In this document: piece after piece, positions 1 through 64,000 of the stretch
Layout of the letters: every line of letters starts with the position of its first letter
Numbering within the stretch: the stretch's first letter is position 1
Source: Acidiphilium sp.
Lineage (GTDB): Bacteria > Pseudomonadota > Alphaproteobacteria > Acetobacterales > Acetobacteraceae
Assembly: GCA_028688905.1 (NCBI GenBank)
Contig: JAQTXH010000004.1
Coordinates: 11,636-75,635 of the forward strand
Length of the DNA: 64,000 bases
Direction of reading: 5' to 3'
The notes under the pieces: generated by a model
What the model was told of the DNA's origin: nothing
Databases searched by the model: none
Seen by the model: the letters and a program-made list of their open reading frames with translations, nothing else
Made by a program: the position numbers and the translations under genes

Positions 1-156
1 CAAGCTGCATGATGTAAAAGATGCAGCGCAAGCTGCATGATGTAAAAGATGCAGCGCAAGCTGCATGATGTAAAAGATGCAGCGCAAGCTGCATGATGTA
101 AAAGATGCAGCGCAAGCTGCATGATGTAAAAGATGCAGCGCAAGCTGCATGATGTT
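1..156. repeat. 28-bp tandem repeat array (CAAGCTGCATGATGTAAAAGATGCAGCG), 5 full units plus a partial; runs off the left edge
   Basis: Perfect units at 1-28, 29-56, 57-84, 85-112 and 113-140, with a truncated unit from 141. Each junction reads ATGCAGC-GCAA-GCTGCAT, a perfect 7-bp inverted repeat. Confidence 0.97.
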
Positions 157-277
157 AGCAGTGCGACCCAGGTGGCTTGAAGTTCGGCTGGTCACAAACG
201 CTTGAGGTCAGGGAAAGGCGCGGCGTTGGCCGCGTCTTTTGCGTTGCAATTTGGCTCAGCCGCCTTATCGTTGCGGC

Positions 278-658
278 ATGAAAACACTAGCACTGATGAT
301 GGTTCCCGCCGTGATTTTGCTGGCATCGTGCTCCGGCGGCATGGGGTCGAGTCCGCCGACCGCCAGTCAGGCGCAGGCGGATAACGCGACCTTCCTTTCC
401 AGCCTGTCACCCGTATCGCGGCAGACCGCTCTCTATTGCCAGGGGCAGTTGCAGCAGAAACTGGGCGGCACGGTCTATGCGGTGGCAGCGCCCAGTCTGC
501 AAACCGGTAACATTACGGCAAACGCCACGACCAACGCGATTAGACAGCGGTTGCTGGTCGTTTACGACCGGATCGACAACGGCACCGTCACCTCGGCGGC
601 GCAGGAATGTCATCTTCACTCAGAAAATTTGGTCGTCCGTCCTTCACACGCCGAGTAA
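278..658 (+). CDS. small putative lipoprotein
   Basis: MKTLALMMVPAVILLASCSGG signal with an LASC lipobox-like motif; ATG at 278 inside ORF 239..658. Confidence 0.7.
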   Translation: MKTLALMMVPAVILLASCSGGMGSSPPTASQAQADNATFLSSLSPVSRQTALYCQGQLQQKLGGTVYAVAAPSLQTGNITANATTNAIRQRLLVVYDRIDNGTVTSAAQECHLHSENLVVRPSHAE

Positions 659-761
659 TTTTGCCTTAAATACCAAAGGTCATTTGGCGCTTTCTTTCAA
701 GAAAACCCCATTTTCTTGGAAAAAAAATAAAAAACCTTGTTTTGCGGCGGTTGAGCGCCAG

Positions 762-797
762 CACCCGCCCTCATGCCGGCGGTTTTTTTCAGTGGAC
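762..797 (+). terminator. putative rho-independent terminator
   Basis: CCGCC-ctcatgcc-GGCGG followed by a T-run. Confidence 0.5.
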
Positions 798-1032
798 ACG
801 GCGCAACAACTTGATTATCCGTTGTGCTGCGTTCAACCCTGATCATGGAGGTATCTATGCATAGTATTGTATTTGCCTCCCGTGGCGGAAACCAGGCAGC
901 GCGGGATCTTTCCGCGCGTTAGGGTCTCCGCCCCCCAGGTACCGCCCCCAGGCACCGCCGGTGTGCCCTGACTGATTTTCATTCCATTCAGTAATCCAGA
1001 GGTGATCTCGCGGAAGCGGGATCGTTGAACAA

Positions 1033-2820
1033 ATGTCTTCGCTCGAACCTAAACTGGCATCGCCGTTCCGCGCGGTGTTTGGCTTCGTTGGCCGTCGCTG
1101 GCTGGAACATCGCGCGCTGTTCGCCGTCACCGCGGTTGCCATGGTGCTCGGAACCCTCACCGACGTGTTCATGCCGCTCTATGCCGGCGATCTGATCAAC
1201 GCGGTGGCTTCGCGCAATGCCGCTTCGTTGCATGCGGCGTTGATGGCGCTGGCGATGATTGCCTTTCTCGGCGCGGCGCAGACCGTGATGCGCTATGTCG
1301 CGTTTCGCGCGGTTGTGGCGCTGACTCTGCACATGATGGCCGGCATGGCGCGTGCCGCGTTTTTCCGGGTGCAGCGCTTTGCCTCGGACTGGCACGCTAA
1401 TAATTTCGCGGGTGCGATCGTCCGCAAGATCACCCGCGGGATCTGGGCGGTGGATTTGCTGAACGATACCGTGCTGGTGGCGTTTTTGCCGGCGCTCGCG
1501 GTGCTGATCGGCACTTCACTGATGCTCGGGCTGCAATCGCCGGCCATGGGTTTGCTGATCGCGTTCGGGGCCATCGCCTACATCGGTGTCACCGCGCTGA
1601 TGCAGATCAAATACGTCGTGCCGGCAGCGCAGCTTTCCAACCGGCTCGATACCGCGATCGGCGGGGCGCTGGCCGATGCGGTGTCGTGCAACGCGGTGGT
1701 CAAGGGGTTTGCGGCCGAAGCGCGCGAGGACGCGATTTTGGCGCGGGTGGTCGATAAATGGCAGCGCCGGACCAGCCGGTTCTGGATGCGCAGCACCCTG
1801 GTGGGCACCGGGCAGAGTGCCGCGCTGATGGCGTTGCGCGCCGCGATCATCGGGCTGGCGCTGTATTTATGGTGGATCCGGCGCGCCAGTGCCGGGGAGG
1901 TCGCGACGGTGATCACCGCCTATCTGATCGTGCTTGGCTATCTGCGCGATGTTGGCTACCACATCGCCAACCTCCAGCGCTCGGTCAACGAAATGGAAGA
2001 TATGGTGCGGTTGCAGGAGCAGGAAATATCGATCGCCGACCGGCCCGGCGCGATGCCGGCCGCGATCGTGCGCGGGACCATCGTGTTCGACCGGGTGGAC
2101 TTCGCCTACGGCAATCACGCATCGCCGCTGTTTCGCGACCTGTCGGTGACGATCGCGCCGGGCGAGCGCGTGGGTCTGGTGGGACACTCGGGATCGGGCA
2201 AGACCACATTCGTCAAATTGATCCAGCGTCTGCACGACGTGACGGGCGGAAAAATTCTGATCGATGGCCAGAACACGGCGCATGTCACTCAGGAATCGCT
2301 GCGCGCCTCGATCGCCATCGTCGCGCAGGAGCCGATATTGTTTCATCGCTCACTCGCCGAAAACATCGCTTACGGCCGGCCCGAGGCCACCGCGGCGGAG
2401 ATCGAAAACGCGGCGATGCTGGCGAATGCGCATGACTTCATCATGCGGCTGCCCAACGGGTATCGCACGCTGGTGGGTGAGCGGGGGGTGAAACTGTCGG
2501 GCGGCGAGCGGCAACGGGTGGCGATCGCGCGGGCGTTTCTCGCCGATGCGCCGATCTTGATTCTCGATGAAGCCACCGCCAGCCTCGATTCCGAATCGGA
2601 GGCGCTGATCCAGCAAGCGGTGGAACGGCTGATGACCGGGCGCACCGTCATTGTGGTCGCGCACCGGCTTTCGACCGTGCGGGCACTGGACCGCATCCTG
2701 GTTTTCGATCAGGGTTCGATTGTCGAGCAGGGCACCCACGAGGCCCTGACGGCTGCACATGGCGGTATCTATCGCCGCCTGTTCGAGCGCCAGGCGCTGG
2801 GACTGATGACGCAACCTTGA
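1033..2820 (+). CDS. ABC transporter, fused permease/ATP-binding (MsbA-like exporter)
   Basis: N-terminal TM region; Walker A GHSGSGKTT, signature LSGGERQR, Walker B ILILDEATASLD. Confidence 0.93.
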   Translation: MSSLEPKLASPFRAVFGFVGRRWLEHRALFAVTAVAMVLGTLTDVFMPLYAGDLINAVASRNAASLHAALMALAMIAFLGAAQTVMRYVAFRAVVALTLHMMAGMARAAFFRVQRFASDWHANNFAGAIVRKITRGIWAVDLLNDTVLVAFLPALAVLIGTSLMLGLQSPAMGLLIAFGAIAYIGVTALMQIKYVVPAAQLSNRLDTAIGGALADAVSCNAVVKGFAAEAREDAILARVVDKWQRRTSRFWMRSTLVGTGQSAALMALRAAIIGLALYLWWIRRASAGEVATVITAYLIVLGYLRDVGYHIANLQRSVNEMEDMVRLQEQEISIADRPGAMPAAIVRGTIVFDRVDFAYGNHASPLFRDLSVTIAPGERVGLVGHSGSGKTTFVKLIQRLHDVTGGKILIDGQNTAHVTQESLRASIAIVAQEPILFHRSLAENIAYGRPEATAAEIENAAMLANAHDFIMRLPNGYRTLVGERGVKLSGGERQRVAIARAFLADAPILILDEATASLDSESEALIQQAVERLMTGRTVIVVAHRLSTVRALDRILVFDQGSIVEQGTHEALTAAHGGIYRRLFERQALGLMTQP

Positions 2821-2831
2821 GGAACACCACG

Positions 2832-4493
2832 ATGAAGTTCAACGACATCGCCGCCGAGACACCGACCCGGGAGAGCCTTGCCGCCGCCTACGCCACACTC
2901 GATGGCCTGCTCGATCGCGGGGCGGTGAGCGAGGCGTTGGCCGGGTGGGAACGGTTGCGCCGCGCCACCGGTACCTGGTCCGCACTGGTCTATCTGCGTT
3001 TCGCACAGGATACGGCCAGTGCCGCGTACAAAGCCGCCCGTGAATACGCCGACGAACTCGGGCCGGTGATCGCCGATCATGAGACCACGTTGAAAAACCG
3101 CCTGCTGGCGCTCGACCCCGCCCCGATCGAGGCCCAGTATGGCCGGCACGCGCTGGATATCTGGCGCAACGACGTCACCACTTTTGCGCCGGTGATCGCC
3201 AAGGATCTGGAAGAGGAGGCCAAGCTCGACGCCAGCTACACGGAGCTTCTTGCCGCGGCGAAAATCGAATTCGACGGCCAGACTCTCAATCTTTCGGGTC
3301 TGACCCCCTACGCTGAAAGCCTCGACCGCGACACCCGCCATCGGGCGGCGACGGCGCGCTGGGCGTTTTTTGCCGAGAATGGCGATAAACTCGACGAGAT
3401 TTACGACAAGCTGGTAAAGCTTCGCCACAGGATGGCGCGCGCGCTGGGCGATGAAAACTTCATCGCCCTCGGCTACCGCCGGATGGGCAGGCTCGATTAT
3501 GGCCCCGAACAGGTCGCGACATACCGCCAGGAAGTGCTCAGATACGTCACCCCGCTGGTCGCGAAACTGATCGAGCAGCGCCGTGTCGCCAACGGGTTGG
3601 AGACGCTCTATGCCTGGGACGAGGCGCTGGTCGACCCCAAAGGCAACCCGAAGCCGGCCGGCGACCACGATGCGTTGGTGATCAAAGCCAATCAGATGTT
3701 CGAGGCGATGGACCCTCGCCTTGCCGGATTTTACAAGCAGATGAGCGAAGGCGGCTTCATGGATCTGAAGAACCGCCCGACCAAGGCGGGTGGCGGGTTC
3801 TGCACCTCGTTTCCGGCGTTCGGCATGCCGTATATTTTCGCCAATTTCAACGGCACCCATCACGACGTGGACGTGTTCACCCATGAAATGGGCCACGCAT
3901 TTCAGAACTATCAGAGCCGCAACCAGCCTTCGCTCGACTATCTCTGGCCTACGTCGGAATCGGCGGAAATCCACTCGATGAGCCTGGAATTTCTCGCCTA
4001 TCCGTACATCGCGCCGATGTTCGGCGACCAGACCGAGCGGTATCGGCGGATGCATCTGATCGGCGCGCTGGAATTCCTGCCGTATGGCGTGTGTGTCGAT
4101 CACTTCCAGCATGAGGTGTATGCCAACCCCGAGGCGACCCCCGCCGAACGCCACGCGATGTGGCTGAAACTTGAGGCGATGTATCTGCCGTGGCGCAACT
4201 GGGGGGATCTCGCATACCCGGCGAAGGGGGCGCGCTGGCAGGCGCAAGGGCATATCTATGGCGTGCCGTTTTATTATATCGACTACACCCTGGCGCAGTG
4301 CTGCGCCCTGCAATTCTGGGTGAAATCGCAGCAGAACTACAAGGCGAGTTTCGATACCTACGTCGATCTGTGCGGCCTGGGCGGTTCCGCATCGTTCGGC
4401 AAACTGGTCGAAGCCGCGAGACTGAAATCTCCCTTCGAGCCGGGCGCGTTGCAGGGCGTGGTAAAGACCGCTGAAGCCGCCTTGGCGCTTTAA
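2832..4493 (+). CDS. M3 family oligoendopeptidase (zinc metallopeptidase)
   Basis: HEMGHAF (HExxH) motif and PepF-like length; ATG at 2832. Confidence 0.9.
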   Translation: MKFNDIAAETPTRESLAAAYATLDGLLDRGAVSEALAGWERLRRATGTWSALVYLRFAQDTASAAYKAAREYADELGPVIADHETTLKNRLLALDPAPIEAQYGRHALDIWRNDVTTFAPVIAKDLEEEAKLDASYTELLAAAKIEFDGQTLNLSGLTPYAESLDRDTRHRAATARWAFFAENGDKLDEIYDKLVKLRHRMARALGDENFIALGYRRMGRLDYGPEQVATYRQEVLRYVTPLVAKLIEQRRVANGLETLYAWDEALVDPKGNPKPAGDHDALVIKANQMFEAMDPRLAGFYKQMSEGGFMDLKNRPTKAGGGFCTSFPAFGMPYIFANFNGTHHDVDVFTHEMGHAFQNYQSRNQPSLDYLWPTSESAEIHSMSLEFLAYPYIAPMFGDQTERYRRMHLIGALEFLPYGVCVDHFQHEVYANPEATPAERHAMWLKLEAMYLPWRNWGDLAYPAKGARWQAQGHIYGVPFYYIDYTLAQCCALQFWVKSQQNYKASFDTYVDLCGLGGSASFGKLVEAARLKSPFEPGALQGVVKTAEAALAL

Positions 4494-4510
4494 CGACCGG
4501 ACGTTTTTTG

Positions 4511-4533
4511 CTACTTTTTTGCAAAAAAAGTAG
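4511..4533. terminator. A/T-rich hairpin CTACTTTTTTGCAAAAAAAGTAG between genes, possible bidirectional terminator
   Basis: Near-perfect inverted repeat just after the peptidase stop. Confidence 0.5.
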
Positions 4534-4558
4534 TGCTTTCCTTCCTTGGAGTCTCCTG

Positions 4559-4957
4559 ATGACTTTCCCGCACATCACCGCCACCTATGGCGCCATCCTG
4601 GCCCTGATCTACATGGTGCTTTCGGCCTGGGTGGTGGCCGGGCGCGGCACGTTCAAGGTTCTGCATGGCGATGGCGGCAATCTTCATCTTAACCGGCGCA
4701 TCCGCGCCCACGCCAATTTCGCTGAGTACGTGCCGTTGATCCTGATTCTGGTGGGCTTGTTGGAGGCGGATGGCGCGGGTCCGGTTGCGATGAACGCGCT
4801 GTTGCTGCCGTTGGTGATTGCGCGGATCATCCATCCTTTTGGCATGATCGCCCCTGAAAATTCGGCACAACAGTTCGCGTTGCGCGCGCCGGGGGCGATG
4901 ATCACCTGGATCGTGCTGGTGGCCGCCGCCGTAATGCTGTTGCTGCGCCTGGGGTGA
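4559..4957 (+). CDS. MAPEG family membrane protein
   Basis: RGTFKVLHGDG..NLHLNRRIRAHANFAEYVPLILILVGLLE is typical of MAPEG/YecN-like proteins; ATG at 4559. Confidence 0.85.
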   Translation: MTFPHITATYGAILALIYMVLSAWVVAGRGTFKVLHGDGGNLHLNRRIRAHANFAEYVPLILILVGLLEADGAGPVAMNALLLPLVIARIIHPFGMIAPENSAQQFALRAPGAMITWIVLVAAAVMLLLRLG

Positions 4958-4959
4958 TT

Positions 4960-5100
4960 TCGCCGTACCCGGCGAGGGGGCGCTGGCAGGTGCCAGGGCA
5001 TGTCTATGGCGTGCCGTTTCGTGCCGTTTTTTTATATCGATTACTCCCTGGCGCGCTCCGTACCGTCGTCGAAACCGCCGGAGAGACGCTGGTGGTGTAA
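4960..5100 (+). pseudogene. degraded duplicate of the M3 peptidase C-terminal coding region
   Basis: tacccggcgaggggg-cgctggcaggtgccagggcatgtctatggcgtgccgttt closely matches 4215-4272; tail gtcgtcgaaaccgcc..gtgtaa resembles 4459-4493. Confidence 0.8.
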
Positions 5101-5190
5101 GCGCCGGGAATAGTGGGCGTCATCCCGGATTTCCTCACAAAGTCGCTATTGACAGGACCTGCCCAGTCCAATAAAGCTCCACCCAGTAAT

Positions 5191-5210
5191 TGAGAATAAT
5201 TCTCATTCGC
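5191..5210. promoter_or_regulatory. Fur/Irr-like iron operator upstream of the iron ABC transporter
   Basis: TGAGAATAATTCTCA is a perfect 7-1-7 dyad; almost identical to 9079-9098. Confidence 0.75.
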
Positions 5211-5236
5211 AAAAAACTGGCGTGGAGGAATGTCAT

Positions 5237-6283
5237 ATGAAAGTGCTTAAGCGGCGGTTGCGTCTCTTTGGTGGTCTGGCTCAGCCCGCTCTGGCGGCGG
5301 CGGTCGGGGTGGCGGCGCTGCTGGGCGGATCGGTGCAGGCCGAAAGCGTGGCACCTTTGATCCTGTATAGCGCGCAGCACCCGCAGGTCGTGGCGATGCT
5401 GACCAAGGCGTTCGAGGCCAAAACCGGCATCGCCGTGCGGGTTCATAGCGGTGAGGGGCCGGAGATTGCCAACCAGATTTTGCGTGAGGGGAAAAATTCG
5501 CCGGCCGATCTGGTGTTCGTCGAGAACGCGCCGGAACTGACGTTGCTCGATCAGAGGCATTTTCTGGCCCCGGTGGCCAAGGCAACCCTGGCGATCGTGC
5601 CAACCCAGGATAGCGCGGCAAACGGCGACTGGCTCGGCGTTCTGGAGCGGCAGAACGTACTGGCCTGGAACCCGAACCTGATCGGACCGGCGGCGTTGCC
5701 CAAGTCTCTGCTCGATCTCGCGTCGCCAGCCTGGAAGGGCAAGGTCGCGATTGCGCCGAGCGATGCCGATTTCCTGCCGTTGGTGGGGGCGATGATCCAC
5801 GCCGAGGGCAAAGCGGGCGCGCTGGCCTGGCTGAAGGGCCTGAAGCGCAACGCGAAAATCTATCAGGACGACGAATCGGTGGTTGCCGCGGTCAACCGAG
5901 GCAGTGTCGCCACCGGTATTGTCAACAATTATTACTGGGCACGGCTGCGGACCGAAATGGGGCCGGCGCATACCCCCAGCCGCATCGCGCATTTCGCGCC
6001 GGGCGATATCGGCAATCTGCTCAATGTATCGGGTGCCGCTGTGCTCGCCTCATCGCACCACCAGGCGGAGGCCCAACGGTTCCTGGCGTTTCTGGTGAGC
6101 GCTCAGGCGCAGAGGCTGCTCGCCAAAAGCACGGTCGATTATGAATATCCGCTGCGCCCCGGGATTGCGCCGAACAAGCTGCTGGACCCGATGGCGACAC
6201 TGCACCCGCCCGCGATCGCGCCCGCCGAACTTGGCAACGACCGTGAAGCTGCGGCGCTGTTGCAGCAAGCCGGCCTGATCTGA
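5237..6283 (+). CDS. iron(III) ABC transporter, periplasmic substrate-binding protein (FbpA/FutA-like)
   Basis: Signal peptide; LILYSAQHPQVVAMLTKAFEAKTGIAVRVHSGEG; followed by permease and ATPase. Confidence 0.9.
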   Translation: MKVLKRRLRLFGGLAQPALAAAVGVAALLGGSVQAESVAPLILYSAQHPQVVAMLTKAFEAKTGIAVRVHSGEGPEIANQILREGKNSPADLVFVENAPELTLLDQRHFLAPVAKATLAIVPTQDSAANGDWLGVLERQNVLAWNPNLIGPAALPKSLLDLASPAWKGKVAIAPSDADFLPLVGAMIHAEGKAGALAWLKGLKRNAKIYQDDESVVAAVNRGSVATGIVNNYYWARLRTEMGPAHTPSRIAHFAPGDIGNLLNVSGAAVLASSHHQAEAQRFLAFLVSAQAQRLLAKSTVDYEYPLRPGIAPNKLLDPMATLHPPAIAPAELGNDREAAALLQQAGLI

Positions 6284-6302
6284 GCGCCGGGGGACCATCG
6301 CC

Positions 6303-7868
6303 GTGAACATTGCGCCCATTTTGCCAACCGCACCTCCCCAGCATCCGCCAATCGCTTTGCTGTTGATCGGGGCGGTTCCGGCGGCGTTGGTTCTGCTGCC
6401 GATCGGGATCACCCTGGCGGATGCCGTGGCGGCGGGAGCCGCGCGGATATTTGCGTTGGTATGGCGGCCTTTGGTGGGCGACTTGCTGATCAATACGATG
6501 ACGCTGACCATTGCGGCGGCGCTCTGCTGCGTCACACTCGGCACCATCGCGGCGTTTCTGGTCGAGCGGACCGATCTGCCAGGGCGCTCGGTCTGGGCGG
6601 TACTCGCGACCGCACCGCTCGCGGTGCCGGCTTTCGTGGCGAGCTACGCCTGGGTTTCGCTCAGCCCCGATCTGGAAGGTTTCGGCGGTGCGCTGGTGGT
6701 AACGGTGTTCGCTTATACGCCGCTGGTTTACCTGCCGGTTGCGGCGGCGTTGCGCGGGCTTGATCCGGCGCTGGAAGACGCCGCCCGCGCCCTCGGCGAT
6801 ACGTCGGCCCGTTGCATCCGCCGGGTGATCCTGCCGCAATTGCGTCCGGCGATGCTGGGGGGCGCGCTGCTGGTGGCACTCAATATTCTGGTCGAATTCG
6901 GCGCATTTGCCCTGATGCGGTTTCGCACCTTCACCACCGAGATCTATGCGGCGTATCGCTCAGGGTTCGACGGCGCGGAGGCGGCGGCGCTGGCGATGAT
7001 CCTGCTGCTGTTTTGCCTTGCCTGCCTCGCGGGGGAATCCCTGCTCCGCCGCCGCAGCCATTACGCGCGGATCGGCAAGGGTACCCAACGGCGCGCAAGC
7101 CCCTATCCGCTGGGACGCTGGCGAGTTCCGGCGGCCCTCGGTTTCGCGCTGCTCGCGGCTCTGTCGCTCGGCGTGCCGATCCTCACGGTGCTGTACTGGC
7201 TGACCCAGCATGGTTCGGCGGCAATCACGCCGGAAGACGCCTCGCCCCTGAAATTGCTGATGGCGACGCTGAGCACAGTCGAACTCGGGCTTGGAGGGGC
7301 CGTGCTGACGTTGGGGCTGGCGTTGCCGCTCGCCATTTTATCGACCAACTGGCCCCGATTTGCGCTGACCGCCCCGCTCGAACGCGGCGCGTGGCTGGCG
7401 CAAGGGGTGCCGGGGATTGTGATCGCGCTCGCCCTGATCACCGCGACCGTGCGTCTGATGCCGGATCTCTATCAGAGCACGCTGTTACTGCTGGTTGCCT
7501 ATGCCATATTGTTCATGCCGTTTGCGCTGGTCGGTATCCGCACCGCGCTGTTGCAATCCGATCGCCGGCTGGAAGATGCCGCGCGATCGCTCGGCTCGGG
7601 TTGGGGTCAGGTATTGTGGCGCATCACCGTGCCGCTCGCCGCTCCCGGCTTCGGTGCCGCCGCCGCGCTCGTGTTCATTGCGGTTTCGACCGAACTGACC
7701 GCAACGCTGCTCCTGGCACCGATCGGCACCACGACCCTCACCGTTCGCATCTGGGGCGATACCTCGACCCTCGCGTTCGCGGCCGCCGCACCTTACGCCG
7801 CCGTGCTGATCACCCTGTCGATGGGGGCGAGCTGGCTGCTGGCGCGCCGGTTCGGGGTTAGAGCATGA
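6303..7868 (+). CDS. iron ABC transporter permease (FbpB-like, fused two-domain)
   Basis: Two EAA-like loops (LEDAARALGDTSARCIRRVILPQLRPA; LEDAARSLGSGWGQVLWRITVPLAAPG). Confidence 0.92.
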   Translation: MNIAPILPTAPPQHPPIALLLIGAVPAALVLLPIGITLADAVAAGAARIFALVWRPLVGDLLINTMTLTIAAALCCVTLGTIAAFLVERTDLPGRSVWAVLATAPLAVPAFVASYAWVSLSPDLEGFGGALVVTVFAYTPLVYLPVAAALRGLDPALEDAARALGDTSARCIRRVILPQLRPAMLGGALLVALNILVEFGAFALMRFRTFTTEIYAAYRSGFDGAEAAALAMILLLFCLACLAGESLLRRRSHYARIGKGTQRRASPYPLGRWRVPAALGFALLAALSLGVPILTVLYWLTQHGSAAITPEDASPLKLLMATLSTVELGLGGAVLTLGLALPLAILSTNWPRFALTAPLERGAWLAQGVPGIVIALALITATVRLMPDLYQSTLLLLVAYAILFMPFALVGIRTALLQSDRRLEDAARSLGSGWGQVLWRITVPLAAPGFGAAAALVFIAVSTELTATLLLAPIGTTTLTVRIWGDTSTLAFAAAAPYAAVLITLSMGASWLLARRFGVRA

Positions 7869-7974
7869 TCGTTTCAGGCCGAACTGGCTCTATCGCTATT
7901 TTTGCGAGCAATTTCATTGCATCTGGTGGCCGCAGGCACGCCAACCTCAAGCAATATTGCTCTAATGCGTTGCA
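7862..7974. repeat. dispersed intergenic palindromic element, copy 1
   Basis: tagagcatg...tttttgcgagcaatttcat..cgc..cgccaacctcaagcaatattgctcta; shared with 16008-16095. Confidence 0.85.
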
Positions 7975-7994
7975 TACGCAGGCGGCGGTCTGAG

Positions 7995-9041
7995 ATGGCT
8001 ATTGTCACGATCAGCGAAGTGACCAAGCGGTTCGGTGCCGGGCTGGTGCTCGATCGTGCCAGCCTGACCGTGAAGTCCGGCGACGTGCTGGCGATCCTTG
8101 GGGCGTCGGGCAGCGGCAAGACCACGCTGCTGCGCCTGATCGCCGGGTTCGAACGCGCCGATGCCGGGTCGATCACGATCGACGGCATCACCGTCAGCGG
8201 TCCCGGCGTGCATGTGCCGCCCGAACGCCGGCGGATCGGTTATCTGGCGCAGGAAGGGGCGTTGTTTCCGCATATGTCGGTGGCGGAAAATATTGGTTTC
8301 GGGCTGGGACGCGGTAACCACGCGGCGCAGGTTGCGACGTTGCTCGCCATGGTCGGGCTGCCGGCGGGTTTTGCCGGGCGCAATCCGCACCAATTGTCCG
8401 GCGGGGAGCAGCAACGGGTGGCGCTGGCGCGCACGCTGGCCACCGCGCCGCGATTGGTTTTGCTCGATGAGCCGTTTTCCGCCCTCGACGCCGCACGCCG
8501 CCTGGATGTGCGCCAAACCGTGGCCGCAGCGCTGAAACAGGCCGGTGCGACCGCGATTCTGGTCACGCACGATCAGGCGGAAGCCTTGTCGATGGGCGAT
8601 CAGGTTGCGGTGCTGCGCGCCGGGCGCATTGTGCAGCACGCCGAACCGGCGTTGCTCTATCACCGCCCGGCCGACGCCGATCTGGCGCAATTTGTTGGCG
8701 AGGCGGTGCTGCTGCCGGGGGCTGCCCATGGCGCGCGGGCCGATTGTGCGCTCGGCACGCTTGATCTGGCGGAACCGATGCAAGGGGCGGTGCGTTTGAT
8801 GATCCGCCCCGAGCAGATCCGCCTGGTTCCGGAGACCACGCTTGGCAGCACGCCGGCACAGGTTGGTGCCATGCAGTATTTCGGGCACGACGCGCTGATT
8901 GAGCTGCGCCTTGCCGACCCTGCGGCACCGTTGATTTTCGCGCGCGCGTTCAGCCACGCGTTGCCCCGCACATCGGGACGCATCGGCTTGATGGTGGATG
9001 GCGTGGTCGCCGCTTTTTCCGAATCCGCCGCGATACGATGA
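7995..9041 (+). CDS. iron ABC transporter ATP-binding protein (FbpC-like)
   Basis: Walker A GASGSGKTT, LSGGEQQR, LLDEPFSALD; ATG at 7995. Confidence 0.92.
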   Translation: MAIVTISEVTKRFGAGLVLDRASLTVKSGDVLAILGASGSGKTTLLRLIAGFERADAGSITIDGITVSGPGVHVPPERRRIGYLAQEGALFPHMSVAENIGFGLGRGNHAAQVATLLAMVGLPAGFAGRNPHQLSGGEQQRVALARTLATAPRLVLLDEPFSALDAARRLDVRQTVAAALKQAGATAILVTHDQAEALSMGDQVAVLRAGRIVQHAEPALLYHRPADADLAQFVGEAVLLPGAAHGARADCALGTLDLAEPMQGAVRLMIRPEQIRLVPETTLGSTPAQVGAMQYFGHDALIELRLADPAAPLIFARAFSHALPRTSGRIGLMVDGVVAAFSESAAIR

Positions 9042-9078
9042 GGTCAATTGTACCGTTGCGCAGGCTTTTTTCTAGGTT

Positions 9079-9098
9079 GCGAATGAGAACTATTCTTA
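9079..9098. promoter_or_regulatory. Fur/Irr-like iron operator upstream of the propeller/DyP/porin block
   Basis: gcgaatgagaactattctta against the 5191-5210 reverse complement gcgaatgagaattattctca: 18/20 identical. Confidence 0.75.
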
Positions 9099-9126
9099 AC
9101 TGCAAACCCGATAATGGAGTGTTCTG

Positions 9127-10248
9127 ATGCCCCGATCGCTGTCTCGCCTGCTGATTTGCACCAGTGTCGCCGTATGCGCGATCGGCCTTGGTGTCGCCGC
9201 ACCCTCGGGCGCGCCGTTTTTGGCGGGTATCCACAAGCATACGCTGCTGACGTCCTCGATCCCGGCGAATGGCGATGAAAATCCCTATGCGCTGATCGTG
9301 GCCCCCGCCTCGTCCGGGACGATCAAGCGGGGCGATGTGCTGTTGGACAATTTCAATAATCAGAAAAATCTGCAAGGCACCGGGACCACAATCATGCAGT
9401 ATGATCCCGCCACCAGGACGACGCGGCTTTTCGCCAACGTGCCGGCCAACCTCGCCGCCTGTCCCGGCGGCGTCGGCTTGACCACCGCGATGACCATGCT
9501 GAAATCGGGGTTCGTCATCGTCGGCAGCATGCCGAGCACCGACGGCACCACTAAAACTTTGGGCCAGGGTTGCCTGATCGTGCTGGATTCCAGCGGCAAG
9601 GTCGTCAAGACCATCACCGGGCCGCAAATCGACGGCCCGTGGGGCAATATGGCGGTGATCGATCATGGTGACGCGGCCACGCTGTTCATCAGCAACATCG
9701 GCTTCGGCATCGAAGCGCCTGGCCAACCGGCGCAGCACGCGGCGACGATCTTGCGGCTCGGTCTGACGATTCCAGCGGGTCAGCCGCCTGCGGTACAATC
9801 GTCGACGGTGATCGGCAGCGGGTTCGGTGCCGCCGCGGATGCCAACGCCTTTGCGGTCGGCCCGACCGGGCTGGCCCTGGCGAAGGATGGCACGCTCTAT
9901 GTTTCCGACGGGGTGGGCAACCGGATCGTCGCGATCAAGGACGCGGTAACGCGAACGACCAGTGCAGGAACCGGCACGGTGGTCACGTCGGGCGGCATGC
10001 TCAAACGGCCGCTGGCGATGGTGATGACGCCGACCGGCGATCTGCTGGTGACCAACGCCCTGAATGGTCAGGTGGTCGAGATCGATCCGCAATCGGGGAC
10101 CCAGCGCGGCGCGCAATGGATCGACGCCGATGAGGCGCAGTCGCCGCCGGGTAACGGCGATTTGTTTGGCATCGTGATGACGCCGGGCGGTGCGGGGTTC
10201 TATTATGTGCAGGACGACACCAACACGCTGATGCAGGCACAGCGATGA
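9127..10248 (+). CDS. secreted NHL/SMP-30-like beta-propeller protein
   Basis: Signal peptide; repeated GPTGLALAKDGTLYVSDGVGNRIVAI / RPLAMVMTPTGDLLVTNALNGQVVEID blades. Confidence 0.75.
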   Translation: MPRSLSRLLICTSVAVCAIGLGVAAPSGAPFLAGIHKHTLLTSSIPANGDENPYALIVAPASSGTIKRGDVLLDNFNNQKNLQGTGTTIMQYDPATRTTRLFANVPANLAACPGGVGLTTAMTMLKSGFVIVGSMPSTDGTTKTLGQGCLIVLDSSGKVVKTITGPQIDGPWGNMAVIDHGDAATLFISNIGFGIEAPGQPAQHAATILRLGLTIPAGQPPAVQSSTVIGSGFGAAADANAFAVGPTGLALAKDGTLYVSDGVGNRIVAIKDAVTRTTSAGTGTVVTSGGMLKRPLAMVMTPTGDLLVTNALNGQVVEIDPQSGTQRGAQWIDADEAQSPPGNGDLFGIVMTPGGAGFYYVQDDTNTLMQAQR

Positions 10249-11546
10249 GCCGGAAATCGCATGGATCGCGCCGCACTTTCATTGCCGCGGCCGGGGGCAT
10301 CGCGGGTGCGCTTGGTGCGGGCGCTGGTGCTGGTGGCGGTATCGCTTTCGCCGGCGCTAAATCGCACGCCGCCCTGGACATGCACACCGCCCAGGACACC
10401 GTCGCCGAACCGTTTTTCGGGTCGCACCAGAACGGGATCGCCGCCCCGTCGCCGATGCAGAGCCACACCTATTTCGCGGCGCTCGACATCACGGCGACCG
10501 ATCGCAAGGCGTTGATCGCGATGTTGCAGACCTGGACCGCCGCCTCCGCGCGCCTGACCGCCGGCCGCCTGGCCATGGCACCTGCTACCCCGGACCAGCC
10601 GTTCGACAGCCTCGATGCGCTGGATCTCGGCCCGTCGCGCCTGACCCTGACCTTCGGCTTCGGCCCCGATCTGTTCACCCTCGCCGGCAAGGACCGGTTT
10701 GGTTTGGCAGCGCGACGCCCGGCCGCCCTGGTCGATCTGCCGGCGTTTCCCGGCGAACAGTTGGAAGCGCGCCATACCGGCGGGGCGGTTTCGGTGCAGG
10801 CCTGCGCCGACGATCCACAGGTGGCGTTCCATGCGGTGCGCGAACTGGTCCGGCTGGCGGGTGGTAATGCCACGGTGCGCTGGACCCAGGCGGGATTTTC
10901 CACCGCCAATCGGACCCAGGGCACCGCGAGAAATCTGATGGGGTTCAAGGATGGCACGATGAACCCGCCCGTTGGTGATGCCGCGGTGATGAACCAGCAT
11001 ATCTGGGTTGGCAGCGAAGGGCCGCGTTGGATGCAGGGCGGCAGCTATGCGGTGTTCCGGCGCATCCGCATCGCGCTGGAGCATTGGGATCAGATGAAGC
11101 TGGGGTTCCAGGAGCGCACCATCGGGCGGCATAAATTGAGCGGCGCGCCACTCGGCGGCACCCATGAGTTCGACGCGCTCGACCTCAAGGCGCAGGATAA
11201 GGACGGCAATCCGATCATTCCGGCCACCGCCCACGCCAGGCTCGGCGCGCCATCCGAAAACGCCGGCGCGCAGATGCTGCGGCGGGCTTACAATTATACC
11301 GATGGGGCCTCGTTCGTCGCCGAGCGCTGGCCGCCGTGGAAGCAGGCGATGGAATACGACGCGGGGCTGATGTTCATCGCCTATCAGCACGACCCGCGCC
11401 GCGGATTCATCCCGATGTTCGAAAAAATGTCACGGATCGACGCGCTCAACCAGTTTACCACCCATGTCGGCAGCGCGGTGTTCGCCTGCCCCGGTGGGGT
11501 AAGGCACGGCCAGTATATCGGCCAGGGGTTGTTCGAAGCGGTCTGA
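10245..11546 (+). CDS. Dyp-type peroxidase / EfeB-like deferrochelatase, Tat-exported
   Basis: Tat motif SRRTFIAAAGG; GFKDGTMNP (GXXDG family motif) and DyP C-terminal pattern. Confidence 0.93.
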   Translation: MSRKSHGSRRTFIAAAGGIAGALGAGAGAGGGIAFAGAKSHAALDMHTAQDTVAEPFFGSHQNGIAAPSPMQSHTYFAALDITATDRKALIAMLQTWTAASARLTAGRLAMAPATPDQPFDSLDALDLGPSRLTLTFGFGPDLFTLAGKDRFGLAARRPAALVDLPAFPGEQLEARHTGGAVSVQACADDPQVAFHAVRELVRLAGGNATVRWTQAGFSTANRTQGTARNLMGFKDGTMNPPVGDAAVMNQHIWVGSEGPRWMQGGSYAVFRRIRIALEHWDQMKLGFQERTIGRHKLSGAPLGGTHEFDALDLKAQDKDGNPIIPATAHARLGAPSENAGAQMLRRAYNYTDGASFVAERWPPWKQAMEYDAGLMFIAYQHDPRRGFIPMFEKMSRIDALNQFTTHVGSAVFACPGGVRHGQYIGQGLFEAV

Positions 11547-11584
11547 CCGGCCGCATCACCGCATAGCACTCAGGAGTGATTTCA

Positions 11585-13006
11585 ATGGGAAATCCTATCT
11601 TTGGATGGGCACGGGTCAACGCGCGCCGGCTGATCCTGACCGGGGCCGCACTAGGAACGGCGCTCGTCGGCGTATGCCCCGCCGAGGCGCAGTCGGATGA
11701 TGGTATCTGGTCGCGCGGCAATCTGCTCGGCACCATGGGCGGGTTGCGCACCACCCTTGGCAACGACGGCATCACCCTGAACGCACAGGACAGCGAAACG
11801 CTGCTCGGCAATGTTGCGGGCGGGATTAAACAGGGGGCGACGATGCAGGGGCTGACCACCGTGACCTTGCAAATCGACACCGGCAAGGCGTTCAACATTC
11901 CGAACGGCACTTTCAACGTCAGTGCGCTGCAAATCCACGGGCGCAGCCTCAGCCCGTATTATCTCGATGATTTGCAGACCGCGAGCGGTACCGAGGCCGA
12001 GGATTCCACCCGGTTGTGGGAATTATGGTACGATCAGGGGTTCGATTTCGGGCGTGCCGATTTCAAGATCGGCCAGCAGAGTATCGATCAGGAGTTCATG
12101 GTCAGCAAATATTCGGCCCTGTTCGTCAACACCATGGCGGGGTGGCCGCTGGTGCCGTCGGATGATTTATACGCGGGCGGTCCGGCCTATCCGCTGTCGG
12201 CGCTGGGCGGGCGGCTGCAATACAAGCCGGTCGATAACGAAACCTTCCTGATCGGCGCATTCGACGATAATCCGCCGGGGGGACCGTTCAACGATGATCC
12301 GCAATCGCGCGATGCGGGCGGCACTCGGTTCAACACCAATACCGGCGCGCTGGTGATCGGCGAGTTCCAGTACGCGATCAACCAGCCGCATGTGGGCGAC
12401 ATGAGCTATGGTGGCGAAAAATCCGGGCTGCCCGGCACCTATAAAATCGGATTCTGGTATGATACCGCGAGTTTTCCGGATCAGGCGTACGCCACCAACG
12501 GCGTGTCCCTCGCGAGTCCCGCCAGTTCGGGAAAAGCCGCGATGCGGCGGCATAATTTCAGCCTCTACGCTGTGGCCGATCAGACCGTATGGCAATCCCC
12601 GCGCCACAGCGCCCGCACGCTCAACCTGTTCGCCCGCATCATGGGCGCGCCGGGTGATCGCAACCTGATCGCCTATTCCTTCAACGGCGGCGTCACCCTC
12701 ACGGCACCGTTGCCGGGGCGCGACAACGATACGGCGGGCATCGATATAGGTATCGGCAAGGTCGGTTCGGGTGTTACGGCGCATGACCGTGCCATTGGGT
12801 ATTATACGGGCGCGCCCTATCCGGTTCAGGGGATCGAAACCCTGATCGAGGCGACCTATCAGTTTCAGATCGCACCGTGGTGGCAAGTTCAGCCGGATAT
12901 TCAGTATGTGATTAACCCGGGCGGCGGGAGTCCTGATCCGGTCGATGCCGCGCATACCCTTCGTAACGAGTTGGTGGTCGGGGTCAGAACCAATGTAATT
13001 TTTTAA
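11585..13006 (+). CDS. carbohydrate-selective porin, OprB family
   Basis: [44 protein letters not shown] is OprB-like; C-terminal aromatic residue. Confidence 0.9.
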
Positions 13007-13032
13007 CGTTCTTCGGCGGTGTTTTACCGTCC

Positions 13033-13064
13033 TTGACCTTCCAACCATGGGAATCACCATAGTC
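13033..13064 (+). promoter_or_regulatory. CueR/MerR-type copper promoter upstream of copA
   Basis: TTGACC-N19-CATAGT; ACCTTCC-7 nt-GGAATCA dyad with intact left half and degenerate right half. Confidence 0.65.
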
Positions 13065-13088
13065 GTCTGGAACGGAAAGGGCTATCCG

Positions 13089-15350
13089 ATGGACACCATG
13101 GACATCATTGCAGGGCCACCGACGCGCGGCGCGACCGCCGCCGCCACGGCACCCAGTCTCGATCTTGCGATCGAGGGCATGACCTGCGCCTCCTGCGCCG
13201 GCCGGGTCGAGCGGGCGTTGCGAAAAATCCCCGGCGTGGAAAGTGCCGCGGTCAATCTGGCCAGCGAGACCGCCAGGGTGACGGGTGCCGCGATCGATTC
13301 CGCTGCCCTGGTCGCGGCGGTGGAACGGGCAGGTTACGGTGCTCGCGAAATCAATTCCACCAGCGATGCGGATGAAGCCGCCCGGCGCGACGCCGGTGCC
13401 CGGCGGGATTGGGTTCATCTCGGGGCGGCCGCCGTGCTGACCACACCGCTGGTGGCGGCGATGTTCCTTGCCCTGGTCGGGTGGCACATGGCGCTGCCGG
13501 GGTGGCTCGCTCTGGTGCTGGCGACGCCGGTGCAGTTTTGGATTGGCGCGCGGTTTTATAACGCAGGGTACAAGGCGGTGCGCGCCGGCAGTGCGAATAT
13601 GGATGTGCTGGTCGCCCTCGGCACCTCCGCCGCTTATGGGATGAGCCTCTATTTGCTGGTGCGATCCTGGTTGATGGGTGGCGCGCCGGCATTGTATTTC
13701 GATTCGTCGGCGGTGGTGATCACCCTGATCCTGTTCGGTAAAATCCTGGAATCCCGCGCCAAGCGCCAGACCGGGGCGGCGTTGCAGGCGCTGACCGCTT
13801 TGCGCCCCGAGCGTGCCACGCTGCGCGGACCAGACGGCACCGAACGCGAGGTCGCGGTTTCCCGCATCGCGGTGGGGGATCTGGTGGTGGTCAAGCCGGG
13901 CGAGCGTATTGCGGTCGACGGCCGGGTGCGGGCGGGCGAAAGCCTGATCGATCTGTCGATGCTGACCGGCGAGAGCGTGCCGGTTGCCCGGGTGCCGGGC
14001 GATTCCGTGACCGGCGGTGCGATCAATGGCGACGGGTTGTTGCTGGTGGAAACCACGGCGATCGGGGCCGAAACCACGCTGGCGCGGATCATCCGGCTGG
14101 TCGAGAGCGCGCAGGCGGCGAAAGCGCCGATCCAGAAGCTGGTCGATCGGGTTGCCGCCGTGTTCGTCCCGGCGGTTCTCGGGGTTGCGTTGGTCACGCT
14201 GGTCGGCTGGTTGCTGACCGCTGGGACCGTCGAGCATGCGATACTCTGCGCGGTGGCGGTGCTGGTGATCGCCTGCCCCTGCGCGCTGGGTCTGGCGACG
14301 CCGACCGCGGTGATGGTGGGAACCGGGGTCGCGGCCCGCCACGGCATTTTGATCAAGGATGCGGAAACCCTGGAACAGGCGCGGCGGGTCGATACCGTCG
14401 CGTTCGACAAGACCGGCACCCTGACCGAAGGGCATCCCACGGTGGTGGCGTTGCAACCGGCGACGGGGATTGAGCCGGGCGAGGTGCTGCGGCTGGCGGC
14501 TGCCTTGCAGCGGGGCAGCGGGCATCCGCTGGCACAGGCGGTTCTGGCGCGCGCTGGGGCGGACGGCGTGGACGTGCCACCGGCGACCGACGTGAAGGCA
14601 CTGCCGGGGCGCGGTATCGAGGCGATGATCGGCGGGCGGCGGTTCGCCCTGGGCAGTGCGCGTTTGCGTGGCGAAATCGGGGTCGAGGCCAGCGCGCTCG
14701 ATGCGCAAACGCAAGAATTGGAAGATCAGGGCCGCACCGTTTCATGGTTGATCGATCGCGGTGCCGCCGGCCAGGCTGAACCCCCGCGCGTGTTGGGGGT
14801 GATCGGGTTCGGCGATGCGCTGAAACCGAGCGCGCGCGGGGCCATCGCGGCGCTGCACGCGCGCGGGGTGCGGGTGGCGCTGCTGACCGGCGATAACCGG
14901 GGGAGTGCCAAGGTCGCGGCGGATGCGCTGGGGATCGACGAGGTGTCGGCCGAGATTTTACCCGAACAGAAAGCGGTTGCGGTGCAATGCTTGCGCGACG
15001 CGGGACGGATCGTCGCGATGGTGGGGGATGGCGTGAACGACGCCCCAGCCCTGGCCGCCGCCGACCTAGGGATCGCGATGGCGACCGGATCGGATGTGGC
15101 GATGCACACCGCCGGCATCACCCTGATGCGCGGCGACCCCGCCCTGGTGGCGGCGGCGCTCGATATTTCGCGCAAGACCTTCGGCAAAATCCGCCAAGGT
15201 CTGTTCTGGGCGTTCGTGTTCAATACGATCGGCATCCCACTGGCGGCGTTCGGCTTTCTGAGTCCAATGATCGCCGGGGCCGCGATGGCGTTTTCCAGCG
15301 TGACCGTGGTGACCAATGCCCTGCTGCTGCGGCGGTGGAAACCGGCATAA
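13089..15350 (+). CDS. copA: copper-translocating P-type ATPase
   Basis: [15 protein letters not shown] metal-binding domain, [29 protein letters not shown]. Confidence 0.94.
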
Positions 15351-15354
15351 AATC

Positions 15355-15561
15355 GCGGCGCGGCGACACCGCAGTCGTTCCAGCCATCTGCCCCGCTGGG
15401 GAGATCGGCAAAACCAGGATCGGCCAGAGCTGGATCGGGGGTTTTGAGTTGGGCGCGCAGCCGGCCCAGCAGCGATAGGCGCGGGTGAAATGGGCCGGGT
15501 CTGGCCCGAAGCCGAAGCGGATCGTGGCGAAGTGTTGCGAACTGCGACACTGTGGTTTCAA
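15355..15561 (-). pseudogene. frameshifted N-terminal relic resembling a DUF1800 protein
   Basis: Minus strand: FATIRFGFGPDPAHFTRA in one frame, continued in another by LLGRLRAQLKTPDPALADPGFADLPSGAD. Confidence 0.5.
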
Positions 15562-15640
15562 CCCGCCAGTCCATCCCGAAATCGTGTCATGCGCCTTGTC
15601 TTCCGATCAAGCGTCATTTCATGGTAGTTTTCTGACCCTC

Positions 15641-16009
15641 ATGATCATTGTCTTCGGCATCCTGGTCGTCGCCGCCGCGCTCGGCGGCTATCTTGCCAGC
15701 GGTTATCTGCGCGACATTCCCCCCAGCAATGTGAATCGGATGATCGGTGTGGTCCACGGTGCCATCGGGACACTCGGATTTATGGGGCTGGTGGTCGCTC
15801 TAGCCCGGCCTGAGCCGTTGGCCACCATTGGCTTGCGCGGGTTTGGTCGCGGGGCCGAGGTGCTGCTTGGGCTGGCACTTGGGTTCGGCTTGCTGGTGGT
15901 TCTGGCGTCGTGGCAGGGCAAGCGGCCCTCCGGGCTGGTGATCGGGGTGCATGCGAGTGTGGCGATCACCGCGATCGTGCTGGTGTCGGCGATCGTGGTG
16001 CTGGGCTAG
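15641..16009 (+). CDS. small integral membrane protein of unknown function
   Basis: Hydrophobic ORF from ATG 15641; about 122 aa, 3-4 predicted TM segments. Confidence 0.65.
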   Translation: MIIVFGILVVAAALGGYLASGYLRDIPPSNVNRMIGVVHGAIGTLGFMGLVVALARPEPLATIGLRGFGRGAEVLLGLALGFGLLVVLASWQGKRPSGLVIGVHASVAITAIVLVSAIVVLG

Positions 16010-16095
16010 AGCATGCTCTAACTTTCTTTTTGCGAGCAATTTCATCGCCTTCGGTTGCCGCAAGGTCGTCAACCTCAAGCAATATTGCTCTAAAG
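16008..16095. repeat. dispersed intergenic palindromic element, copy 2
   Basis: Begins with perfect 14-bp palindrome TAGAGCATGCTCTA; body matches copy 1 at 7862-7974. Confidence 0.85.
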
Positions 16096-16147
16096 CAATT
16101 TTGCTTTGCCGGATCGGGTTGCCGGCTTAAGGTGACACAATCACAGG

Positions 16148-18259
16148 TTGAGGTTTCCGGTGGATGTGGCGCTGATCACTGTTGAGCGACCGGGTTCGGT
16201 CGCCGCCCGCGCGGTGGTCGCCGGCCATGCGTGGCTGGGGGCCGAGCGCGGCCGGCTGTTCTTGTTTCTGCCGGTGGCGATGGGTGGCGGCGTTCTGGTC
16301 TATTTCGACCTGACGCGCGAGCCATCCCCCTGGATTTCGGCTTGTTTGGTTGGGGTTGCGGCCATTGTGCTGGCGCTGGTATGGCGCTGGGCGGTGCCGC
16401 GCGGGGTTGCGGCGCTGGCGCTGGCGGCGGCGCTGGGGTTTGGCCGGGCGCAGACGCAGACCCTGACGATGCCGCCGCTTCTGACTGTGCCGCATCATGG
16501 TGTCACCATCACCGGGCGGGTGATCGGGGTCGATCTGCTGCCAACCGGGCGGCGGATCAGCATTGCTTCGCCCCGGCTGAACGGCGGCCCGATTGAAGCA
16601 CGAGCGGTGCGGGTCAAATTGCGGCGTGGCGATGATGTCGCGGTCGAAGCCGGCGATACCGTGCATCTGCGTGCCCTGCTCTATGGCGCGTCGCGGCCCG
16701 CCTATCCGGGCGGTTGGAATTTCGGGCGCGACCAGTATTTCGCCGGGCTGGGCGCGGTAGGGTTCGCGATCTCGCCGCTCGATGTCACGGCGCGGGCCAA
16801 GCCCGGCTGGCTCAGCGCGTTGCGTCAGGTCCGCGAGGCGATTGCGGCGCGGATTCTGGCCGATCTGCCGCTCGATACCGGGTCGATCGCGGCGACGTTG
16901 CTGACGGGGTTCGAGGATGCGATTCCGCCTGCCGAGCGGCAGGATTTCATCACCGCCGGGCTGGCCCATATTCTGGCGGTGGCCGGGCTGCACATCGGCA
17001 TCGTGATGGCGACGCTCTATGCGCTGACCCGCTTCATTGCCGGGTTTTCAGAATATCTGCTGCTGCGGGTGCCGGCCAAAATCGTCGCCTCGATCGTCTC
17101 GTTCGCGGGCGGCGTGGTCTATGCGGCCCTGACCGGGTTTCATGTGCCGATCGTGCGCAGCCTCGCGATGGCGGCGCTGGTGCTGGCGGGGATCATCGCC
17201 GGGCGGCGCGCGCTGTCGTTACGCGGCCTCGCCCTCGCGGCACTGGCCCTGATGCTGATCGAACCCCAGGCGGTGCCCGGCCCGAGTTTCCAGATGAGTT
17301 TTTCCGCCGTGCTCGCGCTGATCGCGGGGTATGAGGCAGTCGGACGGCGGTTTTCGATCGGCGGTGAATCCCATGGGGCGAAGCTGGTGCGCCATATCGC
17401 GGCGCTCGCCTTCACCTCGTTTCTGGCCGGCGGCGCGTCGATGCCGTTTGCCGCGTATCATTTCCAGCAGATCGAACCGTATTACGTGCTGGCGAACTTG
17501 ATCGCGGTGCCGTTGACCGCTCTGGTGGTGCTGCCGCTCGGCATGGCCTCGCTGGTGTTGATGCCGTTTCATTTGGAGCCGATCACCCTGATCCCGATGG
17601 GCTGGGGCATCGCGGTCATTCTGCGGGTCGCGCGCTTTGTCGGCAATCTGCCGCATGCGCTGATCGAGATCAGCCCCAGCCCCGGCTATGCCGTGGCGCT
17701 GGTCGCAATCGGGCTGGCGCTGCTCGGCTTGCTGCGCTCGCGCGCGCGTTACGCCGGGATGATACCGATCGCGGCGGGGCTGGTCGCCATGACCCTGGGC
17801 CGCGCCCCGGATGTGCTGGTCTCCCCCACCGCCAACCTGGTCGGCGCTCGTGATGGCGGCATGGTGCGGATCGTCGAAGCCGGGCGGGTGGATAAATTCA
17901 CCCTCAGCCAGTGGCGTCCGGTCTGGGCGGGCGACCCTGTGCGGACCGGGCCGGCCGATGAGGTTTGCGATAACGGGCGCTGCGGGTTCGATCGCGGGCG
18001 GGTGCTGTATCTGGCCGATCGCGCTGCGGCGGACGGCGGGTGCGGGGCCGCGCGGGTGGTGGTGTCGTCGCGACCGTTGCGCGGGGCGTGCCGCAAGCCG
18101 GGGCGGATCGTGATCGACCGGTTCAGCGTGTGGCGGAATGGCGCGATCGGGGTGTGGTTCGACCGCGCGGGTGTGACGGTCAGGACGGACCGGATGGTGC
18201 AGGGTCACCGGCCCTGGGTGCCGGCGTGGCCAGCACGATGGCATCGGGTTCGGCGCTGA
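16148..18259 (+). CDS. comEC: ComEC/Rec2-family competence membrane protein
   Basis: HILAVAGLHIGIVMATLYALTRF and multi-TM topology; start codon uncertain. Confidence 0.88.
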   Translation: MRFPVDVALITVERPGSVAARAVVAGHAWLGAERGRLFLFLPVAMGGGVLVYFDLTREPSPWISACLVGVAAIVLALVWRWAVPRGVAALALAAALGFGRAQTQTLTMPPLLTVPHHGVTITGRVIGVDLLPTGRRISIASPRLNGGPIEARAVRVKLRRGDDVAVEAGDTVHLRALLYGASRPAYPGGWNFGRDQYFAGLGAVGFAISPLDVTARAKPGWLSALRQVREAIAARILADLPLDTGSIAATLLTGFEDAIPPAERQDFITAGLAHILAVAGLHIGIVMATLYALTRFIAGFSEYLLLRVPAKIVASIVSFAGGVVYAALTGFHVPIVRSLAMAALVLAGIIAGRRALSLRGLALAALALMLIEPQAVPGPSFQMSFSAVLALIAGYEAVGRRFSIGGESHGAKLVRHIAALAFTSFLAGGASMPFAAYHFQQIEPYYVLANLIAVPLTALVVLPLGMASLVLMPFHLEPITLIPMGWGIAVILRVARFVGNLPHALIEISPSPGYAVALVAIGLALLGLLRSRARYAGMIPIAAGLVAMTLGRAPDVLVSPTANLVGARDGGMVRIVEAGRVDKFTLSQWRPVWAGDPVRTGPADEVCDNGRCGFDRGRVLYLADRAAADGGCGAARVVVSSRPLRGACRKPGRIVIDRFSVWRNGAIGVWFDRAGVTVRTDRMVQGHRPWVPAWPARWHRVRR

Positions 18260-19208
18260 TCGCGGCACAGGTCCGTCCGACCAGACGATGCACGGTTTCA
18301 TGGGCCAGAATGTAGCCCCGGCTGGCAATCCCGGCGCGTTGACGCGGCCGGCTCGCTGCAAGGCGCACCGCTTCGATCGTCGCTTTGATCGTGCTGCCCG
18401 GCCGGCCGGCAAGCAGCCCGCGCGCCAGGTAAATCGCCCCGCGCGGGACCATCCCGGCATAGCCGTGCCAGTCATGCGCGATCAGCAGCCGATTGCGCAC
18501 GAAATACCGCCAGCGGTCGCCCTGCCATGCCACCCGCGCCTCGGCGGCGACCGCATGGGTCACCGCAAGATCGCCGTGGTGCTCGATATGCCAACCCGCG
18601 GCAATCGCGCGGCGGGCGAATTCGTATTCCTCCCAGGCAAAGAACAGCGAGGCATCGTAGCCGCCCAGACTGTCGAAACAGGCGCGTGACAGCGCATGGC
18701 CGCAACCGACGAAGGTGGTGGTGGTGAAGCGCCGCGCCGCCGCGGCGCGCAACGACTTCGGATAACCCCAGCTTGTCGCGTCGAGTGAGGTACCATCGGC
18801 GGCGAGAATCCGGAACCCGATCACCCCGAGGTCGGGCAAAATCGCGAGGCGGGCGGCGGCGCGGGCGACCACGTCGGGGGTGGTGAAGATCGCATCGTTG
18901 TCGAGGGCGACAATGGCGCGACCGCGCCCGAGCGATGTCGCCAGATTGCGGCCGCCGGGCACGCCGAGATTGTCCGCGACACCATAGAGGGCAACATTCG
19001 GCAGCGGCGTCACCGCCACGATCAGGCTGGCGCGCATCGCGGAGGGCGAATTCTGATCGAGCACGATCACATGATGATCACAGCCGCGCTGGGCGGCGGC
19101 GGCGTGGATCGCCGCGATGGTTTCCCGCGGGCGGCGATGGCTGAGGATGACGACATCCGCATCGTAATCGCGCGCGGGCGGTGCCGTGCCGGCGATGAGC
19201 ACGCTCAT
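18180..19208 (-). CDS. family 2 glycosyltransferase
   Basis: VVILSHRRPRETIAAI..; LDNDAIFTTPDV (DXD-like); tail overlaps comEC 3' end. Confidence 0.85.
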   Translation of the reverse strand: MSVLIAGTAPPARDYDADVVILSHRRPRETIAAIHAAAAQRGCDHHVIVLDQNSPSAMRASLIVAVTPLPNVALYGVADNLGVPGGRNLATSLGRGRAIVALDNDAIFTTPDVVARAAARLAILPDLGVIGFRILAADGTSLDATSWGYPKSLRAAAARRFTTTTFVGCGHALSRACFDSLGGYDASLFFAWEEYEFARRAIAAGWHIEHHGDLAVTHAVAAEARVAWQGDRWRYFVRNRLLIAHDWHGYAGMVPRGAIYLARGLLAGRPGSTIKATIEAVRLAASRPRQRAGIASRGYILAHETVHRLVGRTCAAISAEPDAIVLATPAPRAGDPAPSGPS

Positions 19209-19253
19209 TTGCCGAACGCCAGGGCGGGCAGGCAGTGCCGCGCAATCGATGGT

Positions 19254-20756
19254 TCAATACGCATTCCGGCCTCCGAGCACCGCCGGGATGGTGCGTAGCA
19301 GAATCGCGATATCGAGCCAGGGCGACCAATGTTCGATATAGTCGAGGTCTGCCGCGACCCGTGCGGCCAGCATGTCCGGCCGGTCGGTCGGGCCGCGCAG
19401 GCCGCGCACCTGGGCCAGCCCGGTCAGGCCGGGTTTTACCCGATGACGCACGCCGTAGAACGCGATCGCCTGCTCGAAGGTGAAATCGCCGGCGCTGGTC
19501 TGCGGCGCATGCGGGCGGGGGCCGACCAGCGACATATCGCCGCGCACGACGTTGAGGATTTGCGGCAGTTCATCGAGCGACAGCCGGCGCAGGATGGCAC
19601 CGAGTCTGGTGATCCTGGCATCGTCGCGGCGGGCCTGCACGGTCGCGGTGGCGGTTCGCGTTGCGGGACGCATGGTGCGGAACTTGAAGACGGTGAACGG
19701 CGCGCCATCCAACCCGATCCGGCGCTGATGGAACAACACTGTACCCGAGGTCGCGAGCAGCAGCGCGATTGCCAGCATCAGCGGTGCGAATACCACGAAC
19801 AGGACGGCCCCGCCCATCAGATCGACCGCGCGCTTATAGGCGGCCCCCAGCGGACGGATCGGCTGGTCCAGCACCGTGACCATCCGCAGGCTCTGGCCCC
19901 TTGCAACGCCGCCGGCCCCGATTTCGGCCACTGCATCGAACGCGAGGCGCACCCGTACCGGCTGGTCGGCCAGGCTCGCCAGCAGCGCGTCGATCTTGCG
20001 GCGGGCGGCGGCATCGTCGGCGCGGCGAATGAAGACCAGGATGTCGTCGATCTTGCCGGCGCGGATCATCGCGGCAAGGGTCGCGGCCTCGGCGATCGTC
20101 CGCAGTCCCGCCGATTGCGTCATCCCCCAGGTGAACAGATAGCCAAGGCTCTGCCCGGTCAGCCGGTCGAGCCTGGCCCGCAAATCGCGGTCGCATTGCC
20201 CGGTCATCACCAGGGCGGTGGCCCCTTGCGGTGCCGCGACATCGCTGCGCCGCCACCACATCGCGAGCAGTAGACGCACACCCATGATCAAGACGGCGGC
20301 GAGACCGAAGGCGGTCGCGGCCCAGCCGATCGAGGCGGCGAGCGGCGGGGTTGTGGGCGAGGTGCGGAGCAGCGCGAAGCGGAGCAGAATGATCACGTGC
20401 GCGGTGATCAGCGTCCGCAGGATCAGGGCCGCGTGCTCGTGCGGCGCGCGGGCGGGGCCGATGGTGTATACGCCGGCCAATAGCATTGCCGCGACGGTGA
20501 CCGCGCCGTAGGCCATCCAGCTGTTGAAACCGGCGGCCAGTGTGGGTGCCGGGCTGATCAGCAGGCCGGCGAGCTTTAGTGCCGCCAGCGATGCCGCGAA
20601 ATCGCCCAAAACCAGAAGGGCGATGCCGCCGGCCCAGCCGAGCGAGCGGTGCGCGGCATGCTCGCCATGGTTGCGGGAACCCGTGCGGACTATAGCGCCG
20701 AACCGCAAATCCGCATCCGATGCGGAAGCAAGGAGGCACGTATGCAGAGGGGGCAT
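19254..20756 (-). CDS. undecaprenyl-phosphate sugar phosphotransferase (exopolysaccharide initiating)
   Basis: KRAVDLMGGAVLFVVFAPLMLAIALLL..FHQRRIGLDGAPFTVFKFRTM..LRRLSLDELPQILNVVRGDMSLVGPRP; start uncertain. Confidence 0.92.
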   Translation of the reverse strand: MPPLHTCLLASASDADLRFGAIVRTGSRNHGEHAAHRSLGWAGGIALLVLGDFAASLAALKLAGLLISPAPTLAAGFNSWMAYGAVTVAAMLLAGVYTIGPARAPHEHAALILRTLITAHVIILLRFALLRTSPTTPPLAASIGWAATAFGLAAVLIMGVRLLLAMWWRRSDVAAPQGATALVMTGQCDRDLRARLDRLTGQSLGYLFTWGMTQSAGLRTIAEAATLAAMIRAGKIDDILVFIRRADDAAARRKIDALLASLADQPVRVRLAFDAVAEIGAGGVARGQSLRMVTVLDQPIRPLGAAYKRAVDLMGGAVLFVVFAPLMLAIALLLATSGTVLFHQRRIGLDGAPFTVFKFRTMRPATRTATATVQARRDDARITRLGAILRRLSLDELPQILNVVRGDMSLVGPRPHAPQTSAGDFTFEQAIAFYGVRHRVKPGLTGLAQVRGLRGPTDRPDMLAARVAADLDYIEHWSPWLDIAILLRTIPAVLGGRNAY

Positions 20757-20809
20757 TTCGGTCCGGCTCCGCCTTGAGGTTGCAAAATGCAACCCAAGGT
20801 TTAGGGGAC

Positions 20810-21250
20810 TTAACCGAAAACCAGGCGGCGTGAAAGTAAAAAATTAACCAAAAACCCTGATGCGGCACCAGCCGCAACCGCCAGGATCGGGAAATGGCGC
20901 GGCAACACGAACATCGCGAGCAAAAGTGAATACGCACCCCGGTTGAGTGTGAAGCCGATCAGATTGATGGCGAGGAAGCGCAACCACTGGATGTGGGCGG
21001 CGCGATGGGTGCGATCGCGGAAGGTCCACATCCGGTTGAGCGCCCAGTTCGCGCTGGCGGCAATGAAATAGGCTGCCATACCGGCGCCGTAGAGGCCGAG
21101 GCTGGGGATCAGCGCATAGACCGCCGCGACGTCGAGGCAGAATCCAAACGCCCCCACCATGCCGAAGCGCAAAAATTCGCCGGCGGCGGTGCGGTGGCGG
21201 GTTGGCAGGCGGGCGACGACCAGGGCGATGGGCGAGGGGATGGCAAACAT
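20810..21250 (-). CDS. GtrA family membrane protein
   Basis: EFLRFGMVGAFGFCLDVAAVYAL..FIAASANWALNRMWTFRD. Confidence 0.88.
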   Translation of the reverse strand: MFAIPSPIALVVARLPTRHRTAAGEFLRFGMVGAFGFCLDVAAVYALIPSLGLYGAGMAAYFIAASANWALNRMWTFRDRTHRAAHIQWLRFLAINLIGFTLNRGAYSLLLAMFVLPRHFPILAVAAGAASGFLVNFLLSRRLVFG

Positions 21251-21314
21251 GGGCCGAACCGTTACCAGCAAGCGCGATTCGCGCAACCGCCGCCGCGGCA
21301 CGCGCGACGTATAT

Positions 21315-21479
21315 TCATGAAGGTTTTGGCATGATCGCGGCACAATCGGCGCGTTCCGCCACCTGGACATGGAAAACGCCCTCGACCGATCCTTTACCGC
21401 CGATGTGCTGAACGACGTGATAACGCCAGGGGCCGCCTTGGGCCGCGACTTTCACGCCGGCGCTGCCTACCGGGCGCAT
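21315..21479 (-). CDS. candidate 54-aa small ORF or gene remnant between gtrA and pqqA
   Basis: MRPVGSAGVKVAAQGGPWRYHVVQHIGGKGSVEGVFHVQVAERADCAAIMPKPS*; coding-like GC3; too short for the ORF track. Confidence 0.4.
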   Translation of the reverse strand: MRPVGSAGVKVAAQGGPWRYHVVQHIGGKGSVEGVFHVQVAERADCAAIMPKPS

Positions 21480-21694
21480 CGGGCGGTTGCCGCTTGCGCC
21501 TAATCCCGGAGCGGGTATCGGGGCATCCGGAGTGCTCGTATACGTTATGTCTCATTTTGTCACACTCGCGTTCACGATGCTATTTATGCTTGCGTACCCC
21601 TCGCAATGCCGTATTATTAAATCGTGTGTTGTCATGATGCACGACGACAATGGCGGGTAGAACGCCGAACAACAAATTTTCAGGAGATGAACCC

Positions 21695-21772
21695 ATGTGG
21701 ACAAAACCGAAACTCGTCGAAATCGCTGTCGGAACTGAAATCAACTGCTACGCTTGCGCCGACATCGACTAA
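21695..21772 (+). CDS. pqqA: PQQ precursor peptide PqqA (25 aa)
   Basis: MWTKPKLVEIAVGTEINCYACADID with conserved E-x3-Y; AGGAG upstream; followed by pqqBCDE. Confidence 0.95.
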   Translation: MWTKPKLVEIAVGTEINCYACADID

Positions 21773-21785
21773 TCACTCTGATCTC

Positions 21786-21816
21786 GCCGGGGTCATGATT
21801 TCAATCTGATCCCGGC
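21786..21816 (+). terminator. hairpin between pqqA and pqqB, possible attenuator or partial terminator
   Basis: GCCGGGGTCA-11 nt-TGATCCCGGC 10-bp stem with one G-U pair, followed by TGGTTTTC. Confidence 0.6.
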
Positions 21817-21846
21817 TGGTTTTCAGACTGCTTATTCCCAGACTCG

Positions 21847-22770
21847 ATGAAGCTGATCATTCTCGGTGCCGCCGCTGGTGGCGGGTTCCCGCAATGGAAT
21901 TGCGCCTGCCGCAATTGCGCGCGCGCGCGCGCCGGCGATGCGGCGGCCCAGCCCCGCACCCAGGCGTCGCTGGCGGTGTCGGCCAACGGTGCCGACTGGG
22001 TGTTGTTCAATGCGTCGCCCGACCTTCGCGCCCAGATCCTGGCAACGCCGGCGCTGCATCCGCGCGGCGGATTGCGGGATAGCCCGATCCAGGCGGTGGT
22101 ATTGACCGGCGGCGATGTCGATTTCACCGCGGGGCTGCTCAATCTGCGGGAGGGCCAGACGTTCGGGTTGTATGCCGGGCAGCGGATTCTCGATCTGCTC
22201 GACGCCAATTCGATTTTCCGTGTTCTCGATGCCGGTCTGGTGCCGCGCCGCCCTTTGGCGACCGATACCGCGACGGTGCTGCGTGACGCGGCCGGACGCG
22301 AGCTTGGCCTGACGGTCGAAGCGTTCGTCGTACCCGGCAAGGTGGCGCTCTATGCCGAAGACGCGAGCCGCCCCGACTTCGGTTCCTCGGCCGGCGACAC
22401 CGTCGGGTTACACATCACCGATGCCGGCGGGCGCGGTTTTTTCTATATTCCCGCCTGCGCCACCCTGTCCGACGATGTGGCGCGACGGGTACGCGGCAGC
22501 GCCCTCGTTCTGTTCGATGGCACGCTCTGGCTCGACGATGAGATGATCAGCCTGGGGCTGTCGGCGAAAACCGGGGCGCGGATGGGACATATCAGCGTGA
22601 GCGGGGCGCGGGGCACTATTGCCGGCTTTGCCGAACTTGGTGTCGCGCGCAAGGTTTTCGTTCATATCAACAACAGCAACCCGATGATCATCGACGATAC
22701 GCCCGAGCGTAAAATCGCCGAAACGGCGGGCTGGACCGTGGCCTACGATGGGATGGAGATAATATTGTGA
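21847..22770 (+). CDS. pqqB: PQQ biosynthesis protein PqqB
   Basis: LGAAAGGGFPQWNCACRNCARAR. Confidence 0.96.
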   Translation: MKLIILGAAAGGGFPQWNCACRNCARARAGDAAAQPRTQASLAVSANGADWVLFNASPDLRAQILATPALHPRGGLRDSPIQAVVLTGGDVDFTAGLLNLREGQTFGLYAGQRILDLLDANSIFRVLDAGLVPRRPLATDTATVLRDAAGRELGLTVEAFVVPGKVALYAEDASRPDFGSSAGDTVGLHITDAGGRGFFYIPACATLSDDVARRVRGSALVLFDGTLWLDDEMISLGLSAKTGARMGHISVSGARGTIAGFAELGVARKVFVHINNSNPMIIDDTPERKIAETAGWTVAYDGMEIIL

Positions 22771-23507
22771 CAGTGTTGATGAGTGCCGATGAACTGGAAG
22801 CGGCTCTGCGCGACCTGGGGGCTGCGCGCTACCATAACCGCCATCCGTTCCACCAGTTGCTGCATGGCGGGCGGTTGAACAGGCGGCAGGTGCAGGCCTG
22901 GGCGCTGAACCGCTATTGTTATCAGGCCTATATCCCGATCAAGGACGCAACCCTGATCGCCCGGACCGACGATACGGATTTACGCAGATTGTGGCGGCAA
23001 CGTCTGGTCGATCACGACGGCAACCAGCCAGGTGAGGGCGGGATCGCGCGCTGGCTTTCACTGACGGACGGGCTGGGGCTTGATCGTGGAACCGTCATCG
23101 GCATGCGTCAGGCGCTGCCCGCCACGCGATTCGCGGTGCAGGCCTACGTCGATTTCGTGCGTGAGCGGTCCCTGCTCGAAGCGGTGGCCTCGTCACTGAC
23201 GGAGTTGTTTTCGCCCGGCATCATCACCGAGCGGATCTCCGGCATGCTGGCGCACTATGATTTCATCACCCCCACGACCCTCGCCTATTTCAACGCAAGG
23301 CTCGATCAGGCCCCGCGCGACGCCGATTTCGCCCTCGATTACGTCAGGCAACACGCTTGCACGCCGGACCAGCAGCGCGCGGTGATCGCCGCTCTCGGCT
23401 TCAAATGCGACGTGCTGTGGGCGCAACTCGATGCTTTGCACCATGCTTATGTCGACCCGGGCCTCATCCCCCCCGGCGCGTTCGGCCACGATGGCGTCTG
23501 GCCGTGA
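22767..23507 (+). CDS. pqqC: pyrroloquinoline-quinone synthase PqqC
   Basis: YHNRHPFHQLLHGG..NRYCYQAYIPIKDA. Confidence 0.96.
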   Translation: MTVLMSADELEAALRDLGAARYHNRHPFHQLLHGGRLNRRQVQAWALNRYCYQAYIPIKDATLIARTDDTDLRRLWRQRLVDHDGNQPGEGGIARWLSLTDGLGLDRGTVIGMRQALPATRFAVQAYVDFVRERSLLEAVASSLTELFSPGIITERISGMLAHYDFITPTTLAYFNARLDQAPRDADFALDYVRQHACTPDQQRAVIAALGFKCDVLWAQLDALHHAYVDPGLIPPGAFGHDGVWP

Positions 23508-23779
23508 CGCTGACAGAGGCCAGCGTCCCGATGCTGTCGCGGCATGTCCGGTTTCGCTTCGACGAGGCGCGCGATTGCCATGTTCTGCTCGCGCCCGAAC
23601 GGGTGATCATGCCCGATCCGATCGCGGTGGCGATTCTTGAGCGTTGCGATGGTGTGGCCAGCGTCGGGTCGATCGCCGATGATCTGGCCGCCCACTACGC
23701 GGCACCGCGTGCCGCCGTGCTGGCGGATTGCCTTGAAATGCTCAACGATCTGGCGGCGAAGGGCATGATCGCGTCGTGA
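23504..23779 (+). CDS. pqqD: PQQ peptide chaperone PqqD
   Basis: HVRFRFDEARDCHVLLAPERVIMPDPIAVAILERCDG; GTG start overlapping the pqqC stop. Confidence 0.92.
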   Translation: MTLTEASVPMLSRHVRFRFDEARDCHVLLAPERVIMPDPIAVAILERCDGVASVGSIADDLAAHYAAPRAAVLADCLEMLNDLAAKGMIAS

Positions 23780-24879
23780 CAGCACCCTCGGTGACAGCGC
23801 CCTTGGCCCCGCCGCTTGCGATGCTGATGGAACTCACCCATCGCTGCCCGCTGAAGTGCCCTTATTGCTCGAACCCGTTAGCCCTCGATCGGGCGCGTGA
23901 CGAGTTGGACACCGCAACCTGGAAGCGGGTGATCAGCGAGGCGGCGGCGATCGGCACTTTGCAGGGGCATTTCTCCGGCGGCGAACCCATGGTGCGCGAC
24001 GATCTGGCCGAACTGGTCGGCCACGCCCGCGCCGAAGGGCTGTATACCAACCTGATCACCTCGGCGGTTCTGCTCACCGCAAGCCGCATGACTGAACTGG
24101 CGCAAGCCGGACTCGATCATGTGCAGATCAGTTTCCAGGGTGCCGATGCCGAGGTGGCCGACCCTATTGCCGGTTTGCGGAACGCCCATGCCAAAAAAAT
24201 CGCCGCCGCCAAACTGGTGCGCGAGGCCGGGCTGGCCCTGACGGTGAATGCTGTGGTGCATCGGCGGAACCTGCATCAGTTGCCTGCCATGATCGAACTT
24301 GCCGTCGAGGCCGGGGCGCAGCGCATCGAGGTGGCGCACGTGCAGTACTATGGCTGGGCTTTGAAAAACCGCGCCGCGTTGATTCCCACCCGCGCCCAGC
24401 TTGATGAGGCGACGATCATCGTCGAGGCCGCCCGCACGCGGCTCAACGGTATTCTGACCATCGATTACGTGGTGCCCGACTACTACGCCTCGCGCCCGAA
24501 GGCGTGCATGGGCGGTTGGGCGCGACGGTTTTTCAACATCACGCCTTCGGGTAAAATGCTGCCCTGCCACGCCGCCGAAACCTTGCCCGGCCTGAGGTTC
24601 GAACGCGTCACCGACCGCAGCGTGGGTGAAATCTGGGCCGATTCACCGGCCTTCGAGGTCTATCGCGGCACCGCCTGGATGGCACCGCCCTGCCAAGGCT
24701 GCCCACGCGCCGAAATCGACTGGGGTGGGTGCCGCTGCCAGGCGCTTGCCCTCACCGGTGACGCCGCCGCGACCGATCCGGCCTGTGGTCTGTCGCCCAA
24801 TCATGCCCTGATGGCGGCGCTGGCCGTGGCTGAAAGCACCGCCGCCATCGATGATTTCGCCTACCGGATGATTTCGTAA
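23776..24879 (+). CDS. pqqE: PQQ biosynthesis radical SAM enzyme PqqE
   Basis: ELTHRCPLKCPYCSNP radical SAM CxxxCxxC; C-terminal Cys cluster. Confidence 0.96.
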   Translation: MTAPSVTAPLAPPLAMLMELTHRCPLKCPYCSNPLALDRARDELDTATWKRVISEAAAIGTLQGHFSGGEPMVRDDLAELVGHARAEGLYTNLITSAVLLTASRMTELAQAGLDHVQISFQGADAEVADPIAGLRNAHAKKIAAAKLVREAGLALTVNAVVHRRNLHQLPAMIELAVEAGAQRIEVAHVQYYGWALKNRAALIPTRAQLDEATIIVEAARTRLNGILTIDYVVPDYYASRPKACMGGWARRFFNITPSGKMLPCHAAETLPGLRFERVTDRSVGEIWADSPAFEVYRGTAWMAPPCQGCPRAEIDWGGCRCQALALTGDAAATDPACGLSPNHALMAALAVAESTAAIDDFAYRMIS

Positions 24880-25655
24880 AGCGCCACCGCCGCCGCTGCC
24901 GACACGTTGAGGCTTTCCATTCCGCCCGGCATCGCAAGTGAGACCAGTTCGTCGCAGGTCTCACGGGTCAGCCGCCGCAACCCCTCGCCTTCGGCCCCCA
25001 GCACCAGGGCCGCGCGGCGGCCGCCGAGGGCGGCACCGGACAGCCGGGTGGTACCGGCGGCATCCAACCCCATCACCCAGAGATCGGCGGCTTTGAGCGC
25101 GATCAGGGCGCGCGCGATATTCACCGTTCGCAGCAGCGGAATGCGCTCCAGCGCGCCGGAAGCGGCCTTGGCGAGCGCGCCGCCTTCCTCGGGCGCGTTG
25201 CGCTCCTGGGCGATGACCAGTGCGGCACCGAACGCCTGCGCCGAGCGCATGATGGCACCGACATTGCGCGGATCGGTGATCTGATCGAGCACCACCACCG
25301 GCCCGGGCCGTTTCAGGGCATCGGCGAGACTTGGTGAGGCTAGCGGGTCGGTCTGCAAGGCGATGCCCTGATGCACGATGCCGCGCCCGAGCATTTGATC
25401 CAGCCGGTCGCGATCGATCCTTTCCGCCGGAATCGCCCACGGCTTCGGCAGCCTTGCCGCCAACGCCGCTTCGGCCTCCTCGGTCAACACCAGGCGGCGC
25501 AACCGCCGTGCCGGGTTGGCCAGGGCGGCTTCGACCGGGTGGATGCCATAAAGCCACAACCCGCCACTGGCTGCGGCGCGCCGCTCGCCCTCATGGCGGC
25601 CCCGCTGCGATGGCGGCCCGGCGGGGCGTGGTTTCGGCTTTCGGTGCTGTTCCAT
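24861..25655 (-). CDS. rlmB: TrmH-family 23S rRNA 2'-O-methyltransferase (RlmB-like)
   Basis: LWLYGIHPVEAALANP..VLDQITDPRNVGAIMRSAQAFGA..LVLGAEGEGLRRLTRETCDELVSLAMPGGMESLNVSAAAAVALYE. Confidence 0.93.
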   Translation of the reverse strand: MEQHRKPKPRPAGPPSQRGRHEGERRAAASGGLWLYGIHPVEAALANPARRLRRLVLTEEAEAALAARLPKPWAIPAERIDRDRLDQMLGRGIVHQGIALQTDPLASPSLADALKRPGPVVVLDQITDPRNVGAIMRSAQAFGAALVIAQERNAPEEGGALAKAASGALERIPLLRTVNIARALIALKAADLWVMGLDAAGTTRLSGAALGGRRAALVLGAEGEGLRRLTRETCDELVSLAMPGGMESLNVSAAAAVALYEIIR

Positions 25656-25720
25656 GACGGCTGTCTACCGCGCCCGGGCAAGCGTTGACAACGCCGCCCC
25701 GATCGCAGAATACGGGCGCC

Positions 25721-25806
25721 GGAGGGGTGCCCGAGTGGCTAAAGGGGGCGGACTGTAAATCCGCTGGCGTACGCCTACGTTGGTTCGAATCCAACCCCCT
25801 CCACCA
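25721..25806 (+). tRNA. tRNA-Tyr (anticodon GTA), CCA encoded
   Basis: GGAGGGG/CCCCTCC acceptor stem, anticodon loop CTGTAAA, long variable arm, T-arm GTTGG-TTCGAAT-CCAAC, A-CCA end. Confidence 0.97.
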
Positions 25807-25945
25807 TCCCCTTCTCACACAAGCCCGCGCGCGATCTGCCTCGCGTTCCTGAGGCAATGGGGCGCATGGCGCTGGACATGGCGGGGGTTCTGGTCTTCGT
25901 TTGTCCAGGTGTCGTGACGGTATCGGCACGGGCAGGGGAAAAGGC

Positions 25946-26815
25946 ATGCACATCGATCCAGACCTGTTTCGGGTGAAACAGGGCGATGCGGTAAAGTTGC
26001 GGAAATGGCCGACCAGTATCGATCCTGTTTTCAGCTCGAAAAAAGAGTATAAAAGGTTGCTCGAAGACCACGTCGCGCGGTTGAGCGCGCTGCAACAATT
26101 ACTTTACGCCGCCAACCGCCACGCCGTTCTGCTGATATTTCAGGCGATGGACGCGGCCGGCAAGGATGGTGCGATCAAACACGTGATGTCCGGGGTCAAC
26201 CCGCAAGGCTGTCAGGTGTTCAGCTTCAAACACCCGAGCGCGATGGAGTTGCAGCACGATTTTCTCTGGCGCACCACGCGTGACTTGCCGGAGCGCGGCA
26301 GGATCGGGATTTTCAATCGCTCCTATTATGAGGAAGTGCTGATCGCGCGGGTCCATCCGGACATACTGGCCAGCGAAGGGCTGCCCAAGGCACCGCACCG
26401 GAGCGCCTCGATCTGGCAGGATCGCTACCGGTCGATTACCGATCTTGAACGCCACCTGACCGCCAACGGTACCAGGATCATCAAGTTTTTTCTGCATCTT
26501 TCCGAGGATGAGCAACGCCAGCGCTTTATCGAACGCATCGACGATCCGCAAAAGAACTGGAAGTTCAGCGCGGCCGATATCGCGGAACGCAAATTCTGGG
26601 ATCAGTATATGCTGGCCTATGAAGCGTGCCTGGCCGCGACCAGCACGAGCGATGCGCCGTGGTATGTGGTTCCGGCCGACGGCAAGCATAACGCCCGCCT
26701 GATCGTGTCGCAGATCATTCTCGATACGCTCGAAGGGCTGGACATGGCGTATCCCAAAACGACCGCCGAGCGCCGCACCGAATTGCAGGAGATCCGCAAG
26801 CAACTGACCGGGTAG
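25946..26815 (+). CDS. polyphosphate kinase 2 family protein
   Basis: [57 protein letters not shown]. Confidence 0.93.
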
Positions 26816-26848
26816 CGGGTTAATTTCGGGCCGTACCCTGGTGCCGGC

Positions 26849-26862
26849 TTGACCTGGATCAA
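26849..26862. promoter_or_regulatory. FNR/FixK-type box upstream of the CBS-BON gene
   Basis: TTGACCTGGATCAA, one mismatch from TTGAT-N4-ATCAA; 54 nt before ATG 26917. Confidence 0.7.
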
Positions 26863-26916
26863 GGCGGCATGAGCGTCTCGGCGCTAGACATGTCCTGCTA
26901 GTTTCAGGAGGACACC

Positions 26917-27618
26917 ATGCATATCAACAATATCATGACTTTGAGTCCGATCACCGTCGGGCCTAACACCACCATCGCCGACGCGGGGCGGATCATGCTC
27001 GATCAGAATTTGTCCGCACTGCCGGTGATCGATGGCAAAGGGGCGTTACTCGGCATTGTGACCGATGGCGATCTGCTGCGCCGTCCGGAGCTTGATACCG
27101 TACCGGAAATCGGCTGGTGGCGCGGTTTTCTTGCCCCGGAGACCTCGGCGCGCGAGTTCATCAAGACCCGTGGCCGCCATGTCAGCGAGGTCATGACGGC
27201 CGAGGTGCGGACGGTGACCGTCGATACAAGTTTGAACGATGCCGTGGCGATAATGGCGACGCAGCGGATCAAGCAGCTTCCGGTGGTGCAGGGCGACACG
27301 CTGGTGGGATTGCTGAACCGGCGCAACATTCTGACAGCATTGATCAGCAAACTTCTGGTGGTCGATGACGTCGTGGTTTCCGACGAGGCTTGCGCCACGA
27401 TGATCCGCAACGCCATCGCCCAGTCGAAATGGGCACCGAAAGGCGCGGTTTCGGTCGCGGTGAAGCAGGGTGTCGCCACGCTCGCCGGGTCGGTGTTCAG
27501 CGATGCCGAGCGCAAGGCGCTGCTGGTGATCGCCGAAAACACCAACGGCGTGAAATCGGTGGCCGACGACATGTTGCTGGTCGATCCCGTCAGCGGACTT
27601 GGCTACGGTTCGTTTTGA
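26917..27618 (+). CDS. CBS-pair and BON domain protein
   Basis: Two CBS repeats plus C-terminal BON-like VAVKQGVATLAGSVFSDAERKALLVIAENTNGVKSVADDM. Confidence 0.9.
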   Translation: MHINNIMTLSPITVGPNTTIADAGRIMLDQNLSALPVIDGKGALLGIVTDGDLLRRPELDTVPEIGWWRGFLAPETSAREFIKTRGRHVSEVMTAEVRTVTVDTSLNDAVAIMATQRIKQLPVVQGDTLVGLLNRRNILTALISKLLVVDDVVVSDEACATMIRNAIAQSKWAPKGAVSVAVKQGVATLAGSVFSDAERKALLVIAENTNGVKSVADDMLLVDPVSGLGYGSF

Positions 27619-27660
27619 GCCGGGCCGATGCCAATGGGATCGATGATAACGGGACGTCGA

Positions 27661-27685
27661 AGCAAATAACAGGTTGTTATTTGCT
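27661..27685. terminator. bidirectional terminator-like palindrome between convergent genes
   Basis: AGCAAATAACA-GGT-TGTTATTTGCT, perfect 11-bp stem. Confidence 0.65.
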
Positions 27686-28018
27686 GGCTTGATCGAAGGC
27701 CTCCAGCGCCTCGGCGGCGTACATCGCGGAGGGTCCCGCACCCATGTAGATCGCCATGCCCAGGGTTTCGGCGATCTCGGCGCGGGTTGCACCGGCGCGG
27801 GCGGCGTCGCGGGCGTGATAGGCGATGCAGGGCTGGCAACGGGTCGCAACGCCGATGGCAAGGGCGATGAGTTCCTTGGTCTTGGCGTCGAGCGCGGTGC
27901 CGCCGTGGGCGGACTTGGCAAGGGTACCAAAGGCTTTCATCACCTCAGGGGTGACGTCGCGCAGATCGCGCACGCCCTGATCCATGGTACCGATCACGGC
28001 TTTCCAGTCTTCAATCAT
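27677..28018 (-). CDS. carboxymuconolactone decarboxylase (AhpD-like) family protein
   Basis: KTKELIALAIGVATRCQPCIAYHARDAARAGATRAEIAETLGMAIYMGAGPS with CxxC and H. Confidence 0.92.
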   Translation of the reverse strand: MIEDWKAVIGTMDQGVRDLRDVTPEVMKAFGTLAKSAHGGTALDAKTKELIALAIGVATRCQPCIAYHARDAARAGATRAEIAETLGMAIYMGAGPSAMYAAEALEAFDQASK

Positions 28019-28045
28019 GAGGTGTCCTCTGGTGTCCTTTCCTGA

Positions 28046-29458
28046 TCAGCCAGCGGTTCTCGCGGCGATCAGCAGGGCGACCGCGCAGGACGCAAGCCGG
28101 GCGCGGGCGTCGTCGGCGCGGCTGGTCAGGATGATCGGGATGCGCGCTCCAACCACCACGCCCGCCGCGTCGGCACCGGCCAGGAAGGTGAGTTGCTTGG
28201 CGACCATGTTGCCGGCCTCGATATCCGGCACCAACAGAATATCCGCCTGACCGGCGACCGCGGAGACGATGTGTTTTTCCATCGCCGCCCCTGGGCTGAC
28301 GGCGTTGTCGAACGCCAGCGGACCATCGATGATCCCGCCGGTGATCTGGCCGCGCTCACTCATTTTGCATAGCGCCGCCGCATCGAGCGTCGATTGCATC
28401 GCCGGGTTCACGGTTTCGACCGCGGCCAGGACGGCGAGTTTTGGCGTTTCGATCCCGATCGCCTGGGCGAGGTCGATGGCGTTCTGCGCAATGTCGCGCT
28501 TGGTCGCGAGGTCGGGGGCGATGTTGATCGCGGCGTCGGTTACCAACAGCGGTCGCGGGTAGCTCGGTACGTCCATGACATAGACGTGCGAGAGCCGCCG
28601 GCCGGTGCGCAATCCGTTTTCGGCCAGCATCACCTCATGCATCAATTCGTCGGTATGCAGCGCGCCCTTCATCAGCAGTTTGGCCGCGCCATCGCGGACC
28701 AGTTGCACCGCGCGGGCGGCGGCGGCGTGGCTGTGGGGGGCGGGTTCGATCCGGATGCCGGCGAGATCGAGTCCGGCGGCGGCGGCGGCGGCGCGGATTT
28801 TCGCTTCAGGTCCCACCAAAATCGGCACGATCAGCCCGGCGGCGGCGGCGTCAAACGCGCCGCGCAGGCTGAGTTCGTCGCAGGGGTGCGCGACGGCGGT
28901 GGTGTAAGGCCCGCGTGACTTCGCCTCGGCCAGTAGCGCGTTGAACCGTTCATGCCGGGTCAGCCGCACGTCCGGCAACGACATTGCCGGACGGACGATT
29001 TTTTCGGTGGGCGCCTGCACCAGGGCGGTGCCGCGCAGCACGGTCACGCCGGTCTGGTTGACTGCGACGCAATCGAGGGTGAGGCGGTGTTTTTCCACCA
29101 TGCGCTCGGTGACGCGCACCGTTGCGGTGATGCTATCGCCGGGGGCGACCGGGGCGCGGAATTGCAGGCTCTGATCGAGATAGATCGTGCCTGGCCCGGG
29201 AAGTTTGGTGCCGAGCACGGCCGAGATCAATCCCGCCGTCCACATGCCGTGGACGATGATGTGGTGGAACATGTCGGTCCGCGCATAATCCGCATCGAGA
29301 TGCGCGGGATTGATGTCGCCGGAAATATAGGCAAATAACGCGATGTCATCGAGCGTCAGCGTCCGGCAGACCGACGCTGAGTCGCCGACGGCAATTTCGT
29401 CGAACACGCGGTTTTCGATGGTCGCTACCGCCTGCGGCGATCGGGACTGGGCATCCAT
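28046..29458 (-). CDS. bifunctional MaoC-like enoyl-CoA hydratase / phosphate acetyltransferase
   Basis: N-terminal MaoC hot-dog domain (YISGDINPAHLD..HGMWTAGLISAVLGTKLPGPG) fused to a Pta domain. Confidence 0.9.
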   Translation of the reverse strand: MDAQSRSPQAVATIENRVFDEIAVGDSASVCRTLTLDDIALFAYISGDINPAHLDADYARTDMFHHIIVHGMWTAGLISAVLGTKLPGPGTIYLDQSLQFRAPVAPGDSITATVRVTERMVEKHRLTLDCVAVNQTGVTVLRGTALVQAPTEKIVRPAMSLPDVRLTRHERFNALLAEAKSRGPYTTAVAHPCDELSLRGAFDAAAAGLIVPILVGPEAKIRAAAAAAGLDLAGIRIEPAPHSHAAAARAVQLVRDGAAKLLMKGALHTDELMHEVMLAENGLRTGRRLSHVYVMDVPSYPRPLLVTDAAINIAPDLATKRDIAQNAIDLAQAIGIETPKLAVLAAVETVNPAMQSTLDAAALCKMSERGQITGGIIDGPLAFDNAVSPGAAMEKHIVSAVAGQADILLVPDIEAGNMVAKQLTFLAGADAAGVVVGARIPIILTSRADDARARLASCAVALLIAARTAG

Positions 29459-29467
29459 GGGTGAGCC

Positions 29468-31252
29468 TCACATTTCGTGGATATAGTGGCCAGGAGCGGC
29501 TTCGAGCGCGGGATAACCCGCCTCTTCGCGACCGATCGGCGGCGGGGCGACGGCCTCGCCCGAATGGGCGTCGAGGAAATTGACGAATTCCGGCCACCAC
29601 GAGCCGTCTTTCGGTGCGGCTTCGCGTTGCCAGTCCTCCGGAGCCAGGTAACGCTCGTCGGGGGCGCGGTAGCGGATCGAGAAATACCGGTGTGGATGCC
29701 CCGGTTCGCTGACAATGCCGGCGTTATGGCCGCCGGAGGTCAGCACGAAAGTGATCGGACCCCGATTGAGCATATGCATTTTGTAAACCGAATGCCAGGG
29801 CGCGATATGGTCGCGTTCGGTGCCGACCACAAAGATCGGGACGGTGATGTCGCTGATCGCGACGGGCTGGCCGCCCGCGTGCAGCCGCCCTTCCGCAAGG
29901 TCGTTGTGCAGGAACAGATGGCGCAGATATTCCGCGTGCATCCGGTAGGGCATCCGGGTCGCGTCCTCGTTCCAGGACATCAGATCGTTCGGGTGTTCCT
30001 GCTCGCCGATGAAATAGCGCCGGATCATCCGCGACCAGATCAGGTCGTTCGAGCGCAGCATCTGGAACGCACCGGCCATTTGGGTGGTATCGAGATAGCC
30101 CTGCCGCCACATCAGATCTTCCAGAAAGGCGAGCTGCGCCTCGGTAATGAAGAGTTGCAACTCACCGGCCTCGGTGAAGTCGGTCTGGGCGGCGAACAGC
30201 GAGAGCGAGGCGAGGCGGTTGTCGTTGTCGCGCGCCATGGCGGCGGCGGCGATCGACAGCAGGGTGCCGCCGAGGCAATAGCCGGTGGCGTGGATTTTTT
30301 TGGCTTTGGTGATCGCACTTACCGCGTCGAGTGCCGCCATCACGCCATCGCTGCGGTAGTCGTCGAGCGAAAGATCGCGGTCGGCGGCGTTCGGATTGTG
30401 CCAGGACATCATGAACACGGTGTAGCCCTGGCCGGTCAGATAACGGACCAGCGAATTGCCCGGCGAGAGGTCGAGGATATAGTATTTCATGATCCAGGCC
30501 GGCACGATCAGCACCGGTTCCGGTCGCACGGTTTTGGTGGGGGGCGCATACTGGATCAGTTCGATCAGCCGGTTGCGATAGACCACCCGGCCCGGCGTGA
30601 CCGCGACGTCGCGGCCCGGTTCGAGCGGCAGTTTTTTATGCCGCCGCATTGCCACGGCGCTGTCCTGGATGAAGTTTTTGAGTCCGTCGCGGACGGATTG
30701 TCCCTGGCTCGTCCGTGCGGCGTCGGTCACTTCGGGGTTCAGTAACGCGGAATTGCTCGGCGCGATCGCATCGAGCGCCTGCCGCGCCATGAAATCGACA
30801 ATGCGCTCATGCGCCGGATCGACCCCGGCAATACCTGTGGTCGCCTCATGCCACCAACGTTCGGCGCGCAGGAATTGTTCGCGGTAGAGCCGATACGGCA
30901 TTTCATCCCAGCGCGGGTGGGTGAAGCGGTGATCATTCGGGCAGGGGGGCACTCGCGGTTCCGCCACCCCCAGCGCGATCCGCCCGATGGCCGCCCAATC
31001 CTCCATCGCGCGGCGGGCTAAATCCATCCGCCGCGCTGGTTGATTGGCCAGATGCACGGCCCAGTCGCGCCACGCCAAGGCAAGCCCGACGGGGGAGAGG
31101 CCGGCGGTGAATTTTGCTTCCGCCGCGTGCAAGGCGCGGTCCATCGCATCGGTGTTCGAAACCCGCTCGTGGGTGATCGGCGATGAGGCCGCGGGCGAGG
31201 TCGGGGTTGCGTCGGTCAGGGGGGATTTGGTTGGTCTGGTATCCGTCGTCAT
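29468..31252 (-). CDS. phaC: class I poly(3-hydroxyalkanoate) synthase
   Basis: GYCLGG lipase-like box, MMSWHNPNAADRDLSLDDY, VGTERDHIAPWHSVYKMH, SGGHNAGIVSEPGHP. Confidence 0.92.
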   Translation of the reverse strand: MTTDTRPTKSPLTDATPTSPAASSPITHERVSNTDAMDRALHAAEAKFTAGLSPVGLALAWRDWAVHLANQPARRMDLARRAMEDWAAIGRIALGVAEPRVPPCPNDHRFTHPRWDEMPYRLYREQFLRAERWWHEATTGIAGVDPAHERIVDFMARQALDAIAPSNSALLNPEVTDAARTSQGQSVRDGLKNFIQDSAVAMRRHKKLPLEPGRDVAVTPGRVVYRNRLIELIQYAPPTKTVRPEPVLIVPAWIMKYYILDLSPGNSLVRYLTGQGYTVFMMSWHNPNAADRDLSLDDYRSDGVMAALDAVSAITKAKKIHATGYCLGGTLLSIAAAAMARDNDNRLASLSLFAAQTDFTEAGELQLFITEAQLAFLEDLMWRQGYLDTTQMAGAFQMLRSNDLIWSRMIRRYFIGEQEHPNDLMSWNEDATRMPYRMHAEYLRHLFLHNDLAEGRLHAGGQPVAISDITVPIFVVGTERDHIAPWHSVYKMHMLNRGPITFVLTSGGHNAGIVSEPGHPHRYFSIRYRAPDERYLAPEDWQREAAPKDGSWWPEFVNFLDAHSGEAVAPPPIGREEAGYPALEAAPGHYIHEM

Positions 31253-31280
31253 GGTCCTGGCTCCTGAAGGGTGCGTGGAA

Positions 31281-32066
31281 TTATGCCATGATGTGCTGGC
31301 CGCCATCGACCGGAATGATCGTGCCGGTGATCCGAGCGGCGGCGTCGCTGGCGAGGAAGGCGGCGAGCGCGCCGACATCCTCAATGGTGGCAAGGTGATG
31401 TTCCGGCGCTTCTTTGGCGGCCCGGTCGAGCAGTTCATCGAACTGCTCGATGCCGCTAGCGGCGCGGGTCGCGATCGGGCCGGGGGAAAGCGCATTGACC
31501 CGGATGCGCTGCGGGCCAAGTTCGGCGGCAAGGTAGCGCACGCTGGCTTCCAACGCGGCCTTTACCGGCCCCATCAAATTATAGTGTTCGACGACGCGTT
31601 CCGAGCCGTAAAAGCTGACGCTGAGTAGCGCGCCGCCCTTTGGCATCAGCGGCTCCGCGAGGCGGGCGCAGCGGATGAAGGAGTGGCAGGATACGTCCAT
31701 CGCCATCGCGAACCCGGCCGCCGAGCAATCGGTGACCCGCGCGTGCAAATCGTCCCGCGGGGCAAACGCCATGGCGTGAAGCAGAAAATCGAGATGCCCC
31801 CACCGCTCGCGCACCGCCGCGAACACAGCCTCCAGCGCTCCGGCCTCGCGCACGTCGCCGGGCAGCAACAAGGGGCACGCCAGCGTATTGGTCACCGCTT
31901 CGACAAAAGGTTTTGCTTTGTCATTCAAATAGGTCGCGGCAAGCTGCGCGCCCGCATCGGCAAAACGGCGCGCACAGCCGGCAGCAATCGAGTGTTCGTT
32001 GGCGATGCCGAGGACCAGCCCGATTTTGCCGCCGAGATCGACGATCGGCCCTGGCACGGCCTTCAC
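31281..32066 (-). CDS. fabI: enoyl-[acyl-carrier-protein] reductase (FabI-type SDR)
   Basis: LGIANEHSIAAGCARRFADAGAQLAATYLN; YNLMGPVKAALEASVRYLAAELGPQRIRVNALSPGPI. Confidence 0.9.
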   Translation of the reverse strand: MKAVPGPIVDLGGKIGLVLGIANEHSIAAGCARRFADAGAQLAATYLNDKAKPFVEAVTNTLACPLLLPGDVREAGALEAVFAAVRERWGHLDFLLHAMAFAPRDDLHARVTDCSAAGFAMAMDVSCHSFIRCARLAEPLMPKGGALLSVSFYGSERVVEHYNLMGPVKAALEASVRYLAAELGPQRIRVNALSPGPIATRAASGIEQFDELLDRAAKEAPEHHLATIEDVGALAAFLASDAAARITGTIIPVDGGQHIMA

Positions 32067-32335
32067 GCCACCACGCGTTCGGGCCGTTTGACATCGTGTG
32101 CCGAGGTTTCGGCCGGAGTGGCGCGGCGGCCGAACGGCGATACATTGCCAGCGCGCATCATGGCCTCCATCATGCTGAATTGTGCCTGGGTGATCGCCTG
32201 CACGAGCGCGAATTCGGCTTCGACGATCCGCATCACATTACTGGTCATCGATTCGAACAATGCTGGGGAAAGGCTGGCGGAAACAAAGGCGTTGGTCACT
32301 TCATTCAGTCGTTTGGCATCGTACTGAGTACTCAT
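32063..32335 (-). CDS. small phasin-like protein (90 aa), 4-nt overlap with fabI
   Basis: MSTQYDAKRLNEVTNAFVSASLSPALFESMTSNVMRIVEAEFALVQAITQAQFSMMEAMMRAG; helical; context with phaC. Confidence 0.6.
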   Translation of the reverse strand: MSTQYDAKRLNEVTNAFVSASLSPALFESMTSNVMRIVEAEFALVQAITQAQFSMMEAMMRAGNVSPFGRRATPAETSAHDVKRPERVVA

Positions 32336-32389
32336 CGCAACCTCCTTTTGTGAAGACGGGCAATGTTTCACGCCGGGAGCATTTTGTCG

Positions 32390-32403
32390 TTGATCCATGT
32401 CAA
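32390..32403. promoter_or_regulatory. FNR/FixK-type box upstream of the phasin-like/fabI/phaC/pta operon
   Basis: TTGATCCATGTCAA (reverse complement TTGACATGGATCAA); 54 nt from ATG at 32335. Confidence 0.7.
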
Positions 32404-32425
32404 TCGACAGCGTTTCACGCAATCG

Positions 32426-33124
32426 TCACATGTCCGGCAGCGGTCGTTCGGCGTCGCTGCGTTCGCTATAGCGATCGACCAGATACGCTGCGCGGTCACG
32501 CAGCAGCCAGGTGAAGCGGAGTAGTTCCTCCATCACATCGACAACCCGATCGTAATAGGGCGAGGCCAGCATGCGGCCGGCGTCGTCGAACTGTTCATAG
32601 GCTTTGGCAACGCTGGACTGGTTGGGGATCACCACCATTCGCATCCAGCGCCCGAGCAGGCGCAGGGTGTTGACCGCATTGAAGCTCTGCGATCCGCCGG
32701 AGACCTGCATCACCGCGAGAACCCGCCCCTGGGTGGGCCGCAGCGCGCCCATTTCGAGCGGAATCCAGTCGATCTGGTTTTTTATCACCCCGGTGATCGC
32801 GCCATGCAGTTCCGGGCTGCACCAGACCTGTGCTTCCGACCACATCGACAGCGCCCGCAATTCCTTGACCTTCGGGTGATCGGGGGACACGGAATTCGTG
32901 ACCGGCAGGTCGCGCGGATCGAAAATGCGGGTCTCGGCACCCATGAGGTCGAGCAGGCGCGCGGCCTCCTCGATCAGCAACCGCGAATAGGATCGGGTTC
33001 GCAGCGAGCCATACAGCAGCAGCACGCGCGGCGGGTGGGTGGCGCGCTGCGCCGGTTCCAGCCGGGCGAGGTCGGGCGGGGCCAGACGGCCGCGGTGCAG
33101 GGCGGGGAAGCGTGCGTCATCCAT
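32426..33124 (-). CDS. arsH: ArsH-type NADPH-dependent FMN reductase
   Basis: [43 protein letters not shown]; ars context. Confidence 0.93.
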
Positions 33125-34439
33125 GTCCGGTGGCTCCCACAATCGGCAGCCAGAGCGCAAGAGCCGCCAGGGCGGCGAGCAGCACGGGGGGCGTGATGAC
33201 CAACCCGATCCGCATGTACTGGCCCCAGGTGATGCGGGTGCCCTTCTGGGCCAGCACGTGCAGCCAGAGCAGGGTGGCGAGACTGCCGATCGGGGTGAAT
33301 TTCGGGCCGAGATCGCAGCCGATCACGTTGGCATAGACCATGGCGTCATGGATGCCCGGCGCGACCGGACCCAACTGGCCGATCGCGAGCGCGCCCACCA
33401 GAACGCTCGGCATATTGTTCATGATCGACGACAGGATCGCCGCCAGAACGCCGGTGCCGAGCGAGGCCGCCCAGAGGCCGTGGGCCGCGAAAACCCGGAG
33501 CGCATCAGCGATATAATTGGTCAGGCCCGCGTTGCGCAGTCCATAGACGACCAGATACATGCCGAGGCTGAATATGACGATCTGCCACGGCGCGCCCCGC
33601 AGAACCCGGCGGATGGCAATCACTTGCCCCGATCCGCCGCCAAACCAGCGGCCGGCGACCGCGAGCAGCGCGACGGCCCCGGCGATGGTGACGAACGAGA
33701 CCGGCACGCCCAACGGGGCGGTGATGAAATAGGCCGCGAGCAGGATCAGTAAAACCGGCCACGCCGCGCGGAACACCCATTTGTCGTGGATCGCCGATGC
33801 GGGGGACTCCAGTGCCGCGACCTCATAACGCCGGTTGGCGGCACCCGCGAACATCACCCCAAGTACGGCCAGCGTCGCGGCCAGCGATACCAGATCGACC
33901 GGCACCATCACGGTAGCGTAGCGGGTGAACCCAATGTTGAAATAACTGGCGCTGACGATGTTGACCAGATTGGAAATCACCAGCGGCAGGCTGGTGGTAT
34001 CGGCGACGAAGCCGGTCGCGATGATGAACGCGAACGCGGCGGCGGGCGGAAATTCGAGGCTGGCAAGGATCGCCATCATGATCGGGGTCAGCAGAAGGGC
34101 GGCCCCGTCGTTGGCGAAAAACGCGGCGATCATGAAGCCGAGCATGACGATCAGGGGCAGCAGCAATCGCCCGCGTCCACGCCCCCAGCGCGCCACATGC
34201 AGCGCTGCCCAGCGAAAGAACCCGGCTTCATCCAGCAGGAGCGAAATGATGATCAATGCGACGAAAGTGAACGTCGCGTTCCAGACGATGTGCCAGACCG
34301 TGGGAATGTTGCGCCAGTGGATGACGCCGAGGGCGAGATCGACGATCGCGCCGGCCATCGCGCTCCAGCCGATGCCGAGGCCGCGCGGTTGCCAGATGAC
34401 AAACACCAGGGTTGCGATGAACACCGCGAGGGCGAGCAT
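33117..34439 (-). CDS. arsB: arsenite efflux membrane protein ArsB
   Basis: ArsB/NhaD-like 12-TM sequence, [19 protein letters not shown]; ars context. Confidence 0.92.
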
Positions 34440-34462
34440 AGGGAGCCTCGACTATCTAAATG

Positions 34463-34885
34463 TTAGTTGACGCGCCGACCGGCGGAATCGACGACCGTTT
34501 CGCCGTCTTCCTTGACAAAGGCGGCGCGTTGCGGTGCGGGCAGGATGTCGAGCACGGTTTCGGAGGGGCGGCAGAGTTTGACGCCGAGGGGGGTGACCAC
34601 GATCGGCCGGTTGATCAGAATTGGATGGGCGAGCATCGCCGTGAGCAAGGCGTCGTCCGGGAGGGAGGTGTCAGCGAGGCCGAGTTCGGCGTAGGGGGTG
34701 CCCTTTTCGCGCAGCACCGCGCGGATCGGAAGGCCGATGCGGGAAATGAGATCGGCAAGGATTTCGAGTGTCGGCGGGGTTTTCAGATATTCCACGATGT
34801 GGGGTTCGATCCCGGCATTGCGGATCATCGCCAGCACGTTGCGCGAGGTACCGCATGCGGGGTTGTGATAGATCGTGACGCTCAT
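34463..34885 (-). CDS. arsC: arsenate reductase, glutaredoxin-dependent (ArsC/Spx fold)
   Basis: MSVTIYHNPACGTSRNVLAMIRNAGIEPHIVEYLKTPP. Confidence 0.95.
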   Translation of the reverse strand: MSVTIYHNPACGTSRNVLAMIRNAGIEPHIVEYLKTPPTLEILADLISRIGLPIRAVLREKGTPYAELGLADTSLPDDALLTAMLAHPILINRPIVVTPLGVKLCRPSETVLDILPAPQRAAFVKEDGETVVDSAGRRVN

Positions 34886-35406
34886 GCCACCGAGCCTTCG
34901 CCGGTGCCCGGCCCGATCCGGCCGATCTCCTGAACCCGGCGCACGAGCGAGGCGCGTTCGAGCTTGGCAAACGGCAACGCGGCGAACAGCTTAATCCGCG
35001 TCTCCAGCATTTGGAAGGCGGTGCGAAACGCCATCACGCGGTCGACGTCACTACCGGTCGCGGCGACAGGGTCGGGAACGCCCCAATGCGCCGTTATCGG
35101 CTGTCCCGGCCAGACCGGACAAATTTCACCCGCCGCATTGTCGCACACGGTGAACACGAAATCCATCACCGGGGCACCTGGTTCCGCGAATTCGTTCCAC
35201 GATTTCGAACTCAATCCATCGGTCGGCAGCCCGGCTTCCTCCATGATGCGAAGGGCGAGCGGATGCACGGTGCCCTTTGGATGACTGCCGGCGGAAAACC
35301 CCCGGAAATTGCCTTGACCCCAGCGTTCGATCAACCGTTCCGCCATGATACTGCGGGCCGAATTGCCGGTACAGAGAAAGAGCACGTTGAGCGGTTTACC
35401 TGTCAT
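34882..35406 (-). CDS. arsC: low-molecular-weight phosphatase-type arsenate reductase
   Basis: NVLFLCTGNSARSIMAERLIERWG; CTGNSARS P-loop. Confidence 0.93.
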   Translation of the reverse strand: MTGKPLNVLFLCTGNSARSIMAERLIERWGQGNFRGFSAGSHPKGTVHPLALRIMEEAGLPTDGLSSKSWNEFAEPGAPVMDFVFTVCDNAAGEICPVWPGQPITAHWGVPDPVAATGSDVDRVMAFRTAFQMLETRIKLFAALPFAKLERASLVRRVQEIGRIGPGTGEGSVA

Positions 35407-35825
35407 GCCGAATTTCCTTTTGCGCGGCGCGATTTTTGTTGGATCGAAGGCAGCCCAAGGTCGCCTACCGGGTCGCGTGCCGGGTCGCATACAGGGATGC
35501 AAAGCGAAATGTCCTGGCCGCAGCAATTCTGGACCAGAAACCCCACCAGCGCGTTCATCGCCGCGACATCGGCGGCATAAATGACATGGCGGCTCGCCCG
35601 GCGCTGGCTCACCAGACCCGCGCGCAGCAGCGCCTGGATGTGAAATGTGAGCGATGACGCCACCAGGCCAACGTGTTCGGCAATATCGCCCGCCGCCATC
35701 CCGGCCGGCCCCGCCACGACCAGCTGCCGGTACGCCGCCAGCCGATGCTCATGGGCCAGCGCGGCCAAGGCCGTCACCATCCATTCCGGATCTGCTTTGG
35801 GACGCTTTATCATCGATATTTCCAT
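35403..35825 (-). CDS. arsR: ArsR family transcriptional regulator
   Basis: LAALAHEHRLAAYRQLVVAGPAGMAAGDIAEHVGLVASSLTFHIQALLRAGLVSQRRASRHVIY. Confidence 0.93.
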   Translation of the reverse strand: MEISMIKRPKADPEWMVTALAALAHEHRLAAYRQLVVAGPAGMAAGDIAEHVGLVASSLTFHIQALLRAGLVSQRRASRHVIYAADVAAMNALVGFLVQNCCGQDISLCIPVCDPARDPVGDLGLPSIQQKSRRAKGNSA

Positions 35826-35938
35826 AATTATCGTAGAGTTGGTGTTTTAGCGCGGAGTCAGCCGGCGCGTCAATCATCCATCCTTATTTTCGCAAGCACG
35901 ATTGCCCTAAACGGCGCGGCAGTCGCCAAAAACCGACG

Positions 35939-37690
35939 TCAGGCTCCCGATTTTGCCTTGTTGCGCCGCCGCCGCGCTTGTTCGTTGGGTTTGCCGGCCG
36001 GCGCGCCCGCCGGTTTGAAACCACGCGGCTTGGCACCGTCCCGCCACGGCGGTGCCTGCCGTGGTTCGCGCGGTGCTGCGTCCGGCGGTGCCCCTGTCGC
36101 GGCCTCGATCCGCACTTCGGGATTGTTCGCCGCGATCACCGATTTCAGGAATTCACCGGCCATTGCCTGATGGATCTCGAATTTAGTCTCGCGGTCGAAA
36201 ATCCGGATGGCCCCGATGTCGCGCTTGGTCACCCCGCCGACCCGGCAGATCAGCGGCAGCAGCCATTTCGGATCGGCGTTCTTGCGTCGCCCGACATCGG
36301 CGCGAAACCAGACCATCGGCCCCGCGCTCGGGCGACCGGTATCCCGCGCATCTTCAGGCCGGGTAAACCGGGCGCGTTCGGGCGGCGGCGGGGTGATGTC
36401 TTCGGGCGAGGGCAGCCGGGCGCGGTATAGCCGGATCAGCGCGGTGGCGATGGTTTCCGGCGGGTAGCCGGCCAGCAAATCCCGCGCGGCCGCGATATCC
36501 TCGTCGAGCGGCGGTTCGGTCAGCACCGGGTCGGTCAGTAGCCGTGCCTGATCGCGGGCGCGGATCGCATCGGCGGAAGGCGGTTCGTCCCAGACCGCAT
36601 TGATATTGGCCGAGGCCAGTAATGCTTCAGCCTGACGGCGGCGGCTGTTAGGGACCAGCAGCACACACATTCCCTTGCGCCCGGCGCGGCCGGTGCGGCC
36701 GGAGCGATGCAGCAGGGTCGCCTTGTTGTTCGGCAGATCGGCGTGGACCACCAGATCGAGATTAGGCAGATCAAGGCCGCGCGCCGCGACATCGGTCGCG
36801 ATGCACACCCTGGCGCGGCGATCGCGCAGCGATTGCAGCGCGTTGTTGCGTTCAGTCTGGCTGAGTTCACCGGAGAGCGCGACCACCGCGAAGCCGCGCT
36901 CCTGCAAGCGGCCATGCAATTGCCGCACCGCCTCGCGGGTCGAACAGAATACCAGGCAGCCGCCGACATCCTGAAACCGCAACAAATTCACCAGCCCGTG
37001 CTCGATTTCATGCGATGCGATGCGGATCGCGTGGTATTCGATATCGGCATGCGGCTGGTTGCGTGCCACGGTATCGATCCGGAACGCATCGCGCTGATAC
37101 TGGCGCGCCAGGGCGGCGATTTCCCGCGCGATGGTGGCGGAAAACAGCAGGGTGCGGCGCTCCGTCGGGGTAGCACCGAGGATGAATTCGAGTTCGTCGC
37201 GAAACCCGAGGTCAAGCATTTCATCGGCTTCGTCGAGCACCACCACCTTTAAATGGCTGACATCGAGGTGATGCCGCTCAAGGTGATCCTGCAGGCGGCC
37301 GGGGGTGCCGACCACGATGTGGCAACCCGCCGCGAGGGCGCGTTGCTCGCGCCGTGGGTCCATGCCGCCAACGCAGGAGACCACGCGGGCACCGGTGTGC
37401 TCATAGAGCCAGGCGAGTTCGGCATGGACCTGGATCGCCAGTTCGCGGGTGGGGGCGATGATCAGGGCGAGGGGTGCCGCGGGCGGCGGCAGTGCATCAT
37501 CGACCATGATGGTGCTGGCAAAAGCCAATCCGTAGGCCACGGTCTTGCCCGATCCGGTCTGCGCCGAGACCAGCAGGTCACGCTCGCCGATGTCGGGTTG
37601 CAGCACCGCACTCTGCACGGAGGTCGGTTCGTTATAGCCGCGCGCGATGAGGGCGCGTTGCAGGGCTGGATTTTCGATCGGGAAGTTCAT
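35939..37690 (-). CDS. DEAD-box ATP-dependent RNA helicase
   Basis: AQTGSGKT, PTRELAIQ, VLDEADEMLDLGF, SATIAREIA, HRSGRTGRAGRKG. Confidence 0.96.
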   Translation of the reverse strand: MNFPIENPALQRALIARGYNEPTSVQSAVLQPDIGERDLLVSAQTGSGKTVAYGLAFASTIMVDDALPPPAAPLALIIAPTRELAIQVHAELAWLYEHTGARVVSCVGGMDPRREQRALAAGCHIVVGTPGRLQDHLERHHLDVSHLKVVVLDEADEMLDLGFRDELEFILGATPTERRTLLFSATIAREIAALARQYQRDAFRIDTVARNQPHADIEYHAIRIASHEIEHGLVNLLRFQDVGGCLVFCSTREAVRQLHGRLQERGFAVVALSGELSQTERNNALQSLRDRRARVCIATDVAARGLDLPNLDLVVHADLPNNKATLLHRSGRTGRAGRKGMCVLLVPNSRRRQAEALLASANINAVWDEPPSADAIRARDQARLLTDPVLTEPPLDEDIAAARDLLAGYPPETIATALIRLYRARLPSPEDITPPPPERARFTRPEDARDTGRPSAGPMVWFRADVGRRKNADPKWLLPLICRVGGVTKRDIGAIRIFDRETKFEIHQAMAGEFLKSVIAANNPEVRIEAATGAPPDAAPREPRQAPPWRDGAKPRGFKPAGAPAGKPNEQARRRRNKAKSGA

Positions 37691-37733
37691 GGGGGCTGAT
37701 ACCCCGCGCGGTACCGTGCCGCAACCGTTATCA

Positions 37734-38975
37734 TCACTGCTCGGCCACCAACGCCGCAGCGGTTTCGCCAGAGCGGATCGCGCCCTCGATCGTGGCGGGC
37801 AGGGTCGTCGCTGTGTAGTCGCCGGCGAGCGTCAGGTTGATCAGCCGGGTTGCCGGGCCGGGGCGGCGGGTGAGTTGTTCGGGGGTTGCGGCGAAGGTGG
37901 CGCGGCGCTCACGCACCACGCGGTAGGGCGGCATGGTGCGGGGTAGGCCGAAGCCGCGCCGCAGGTCGGACCAGACCTCGGTGGCCAGGGCGTCGGGGTC
38001 GGCATCGAGCCGGTCGTTGGCGGCGCTGATCGTGACCGAGACGACTTCGGTTTTTTCGAACACCCACTCCGCGACGCCGCCGAGCAGGCCGTAGAACCCG
38101 GCTTTGCCGGCATCGATGCCGGCGCGGAAATGCAGGTTGAGGATCGCCTCGAACTGGTTCGGCACCACGAGGCCGGGAATCAGATCCGCTGCCACCCATG
38201 GCGGGGTTGCAAGGATGATCCGGTCGGCCGGGTCGATGATTTCATCGACATTGGGGCCGACCAGGCCGGTGACCCGATGGTCTGAAACGGTGAGGCCGGC
38301 GACCCGCGCGCCAAACCGCAGTTCGCAGCCCTGCGCGCGCAGAAACGCAAGGGCGGGATCGACGAAGCTTTCCGACAGTCCGATCGCCGGGTAGCGCGGC
38401 ATCGTGGCCGCCCCGCCGCGCGCGATGCTTTCCGCCACCACCGCCGCCAGTGGGGCCGCTGAAGCGACATCGGGTTTGGTGTTGAGCGCGGCGATGGCTA
38501 GTGGTTCCAATAACCGCTCATACAGTGGACCCAGATCGCCCAGCAGATCGGCCACCAGATCAGTCGGTTTGGCCCGCTGCAACCGGCGCAGCGCCCAGTA
38601 GTCGCGCGCCCGTGTCTCCGGTACCCGCCAGTCTTTCCGCAACACCCACCAGGGGGTGATCCCGTAGTTGAGCCGCAGCACCCAGGCCGCACCCGATAGC
38701 AGATCGATGAATGGAAACAAGGGCTTGTCGGGTCCGGTCAGGGTTTCCGCCGCGCCGATCCGGTCGAGATAGGCAAGCGCCGCGCGGTTGCCCGACAGCA
38801 GCAGATGATTGCCGTTGTCGAGCCGGCAGCCGAGCGTGGTATCCTCGTAGGACCGGCAGCGTCCGCCGCCCCATTTCGCCGCCTCGTACAGCACGACACT
38901 CATCCCGCGCGCGGCGAGCGACGTTGCGGCGGACAGGCCGGCCATCCCGGCACCGATCACGTGGATGCGGCTCAT
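37734..38975 (-). CDS. hpnE: hydroxysqualene dehydroxylase HpnE
   Basis: FAD motif HVIGAGMAGLSAATSLAARGMSVVLYEAAKWGGGRCRSY; cluster context. Confidence 0.9.
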   Translation of the reverse strand: MSRIHVIGAGMAGLSAATSLAARGMSVVLYEAAKWGGGRCRSYEDTTLGCRLDNGNHLLLSGNRAALAYLDRIGAAETLTGPDKPLFPFIDLLSGAAWVLRLNYGITPWWVLRKDWRVPETRARDYWALRRLQRAKPTDLVADLLGDLGPLYERLLEPLAIAALNTKPDVASAAPLAAVVAESIARGGAATMPRYPAIGLSESFVDPALAFLRAQGCELRFGARVAGLTVSDHRVTGLVGPNVDEIIDPADRIILATPPWVAADLIPGLVVPNQFEAILNLHFRAGIDAGKAGFYGLLGGVAEWVFEKTEVVSVTISAANDRLDADPDALATEVWSDLRRGFGLPRTMPPYRVVRERRATFAATPEQLTRRPGPATRLINLTLAGDYTATTLPATIEGAIRSGETAAALVAEQ

Positions 38976-39832
38976 CCGCAGCGGTCTGTCAGCATGAATA
39001 ACTGGGCAGCCAGCAGAAGTTTGCGCCAGGGTGACAGGCGTGGCCGGCGTTCGGGGTGGCTGAAACCGTCGCGGCGCATTCGATCGAGCAGCGGGCGGTA
39101 GGCGCTCGCCATCATCCGGGCCGGGCGGACAGCGCGGCGGTTGCAGTCGCGCATCGCTTGTTCGGCGGCGGCGAAATGGGCTTCGGCCTCGGCGGCGAGC
39201 GATGCCATGGCGTGCCGCAGGCCAGGGGCGCGCAGAATCGTGGCGGAGTCGAGCGGAACATCGGCGGCGAGCAGGGTTTCGCGCGGCAGGTAGATCCGCC
39301 CGCGTGCGGCATCCTCGGCGACGTCGCGCAAAATGTTGGTCAGTTGCAGGGCACGGCCGAGGTGGTGGGCGACGCGATCGCCGGACGGCGAGACCTCGCC
39401 GAACACCCGGATCGCCAACCGCCCGACCGCCGAGGCGACACGGTCGCAATAAAGGTCGAGAAATGCGGCGTCCGGCGCGATGATCGGCTCACCGGCGTCC
39501 ATCGTCATGCCATCGATGATTGCGAAAAAATCCTCGCGCCGCAGAGCATAGCGCAGCGAGGCGTCGCGCAGGACGCGGGTGACCGGATCATCGCCGCCCC
39601 GCGACAAGGCGGCGATGCGGGCGCGCCAGGCGTCGAGTCCGGCTTGTTTGGTGGCTAACGGGGCGTCCTCCTCGTCGGCGATGTCGTCGATCGCGCGGCA
39701 GAAGGCGTAGATGCCGTACATCGCGACGCGCCGGCGGGCGGACAGCACGGCCATGCCACGATAAAACGAGGTGCCGGCGGCACGGGTGGCCGCGGTGACG
39801 GCGGCGGCGTCCTGGGTGGCGAGATCGGTCAT
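38972..39832 (-). CDS. hpnD: presqualene diphosphate synthase HpnD
   Basis: SFYRGMAVLSARRRVAMYGIYAFCRAIDDIADEED. Confidence 0.92.
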   Translation of the reverse strand: MTDLATQDAAAVTAATRAAGTSFYRGMAVLSARRRVAMYGIYAFCRAIDDIADEEDAPLATKQAGLDAWRARIAALSRGGDDPVTRVLRDASLRYALRREDFFAIIDGMTMDAGEPIIAPDAAFLDLYCDRVASAVGRLAIRVFGEVSPSGDRVAHHLGRALQLTNILRDVAEDAARGRIYLPRETLLAADVPLDSATILRAPGLRHAMASLAAEAEAHFAAAEQAMRDCNRRAVRPARMMASAYRPLLDRMRRDGFSHPERRPRLSPWRKLLLAAQLFMLTDRCG

Positions 39833-40683
39833 TGCGGCAGGGGGGGCAGCGCGCGCGGCAGGCTGGCGAGGATCGCGCCGATCGCGTCGGACCGGCGGAG
39901 TTTGACGCGCGCGGCCAGCGGGTCGGCGCGGCACAGACGGGCGTGCAGGCGTTGGGCGAGGCCGAGGATGATGGCGGTTTCCAGCCGCAACCCGCGCGCG
40001 CGGACCAGGCGGGGCAGGGCGGCGGCAGTGCGGTTGAGGGTTGCGGTTTCGGCCAGCATGGCATCGAGCACGCGGCGCAGGGGCGGGGTGAGCGCGGGGT
40101 CGCGCACGGCCTCCGGTGCGATGCCTTCGCGGGCGAGCCAGTCGCCGGGGAGGTAGGAGCGGTCGAGTTCGGCGAAATCCCGCGCGCAATCCTGGATGTG
40201 GTTGAGCACCTGAAGGCTGGCGCACAGCGCATCCGAGGCGGGCCAGGTCGCCGTGGTTTCGTTGTGCAGTGCCAGCACGTAGCGCCCGACCGGGGCGGCG
40301 GAATAGCGGCAGTAATGCATCAGCTCGGCCCAGGTCGCGTAGCGGTGTTTCGTTGCGTCCTGGCGGAAGGCGATCAGCAGGTCGCTGGCGTGGACGGGAT
40401 CGACCCCGGTTGCGGCGAGGCTGGCGCGCAGGCGCAGGGCGGATTGCGAACCATGATCGGAAGTGCCGGTCAGCACGGCGTCCATCACATCGAGCCGGGC
40501 AATCTTGTCGTTCGGCGCAAGCGTGGGGTGGTCGGCGATATCGTCGGCGTTGCGGGCAAAGGCGTAATAGGCGTGAACATGCCGGCGCAGGTCGCGCCGG
40601 ATCAGCCAGGAGCCGACCGGGAAGTTCTCGTCGCCCTTGTCCTTGCCGGAGGCCAGTTCGACGCTGGCGATCGTGGCACTCAT
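39829..40683 (-). CDS. hpnC: hydroxysqualene synthase HpnC
   Basis: ENFPVGSWLIRRDLRRHVHAYYAFARNADDIADHP. Confidence 0.92.
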   Translation of the reverse strand: MSATIASVELASGKDKGDENFPVGSWLIRRDLRRHVHAYYAFARNADDIADHPTLAPNDKIARLDVMDAVLTGTSDHGSQSALRLRASLAATGVDPVHASDLLIAFRQDATKHRYATWAELMHYCRYSAAPVGRYVLALHNETTATWPASDALCASLQVLNHIQDCARDFAELDRSYLPGDWLAREGIAPEAVRDPALTPPLRRVLDAMLAETATLNRTAAALPRLVRARGLRLETAIILGLAQRLHARLCRADPLAARVKLRRSDAIGAILASLPRALPPLPQ

Positions 40684-41804
40684 GACGCCGCCCCGTAATC
40701 GCGGTTCTTCCACGCCGCCCCGGTGCCGCGCGCGTAACGCCAGGCCGAGGCGAGCGTCGCCTCCATAAAAACCAGTGCGATCAGCGGCAGCGCCAACCCC
40801 CAGGTCCAGCCCACACCATAGCGCCGCAGGGTTGGCTGATAGGTCAGCACCGCGATCGCATAAGCGATCAGGCCGAACAGCCGTGCCGCGCCATCGCCGA
40901 ACAGCACCGCGAGGGGCGGCACCAGCCAGACCAGCGCCAGCCCCGCGAGGGTCAGGGCGAGCAGCCCGTATGAATAGCGCAACTGGGTGAAGGCGGTGCG
41001 GGCGATCATCGCGCGGATGTCGTGAAAGTCGGGGTAGGGCCGGATCGACCGCGCGAGACTGGAATGGCCGAGATAGATCGCGCCACCCTGTTTGACCCGC
41101 TGCGCCAGGGTGACATCATCGATCAACGCGCCGCGAATGCTGACGATACCGCCGAACCGCTCCAGCGCCTCGCGCCGGATCAGCACCACGCCACCGGCCG
41201 CCGCCGCCGTGGCCGATAGCGGATCGTTCACCCGCGCGAAAGGGTAGAGCATCTGGAAAAAATACACGAAGGCCGGGATCAGCGCGCGCTCAGCGGTGCT
41301 GGCGCAGTTCAGCCGGACCATTTCGGAAACCAGATCGAGCCGCGCGCCGCGCAATGGTTGTTCCATCCGGGCCATCAGAGTGGCCAGATGGCCCGGATCG
41401 TGGGTGATGTCGGCATCGGTCAGCAGCACGAACGGGGCGGTGCTCTGCGCCACCCCTTGCTCCAGCGCCCATAATTTACCCGACCACCCAGCCGGTTTCG
41501 CTTCACCCGCGAGCAGCAGAAACCGCGGATCATCCCCCGCCGCCGCCTGTGCCGCCGCCGCCGTGCCATCGGTGCTGCCATCATCGACCAGAATGACCCG
41601 GAATATGCCGGTGTAATCCTGCGCCAGCAGCGAGGCGATCACCGCCCCGATCGTGCCGGCTTCGTCGCGCGCAGGCACGATGATGTCGACCGATGGGGTC
41701 AGCGCCGGGCGCGCCGGGGTCAATTCCGGCCCGCTCTGCCAGAAGTTGCCGTGCAACGCATAGAGATAGAGCCAGATCAGCGCGGCAATGACGGCCAACA
41801 TCAT
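40680..41804 (-). CDS. hpnB: hopene-associated glycosyltransferase HpnB
   Basis: GT2 fold IIVPARDEAGTIGAVIASLLAQDYTGIFRVILVDDGSTDGTA; cluster position. Confidence 0.88.
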   Translation of the reverse strand: MMLAVIAALIWLYLYALHGNFWQSGPELTPARPALTPSVDIIVPARDEAGTIGAVIASLLAQDYTGIFRVILVDDGSTDGTAAAAQAAAGDDPRFLLLAGEAKPAGWSGKLWALEQGVAQSTAPFVLLTDADITHDPGHLATLMARMEQPLRGARLDLVSEMVRLNCASTAERALIPAFVYFFQMLYPFARVNDPLSATAAAAGGVVLIRREALERFGGIVSIRGALIDDVTLAQRVKQGGAIYLGHSSLARSIRPYPDFHDIRAMIARTAFTQLRYSYGLLALTLAGLALVWLVPPLAVLFGDGAARLFGLIAYAIAVLTYQPTLRRYGVGWTWGLALPLIALVFMEATLASAWRYARGTGAAWKNRDYGAAS

Positions 41805-42868
41805 GATACCGTGACCGGTGCGGGGTCGAATGCCAGGCTCGCGAGTTTGCCGCGCCGGCAGAAATCGGTCAGCGCGTCGCGCATCGCGGCCTCGACCGGG
41901 CGCGGCGCGTAACCCAGCGCGGCGATGGCTTTGGCCGAGGAGAAAAACATCAGTTTGCGCGCCATCGTCAGCATGTCCCGCGTCATCAGCGGTTCGGTGC
42001 CGGACAGCCGTGCCCACGCTTCCATCAAGGTGGCGATCGGCATCAGCGGCGCGATCGGCAGTTTGATCCGCGGCGGCGCGCGCCCGGCGAGGCGGGTGAT
42101 CCGGCGGACGATGTCCGACAGCATCAGGTTTTCACCGCCGAGAATATAGCTTTCGCCGGTTTTGCCGTGCCATAACGCCAGGATGTGACCGTCGGCGACG
42201 TCATCGACATGCACGATATTCATCCCGGTTTCGACATAGGCGGGCATGTGGCCGCGCGCGGCATCCAGCACCATCCGCCCGGTGGGGGTGGGCTTGATGT
42301 CGCCCGGTCCGATCGGCGTGGAGGGGTTGACGATCACCACGTCCAGCCCTTCGGTCGCAAGCGATTTGACCGCGATTTCGGCCTCGTATTTCGATTGCTT
42401 GTACGGTCCGACATGATCGGCGGCGGCGTTGGGGGTGGCTTCATCGGCGGGTATGCCGTCGGGGGTCAGGCCCAAAGCGGCGACGCTGCTGGTATATACG
42501 ACGCGCTCGACCCCCGCCGCTTGCGCCGCGCGCAGGAGCGAAATCGTGCCGTCGATGTTGATCCGCCGCATCGCGTCCGGGTCGGGTACGAACAGGCGGT
42601 AGTCGGCGGCGACGTGAAACACGTACCGGCAGCCCGCCACCGCGCGGGCGAGCGAGGCGGGGTCGGTCAGGTCGCCGATCACGCGGTCGCCCGGCAATCC
42701 GGTTAGATTGGCGAGGCCGCTGCCGGCGCGATGCATGATCCGTAAGGCAAATCCCTGGCGGGCGAGCGCGCGCGCCACCGCTGCGCCGACAAACCCGGTG
42801 GCCCCGGTCACCAAGGTCGGGCGCGGATCGGCCGCGCGATCGTGGTTGGTGAGGGGGGCGCTCGTCAT
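41801..42868 (-). CDS. hpnA: hopanoid-associated sugar epimerase HpnA
   Basis: LVTGATGFVGAAVARALARQGFALRIMHRAGSG; cluster position. Confidence 0.9.
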   Translation of the reverse strand: MTSAPLTNHDRAADPRPTLVTGATGFVGAAVARALARQGFALRIMHRAGSGLANLTGLPGDRVIGDLTDPASLARAVAGCRYVFHVAADYRLFVPDPDAMRRINIDGTISLLRAAQAAGVERVVYTSSVAALGLTPDGIPADEATPNAAADHVGPYKQSKYEAEIAVKSLATEGLDVVIVNPSTPIGPGDIKPTPTGRMVLDAARGHMPAYVETGMNIVHVDDVADGHILALWHGKTGESYILGGENLMLSDIVRRITRLAGRAPPRIKLPIAPLMPIATLMEAWARLSGTEPLMTRDMLTMARKLMFFSSAKAIAALGYAPRPVEAAMRDALTDFCRRGKLASLAFDPAPVTVS

Positions 42869-43120
42869 GCATTACCGTTTGGGTTATGGTGCCGGGTTTT
42901 CAGCATTGCGGCATAAAGAAAAAAGTGCGGCGCTGCAAAACATGCGTGCCGTCGGGCCGATGCGGTATCAAGATGCCGCGCAATTTGATAGGCACCGAGT
43001 CGTTATTCGGAGACTAAGCATACGGAGACTAAGCGTGGCCCTTTGCCCATTCCACCCGTGCGACGCCGGTTCCGGCGTTGCCAACCCCCTCTGCGGCGTC
43101 GCCGCGTGCGGTTCGGCGCG

Positions 43121-44113
43121 GTGATCCGCCGTCTCGGGATCTGGCCGGCAGCCTTCGCCTTGCTGGGACTCGCGTTGTTCACCGGTACCGTCGCGTGGCT
43201 CGGCTGGGGTGGGATATCGCGCGCCCTCGACCAGGTCAGCCTGTCTGGTTTCGCCCTGTATTTCGGGGTACAATTAGTGATCATCGCCGGGTTGGCCGGG
43301 GCGTGGCGGATGCTGCTGCGGTCACGCTATGGCGGGCATTATTTGTTGCTCTACTGGGGCCGGATGGTGCGCGATTCGGCGGGCGAGTTTTTGCCGTTCT
43401 CGCATGTCGGCGGCTTTATTCTAGGGGGGCGAGCGATCGCGCTCGGTGGGGTGGCGTTTGCCGATGCCGCCGCCTCGACCCTCGCGGATGTCACGATCGA
43501 GTTTCTTGCCGAACTGATTTTCATCATGACCGGCCTGGGTTTGCTCGCCGGTCTGGCACCTGACAGTGGGCTGCTGCGCCCGGTCGGGCTGGGGTTGGGG
43601 CTGGCGATTGTCGGGGCGGCGGGGTTTCTGTTCGTCCAGAAAGGCGGCGGGCGGGTGTTTCGCGCGCTGGCGATGCGAATTGCCGGGCAATCCGCCGATG
43701 CCGCCTCGATCCGGATGGAGCGGTTGCAGGCGGCACTCGACGGGATTTACGCAAGGCGGGGCCGGATGCTGGCGGCGGGTGCCTTGCATCTGGCGTGCTG
43801 GTTCGGCACCGGCATTGCCTCCTATGTGGCGTTTCATGCGCTCGGGGCGGACATCGGTTTCATCGACGCTTTGGCGATCGAGGCGCTGCTGCACGCGATT
43901 CTGGCCGCCGGATTCTTCATTCCGGGCCGGATCGGGGTGCAGGAGGCGGCCTATACCCTGCTGGGCACGATTTTCGGCATCCCACCCGATATTGCGCTGT
44001 CGGTGTCGCTGCTGCGGCGGGCACGGGATTTGATCGTGGCGGTGCCGGTGCTGCTGATCTGGCAGGGGATCGAGGCGAAGCGGCTGCACCCGGTCGGCGG
44101 CGATCTCGGGTGA
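43121..44113 (+). CDS. hpnL: HpnL-like membrane protein (LPG synthase TM family)
   Basis: Multi-TM, GEFLPFSHVGGFILGGRAIAL..GFFIPGRIGVQEAAYTLLG; likely GTG start at 43121. Confidence 0.8.
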   Translation: MIRRLGIWPAAFALLGLALFTGTVAWLGWGGISRALDQVSLSGFALYFGVQLVIIAGLAGAWRMLLRSRYGGHYLLLYWGRMVRDSAGEFLPFSHVGGFILGGRAIALGGVAFADAAASTLADVTIEFLAELIFIMTGLGLLAGLAPDSGLLRPVGLGLGLAIVGAAGFLFVQKGGGRVFRALAMRIAGQSADAASIRMERLQAALDGIYARRGRMLAAGALHLACWFGTGIASYVAFHALGADIGFIDALAIEALLHAILAAGFFIPGRIGVQEAAYTLLGTIFGIPPDIALSVSLLRRARDLIVAVPVLLIWQGIEAKRLHPVGGDLG

Positions 44114-44220
44114 GAGCTTGTGGGTGAGAGCGTGAGGGCTTGCGCCGATCGCCCATCGTTCTAAATCCAGGCTTCCGGTGCCCCATTATCCCGGTGCCTC
44201 ATTATCAAGGAGTTCGACCT

Positions 44221-44478
44221 ATGGGATTGCTCGCCATCATCGTGCTCGGCCTGATCGCTGGCTGGATCGCGAGCCTGATCGTCGATAACGCCGGCAAGGG
44301 GCCGCTGATGGATATGGTGCTCGGCATCATTGGCGCGCTGGTCGGCGGGGAGATTTTCTCGACCCTAGGTGCCGCACCGATCACCGGGTTCAACCTGTAT
44401 AGTCTGTTCGTCGCGGTGATCGGGTCGGTGGTGGTCCTAGTGATCTATCATGCGATTTCAGGTCGCCGCCGGCTGTGA
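44221..44478 (+). CDS. GlsB/YeaQ/YmgE family stress-response membrane protein
   Basis: MGLLAIIVLGLIAGWIASLIVDNAGKGPLMDMVLGIIGALVGGEIFS. Confidence 0.92.
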   Translation: MGLLAIIVLGLIAGWIASLIVDNAGKGPLMDMVLGIIGALVGGEIFSTLGAAPITGFNLYSLFVAVIGSVVVLVIYHAISGRRRL

Positions 44479-44518
44479 TCGCGACTTTCTGCTGATTTGA
44501 GTTTATCGCCACTTAAAG

Positions 44519-45718
44519 TTGTGTTATATCTGCGTCATGATGACGCGGTTGCAGCCTGGTGCGTCGGAACGCCCGATCGGCCGGTTGACCCGGCTCGATG
44601 GATTACGCGGTGTGCTTGCGGTCTATGTCATGCTAGGTCACACCGCGCCGTTCATCCCCTGGCCACCGCTGGCCGGCCGGGTGATCGAGGCAGTGGTGAG
44701 CCATGGGCTGGCGGGTGTCGATCTGTTTTTCGCGCTGTCGGGTCTGGTGATCGTGCAGTCGATGGCGCGGTTCGAGGGGCGGGCGGTGCCGTTCATCGCG
44801 GCACGGGCATGGCGGTTGCTGCCGGTGTATTTTGTCGTGCTGGCGCTGGCGATCGTGGCACTTTCATTGCGCTCACCTTTTGCGGTGATGCCCTGGATTC
44901 ATTCCGGCGACGTCGAATACCAGTTTTGGGAAGCTAGGCTGCCGCAGCCGTTGCTCGCCCATCTCGCGGTGCATCTGACGCTGGTGCAGGGGATGCTGCC
45001 GCGCGGCGTGCTGCCGGACGCCGAGTTTTCCCTGCTCGGCCCGGCGTGGAGCCTTTCGACCGAGGGACAGTTCTATGTCGTGATCGCCTTGGTGATCACG
45101 GTGATCGGCAATGAACGGCGGGGATTGACCCGGCTGGTCTGGCTGTTTCTTGCAATCGCGGTGGCCGGGCGGGTCTATGCCGGGCTGGTTGCGCATGACT
45201 GGCAGTTCCACCGGGCGTTTCTGCCGAACGAGGCGGCGTATTTCGCAATCGGGATTGCCGCCGCCCGGTTATGGCGGGGCGACGGCGGTTTGGGGTTGTT
45301 TGGTGCTGCCCTGGTGGTGGCGATGATCGTTGGGGCCAGCCACGGCGTGGGGTTTGGTAGGATCGGCAAGGCGGTACCGCCGCTGATCTGGGCCGTTGCG
45401 GTTGCGGCGCAGCGTATGCCCCAGCATCGGCTGATCCGCCCGGTCGCCTGGGGGCTTGGCCATCCTGCCGTGCTATGGCTGGGGGCGATCTCCTATCCGC
45501 TGTATCTGGTCAACGAACCGGTCGGGCGGGCGTTGGCGGTGCTGGTCGGGGCGGTGGACCGTGGTGATGCGCTGTGGTTTTCCGTGATCTGGGGACCGTT
45601 GGCCGTGGCGGGGTCGATCGCGGTGGCGGCGGTGCTGCACTATGCGGTGGAACGCCGGTTCATGCAGCGGCGATGGCGCGTCATGCCAGGGGTTTCGGTG
45701 CCGGCAGCAGCACCGTAG
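44519..45718 (+). CDS. acyltransferase family 3 (OafA/YrhL-like)
   Basis: LDGLRGVLAVYVMLGHTAPF..LFFALSGLVIVQSM. Confidence 0.92.
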   Translation: MCYICVMMTRLQPGASERPIGRLTRLDGLRGVLAVYVMLGHTAPFIPWPPLAGRVIEAVVSHGLAGVDLFFALSGLVIVQSMARFEGRAVPFIAARAWRLLPVYFVVLALAIVALSLRSPFAVMPWIHSGDVEYQFWEARLPQPLLAHLAVHLTLVQGMLPRGVLPDAEFSLLGPAWSLSTEGQFYVVIALVITVIGNERRGLTRLVWLFLAIAVAGRVYAGLVAHDWQFHRAFLPNEAAYFAIGIAAARLWRGDGGLGLFGAALVVAMIVGASHGVGFGRIGKAVPPLIWAVAVAAQRMPQHRLIRPVAWGLGHPAVLWLGAISYPLYLVNEPVGRALAVLVGAVDRGDALWFSVIWGPLAVAGSIAVAAVLHYAVERRFMQRRWRVMPGVSVPAAAP

Positions 45719-46871
45719 CGACGGGTTCGGGCCGAATTTGAACCCAGGCGAGGCTGCCAATCGTGCCGCATTTGCGGCAACTTGCCTGCCAATCGGCGTG
45801 GGTGGTGTCGCACGCGGCGCAAACCCAGGTCGATCCGGTTGCGCCGGTCGCAAGGGCTGCGTGGCGCTGGGCTTCCCCGGCGAGATCGGCGGCCAAAGCG
45901 GTGCGGGCGAGGAGCGCTTCGCTTTCCGGGTGGCCCGGATTGGCGGCGGCAAGAGTCTGGGCGGCACGGGCGCGGTCGAGCGGAACCGTGATCGGCGCGA
46001 GATACGCCGCGGCGAGATCGGGGTGCGGTGCGGCTTTCCAACCGGCCAGCAGCGCGCGCTTCGCCCGCCACGCATGCCCGGCGTGTTGATGCGCGGTATA
46101 AAGGGCGAGATAGGCCGGGGCGAGGCCAGGAGCCGCGCGCACGGCTTCGCGCGCCCAGTCGATCGCGAGGTGGTCGCTAGCGGCGGTGCGCGACGCCATG
46201 ATGGCCAGCGCCGCCCGCGCCGATGGGTCGGTGGCGAGCCGCGCGGCATCGGCGAACTGGCCCTGGTTGGCGGCAAGCTGCACCCGTTGGTCGCGCAGCC
46301 AGACCGAATGGGGATAGGCGGTGGCGGCCTGCCGGGCCTGAATTTCGGCATCGCGCAGGGCGGCAGCATCGCCGGTTAATTTCGTGCGGTAATCCACCAG
46401 ACCGCGCCAGCCGAGGAAGCCGGCATCCTTGTGCTTGGCCAGGGCGGTGAAATTTGCGTCGGCGGCGGCATGATCGCCCGCCCGTCGCGCGGTTTCGCCG
46501 GCGACATACAGGGTGAGCGGCGCATCGGGCGCGTGCTGCCAGGCGATTCTGGCCTGATTGGCGGCGGTGCGGTCATCGCCGGCGGCGATGGCAGAGAGGG
46601 CGCGCAACGAGGCGGCATCGGCGCTGTTGCGGTGGAACAGCGCGCGATTGGCCGCGAGCCGGCGCGGCGTGCGCAGCAAAGCCCTGATTATACTTACAAA
46701 CAATATAAGGATGACCACCAGGATCGCCAGCAGCAGAATCGCGATCGGGGTGGCGGCGGTGGCGGCGTAGCTGCCGAAATCGAGCGTGACATGACCGGGC
46801 AAGCTGGCGAGATACCAGATCAGCCCGAGGATGATGACGGCGACGAGGGCGAACCGGAATGCGCGCAGCAT
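45681..46871 (-). CDS. HemY-domain tetratricopeptide protein with C-terminal Cys zinc-ribbon
   Basis: N-terminal two TMs plus TPR-like repeats; WVCAACDTTHADWQASCRKCG; next to hemC/hemD. Confidence 0.85.
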   Translation of the reverse strand: MLRAFRFALVAVIILGLIWYLASLPGHVTLDFGSYAATAATPIAILLLAILVVILILFVSIIRALLRTPRRLAANRALFHRNSADAASLRALSAIAAGDDRTAANQARIAWQHAPDAPLTLYVAGETARRAGDHAAADANFTALAKHKDAGFLGWRGLVDYRTKLTGDAAALRDAEIQARQAATAYPHSVWLRDQRVQLAANQGQFADAARLATDPSARAALAIMASRTAASDHLAIDWAREAVRAAPGLAPAYLALYTAHQHAGHAWRAKRALLAGWKAAPHPDLAAAYLAPITVPLDRARAAQTLAAANPGHPESEALLARTALAADLAGEAQRHAALATGATGSTWVCAACDTTHADWQASCRKCGTIGSLAWVQIRPEPVATVLLPAPKPLA

Positions 46872-47857
46872 CAGTTTTGCTCCGCCATGGTCGCGAGGGC
46901 CGCACGCGCCGCGAGCAGGCGGGTGGCCTGGGTGGTCCAGGGAGCCATCACGACCTGTGCCGCCGGCGGTAACGGCTTCAGGGCGGCGAGGGTTCCGGCC
47001 AGATCGTCATGATCGAGGGCGTCCTGCGCGGCCCCGAGGATGCCGGCGGCGCGGCTGCCGACCAGGACGTCGTTATGGTGCCTGACGGTCACCAGGCTTT
47101 CGATGCGGCCAGCGACCCCGCGCCAGAAACCGTCATGGGCGGTGACGTTGCCGCCGGCCCGCTCGGCTTGGCGCGCGTAAGCCGGAAACGAGATTTTGAG
47201 CGCGCCGAGCGTGGGCGGTTTGCTGGTTTCATACCGCACCAGTGCTTCCGGGGCGTTGGGAATGTGGCCAAGCTTGTCGCCATTTTGCAGCGCAAGGCTG
47301 GCCTGGGCGATCAGCGCCAGGGATTGCGCGCGGGCAACCAGTTTAGGCAGGCCGGCGGCTTGGCCCTGAAGATCGGTGATGGCGGCGTGATCCGCCAGGG
47401 TGGTGGAAGAGAGGGCCGCGATACTGGCCTGAACCGCCACGATTTTCCGGTCGAGCGCCGCGGTAACCGGTGCGGCCGAAGCTTGCGCGGCGGACGCTGG
47501 CAAGGAGGCAGGTTGCGATGCGGGTGCCGAGGCCGGTGCGTTTTGCGGCATGGGCCGGTTGGCCAGAGTGGTGATCTTGCCTTCGAGCAGGATAAGCCGT
47601 GATTTCAGCCGATCGACCTGCTGCCCGAGCGAAGCGATCCGCGAAGCCTGATCGGAAAAGCCGGTCTGTGCGCGAAACAGCCAGGCTTCGCCGCCGGCAA
47701 GCAGCAGAAATCCGATCATGCCTCCGATCACGCCGATGATCCCCACGGGCAACCGCCGGCGGCGGGGGGGCGTGGGGATCGGGGGAATCGGGTCGGTCGC
47801 GACCGGTGCAGGGTCGGGTGAAACCGGGGCGGCGGAGGTTGTTTCGGGGTCGTTCAT
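46871..47857 (-). CDS. mitofilin-like (COG4223-type) inner-membrane protein
   Basis: Single TM after Pro-rich N-terminus, coiled coil, C-terminal VRHHNDVLVGSRAAGILGAAQDALDHDDLAGTLAALKPL; hemD/hemY context. Confidence 0.8.
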   Translation of the reverse strand: MNDPETTSAAPVSPDPAPVATDPIPPIPTPPRRRRLPVGIIGVIGGMIGFLLLAGGEAWLFRAQTGFSDQASRIASLGQQVDRLKSRLILLEGKITTLANRPMPQNAPASAPASQPASLPASAAQASAAPVTAALDRKIVAVQASIAALSSTTLADHAAITDLQGQAAGLPKLVARAQSLALIAQASLALQNGDKLGHIPNAPEALVRYETSKPPTLGALKISFPAYARQAERAGGNVTAHDGFWRGVAGRIESLVTVRHHNDVLVGSRAAGILGAAQDALDHDDLAGTLAALKPLPPAAQVVMAPWTTQATRLLAARAALATMAEQN

Positions 47858-48567
47858 GGCAGCAGCGATAGCATGTGATCCTGATCCGGTGAAACCGCCG
47901 TGCGGATGGCGCGAAACGTCAGGCGGGCGAGGGGTCGCGCGGCGGCGGGGCTGATGGCGATAGCGATGACACCATGCAACGATACCGCAAGACCCGCGCG
48001 CTGCACCAGGGATGCGAAGTGCCGGGCGGTGGCGGGGGAATAGATCAGCACGCGGTCGATCGCGCCGGCTTCGAGCGCCGCGATGGCCGCTTCCGGCAGG
48101 GCATCGGCTGGACGCGATCGGTAGACCACCCGGCGATTGACCCGCAAGCCGGCGGTCCGCAAGGCGGCGGCGAGATCGAGGCTGTGGCCAGCACCGCAAG
48201 GCAGCAGCAGGGCCGCGTGCGGTGCGACCCTGCGCGTGACCAGAGCCGCAAGGTCGCTGGCGGTGCCGCCGGCGCTTTCGACCTGCCGGAATCCCGCCGC
48301 GCGCGCGCGCGCCGCCGTGGCGTCGCCCACCGCGAACAGCGGGATATGATGCAGCGCGCGGGGAAGTCCCGGCAGGGCCTGAGCGCTCGCGATCACGATG
48401 GCATCGCACCCGCCGGGCAGGGACGCCGGCAGCGGCTCGATGTCGAGGCAAGGGGCGAGCACCGGAATATGGCCGCGTTGGCGCAGCGCGTCGGCGGTCG
48501 CGGTGCCGCCGGGTTCTGGCCGGGTGACCAGAATTGTCAGGGGTTCAGGCGGCGCGGGATCAGTCAA
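47854..48567 (-). CDS. hemD: uroporphyrinogen-III synthase
   Basis: ILVTRPEPGGTATADALRQRGH..; between hemC and the mitofilin-like gene. Confidence 0.88.
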   Translation of the reverse strand: MTDPAPPEPLTILVTRPEPGGTATADALRQRGHIPVLAPCLDIEPLPASLPGGCDAIVIASAQALPGLPRALHHIPLFAVGDATAARARAAGFRQVESAGGTASDLAALVTRRVAPHAALLLPCGAGHSLDLAAALRTAGLRVNRRVVYRSRPADALPEAAIAALEAGAIDRVLIYSPATARHFASLVQRAGLAVSLHGVIAIAISPAAARPLARLTFRAIRTAVSPDQDHMLSLLP

Positions 48568-49555
48568 GAAAAATGTCGGAGGGGCTGTCGCGCCGCAGCG
48601 AGGCCCCGAGTTCGGTACCCAGGCGGTGTGCGTCGTTCACGCCGGCGGTGTCGCTGCGCTTGAGCAGAAAACTGCCATCGGCGCGGGCGGTCAGGCCGGT
48701 GAGATGTAGCGTGCCGTCGGGCAACAGGCGGGCGTAGCCGCCGATCGGGGTGCGGCAGGAGCCATCGAGTGCTGCGAGCAGGGCGCGTTCGGCAGTGGCG
48801 ACTGCCTTGGCCTCCTGGTCCTCGATCATCGCGAGCAGATCGCCAAGGGCGGCGTCCTCGGCGCGCACCGTGATGCCGACGATGCCCTGGCAGGCCGAGG
48901 GCACCATCGCTTCGGGGTCGATCGCGGCGGAGACCTCGTGCTCGAAGCCCAGGCGGCGGAGGCCGGCGAGGGCGAGCAGGGTGGCGTCGAACTTGCCGGT
49001 GCGCGCGGCATCGAGTCGGGTGCGGACATTGCCGCGCAGCAGTTCGATGCACAGATCGGGGCGCGCATGCAGCAACTGCGCCTGGCGGCGGACCGAGGAT
49101 GTGCCGACCCGCGCGTTGGCCGGCAGGGCCGACCAGATTTCGGCACCCTCCTCGATATGGTGTCGATCGGACAGGATCAGCGCATCGCGCGCGTCCTCGC
49201 GCTTCATGGTGCAGGCGAGGATGATGCCGTCGGGCAGGGTGGTTTCGAGGTCCTTGAGCGAATGCACCGCGAAATCGATCCGCCGGTCGCGCAACGCTTC
49301 GTGGATTTCCTTGGCGAACAACCCCTTGCCGCCGATGTCCGCCAACGATCGGTCCTGCACCTGATCGCCGGTGGTGCTGATGATTTCGGCGGCGAACGCG
49401 TCGGGCGCATAGCCCAATGCGGGGCAGATGTCGCGCAAGGCGGTGAGGAACAATTCGGTCTGTTTGCGCGCGAGCGGCGAGCCACGGGTACCGACCCGCA
49501 AGGGGAGCCGGGCGGAATGGGGGGCGACTTTTGGCACCGTGGTTTCCTGGTCCAT
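48560..49555 (-). CDS. hemC: hydroxymethylbilane synthase
   Basis: LRVGTRGSPLARKQTE.., FAVHSLKDLETTLPDG, VGTSSVRRQAQL. Confidence 0.96.
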   Translation of the reverse strand: MDQETTVPKVAPHSARLPLRVGTRGSPLARKQTELFLTALRDICPALGYAPDAFAAEIISTTGDQVQDRSLADIGGKGLFAKEIHEALRDRRIDFAVHSLKDLETTLPDGIILACTMKREDARDALILSDRHHIEEGAEIWSALPANARVGTSSVRRQAQLLHARPDLCIELLRGNVRTRLDAARTGKFDATLLALAGLRRLGFEHEVSAAIDPEAMVPSACQGIVGITVRAEDAALGDLLAMIEDQEAKAVATAERALLAALDGSCRTPIGGYARLLPDGTLHLTGLTARADGSFLLKRSDTAGVNDAHRLGTELGASLRRDSPSDIFLD

Positions 49556-49578
49556 GGCGGATGCTTTAAAGGATATGC

Positions 49579-50688
49579 ATGGAAAGAAAAGCCGGAAATC
49601 GTGCGCCATTCGGCACGGCGTCGCTGGTGCTGGCGATCGAGACCTCGTGCGATGAAACCGCCTGCGCGGTGCTGGACGGCGCGGGGGCGATCCGCGCGGA
49701 ACTGGTTTCGAGCCAGATCGCCGATCACGCGCCGTTCGGCGGGGTGGTGCCGGAAATAGCGGCGCGCGCGCATCTGGCGGTGCTTCCGGGCATGGCGAAG
49801 GCGGCGCTGGAGGCAGCGGGGGCGCGACCGGGCGATCTGGCGGCGATTGCCGCGACGGTGGGGCCGGGCTTGATCGGCGGCCTGATCGTCGGGGCCAATT
49901 TTGCCAAGGGCATGGCGATTGCCACCGGGGCCACGTTTTACGCGATCAACCACCTTGAAGCGCACGCGCTGACCGCGCGGCTGCCGGGCCTCGGTACGGT
50001 ACCCGCGTTTCCTTATATGCTGCTGCTGGCATCGGGTGGCCATACGGCGCTGATCGCGGTGGAGGGGGTGGGCCGGTATCGCCGCCTTGGCACCACGCTG
50101 GACGATGCGGCGGGCGAAGCGTTCGACAAAGTGGCGAAACTGCTGGGCCTGGACTACCCCGGTGGGCCGGCGCTGGAACGCCTCGCGACCGAGGGCGAGG
50201 CGGCGCGGTTTACGTTGCCGCGACCGTTGCTGGGACGGCCTGGATGCGATTTTTCGTTTTCCGGGTTGAAGACGGCGGTGGCGCAAATTGCCGCGCGGCA
50301 ACCGCCGGGTGCCCTTCCGCGCGGGCTGGCGGCGGATCTCGCGGCATCGTTTCAGCGCGCCGTGGTGGAGGCGATGGCGGACCGTCTGGCGCACGCTCTT
50401 GTGATGATGCCCGACTGCACCTGCGTCGTCGTCGCCGGCGGGGTCGCCGCCAACGGCGCGATCCGCGCGGCGCTGGCCATGGTTGCGTCCGCCACCGGGC
50501 GCCAACTGATGGCACCGCCGTTGCGGCTCTGCACCGACAATGCGGTCATGGTCGCCTGGGCGGCAATCGAGCGGGCGCGCGCCGGCGCGTCGGGTGACGA
50601 TCTGGGGGTACGCTGCCGGCCGCGCTGGCCCCTGGATGCTGCACCGCAAACTTTCATTGCAGACAAGAGTAATTTCGTGTCAGTCTGA
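49579..50688 (+). CDS. tsaD: tRNA N6-threonylcarbamoyladenosine biosynthesis protein TsaD
   Basis: LAIETSCDETACAVLDG, NHLEAHALTARL, VAGGVAANGAIRAAL. Confidence 0.96.
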   Translation: MERKAGNRAPFGTASLVLAIETSCDETACAVLDGAGAIRAELVSSQIADHAPFGGVVPEIAARAHLAVLPGMAKAALEAAGARPGDLAAIAATVGPGLIGGLIVGANFAKGMAIATGATFYAINHLEAHALTARLPGLGTVPAFPYMLLLASGGHTALIAVEGVGRYRRLGTTLDDAAGEAFDKVAKLLGLDYPGGPALERLATEGEAARFTLPRPLLGRPGCDFSFSGLKTAVAQIAARQPPGALPRGLAADLAASFQRAVVEAMADRLAHALVMMPDCTCVVVAGGVAANGAIRAALAMVASATGRQLMAPPLRLCTDNAVMVAWAAIERARAGASGDDLGVRCRPRWPLDAAPQTFIADKSNFVSV

Positions 50689-50715
50689 TGTCGGAATACG
50701 GAGGGGCAGACTGAA

Positions 50716-53235
50716 ATGAGAGATGTGCCGGTTCAGGATCACGGCGGTCGGTCAGGGCGCGACGTGAAAAAAATATCGGCCGAACCGCCACCGCTCGCAC
50801 CGGTCAGAAATTCCCACGATTGGCGCGAGGCGATCGTCGCCAAGTTGATTTACAGTGTCGGAAAAAATACCGTTACCGCGAATGACCGGGACTGGTTTGT
50901 CGCCCTGGCGCTGGCGCTGCGCGACCGGGTGGTGGAACGCTGGATCGCCAGTACCAACCGGATTTACGAGCGCGGCCACAAGCGGGTGTATTATCTGTCG
51001 CTCGAATTCCTGATCGGGCGGCTGATGTTCGATACACTGACAAATCTCGGCATGGTCGACGTCACGCGCGCGGCCTTGGCGGAGCTTGGCGTCGATCTGG
51101 ATCTGGTGCGTGAGGCCGAGCCGGATGCGGCGCTGGGCAACGGCGGGCTGGGGCGGCTGGCGGCGTGTTTCATGGAGAGCATGGCGACGCTGGCGATCCC
51201 GGGGTATGGCTACGGAATTCGTTACAACAACGGCTTGTTCAAGCAGGCGATCGACGATGGCCGTCAGCTTGAGTTTCCTGAAGATTGGCTCGCGGTTGGC
51301 AACCCCTGGGAGTTCGAGCGGGCTGAGGTTGCTTACGATATCGGGTTCGGCGGCCATGTCGAGGCGGTGCGCGACGATGGGGGCGAGGTGCGGCAAGTGT
51401 GGCATCCGGCCGAGGTGGTGCGCGCGGTCGCCTATGATACGCCGGTGGTAGGCTGGCGCGGGAAGCACGTGAATTCGCTGCGGCTGTGGTCGGCCCGCGC
51501 GGTCGATCCGCTGCAGCTGGAAACCTTCAATGCCGGCGATTATGTTGGGGCGCTAGCCCAGGATGTCCGGGCGCAATCGATCTCGCGGGTGCTGTATCCG
51601 TCCGACGCGACGGCGGCGGGGCAGGAATTACGGCTGCGCCAGGAGTATTTTTTTGCCGCCGCATCGTTGCAGGACATGCTGCGCCGGCACCTGGCGCATT
51701 TCAATGATTTGCGTTTGCTGCCCGAAAAGGTGGCGATTCAGCTCAACGATACCCACCCCTCGATCGCGGTGGCGGAGCTGATGCGGTTGTTGGTGGATGT
51801 GCATGGATTGGCATGGGGCGAGGCGTGGGAGATCACCAAGGGGACGTTTTCCTACACCAATCACACGCTGCTGCCCGAGGCGCTGGAGACCTGGCCGGTG
51901 CCGCTGATGGAGCGGATGCTGCCGCGCCAGATGCAGATTATTTATCTGATCAACGCGGATCATCTGGAACGGGTGCGCGCGCTGGGCATGGGGTCGGAGG
52001 ATAAACTGGCCGGATTGTCGTTGATCGATGAAACCCACGGGCGGCGGGTGCGGATGGGTACGCTCGCGTTCATCGGGTCGCACCGGATCAACGGCGTTTC
52101 CGCGCTGCACACCGATTTGATGCGCAAGACGGTGTTTCACGACCTGCACACGATGTTTCCCGACCGGATTACCAATGTCACCAACGGAATCACGTTCCGG
52201 CGCTGGCTGTTCGAGGCTAATCCGGGGCTGACCCGGCTGTTGGTCGAGGCGCTGGGCGAGCATGTGTGCGACGACCCGTCAGAACTCACCGGGCTGCGGG
52301 GGTTGGTGTCGGACATCGGGTTTCGCAACCGGCTGATCGCCTGCCGGCGGCACAACAAGATCACGCTGGCAAAATGGGTGCGCGAGCGTCTGCGGATCAG
52401 GCTCGATCCCGATGCGATGTTCGATATCCATGTGAAGCGGATTCATGAATACAAAAGGCAGTTGCTGAATATTCTGGAAACCATCGCGTTGTACGACGCG
52501 ATCCGCGCGCGACCGACCGCGGGGTGGGTGCCTCGGGTGAAAATATTCGCCGGCAAGGCGGCGGCAAGCTATCATCAGGCGAAATTGATCATCAAGCTGA
52601 TCAACGATGTCGCCAAGGTGATCAACAGCGACCCCACCGTGCGTGGCTTGCTCAAAGTGGTGTTTTTGCCGAACTTCAACGTCAGCCTCGCGGAAATGAT
52701 CATTCCCGCCGCCGATCTGTCCGAGCAGATTTCGACCGCCGGGATGGAAGCCTCCGGTACCGGCAACATGAAATTCGCGTTGAACGGGGCGCTGACCATC
52801 GGCACGCTCGATGGGGCCAATGTGGAAATCCGCGATCATGTCGGGGCGGAGAATATCTTCATCTTTGGTCTCACCGCCGACGAGGTGGCAGCGCACAAGC
52901 ACGATGGCTGGCGGCCGCGGCAGTCGATCGGTGCCTCGCCCGCGTTGGCCGAGGTGATCGATGCGGTGTATTCCGGCGTGTTCTCGCCCGGTGAGCCGGA
53001 CCGGTTTCATCCGATTGTCCATGAGTTGCGCGGCGATGACCGATTTTTGGTGACGGCCGATTTCGATGCCTACGCCCAGAGCCAGCGTTCGGTGGACCAG
53101 CTTTGGCAGAATCCGGAGGCGTGGTGGCGCGCGGCGATCAACAACACCGCCGGAATGGCTTATTTTTCGTCCGACCGGGCGATCGGGGAATATGCGCGCG
53201 GCATCTGGCAGACCAGCGGGTTGGAGACCACATGA
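50716..53235 (+). CDS. glgP: glycogen/maltodextrin phosphorylase
   Basis: ALGNGGLGRLAACFMES, VIFAGKAAASYH-type region, PLP-site EASGTGNMKFALNGALTIGTLDGANVEI. Confidence 0.97.
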   Translation: MRDVPVQDHGGRSGRDVKKISAEPPPLAPVRNSHDWREAIVAKLIYSVGKNTVTANDRDWFVALALALRDRVVERWIASTNRIYERGHKRVYYLSLEFLIGRLMFDTLTNLGMVDVTRAALAELGVDLDLVREAEPDAALGNGGLGRLAACFMESMATLAIPGYGYGIRYNNGLFKQAIDDGRQLEFPEDWLAVGNPWEFERAEVAYDIGFGGHVEAVRDDGGEVRQVWHPAEVVRAVAYDTPVVGWRGKHVNSLRLWSARAVDPLQLETFNAGDYVGALAQDVRAQSISRVLYPSDATAAGQELRLRQEYFFAAASLQDMLRRHLAHFNDLRLLPEKVAIQLNDTHPSIAVAELMRLLVDVHGLAWGEAWEITKGTFSYTNHTLLPEALETWPVPLMERMLPRQMQIIYLINADHLERVRALGMGSEDKLAGLSLIDETHGRRVRMGTLAFIGSHRINGVSALHTDLMRKTVFHDLHTMFPDRITNVTNGITFRRWLFEANPGLTRLLVEALGEHVCDDPSELTGLRGLVSDIGFRNRLIACRRHNKITLAKWVRERLRIRLDPDAMFDIHVKRIHEYKRQLLNILETIALYDAIRARPTAGWVPRVKIFAGKAAASYHQAKLIIKLINDVAKVINSDPTVRGLLKVVFLPNFNVSLAEMIIPAADLSEQISTAGMEASGTGNMKFALNGALTIGTLDGANVEIRDHVGAENIFIFGLTADEVAAHKHDGWRPRQSIGASPALAEVIDAVYSGVFSPGEPDRFHPIVHELRGDDRFLVTADFDAYAQSQRSVDQLWQNPEAWWRAAINNTAGMAYFSSDRAIGEYARGIWQTSGLETT

Positions 53236-53299
53236 TGGCATGACTGTGATGGCATGATTGGGGCGCGGCCTTACGGGGTCTGGTGGGAGGAACGCTGCG

Positions 53300-54571
53300 A
53301 TGAAGGCACGGAACGGCATCAGCACACCGCTTTCGCGTAGCGCGATGGCCTATGTTCTAGCGGGTGGCCGAGGATCGCGATTGCATGACCTGACCGACAA
53401 GCGCGCGAAGCCCGCCGTGCATTTTGGCGGGAAGTGGCGGATTATCGATTTTGCCCTGTCGAATGCTTTGAATTCCGGGATCAGGCATATCGGGGTCGCG
53501 ACCCAGTACAAGGCCCACAGCCTGATCCGGCATTTGCAGTTGGGCTGGACGTTTTTTCGCCGCGAACGCAACGAGAGTTTCGATATTCTGCCGGCCAGTC
53601 AACGGGTTTCGGAACTCGGCTGGTATTTGGGTACCGCCGATGCGGTGTATCAGAATATCGAGATCATCGAGAGTGCGGCACCGGCCCATATTATTATTCT
53701 AGCCGGTGATCATATCTACAAAATGGACTACGAAATGCTGTTGCAACAGCATGTCGCCCAGAAGGCCGACGTCACGATCGCCTGCGTCGAGGTGCCACTG
53801 GCGGAAGCGACGGATTTTGGCGTGATGCATGTCGATGCGACCGACCGGATCATCGAATTTCTGGAAAAACCCGCCAACCCGCCGCCATTGCCGGGGCGTT
53901 CGGACGTGGCGTTGGCGAGCATGGGTGTATATGTGTTCGATACCGGGTTTTTGTTCGAGGAACTACGGCGCGATGCTGCGGATGTTCGTTCGCAGCACGA
54001 TTTCGGGCGCGACATCATTCCCTATCTGGTGCGTCACGGCCGAGCGTTTGCCCATCATTTTTCACGCTCATGCGTGCGGTCGAGCAAAGAGGCGGTGCCC
54101 TATTGGCGCGATGTCGGCACGATCGATGCGTATTGGGAGGCGAATATCGACCTCACCGATTTTGTGCCCTCGCTCGACATCTATGACCGAAGCTGGCCGA
54201 TCTGGACCTATACCGAGGGCACCCCGCCGGCAAAGTTCATTCATGACGAGGAAGGCAGGCGTGGCCTCGCGGTTTCATCATTGGTGTGCGGCGGCTGCGT
54301 GATTTCGGGCGCGGCGTTGCGGCGCAGCCTGCTGTTCACCGGGGTACGGGTCAATTCGTTTTCGCAGGTGACGGCGGCGGTGCTGCTGCCGGAAGTCGAT
54401 GTCGGGCGGTATGCGCGGCTCACCAATGTCGTGATCGATCGGGGTACCCGAATCCCGGAAGGGCTGGTGGTCGGTGAAGACCCCGAGGCGGACGCCCGGC
54501 GGTTTCGCCGGACCGACAAGGGGGTATGCCTGATCACCCAGGCGATGATCAACCGGCTGGAAATCACCTGA
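53300..54571 (+). CDS. glgC: glucose-1-phosphate adenylyltransferase
   Basis: [62 protein letters not shown]. Confidence 0.96.
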
Positions 54572-54574
54572 GCG

Positions 54575-56026
54575 GTGCGGGTTCTTTCGGTAGGCTCGGA
54601 GATCTACCCGCTGGTGAAAACCGGTGGTCTGGCCGACGTGATGGGGGCATTGCCGGCGGCCCTCGCGGTCGAGGGCGTTGCGATGCGCGCCTTGGTACCG
54701 GGGTATCCCGCCGTGCTGGCGGCGATGACGGGGGCGGAGGTGGCGCTTTCGGTTGCCGATCTGTTTGGTGGTCCGGCTCGGATTTTGGCAGCTGATCCTG
54801 GGGCTGAGCCTGGGGGCTTGCCGTTATTCGCACTCGATGCACCCCATTTGTTCGCCCGGCCCGGCAACCCGTATCTTGCCCCGAACGGGATGGACTGGCC
54901 GGATAACGCCCAGCGCTTCGCCGCATTATGCCGGGCCGGCGTGCTGGTGGCGCAGGGGGCGATCGGCGGGTTCGTGCCCGATGTGGTACATGCGCACGAC
55001 TGGCAGGCCGGTCTGGTGCCGGCCTATCTGCACTACGACGAGCGCGCGGCACCGCCTTGTGTGATGACGGTGCATAATCTGGCGTATCAGGGGCAGTTTC
55101 CGGCTGATCTGTTGGGCGCACTTGGCCTGCCGGCGGCGGCCTATGCGATCGATGGGGTCGAATACTATGGCTCGATCGGGTTTTTGAAGGCGGGACTGCA
55201 ATTTGCCGATGCGATTACCACGGTGTCGCCACACTACGCTGTCGAAATCGCGACGCCGGGCGGCGGCATGGGGCTGGATGGGTTGGTCCGGGCGCGTGCG
55301 GGGGTGATGCACGGGATTCTGAACGGACTTGATACCTCGGCGTGGAATCCGGCGACCGATGCGGCGCTGGCGGTGCCATTCGATGCACGGAGCGTGGCGG
55401 CGCGGGCCACCAACAAGGCCGCGTTACAGGCGCGAATGGGGCTGGATCAGCGACCCGGGGCGTTGCTGTTCGGCGTGGTCAGTCGCCTCGCGGGGCAGAA
55501 GGGGATCGATCTGATCCTCGAAATTCTGCCCCTGCTGGCCGCGCTCGATGCTCAACTGGCGGTGCTCGGCAGCGGGGAGGCCGCGATCGAGCGCGACGTG
55601 CGCGCGGCGATGGGGCGTTGGCCAGGGCGGGTTGCCGGGGTGATCGGGTTCGAGGAGCGGTTGTCGCATCTGATCCAGGGGGGGGCCGATGCGATTCTGG
55701 TGCCGTCGCGGTTTGAGCCGTGCGGGCTAACCCAACTGGCGGCGCAGCGCTATGGCGCGATCCCAGTGGTGTCGCTGGTGGGAGGACTGGTCGATACCGT
55801 GATCGACGCCAACCCGGTGGCACTCGGCGCGGCGGTTGCGACGGGGGTGCAGTTCGGGCCGGTGACCGCCGATGGACTTGCCGCTGGCGTGCGCCGGACG
55901 GCCGATCTGTTCGCCAACCCGCCGGTCTGGCGGCGGATGCAGCGCAATGGCATGGCGTTGGATGTTTCATGGGCGCAACCGGCCAAGCAATATGCTCGGT
56001 TGTACCGCGCGCTGGCTCTGAACTAA
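54575..56026 (+). CDS. glgA: glycogen synthase
   Basis: [56 protein letters not shown] start. Confidence 0.96.
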
Positions 56027-56033
56027 CGAATTG

Positions 56034-59000
56034 TTATTCCGCCGGCATGGCGGTGATGCGCCGGGCGCGCCGTTTGCCGAAGCCGCCGAGGGCGAGGTAG
56101 ATAACGGGTGTGGTGTAGAGCGTCAGGGCCTGGCAGACGATCAGGCCGCCGATGACGGCGATGCCGAGCGGGCGGCGGAGTTGTTCGCCAGTGCCGACGG
56201 CGAAGGCGAGTGGCAGAGCGCCGAGCATTGCCGCGAGTGTGGTCATCATGATCGGGCGGAAGCGTTCGAGGCAGGCGGCGCGGATGGCTTGGGGTGGGGT
56301 CATGCCGCCTTCGCGTTCGGCGCTCAGCGCGAAATCGACCAGCATGATGCCGTTTTTTTTCACGATGCCCATCAGCAGGAACACCCCGATGATGCCGATG
56401 ACCGAAAGCGGCGTGCCCGTGATCAGCAAGGCGAGCAGGGCACCGACGCCAGCAGAGGGTAGAGTGGACAGGATGGTGAGCGGTTGCGACAGGCTTTCAT
56501 ACAGCACGCCGAGCACGATATAGATGGCGACCAGGGCGGCCGCGATCAGCAATGGCTCCTTCTGGATCGAGGCGAGGAAGTATTTGGCGTTGCCGCCATA
56601 CTGGATTTTCACCGTATCGGGCAGCGGCATGGCGGCGATCGTGGCTTGGACCTGAGCGATCGCCGGGCCGAGGGCGCTGCCCTTGGCGACGTTGAAGCTG
56701 ATGGTGCCGGCGGGTTCGCCATCGAGATGGGTGACCGAGAGCGGGGCGGTGCTGCGGCTGTAGGTGGCGATCTGATCGAGCGGCACCGGGCCTTTGGTGC
56801 TGGTGACGAACAAGCGGTTCAGGTTGTTCGGAGCGCGATCGAGCGCGGCCGGGACTTTCATCACGACCTCATACTGGTTCTGTGCCTGATAGATCCGGGA
56901 AATCTGCTGCTGGGCGTAGGCGTTCTGCAAAATCCCGTCGATTGCCGCGATCGAAACGCCGAGCCGTGATGCGGCATTGCGATTGATGTCGATCATGATC
57001 TCGGTCTGGGCTTTGTCCTGATCGGTGGAAATGTTGTTGATATTATTCAGGGTTCGCAGCTTGGTTTCGATTTGTTGGGTCACTCGATCGAGATCGTCGA
57101 GCGAGGAATCGATTACCGAAAAACTATACTCGCCGCCGTTGGACTGGCCGCCGAAAAAAATATCCTGCGCGACCTGCATGTTGGTGATGATGCCGGGGAT
57201 TTTGGACAGTTTTTTTTGCAGCTGCAGAATGACAGTCTGGGCGGAAACGCTGCGCTGGTCGAGCGGTTTCAGTCCGATGAACATGTTGCCGCGATTGGCG
57301 GTGTGGAATCCGTTGGTGACGCCGATGCTCGAACTGATCGTCGCCACCGCCGGATTCTGCCGGACGATATCGACGACGCGGCTTTCGAGCCGCTGCATCC
57401 GATCGAACGACACGTCGGTCGGGGCCAAAGTATGCACGATGATCAGACCGGTGTCTTCCTCGGGGATGAAGGATTTCGGGATTTTGATGTAGAGGAAAAT
57501 CGTCAGCACCAGCGTCAGCACAAAGCTTGCCAGCATCAGCCATCGGTGATCGAGCGCCCAGTCGAGGCTGCGGGCGTAGGCGTCGAGGGTGCGGCGATAG
57601 AGATGGTCGATGCCGCGCGCCAGGCGGGAGTTACGGCCGACCTTGGGGGTGCGGCCCATGAAATGTGCGCAGATCATCGGGGTGACGGTGAGCGAGATGA
57701 TGCCGGAAATCACGATCGCGACCGAGAGCGTCATCGCGAATTCGTAGAACAGGCTGCCGATGACGCCGCCCATCAGGGTGAGCGGCAGGAACACCACAAC
57801 CAGCGACACCGTGATCGAAAACACCGTGAAGCCGATCTGACGCGAACCGACCAGGGCGGCTTCGACGCCGGTAAGGCCGCGCTCGTGTTGGGAGACGATG
57901 TTTTCGATCATCACGATCGCATCGTCCACCACGAAACCCACACAGATGGTGAGGGCGAGGAGTGAGAAATTATCGAGCGAGAAGCCGAGCACCCACATCA
58001 CCGCGACGGTGCCGGCGAGCGAAAGCGGCACCGTGACACCGGCCGCGATCGTGGGGGTCAGGCGGCGCATGAACAGCGTGACCACGGCGAGCACCAGGAT
58101 GATGGTGATCAGCAAGGTGAGCTGAATATCGGCGACGCTGGCGCGGATCGTGGCGGTGCGGTCGGTCAGGATCGTGAGATACACCGAGGGCGGCAGCCAT
58201 TTGCGGGCCTCCGGCAACAGGGCCTTGATCCCCTCGACCGTTTTGATCACGTTGGCCTGGGTGGTTTTGGTGATTTCGATGATGATCGCGGGCTGCCCGT
58301 CGGCGGATGCGGCCAACTGGGTATTGGCGACGCTGTTGACGACCGAGGCGACGTCGGACAGGCGCAGCAACGCGCCGTTTTTGGCTTTCAGGACGATGCG
58401 GCGATATTGTGCGGCGGTGCTCAACTGGCCGTTGGCGGCGATGATCGAAGCGGTGTTCTTGCCTTGCAGCACCCCGATCGGTTCGGTTTCATTGGCACTG
58501 CGCACCGCATTATAGACATCGGTGCTGGTCAGCCCGGCGGCGGCGAGGGCCTGGGTGTCGAGCCGGATTCGCACCGCCGGGGAGCCGCCGCCGTAGAGTT
58601 CGACCTGCGCGACGCCGGGGATCTGAGCGAGGCGTTGATCGAGGATCGTGTCGGCGACGTTGTAGATATCGCCGAGGCTGAGGGTTTTCGAGGTCAACGC
58701 CATCGTCATCACCGGGCGGGCGGCCGGGTTGAACTCCTTGTAGTACGGCCGGCTCGGCATCGCGGAGGGCAGGTTGGGCAGGGCGGCGTTGATGGCGGCC
58801 TGAACGGCGTGGGCGTCGGCGTTGAGGCTCGTGCCGGTGTCGAACAGCAACACGACCGAGGACGAGCCGACCGAATTTTCCGAACGGACATCGTTGATCC
58901 CGGGGATGGTACCGAGCGTGTGTTCGAGCGGGGCGGCGACGGTGCTCGCCATGATGCTGGGCGAAGCGCCGGGTTCGGAAGCGAACACCACGATCGCCGG

Positions 59001-59126
59001 CATCGGAATGCTCGGCACCGCGGCCACCGGCAACTGGAAATAGGCGAGGATGCCCGCGATCATGATGCCCAGCGCGAGCAGGCTGGTGCCGATCGGTCGC
59101 CGGATGAAGGGTTCCGAAAACCCCAT
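56034..59126 (-). CDS. RND efflux transporter permease (MdtC-like)
   Basis: FIRRPIGTSLLALGIMIAGILAYFQLPVAAVPSIPMPAIVVFA; RND TM signature regions. Confidence 0.94.
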   Translation of the reverse strand: MGFSEPFIRRPIGTSLLALGIMIAGILAYFQLPVAAVPSIPMPAIVVFASEPGASPSIMASTVAAPLEHTLGTIPGINDVRSENSVGSSSVVLLFDTGTSLNADAHAVQAAINAALPNLPSAMPSRPYYKEFNPAARPVMTMALTSKTLSLGDIYNVADTILDQRLAQIPGVAQVELYGGGSPAVRIRLDTQALAAAGLTSTDVYNAVRSANETEPIGVLQGKNTASIIAANGQLSTAAQYRRIVLKAKNGALLRLSDVASVVNSVANTQLAASADGQPAIIIEITKTTQANVIKTVEGIKALLPEARKWLPPSVYLTILTDRTATIRASVADIQLTLLITIILVLAVVTLFMRRLTPTIAAGVTVPLSLAGTVAVMWVLGFSLDNFSLLALTICVGFVVDDAIVMIENIVSQHERGLTGVEAALVGSRQIGFTVFSITVSLVVVFLPLTLMGGVIGSLFYEFAMTLSVAIVISGIISLTVTPMICAHFMGRTPKVGRNSRLARGIDHLYRRTLDAYARSLDWALDHRWLMLASFVLTLVLTIFLYIKIPKSFIPEEDTGLIIVHTLAPTDVSFDRMQRLESRVVDIVRQNPAVATISSSIGVTNGFHTANRGNMFIGLKPLDQRSVSAQTVILQLQKKLSKIPGIITNMQVAQDIFFGGQSNGGEYSFSVIDSSLDDLDRVTQQIETKLRTLNNINNISTDQDKAQTEIMIDINRNAASRLGVSIAAIDGILQNAYAQQQISRIYQAQNQYEVVMKVPAALDRAPNNLNRLFVTSTKGPVPLDQIATYSRSTAPLSVTHLDGEPAGTISFNVAKGSALGPAIAQVQATIAAMPLPDTVKIQYGGNAKYFLASIQKEPLLIAAALVAIYIVLGVLYESLSQPLTILSTLPSAGVGALLALLITGTPLSVIGIIGVFLLMGIVKKNGIMLVDFALSAEREGGMTPPQAIRAACLERFRPIMMTTLAAMLGALPLAFAVGTGEQLRRPLGIAVIGGLIVCQALTLYTTPVIYLALGGFGKRRARRITAMPAE

Positions 59127-59128
59127 GT

Positions 59129-62100
59129 CTATTCCGCCGGTGCCGGGTCGGCGGCGGCGCTGGTACGCGGGGTCGGGCGCAGGCGTTCCATCGCGAGATA
59201 GACCACCGGGGTGGTGAACAGGGTGAGCATCTGGCTCACCAGCAAGCCGCCGATGATGGTGATGCCGAGCGGGGCGCGCAATTCCGATCCCGCGCCGCCT
59301 TCCAGCACCAGCGGCACCGCGCCGAACAGGGCGGCCATCGTGGTCATCATGACCGGGCGAAACCGCAGGATCGCGGCTTCCATGATCGCGGCTTCGGAGG
59401 ATAATCCTCTGACGCGCTCAGCCTCGATCGCGAAATCGACCATGATGATGCCGTTCTTTTTCACGATCCCCATCAGCAGCACGATGCCCACCAGGGCAAC
59501 CAGGGTGAATTCGGTGCCGGTGATCATCAGGGCGAGCAGCGCGCCGATGCCCGCCGAGGGCAGGGTCGAAAGAATCGTGACCGGGTGGATGGTGGATTCA
59601 TAGAGCACGCCGAGCACGATATAAATCACCACCAGCGCGGCGGCGATCAGCCAGGGTTCTTCGGCGAGCGAGGTCTGGAATTCGGCGGCGGCACCGCTGA
59701 AGGTGCCTGTGATGGTATCCGGCACGCCGAGCTTGGTTTCGGCGTTCTGGATCGCGGTTTCCGCCCCGCCGAGCGAGGCACCGTGGGCAAGGTTGAAGCT
59801 GACGGTGACCGAGGGAAACTGGTCTTCGCGGGTGATCGCGAGCGGGCCGTATTTGCTCTGGACCGTCGCGACCTGCAGCAGCGGCACCTGGGCCGGTACG
59901 GCGGTGGTGCTCGCCGTGCTGGTGCTGGCGGCGGCGCCGGTGGTGGTCGTGCTGTTGCCGCTGACCGATCCGCCCGGTCCGAGTGCTGTTGTGCCACTGC
60001 TCGAAGCCAGGCCGCCGGTGGGCAGATAAATATTGGCGAGGGCGGCAGGCGAGGTCGCGTAGGCCGGATCGACGCCGAGGATCACCCGGTACTGCGCGTT
60101 CTGGGTATAGATGGTCGAAATCTGGCGCTGCCCGAATGCATCGTACAGCACCGCCTCGATCGTCGCCATGCTGATGCCGAGGCGGGATGCGGAGGCGCGG
60201 TCGACGTCGATATAGGTTTCCAGCCCCTGGTTCTGTTGGTCGCTGTCCACATCGGCGATTTGCGGTAGTTGCTTGAGCGCGGTCTGGATTTTGCGCGCCC
60301 AGAGATCAAGCTCGGCCTGATCGGTGTCGGTCAAAGTATACTGGTATTGGGTGGGTGAAATGCGCGACGACAGCGTGATGTCCTGCACCGGCTGCATATA
60401 GATGCTGAACCCCGGAATCCCGGTGAGCGACGCCTGCAACTGCCGCATCACCACCGCAATGCCGGGGCGGGTTCCGAACGGTTTGAGCGTGATGTTCAGC
60501 CGTCCGGTGTTGGGGGTGGGGTTGGTCAGGCCCGAGCCGAGCAACGAGGTGACGCCGGCGACCGCGTGGTTGTGCAGGATGATGCCGATGGCTCGGGTCT
60601 GCAGCCGGTCCATCGCATCGAGCGAGGCGCTCTGCGCCGCTTCGGTCACCGCGACGATCGCGCCGGTGTCTTCCTGCGGCAGCAGCGCCTTCGGGATGAT
60701 CACGAACAACAGGCCGGTGATCACCACAGTGGCCGCAAAGACCAACAGCATCAGCCGCTGATGCCGGAGGGTCCAGTTCAGACCGCCTTGATAGCGATCG
60801 CGCACCGCGATCAGCCCGGCCTCGGCCCGGCGCGCGATCCGGCCCGGTTTCGCCTGCGATGCGGGCAGCAGCAGGCGCGCACTCATCATCGGGGTGAGGG
60901 AGAGGGAGATCACCGCCGAAATCACTACGGCAACCGCGAGGGTGACCGCGAATTCCGAGAACAACCGGCCGATCACCCCGGGCATGAACAGCAGCGGAAT
61001 GAACACCGCGACCAGCGAGATGGTCAGCGAAACGATGGTGAAGCCGATCTGCCTGCTGCCGAGATAGGCCGCGCGCATCGGGGTTTCGCCCGCTTCGATG
61101 AAGCGGACGATGTTCTCGATCATGACGATGGCATCGTCGACGACAAATCCCGAGGCCACGGTGAGCGCCATCAACGACAGGTTATCGAGCTGATAGCCCA
61201 GTTCGCTCATCACCCCGAAGGTCGCGACGATCGAGAGCGGCAGGGCAATCGCCGGAATCAGCACGGCGCGCGGATTGGGCAGGAACAGGAAGATCACCAG
61301 CACGACCAACAATGCCGAACTGACCAGGGTGATCTGCACGTCATCGACCGAGGCCTTGATGGTGGCGGTGCGGTTGGCGACGATCTGCAGCTTGATACCG
61401 GGTGGTAAATCGCGGCCCAGATCGGTCAGCGCCGATTGCACCCGCTGCACCGTGCTGACGATATTCGCCCCGGGTTGGCGCTGAATGTCGAGCACGACGG
61501 CGGGGGTGTTGTTGTAGCTGGCGATCTGCTGGTCATTTTCCAGCCCGTCGGTGACCGAACCGACCGCGGACAGCCGCACCGGTGCCTTGTTCTGATAAGC
61601 GATGATCAGGTTGCGATATTGCGCCGGCGCGGTGATCTGGTCGTTCGCGCCGAGCGTGTAGGCCTGATTGGTGCCGTTGAAGGCACCTTTGGCACCGCTC
61701 TGGTTGGCGTTGGCGATCGCGTTGCGGACGTCTTCGAGCGAAATCCCATAGGCGGCGAGGCGGGCGGGGTTGACGTCGATCCGGATCGCCTTGGTCATGC
61801 CGCCTTCGACCGCGACGTTGCCGACCCCGCTGATTTCGGAGAGTTTCGGCACGATCTGGGTCTGGGCGGCGTTGGCGATGGTATAGATCGGCACGGTCTT
61901 CGAGGTCAGCGCGAGGGTGAGGACGGGGGCGTCGGCCGGGTTCACCTCGGTATAGGTCGGCGGGTACTGCAAATTCGGCGGCAGGGTGCCGGAGGCGGCG
62001 TTGATCGCGGCCTGGACATTCTGGGCGGCGGTATCGAGCGACACCGACAAATCGAACCGCAGGGTGATCGCGCTGGTACCCTGGCTCGAGATCGAACTCA

Positions 62101-62338
62101 TCGCGGCGAGGCCAGCGATTTGGCCGAACTGGCGTTCCAGCGGGGCGGTCAGCAGTTTCGAGGCGGTATCGGGCGAGGCACCGGGCAGTTTGGTGACGAC
62201 CTGAATGGTCGGGAAATCGACCTGCGGCAGGGAAGAGACCGGCAATTGCTGATAGCCGAGCACGCCGAGTAAAAAAATCGCGATCGCGAGCAGCGTGGTC
62301 GCAACCGGGCGGCCAATGAAGGGTGCCGAAATATTCAC
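59129..62338 (-). CDS. RND efflux transporter permease (MdtB-like)
   Basis: FIGRPVATTLLAIAIFLLGVLGYQQLPVSSLPQVDFPTIQV. Confidence 0.94.
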   Translation of the reverse strand: MNISAPFIGRPVATTLLAIAIFLLGVLGYQQLPVSSLPQVDFPTIQVVTKLPGASPDTASKLLTAPLERQFGQIAGLAAMSSISSQGTSAITLRFDLSVSLDTAAQNVQAAINAASGTLPPNLQYPPTYTEVNPADAPVLTLALTSKTVPIYTIANAAQTQIVPKLSEISGVGNVAVEGGMTKAIRIDVNPARLAAYGISLEDVRNAIANANQSGAKGAFNGTNQAYTLGANDQITAPAQYRNLIIAYQNKAPVRLSAVGSVTDGLENDQQIASYNNTPAVVLDIQRQPGANIVSTVQRVQSALTDLGRDLPPGIKLQIVANRTATIKASVDDVQITLVSSALLVVLVIFLFLPNPRAVLIPAIALPLSIVATFGVMSELGYQLDNLSLMALTVASGFVVDDAIVMIENIVRFIEAGETPMRAAYLGSRQIGFTIVSLTISLVAVFIPLLFMPGVIGRLFSEFAVTLAVAVVISAVISLSLTPMMSARLLLPASQAKPGRIARRAEAGLIAVRDRYQGGLNWTLRHQRLMLLVFAATVVITGLLFVIIPKALLPQEDTGAIVAVTEAAQSASLDAMDRLQTRAIGIILHNHAVAGVTSLLGSGLTNPTPNTGRLNITLKPFGTRPGIAVVMRQLQASLTGIPGFSIYMQPVQDITLSSRISPTQYQYTLTDTDQAELDLWARKIQTALKQLPQIADVDSDQQNQGLETYIDVDRASASRLGISMATIEAVLYDAFGQRQISTIYTQNAQYRVILGVDPAYATSPAALANIYLPTGGLASSSGTTALGPGGSVSGNSTTTTGAAASTSTASTTAVPAQVPLLQVATVQSKYGPLAITREDQFPSVTVSFNLAHGASLGGAETAIQNAETKLGVPDTITGTFSGAAAEFQTSLAEEPWLIAAALVVIYIVLGVLYESTIHPVTILSTLPSAGIGALLALMITGTEFTLVALVGIVLLMGIVKKNGIIMVDFAIEAERVRGLSSEAAIMEAAILRFRPVMMTTMAALFGAVPLVLEGGAGSELRAPLGITIIGGLLVSQMLTLFTTPVVYLAMERLRPTPRTSAAADPAPAE

Positions 62339-63498
62339 GCAGAGCCGGCCTTGGCCTGAGTGACGATCTTGATTTTCGAGCCATTCTTCAGCCGCGAATT
62401 GCCCTCGGTGACGACCCGATCGCTGGCCGTGACACCGTTGGTGACGACGATGAGCTGTTCATCCTCGTAGCCGATGGTGATCGGCTGATCGATCACGGTC
62501 GGGTTTTTATGACCAGCCGCGGCCGGCTTGACCAGAAACACGAAACTGCCGTTCGGCCCCTGCTGCACCGCGACCGGCGGCACCGTGACGGCGTCGGGGA
62601 TGCTGCGCACCAGGGTGCGGACATTGACATAGGCCCCCGGCCACAGCGCCAGCTTGGGATTGGGGAAATTGCCCTTGAGCGTGAGCGTGCCGGTGTTGGC
62701 GTTCACCGTGTTGTCGAGCACCGACAGCACGCCGTGATCGAGCACCTGGGCGGTCTGCGGATTCCCTTCGGCGGTCGCGACCAGATTGACGGCACCCTTC
62801 TGCATCGCGGCGGTGATCTGCGCCAGATCCTGCTGGGGCAGGCTGAACTGCACCGCAATCGGTTGCAGCGTGTTGATCACCACGATGCCGTTGGCGAGAT
62901 TGGGGTTGACGATGTTACCGGCATTGACCTGTAAAATCCCGGTCATGCCAGCAATCGGCGCGGTGATTTTGGTGTAGCCGAGGTTGATCCGGTCGGCCTC
63001 GATACTGGCGCGATCCTGCTGGACCAGGGCGCGGTCCTCGGCGGCGGTGGCGTTGGCGGTCGCGGCCTGCTGTTTCGAGGTGTAGTTCTGCGCCACCAGC
63101 GAGGCATATTGCCGCGCCTGAAGCTCGGCGTTGACCAGACTCGCCTGATCCTGCGCCAGTTTCGCGCGGGCCTGATCGAGTGTCGCCTGATACGGCGCGG
63201 GGTCGATCTCGGCGATCAACTGGCCCTTTTTCACAAACTGACCTTCGTGGAACAGCACGGCTTTGAGCGGCCCGGTGATCATCGGCTGCACCGTGACGGT
63301 GCGATACGGCACCACGGTGCCAAGTGCGTCGAGATAGACCGGCACGGTCTGCGCCGTCGCGGGTACGACCTCGACCGGAATCGCGGTCGAGGCCGCGTGT
63401 TTGGGCGCGGATTTGGTATGGAACAGCCGGATCACCACCACCGCGACCAGCACCAGCACGACCAGAATGACGATGGTTCGCCCGCGTCGTTTCGCCAT
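62335..63498 (-). CDS. RND periplasmic adaptor (MdtA-like membrane fusion protein)
   Basis: Single N-terminal TM; VTVQPMITGPLKAVLFHEGQFVKKGQLIAEIDPAPYQATLDQARAKLAQDQA. Confidence 0.94.
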   Translation of the reverse strand: MAKRRGRTIVILVVLVLVAVVVIRLFHTKSAPKHAASTAIPVEVVPATAQTVPVYLDALGTVVPYRTVTVQPMITGPLKAVLFHEGQFVKKGQLIAEIDPAPYQATLDQARAKLAQDQASLVNAELQARQYASLVAQNYTSKQQAATANATAAEDRALVQQDRASIEADRINLGYTKITAPIAGMTGILQVNAGNIVNPNLANGIVVINTLQPIAVQFSLPQQDLAQITAAMQKGAVNLVATAEGNPQTAQVLDHGVLSVLDNTVNANTGTLTLKGNFPNPKLALWPGAYVNVRTLVRSIPDAVTVPPVAVQQGPNGSFVFLVKPAAAGHKNPTVIDQPITIGYEDEQLIVVTNGVTASDRVVTEGNSRLKNGSKIKIVTQAKAGSA

Positions 63499-63501
63499 AG
63501 C

Positions 63502-64000
63502 TTATCGTACCTCGTGTTTGGGCAGCACCCAGCCGCCGCCCATCGCCTTGTAGAGATTGACCGCCGCGTCGAGCCGGGTCAGCCGCGCCTGTTCCAGGGT
63601 GTTTTCGTCCGACAGTAGGGTCTGTTCGGCGTTCAGCACGGTGCTGACATCGACCACGCCGGCCTGCAATTGACCCCGCGCGCCATCGAGGGCTGCTTGC
63701 GCGCGCTGGACCGCGATGCGTTGCAGGTGTTCCTGGCGGGTCGCATAGTGCAACGCGGTCATCGCGGTTTCGACATCGGTGAAGGCTTGCGCCACCGATT
63801 GTTCGTATTTGGCGACATCCTCGCGATAGGTGGCGCGATCGACATTCAGCGTGCCGGTGAGCGCACCGCCCTCGAAAATCGGCTGGCTGAGCGAGGACGC
63901 CGCCGAGAGCAGCATCGAGCCGGGGGCAAACAGCATGTTCAGCGCATTGCTCTGCCATCCGGCGGAACCGGTCAGCGAGATCGAGGGGAAGAACGAGGCG
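63502..64000 (-). CDS. outer-membrane efflux protein (NodT/OprM-like), C-terminal part, cut by window edge
   Basis: FPSISLTGSAGWQSNALNMLF..AASLSQPIFEGGALTGTL..; frame open to 64000. Confidence 0.88.
   Translation of the reverse strand, partial: ASFFPSISLTGSAGWQSNALNMLFAPGSMLLSAASSLSQPIFEGGALTGTLNVDRATYREDVAKYEQSVAQAFTDVETAMTALHYATRQEHLQRIAVQRAQAALDGARGQLQAGVVDVSTVLNAEQTLLSDENTLEQARLTRLDAAVNLYKAMGGGWVLPKHEVR

Follow-up and report, generated by a model that had tools for sequence, protein, structure and literature searches.

The 64,000-nucleotide stretch of Acidiphilium sp. DNA analysed here (the window) carries two FNR boxes, each at the head of one of two convergent transcription units, and these boxes are real rather than products of chance. 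They are very probably sites for an FNR protein with an oxygen-labile iron-sulfur cluster, which would activate both units from class II promoters within a low-oxygen regulon, a reading drawn from comparison of sequences. Under the proposed mechanism, FNR-type regulators carrying such a cluster would recognize both boxes; as oxygen falls, an FNR dimer would occupy each box, centred at −41.5, and would activate sigma70-type RNA polymerase at a class II promoter whose start point lies about 20 nt upstream of the respective ATG. The small first protein, FabI, PhaC, MaoC-PTA, and the AhpD-like protein would come from one transcript, and the CBS-BON protein from the other. The regulon would also cover cytochrome bd, a NiFe hydrogenase, a thiolase, and a second CBS-BON gene and the acetate kinase gene that follows it, and its likely purpose would be to direct excess reductant and acetyl-CoA into polymer and acetate/acetyl-phosphate when respiration is limited. 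The features concerned are collected in Table 1.

Table 1. Boxes, predicted promoter elements, and genes of the two units (window coordinates), and the two candidate regulators encoded elsewhere in the genome.
Feature	Position	Strand	Remarks
FNR box TTGACCTGGATCAA	26849..26862	+	Heads CBS-BON gene; 54 nt to ATG 26917
Candidate −10, TAGACA	26885..26890	+	Box positions 37-42, place taken from family-wide alignment; weak, 3/6 match to TATAAT
Predicted TSS of CBS-BON unit	26897	+	5′ UTR of 20 nt
CBS-CBS-BON protein, 233 aa	26917..27618	+	Pfam CBS 3e-29, BON 2.7e-12
Perfect 11-bp hairpin between the convergent units	27661..27685	.	z about −3.4 on both strands; no clear T run
AhpD/CMD-family protein, last operon gene	27677..28018	-	PF02627 8e-23; TIGR00778
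MaoC-PTA fusion, bifunctional enoyl-CoA hydratase/phosphate acetyltransferase	28046..29458	-	NF006045, 739 bits vs cutoff 282
PhaC, poly-3-hydroxyalkanoate synthase, class I-like	29468..31252	-	PF07167, PF12551; TIGR01838, 509 bits, below cutoff 622
FabI-type enoyl-ACP reductase	31281..32066	-	NF005717, 417 bits vs cutoff 337
Small first gene, 90 aa, putative function only	32063..32335	-	No Pfam or NCBIfam match
Predicted TSS of phaC operon	32355	-	5′ UTR of 20 nt
Candidate −10 region, AAACATT (AACATT or AAACAT)	32362..32368	-	Class II position; weak
FNR box TTGACATGGATCAA	32390..32403	-	Heads five-gene fabI-phaC-MaoC/PTA-ahpD operon; 54 nt to ATG 32335
Two paralogous FNR-type regulators	C11:166125-166871; C10:390545-391387		Each adjoins a box

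The boxes had been located correctly in the initial annotation, including their 54-nt distances to the two ATGs, both of which we confirm and both of which are preceded by a strong Shine-Dalgarno sequence (aggagg, aaggagg). TTGACCTGGATCAA and TTGACATGGATCAA have 13 bases in common and differ at 1 of 14, and both satisfy the anaerobox consensus TTGAY-N4-RTCAA. The identical spacing, which had been singled out, is real, but it is not a special feature: across a promoter set of 183 unique oriented boxes from this genome and its relatives, box-to-start gaps peak at 50-64 nt, so that 54 nt is the usual gap for promoters of this class and does not tie the two units to each other.

The class II geometry proposed earlier, which places the start about 20 nt upstream of the ATG, is borne out by a −10 signal at the predicted position. 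Alignment of the 33 promoters with gaps of 44-66 nt yields one strong downstream column, an A at box position 38 (23/33, 1.0 bit), with a TAnAA-like pattern around it at positions 37-41. None of 2000 circular-shift nulls produced a signal as strong, and when 56 independent promoters with longer gaps were scored with the matrix from these 33, the maximum again fell at position 37. Boxes of the genome itself have TATAAT (C10:391477), TAAAAT (C10:385028), and TATGAT (C6:136924) as the hexamer at position 37. Centring a box at −41.5 puts position 37 at −12, the first base of the −10 hexamer, and the start at position 49, which lies 20 nt before an ATG that is 54 nt from the box. Across the promoter set, the −10 element thus occupies the place that a box centre at −41.5 requires, and the starts in Table 1 are predicted from it. 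Weak −10 elements are common in activator-dependent promoters. Those of the two window promoters match at three of six positions and are not the top-scoring hexamers of their own leaders; the class II assignment therefore rests on the promoter set and not on either promoter alone. A G two bases 3′ of the box (position 16, or −33; window 26864 and 32388) is kept in 29 of the 33 promoters and may be the remnant of a −35 element.

A genome scan, which had been suggested as a check, recovers many more such boxes. Throughout the 3.4-Mb genome, TTGACNTGGATCAA has 13 matches at no more than one mismatch, compared with 1 for the reversed pattern, and TTGAYNNNNATCAA has 48 oriented matches, compared with 1 for its reversed control. 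The latter matches make up 30 sites, 22 of which lie outside called genes (binomial 1e-14 if the non-coding share is 12%, an assumed figure); the gene calls come from our own simple script, and single start positions may be off. Genes of low-oxygen physiology are among those headed by boxes. The list includes cydA (cytochrome bd), NiFe hydrogenase, hypC, a thiolase gene (gap of 59), and the second CBS-BON gene with its acetate kinase, together with Hsp20, DUF302, a Host_attach protein, an MBL-fold protein, a CBS-pair gene, and one FNR gene and its divergent neighbour. A gap of only 14 nt before a 3-hydroxybutyryl-CoA dehydrogenase-like gene (C3:112757) is set aside, being probably due to a mis-called start; an internal ATG would restore 59 nt. 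No box was seen upstream of the other full-length phaC of the genome. Both window units thus look to belong to a genome-wide predicted low-oxygen gene set, and the earlier claim of a shared regulon gains from finding the same box before cydA, the hydrogenase, the thiolase, and the CBS-BON-acetate kinase pair.

That claim is further strengthened by relatives, in which the box is kept before both the phaC/fabI/PTA operon and CBS-BON genes. In a sister species and in Acidiphilium rubrum, TTGACCTGGATCAA stands 56 nt before fabI and the small first gene is absent, which indicates that the box belongs to the operon and not to that gene. Of the 30 phaC loci of the window type that were retrieved from the family, 13 have a strict box within the stretch examined, and several CBS-BON genes of the family are also headed by a box, with gaps mostly of 50-67 nt. 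No box, even at one mismatch, was seen in 20 regions upstream of housekeeping phaC paralogues from this family. Among 80 operon loci from named genomes (1.09 Mb, with some duplicates), 32 boxes were found and no control matches; many sphingomonad loci of the operon had no box. Two runs of these loci (L119-L129 and L088-L094) repeat identical operon anatomy and coordinates under unrelated taxon labels, one example being a Microbacterium MAG placed among Sphingobium, which points to mis-binning or to one mobile element common to them.

Five closely packed genes make up the minus-strand unit. Its content had been described as phasin-like/fabI/phaC/MaoC-PTA; fabI, phaC, and MaoC-PTA stand, and the fifth gene, encoding an AhpD/CMD-like protein, had been omitted. 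The label ‘phasin-like’ for the 90-aa first gene could not be confirmed, as no phasin family model matched it, and a search of the family sample turned up only the window copy, with no similar protein in the remaining 119 genomes. When the small proteins from the same operon position in relatives were aligned, one matched Phasin_2, probably the 146-aa protein of locus L056. The hairpin between the units overlaps the end of the AhpD-like gene and is a possible bidirectional transcript end. Directly upstream of the phaC operon lies an arsenic resistance cluster (window 32426-35825), with FMN reductase and ArsB identified by Pfam and other ORFs resembling ArsC, arsenate phosphatase, and ArsR.

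The plus-strand unit consists of the single CBS-CBS-BON gene. Its paralogue elsewhere in the genome (CBS-BON2, 66% identical) is followed 35 nt on by acetate kinase (C10:382898-385041) and has a box 214 nt upstream, at whose class II −10 position the sequence is TAAAAT. This acetate kinase supplies the partner for the window PTA, so that the PTA-AckA pathway is divided between two box-headed units, whose neighbourhoods each contain a CBS-BON paralogue. It is conceivable, if rather doubtful, that the CBS-BON proteins serve as subunits that sense adenylates and adjust the PTA-AckA and PhaC branches post-translationally, giving low-oxygen carbon overflow two layers of control. Just before the CBS-BON box lies a polyphosphate kinase 2 gene (window 25931-26815), for which no box was seen; in Rhodobacter capsulatus, FnrL directly targets a PPK2 gene (PMC4634722).

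The boxes had been called FNR/FixK-like, and here both the box type and the existence of matching regulators hold up, with FNR indicated rather than FixK. An anaerobox calls for a cognate regulator with an E--SR recognition helix in the same genome, and two of the CRP-family proteins found in the genome, and only these two, have the recognition helix ETVSR. Both carry C-x2-C-x7-C (CxxCxxRHIGLC; CAKCEARHIGLC, CDTCAARHIGLC) plus an internal cysteine (HLC/RLC), i.e. the three N-terminal and one internal cysteine that define the FNR subfamily; the internal cysteine of the C11 protein (FNR1) matches, in alignment, the one in an FNR-type regulator of known structure. The best NCBIfam match of FNR1 is FnrL (166.7 bits, below the equivalog cutoff of 300). 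A direct oxygen-sensing FNR is more likely than FixK because both helix-matching regulators have FNR-type cysteines. Alternatively, the protein that recognizes the boxes could be a FixK lacking the cysteines and under FixLJ induction, or a DNR/NnrR-type regulator responding to NO, in which case the signal would be a phosphorelay or NO and not oxygen directly. FixK and FnrN proteins have DNA-contacting residues in common and nearly identical sites (PMC4999443), a homologous phaC2/CBS pair is under FixK2 in Bradyrhizobium diazoefficiens, and the top PDB sequence match of FNR1 is FixK2 itself (1.4e-31), the other best match being an FNR-type regulator. FixK proteins, however, lack iron-sulfur cysteines, which both candidates possess, and FnrN was the sole type that a published survey detected in Rhodospirillales (PMC4999443); we regard control by FixK or a DNR/NnrR-type protein as distinctly unlikely.

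Granted that FNR binds, one or both boxes might still repress or stay silent, the units being driven mainly by other signals such as carbon excess. Some targets are repressed by FnrL (PMC2908626), the −10 elements of the window promoters are weak, and PHB in an Acidiphilium strain accumulates from the growth phase on and rises during bioleaching, which has been ascribed to stress (PMC11111502). We nevertheless judge repression or silence to be very improbable, given that, in the set of homologous promoters, the box stands at the distance from the −10 expected of a class II activator and that FnrL activates the homologous Rhodobacter sphaeroides operon. As for the boxes being chance palindromes, the window on its own makes a modest case against it: at two or fewer mismatches it has 2 matches where 0.81 are expected, and 16 of 100 window shuffles contained at least two. 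The 48:1 enrichment in the genome, the intergenic placement, the conservation, and the −10 alignment exclude chance in practice, leaving it a negligible probability.

FNR control of polymer synthesis, as known from Rhodobacter and, via FixK2, from Bradyrhizobium, would hereby be extended to acidophilic Acetobacteraceae, and the defined boxes and predicted transcription starts can be put to the test. The low-oxygen regulon is plausible, since an Acidiphilium strain makes PHB and reduces iron best under oxygen limitation (PMC11111502). FnrN/FixK regulons of Alphaproteobacteria have the same motif and include cyd and PHB synthase among their predicted targets; the FnrN regulon of Rhodospirillales as reported is small (21 genes in 17 operons), with control of phbC noted for Rhizobiales (PMC4999443).

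The FnrL regulon of R. sphaeroides likewise has an FNR box before a phaC/fabI operon (phbC-fabI, RSP1257-4), where FnrL binds in vivo (a ChIP site) and activates anaerobically (PMC2908626). The box there, TTGAGcaagATCAA, differs from those of the window; the 14-mer TTGACATGGATCAA appears in the same species as an FnrL site ahead of uspA (PMC2908626). The gene order also differs, the window having a small extra gene first and fabI before phaC, and a CBS-BON partner is absent from the R. sphaeroides FnrL site table (PMC2908626). B. diazoefficiens resembles the window in having PHB synthase and CBS-domain genes that share a low-oxygen regulon and have a box apiece: phaC2 (bll6073) and the CBS gene blr6074 are induced by microoxia, depend on FixK2, and are headed by boxes, with FixK2 control of phaC2 confirmed by in vitro transcription (PMC9104804, PMC6515984). 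The regulator differs, FixK2 being under FixLJ and without an iron-sulfur cluster; phaC2 and blr6074 have adjacent locus tags on opposite strands, whereas the window units are convergent and 5 kb apart. In B. diazoefficiens, the distances from the beginning of the box to the start codon are 81 and 143 nt. With these two precedents, the window case extends an already known arrangement, and it suggests that genes for polymer, acetate, and CBS-domain proteins recur together as a low-oxygen module in Alphaproteobacteria.
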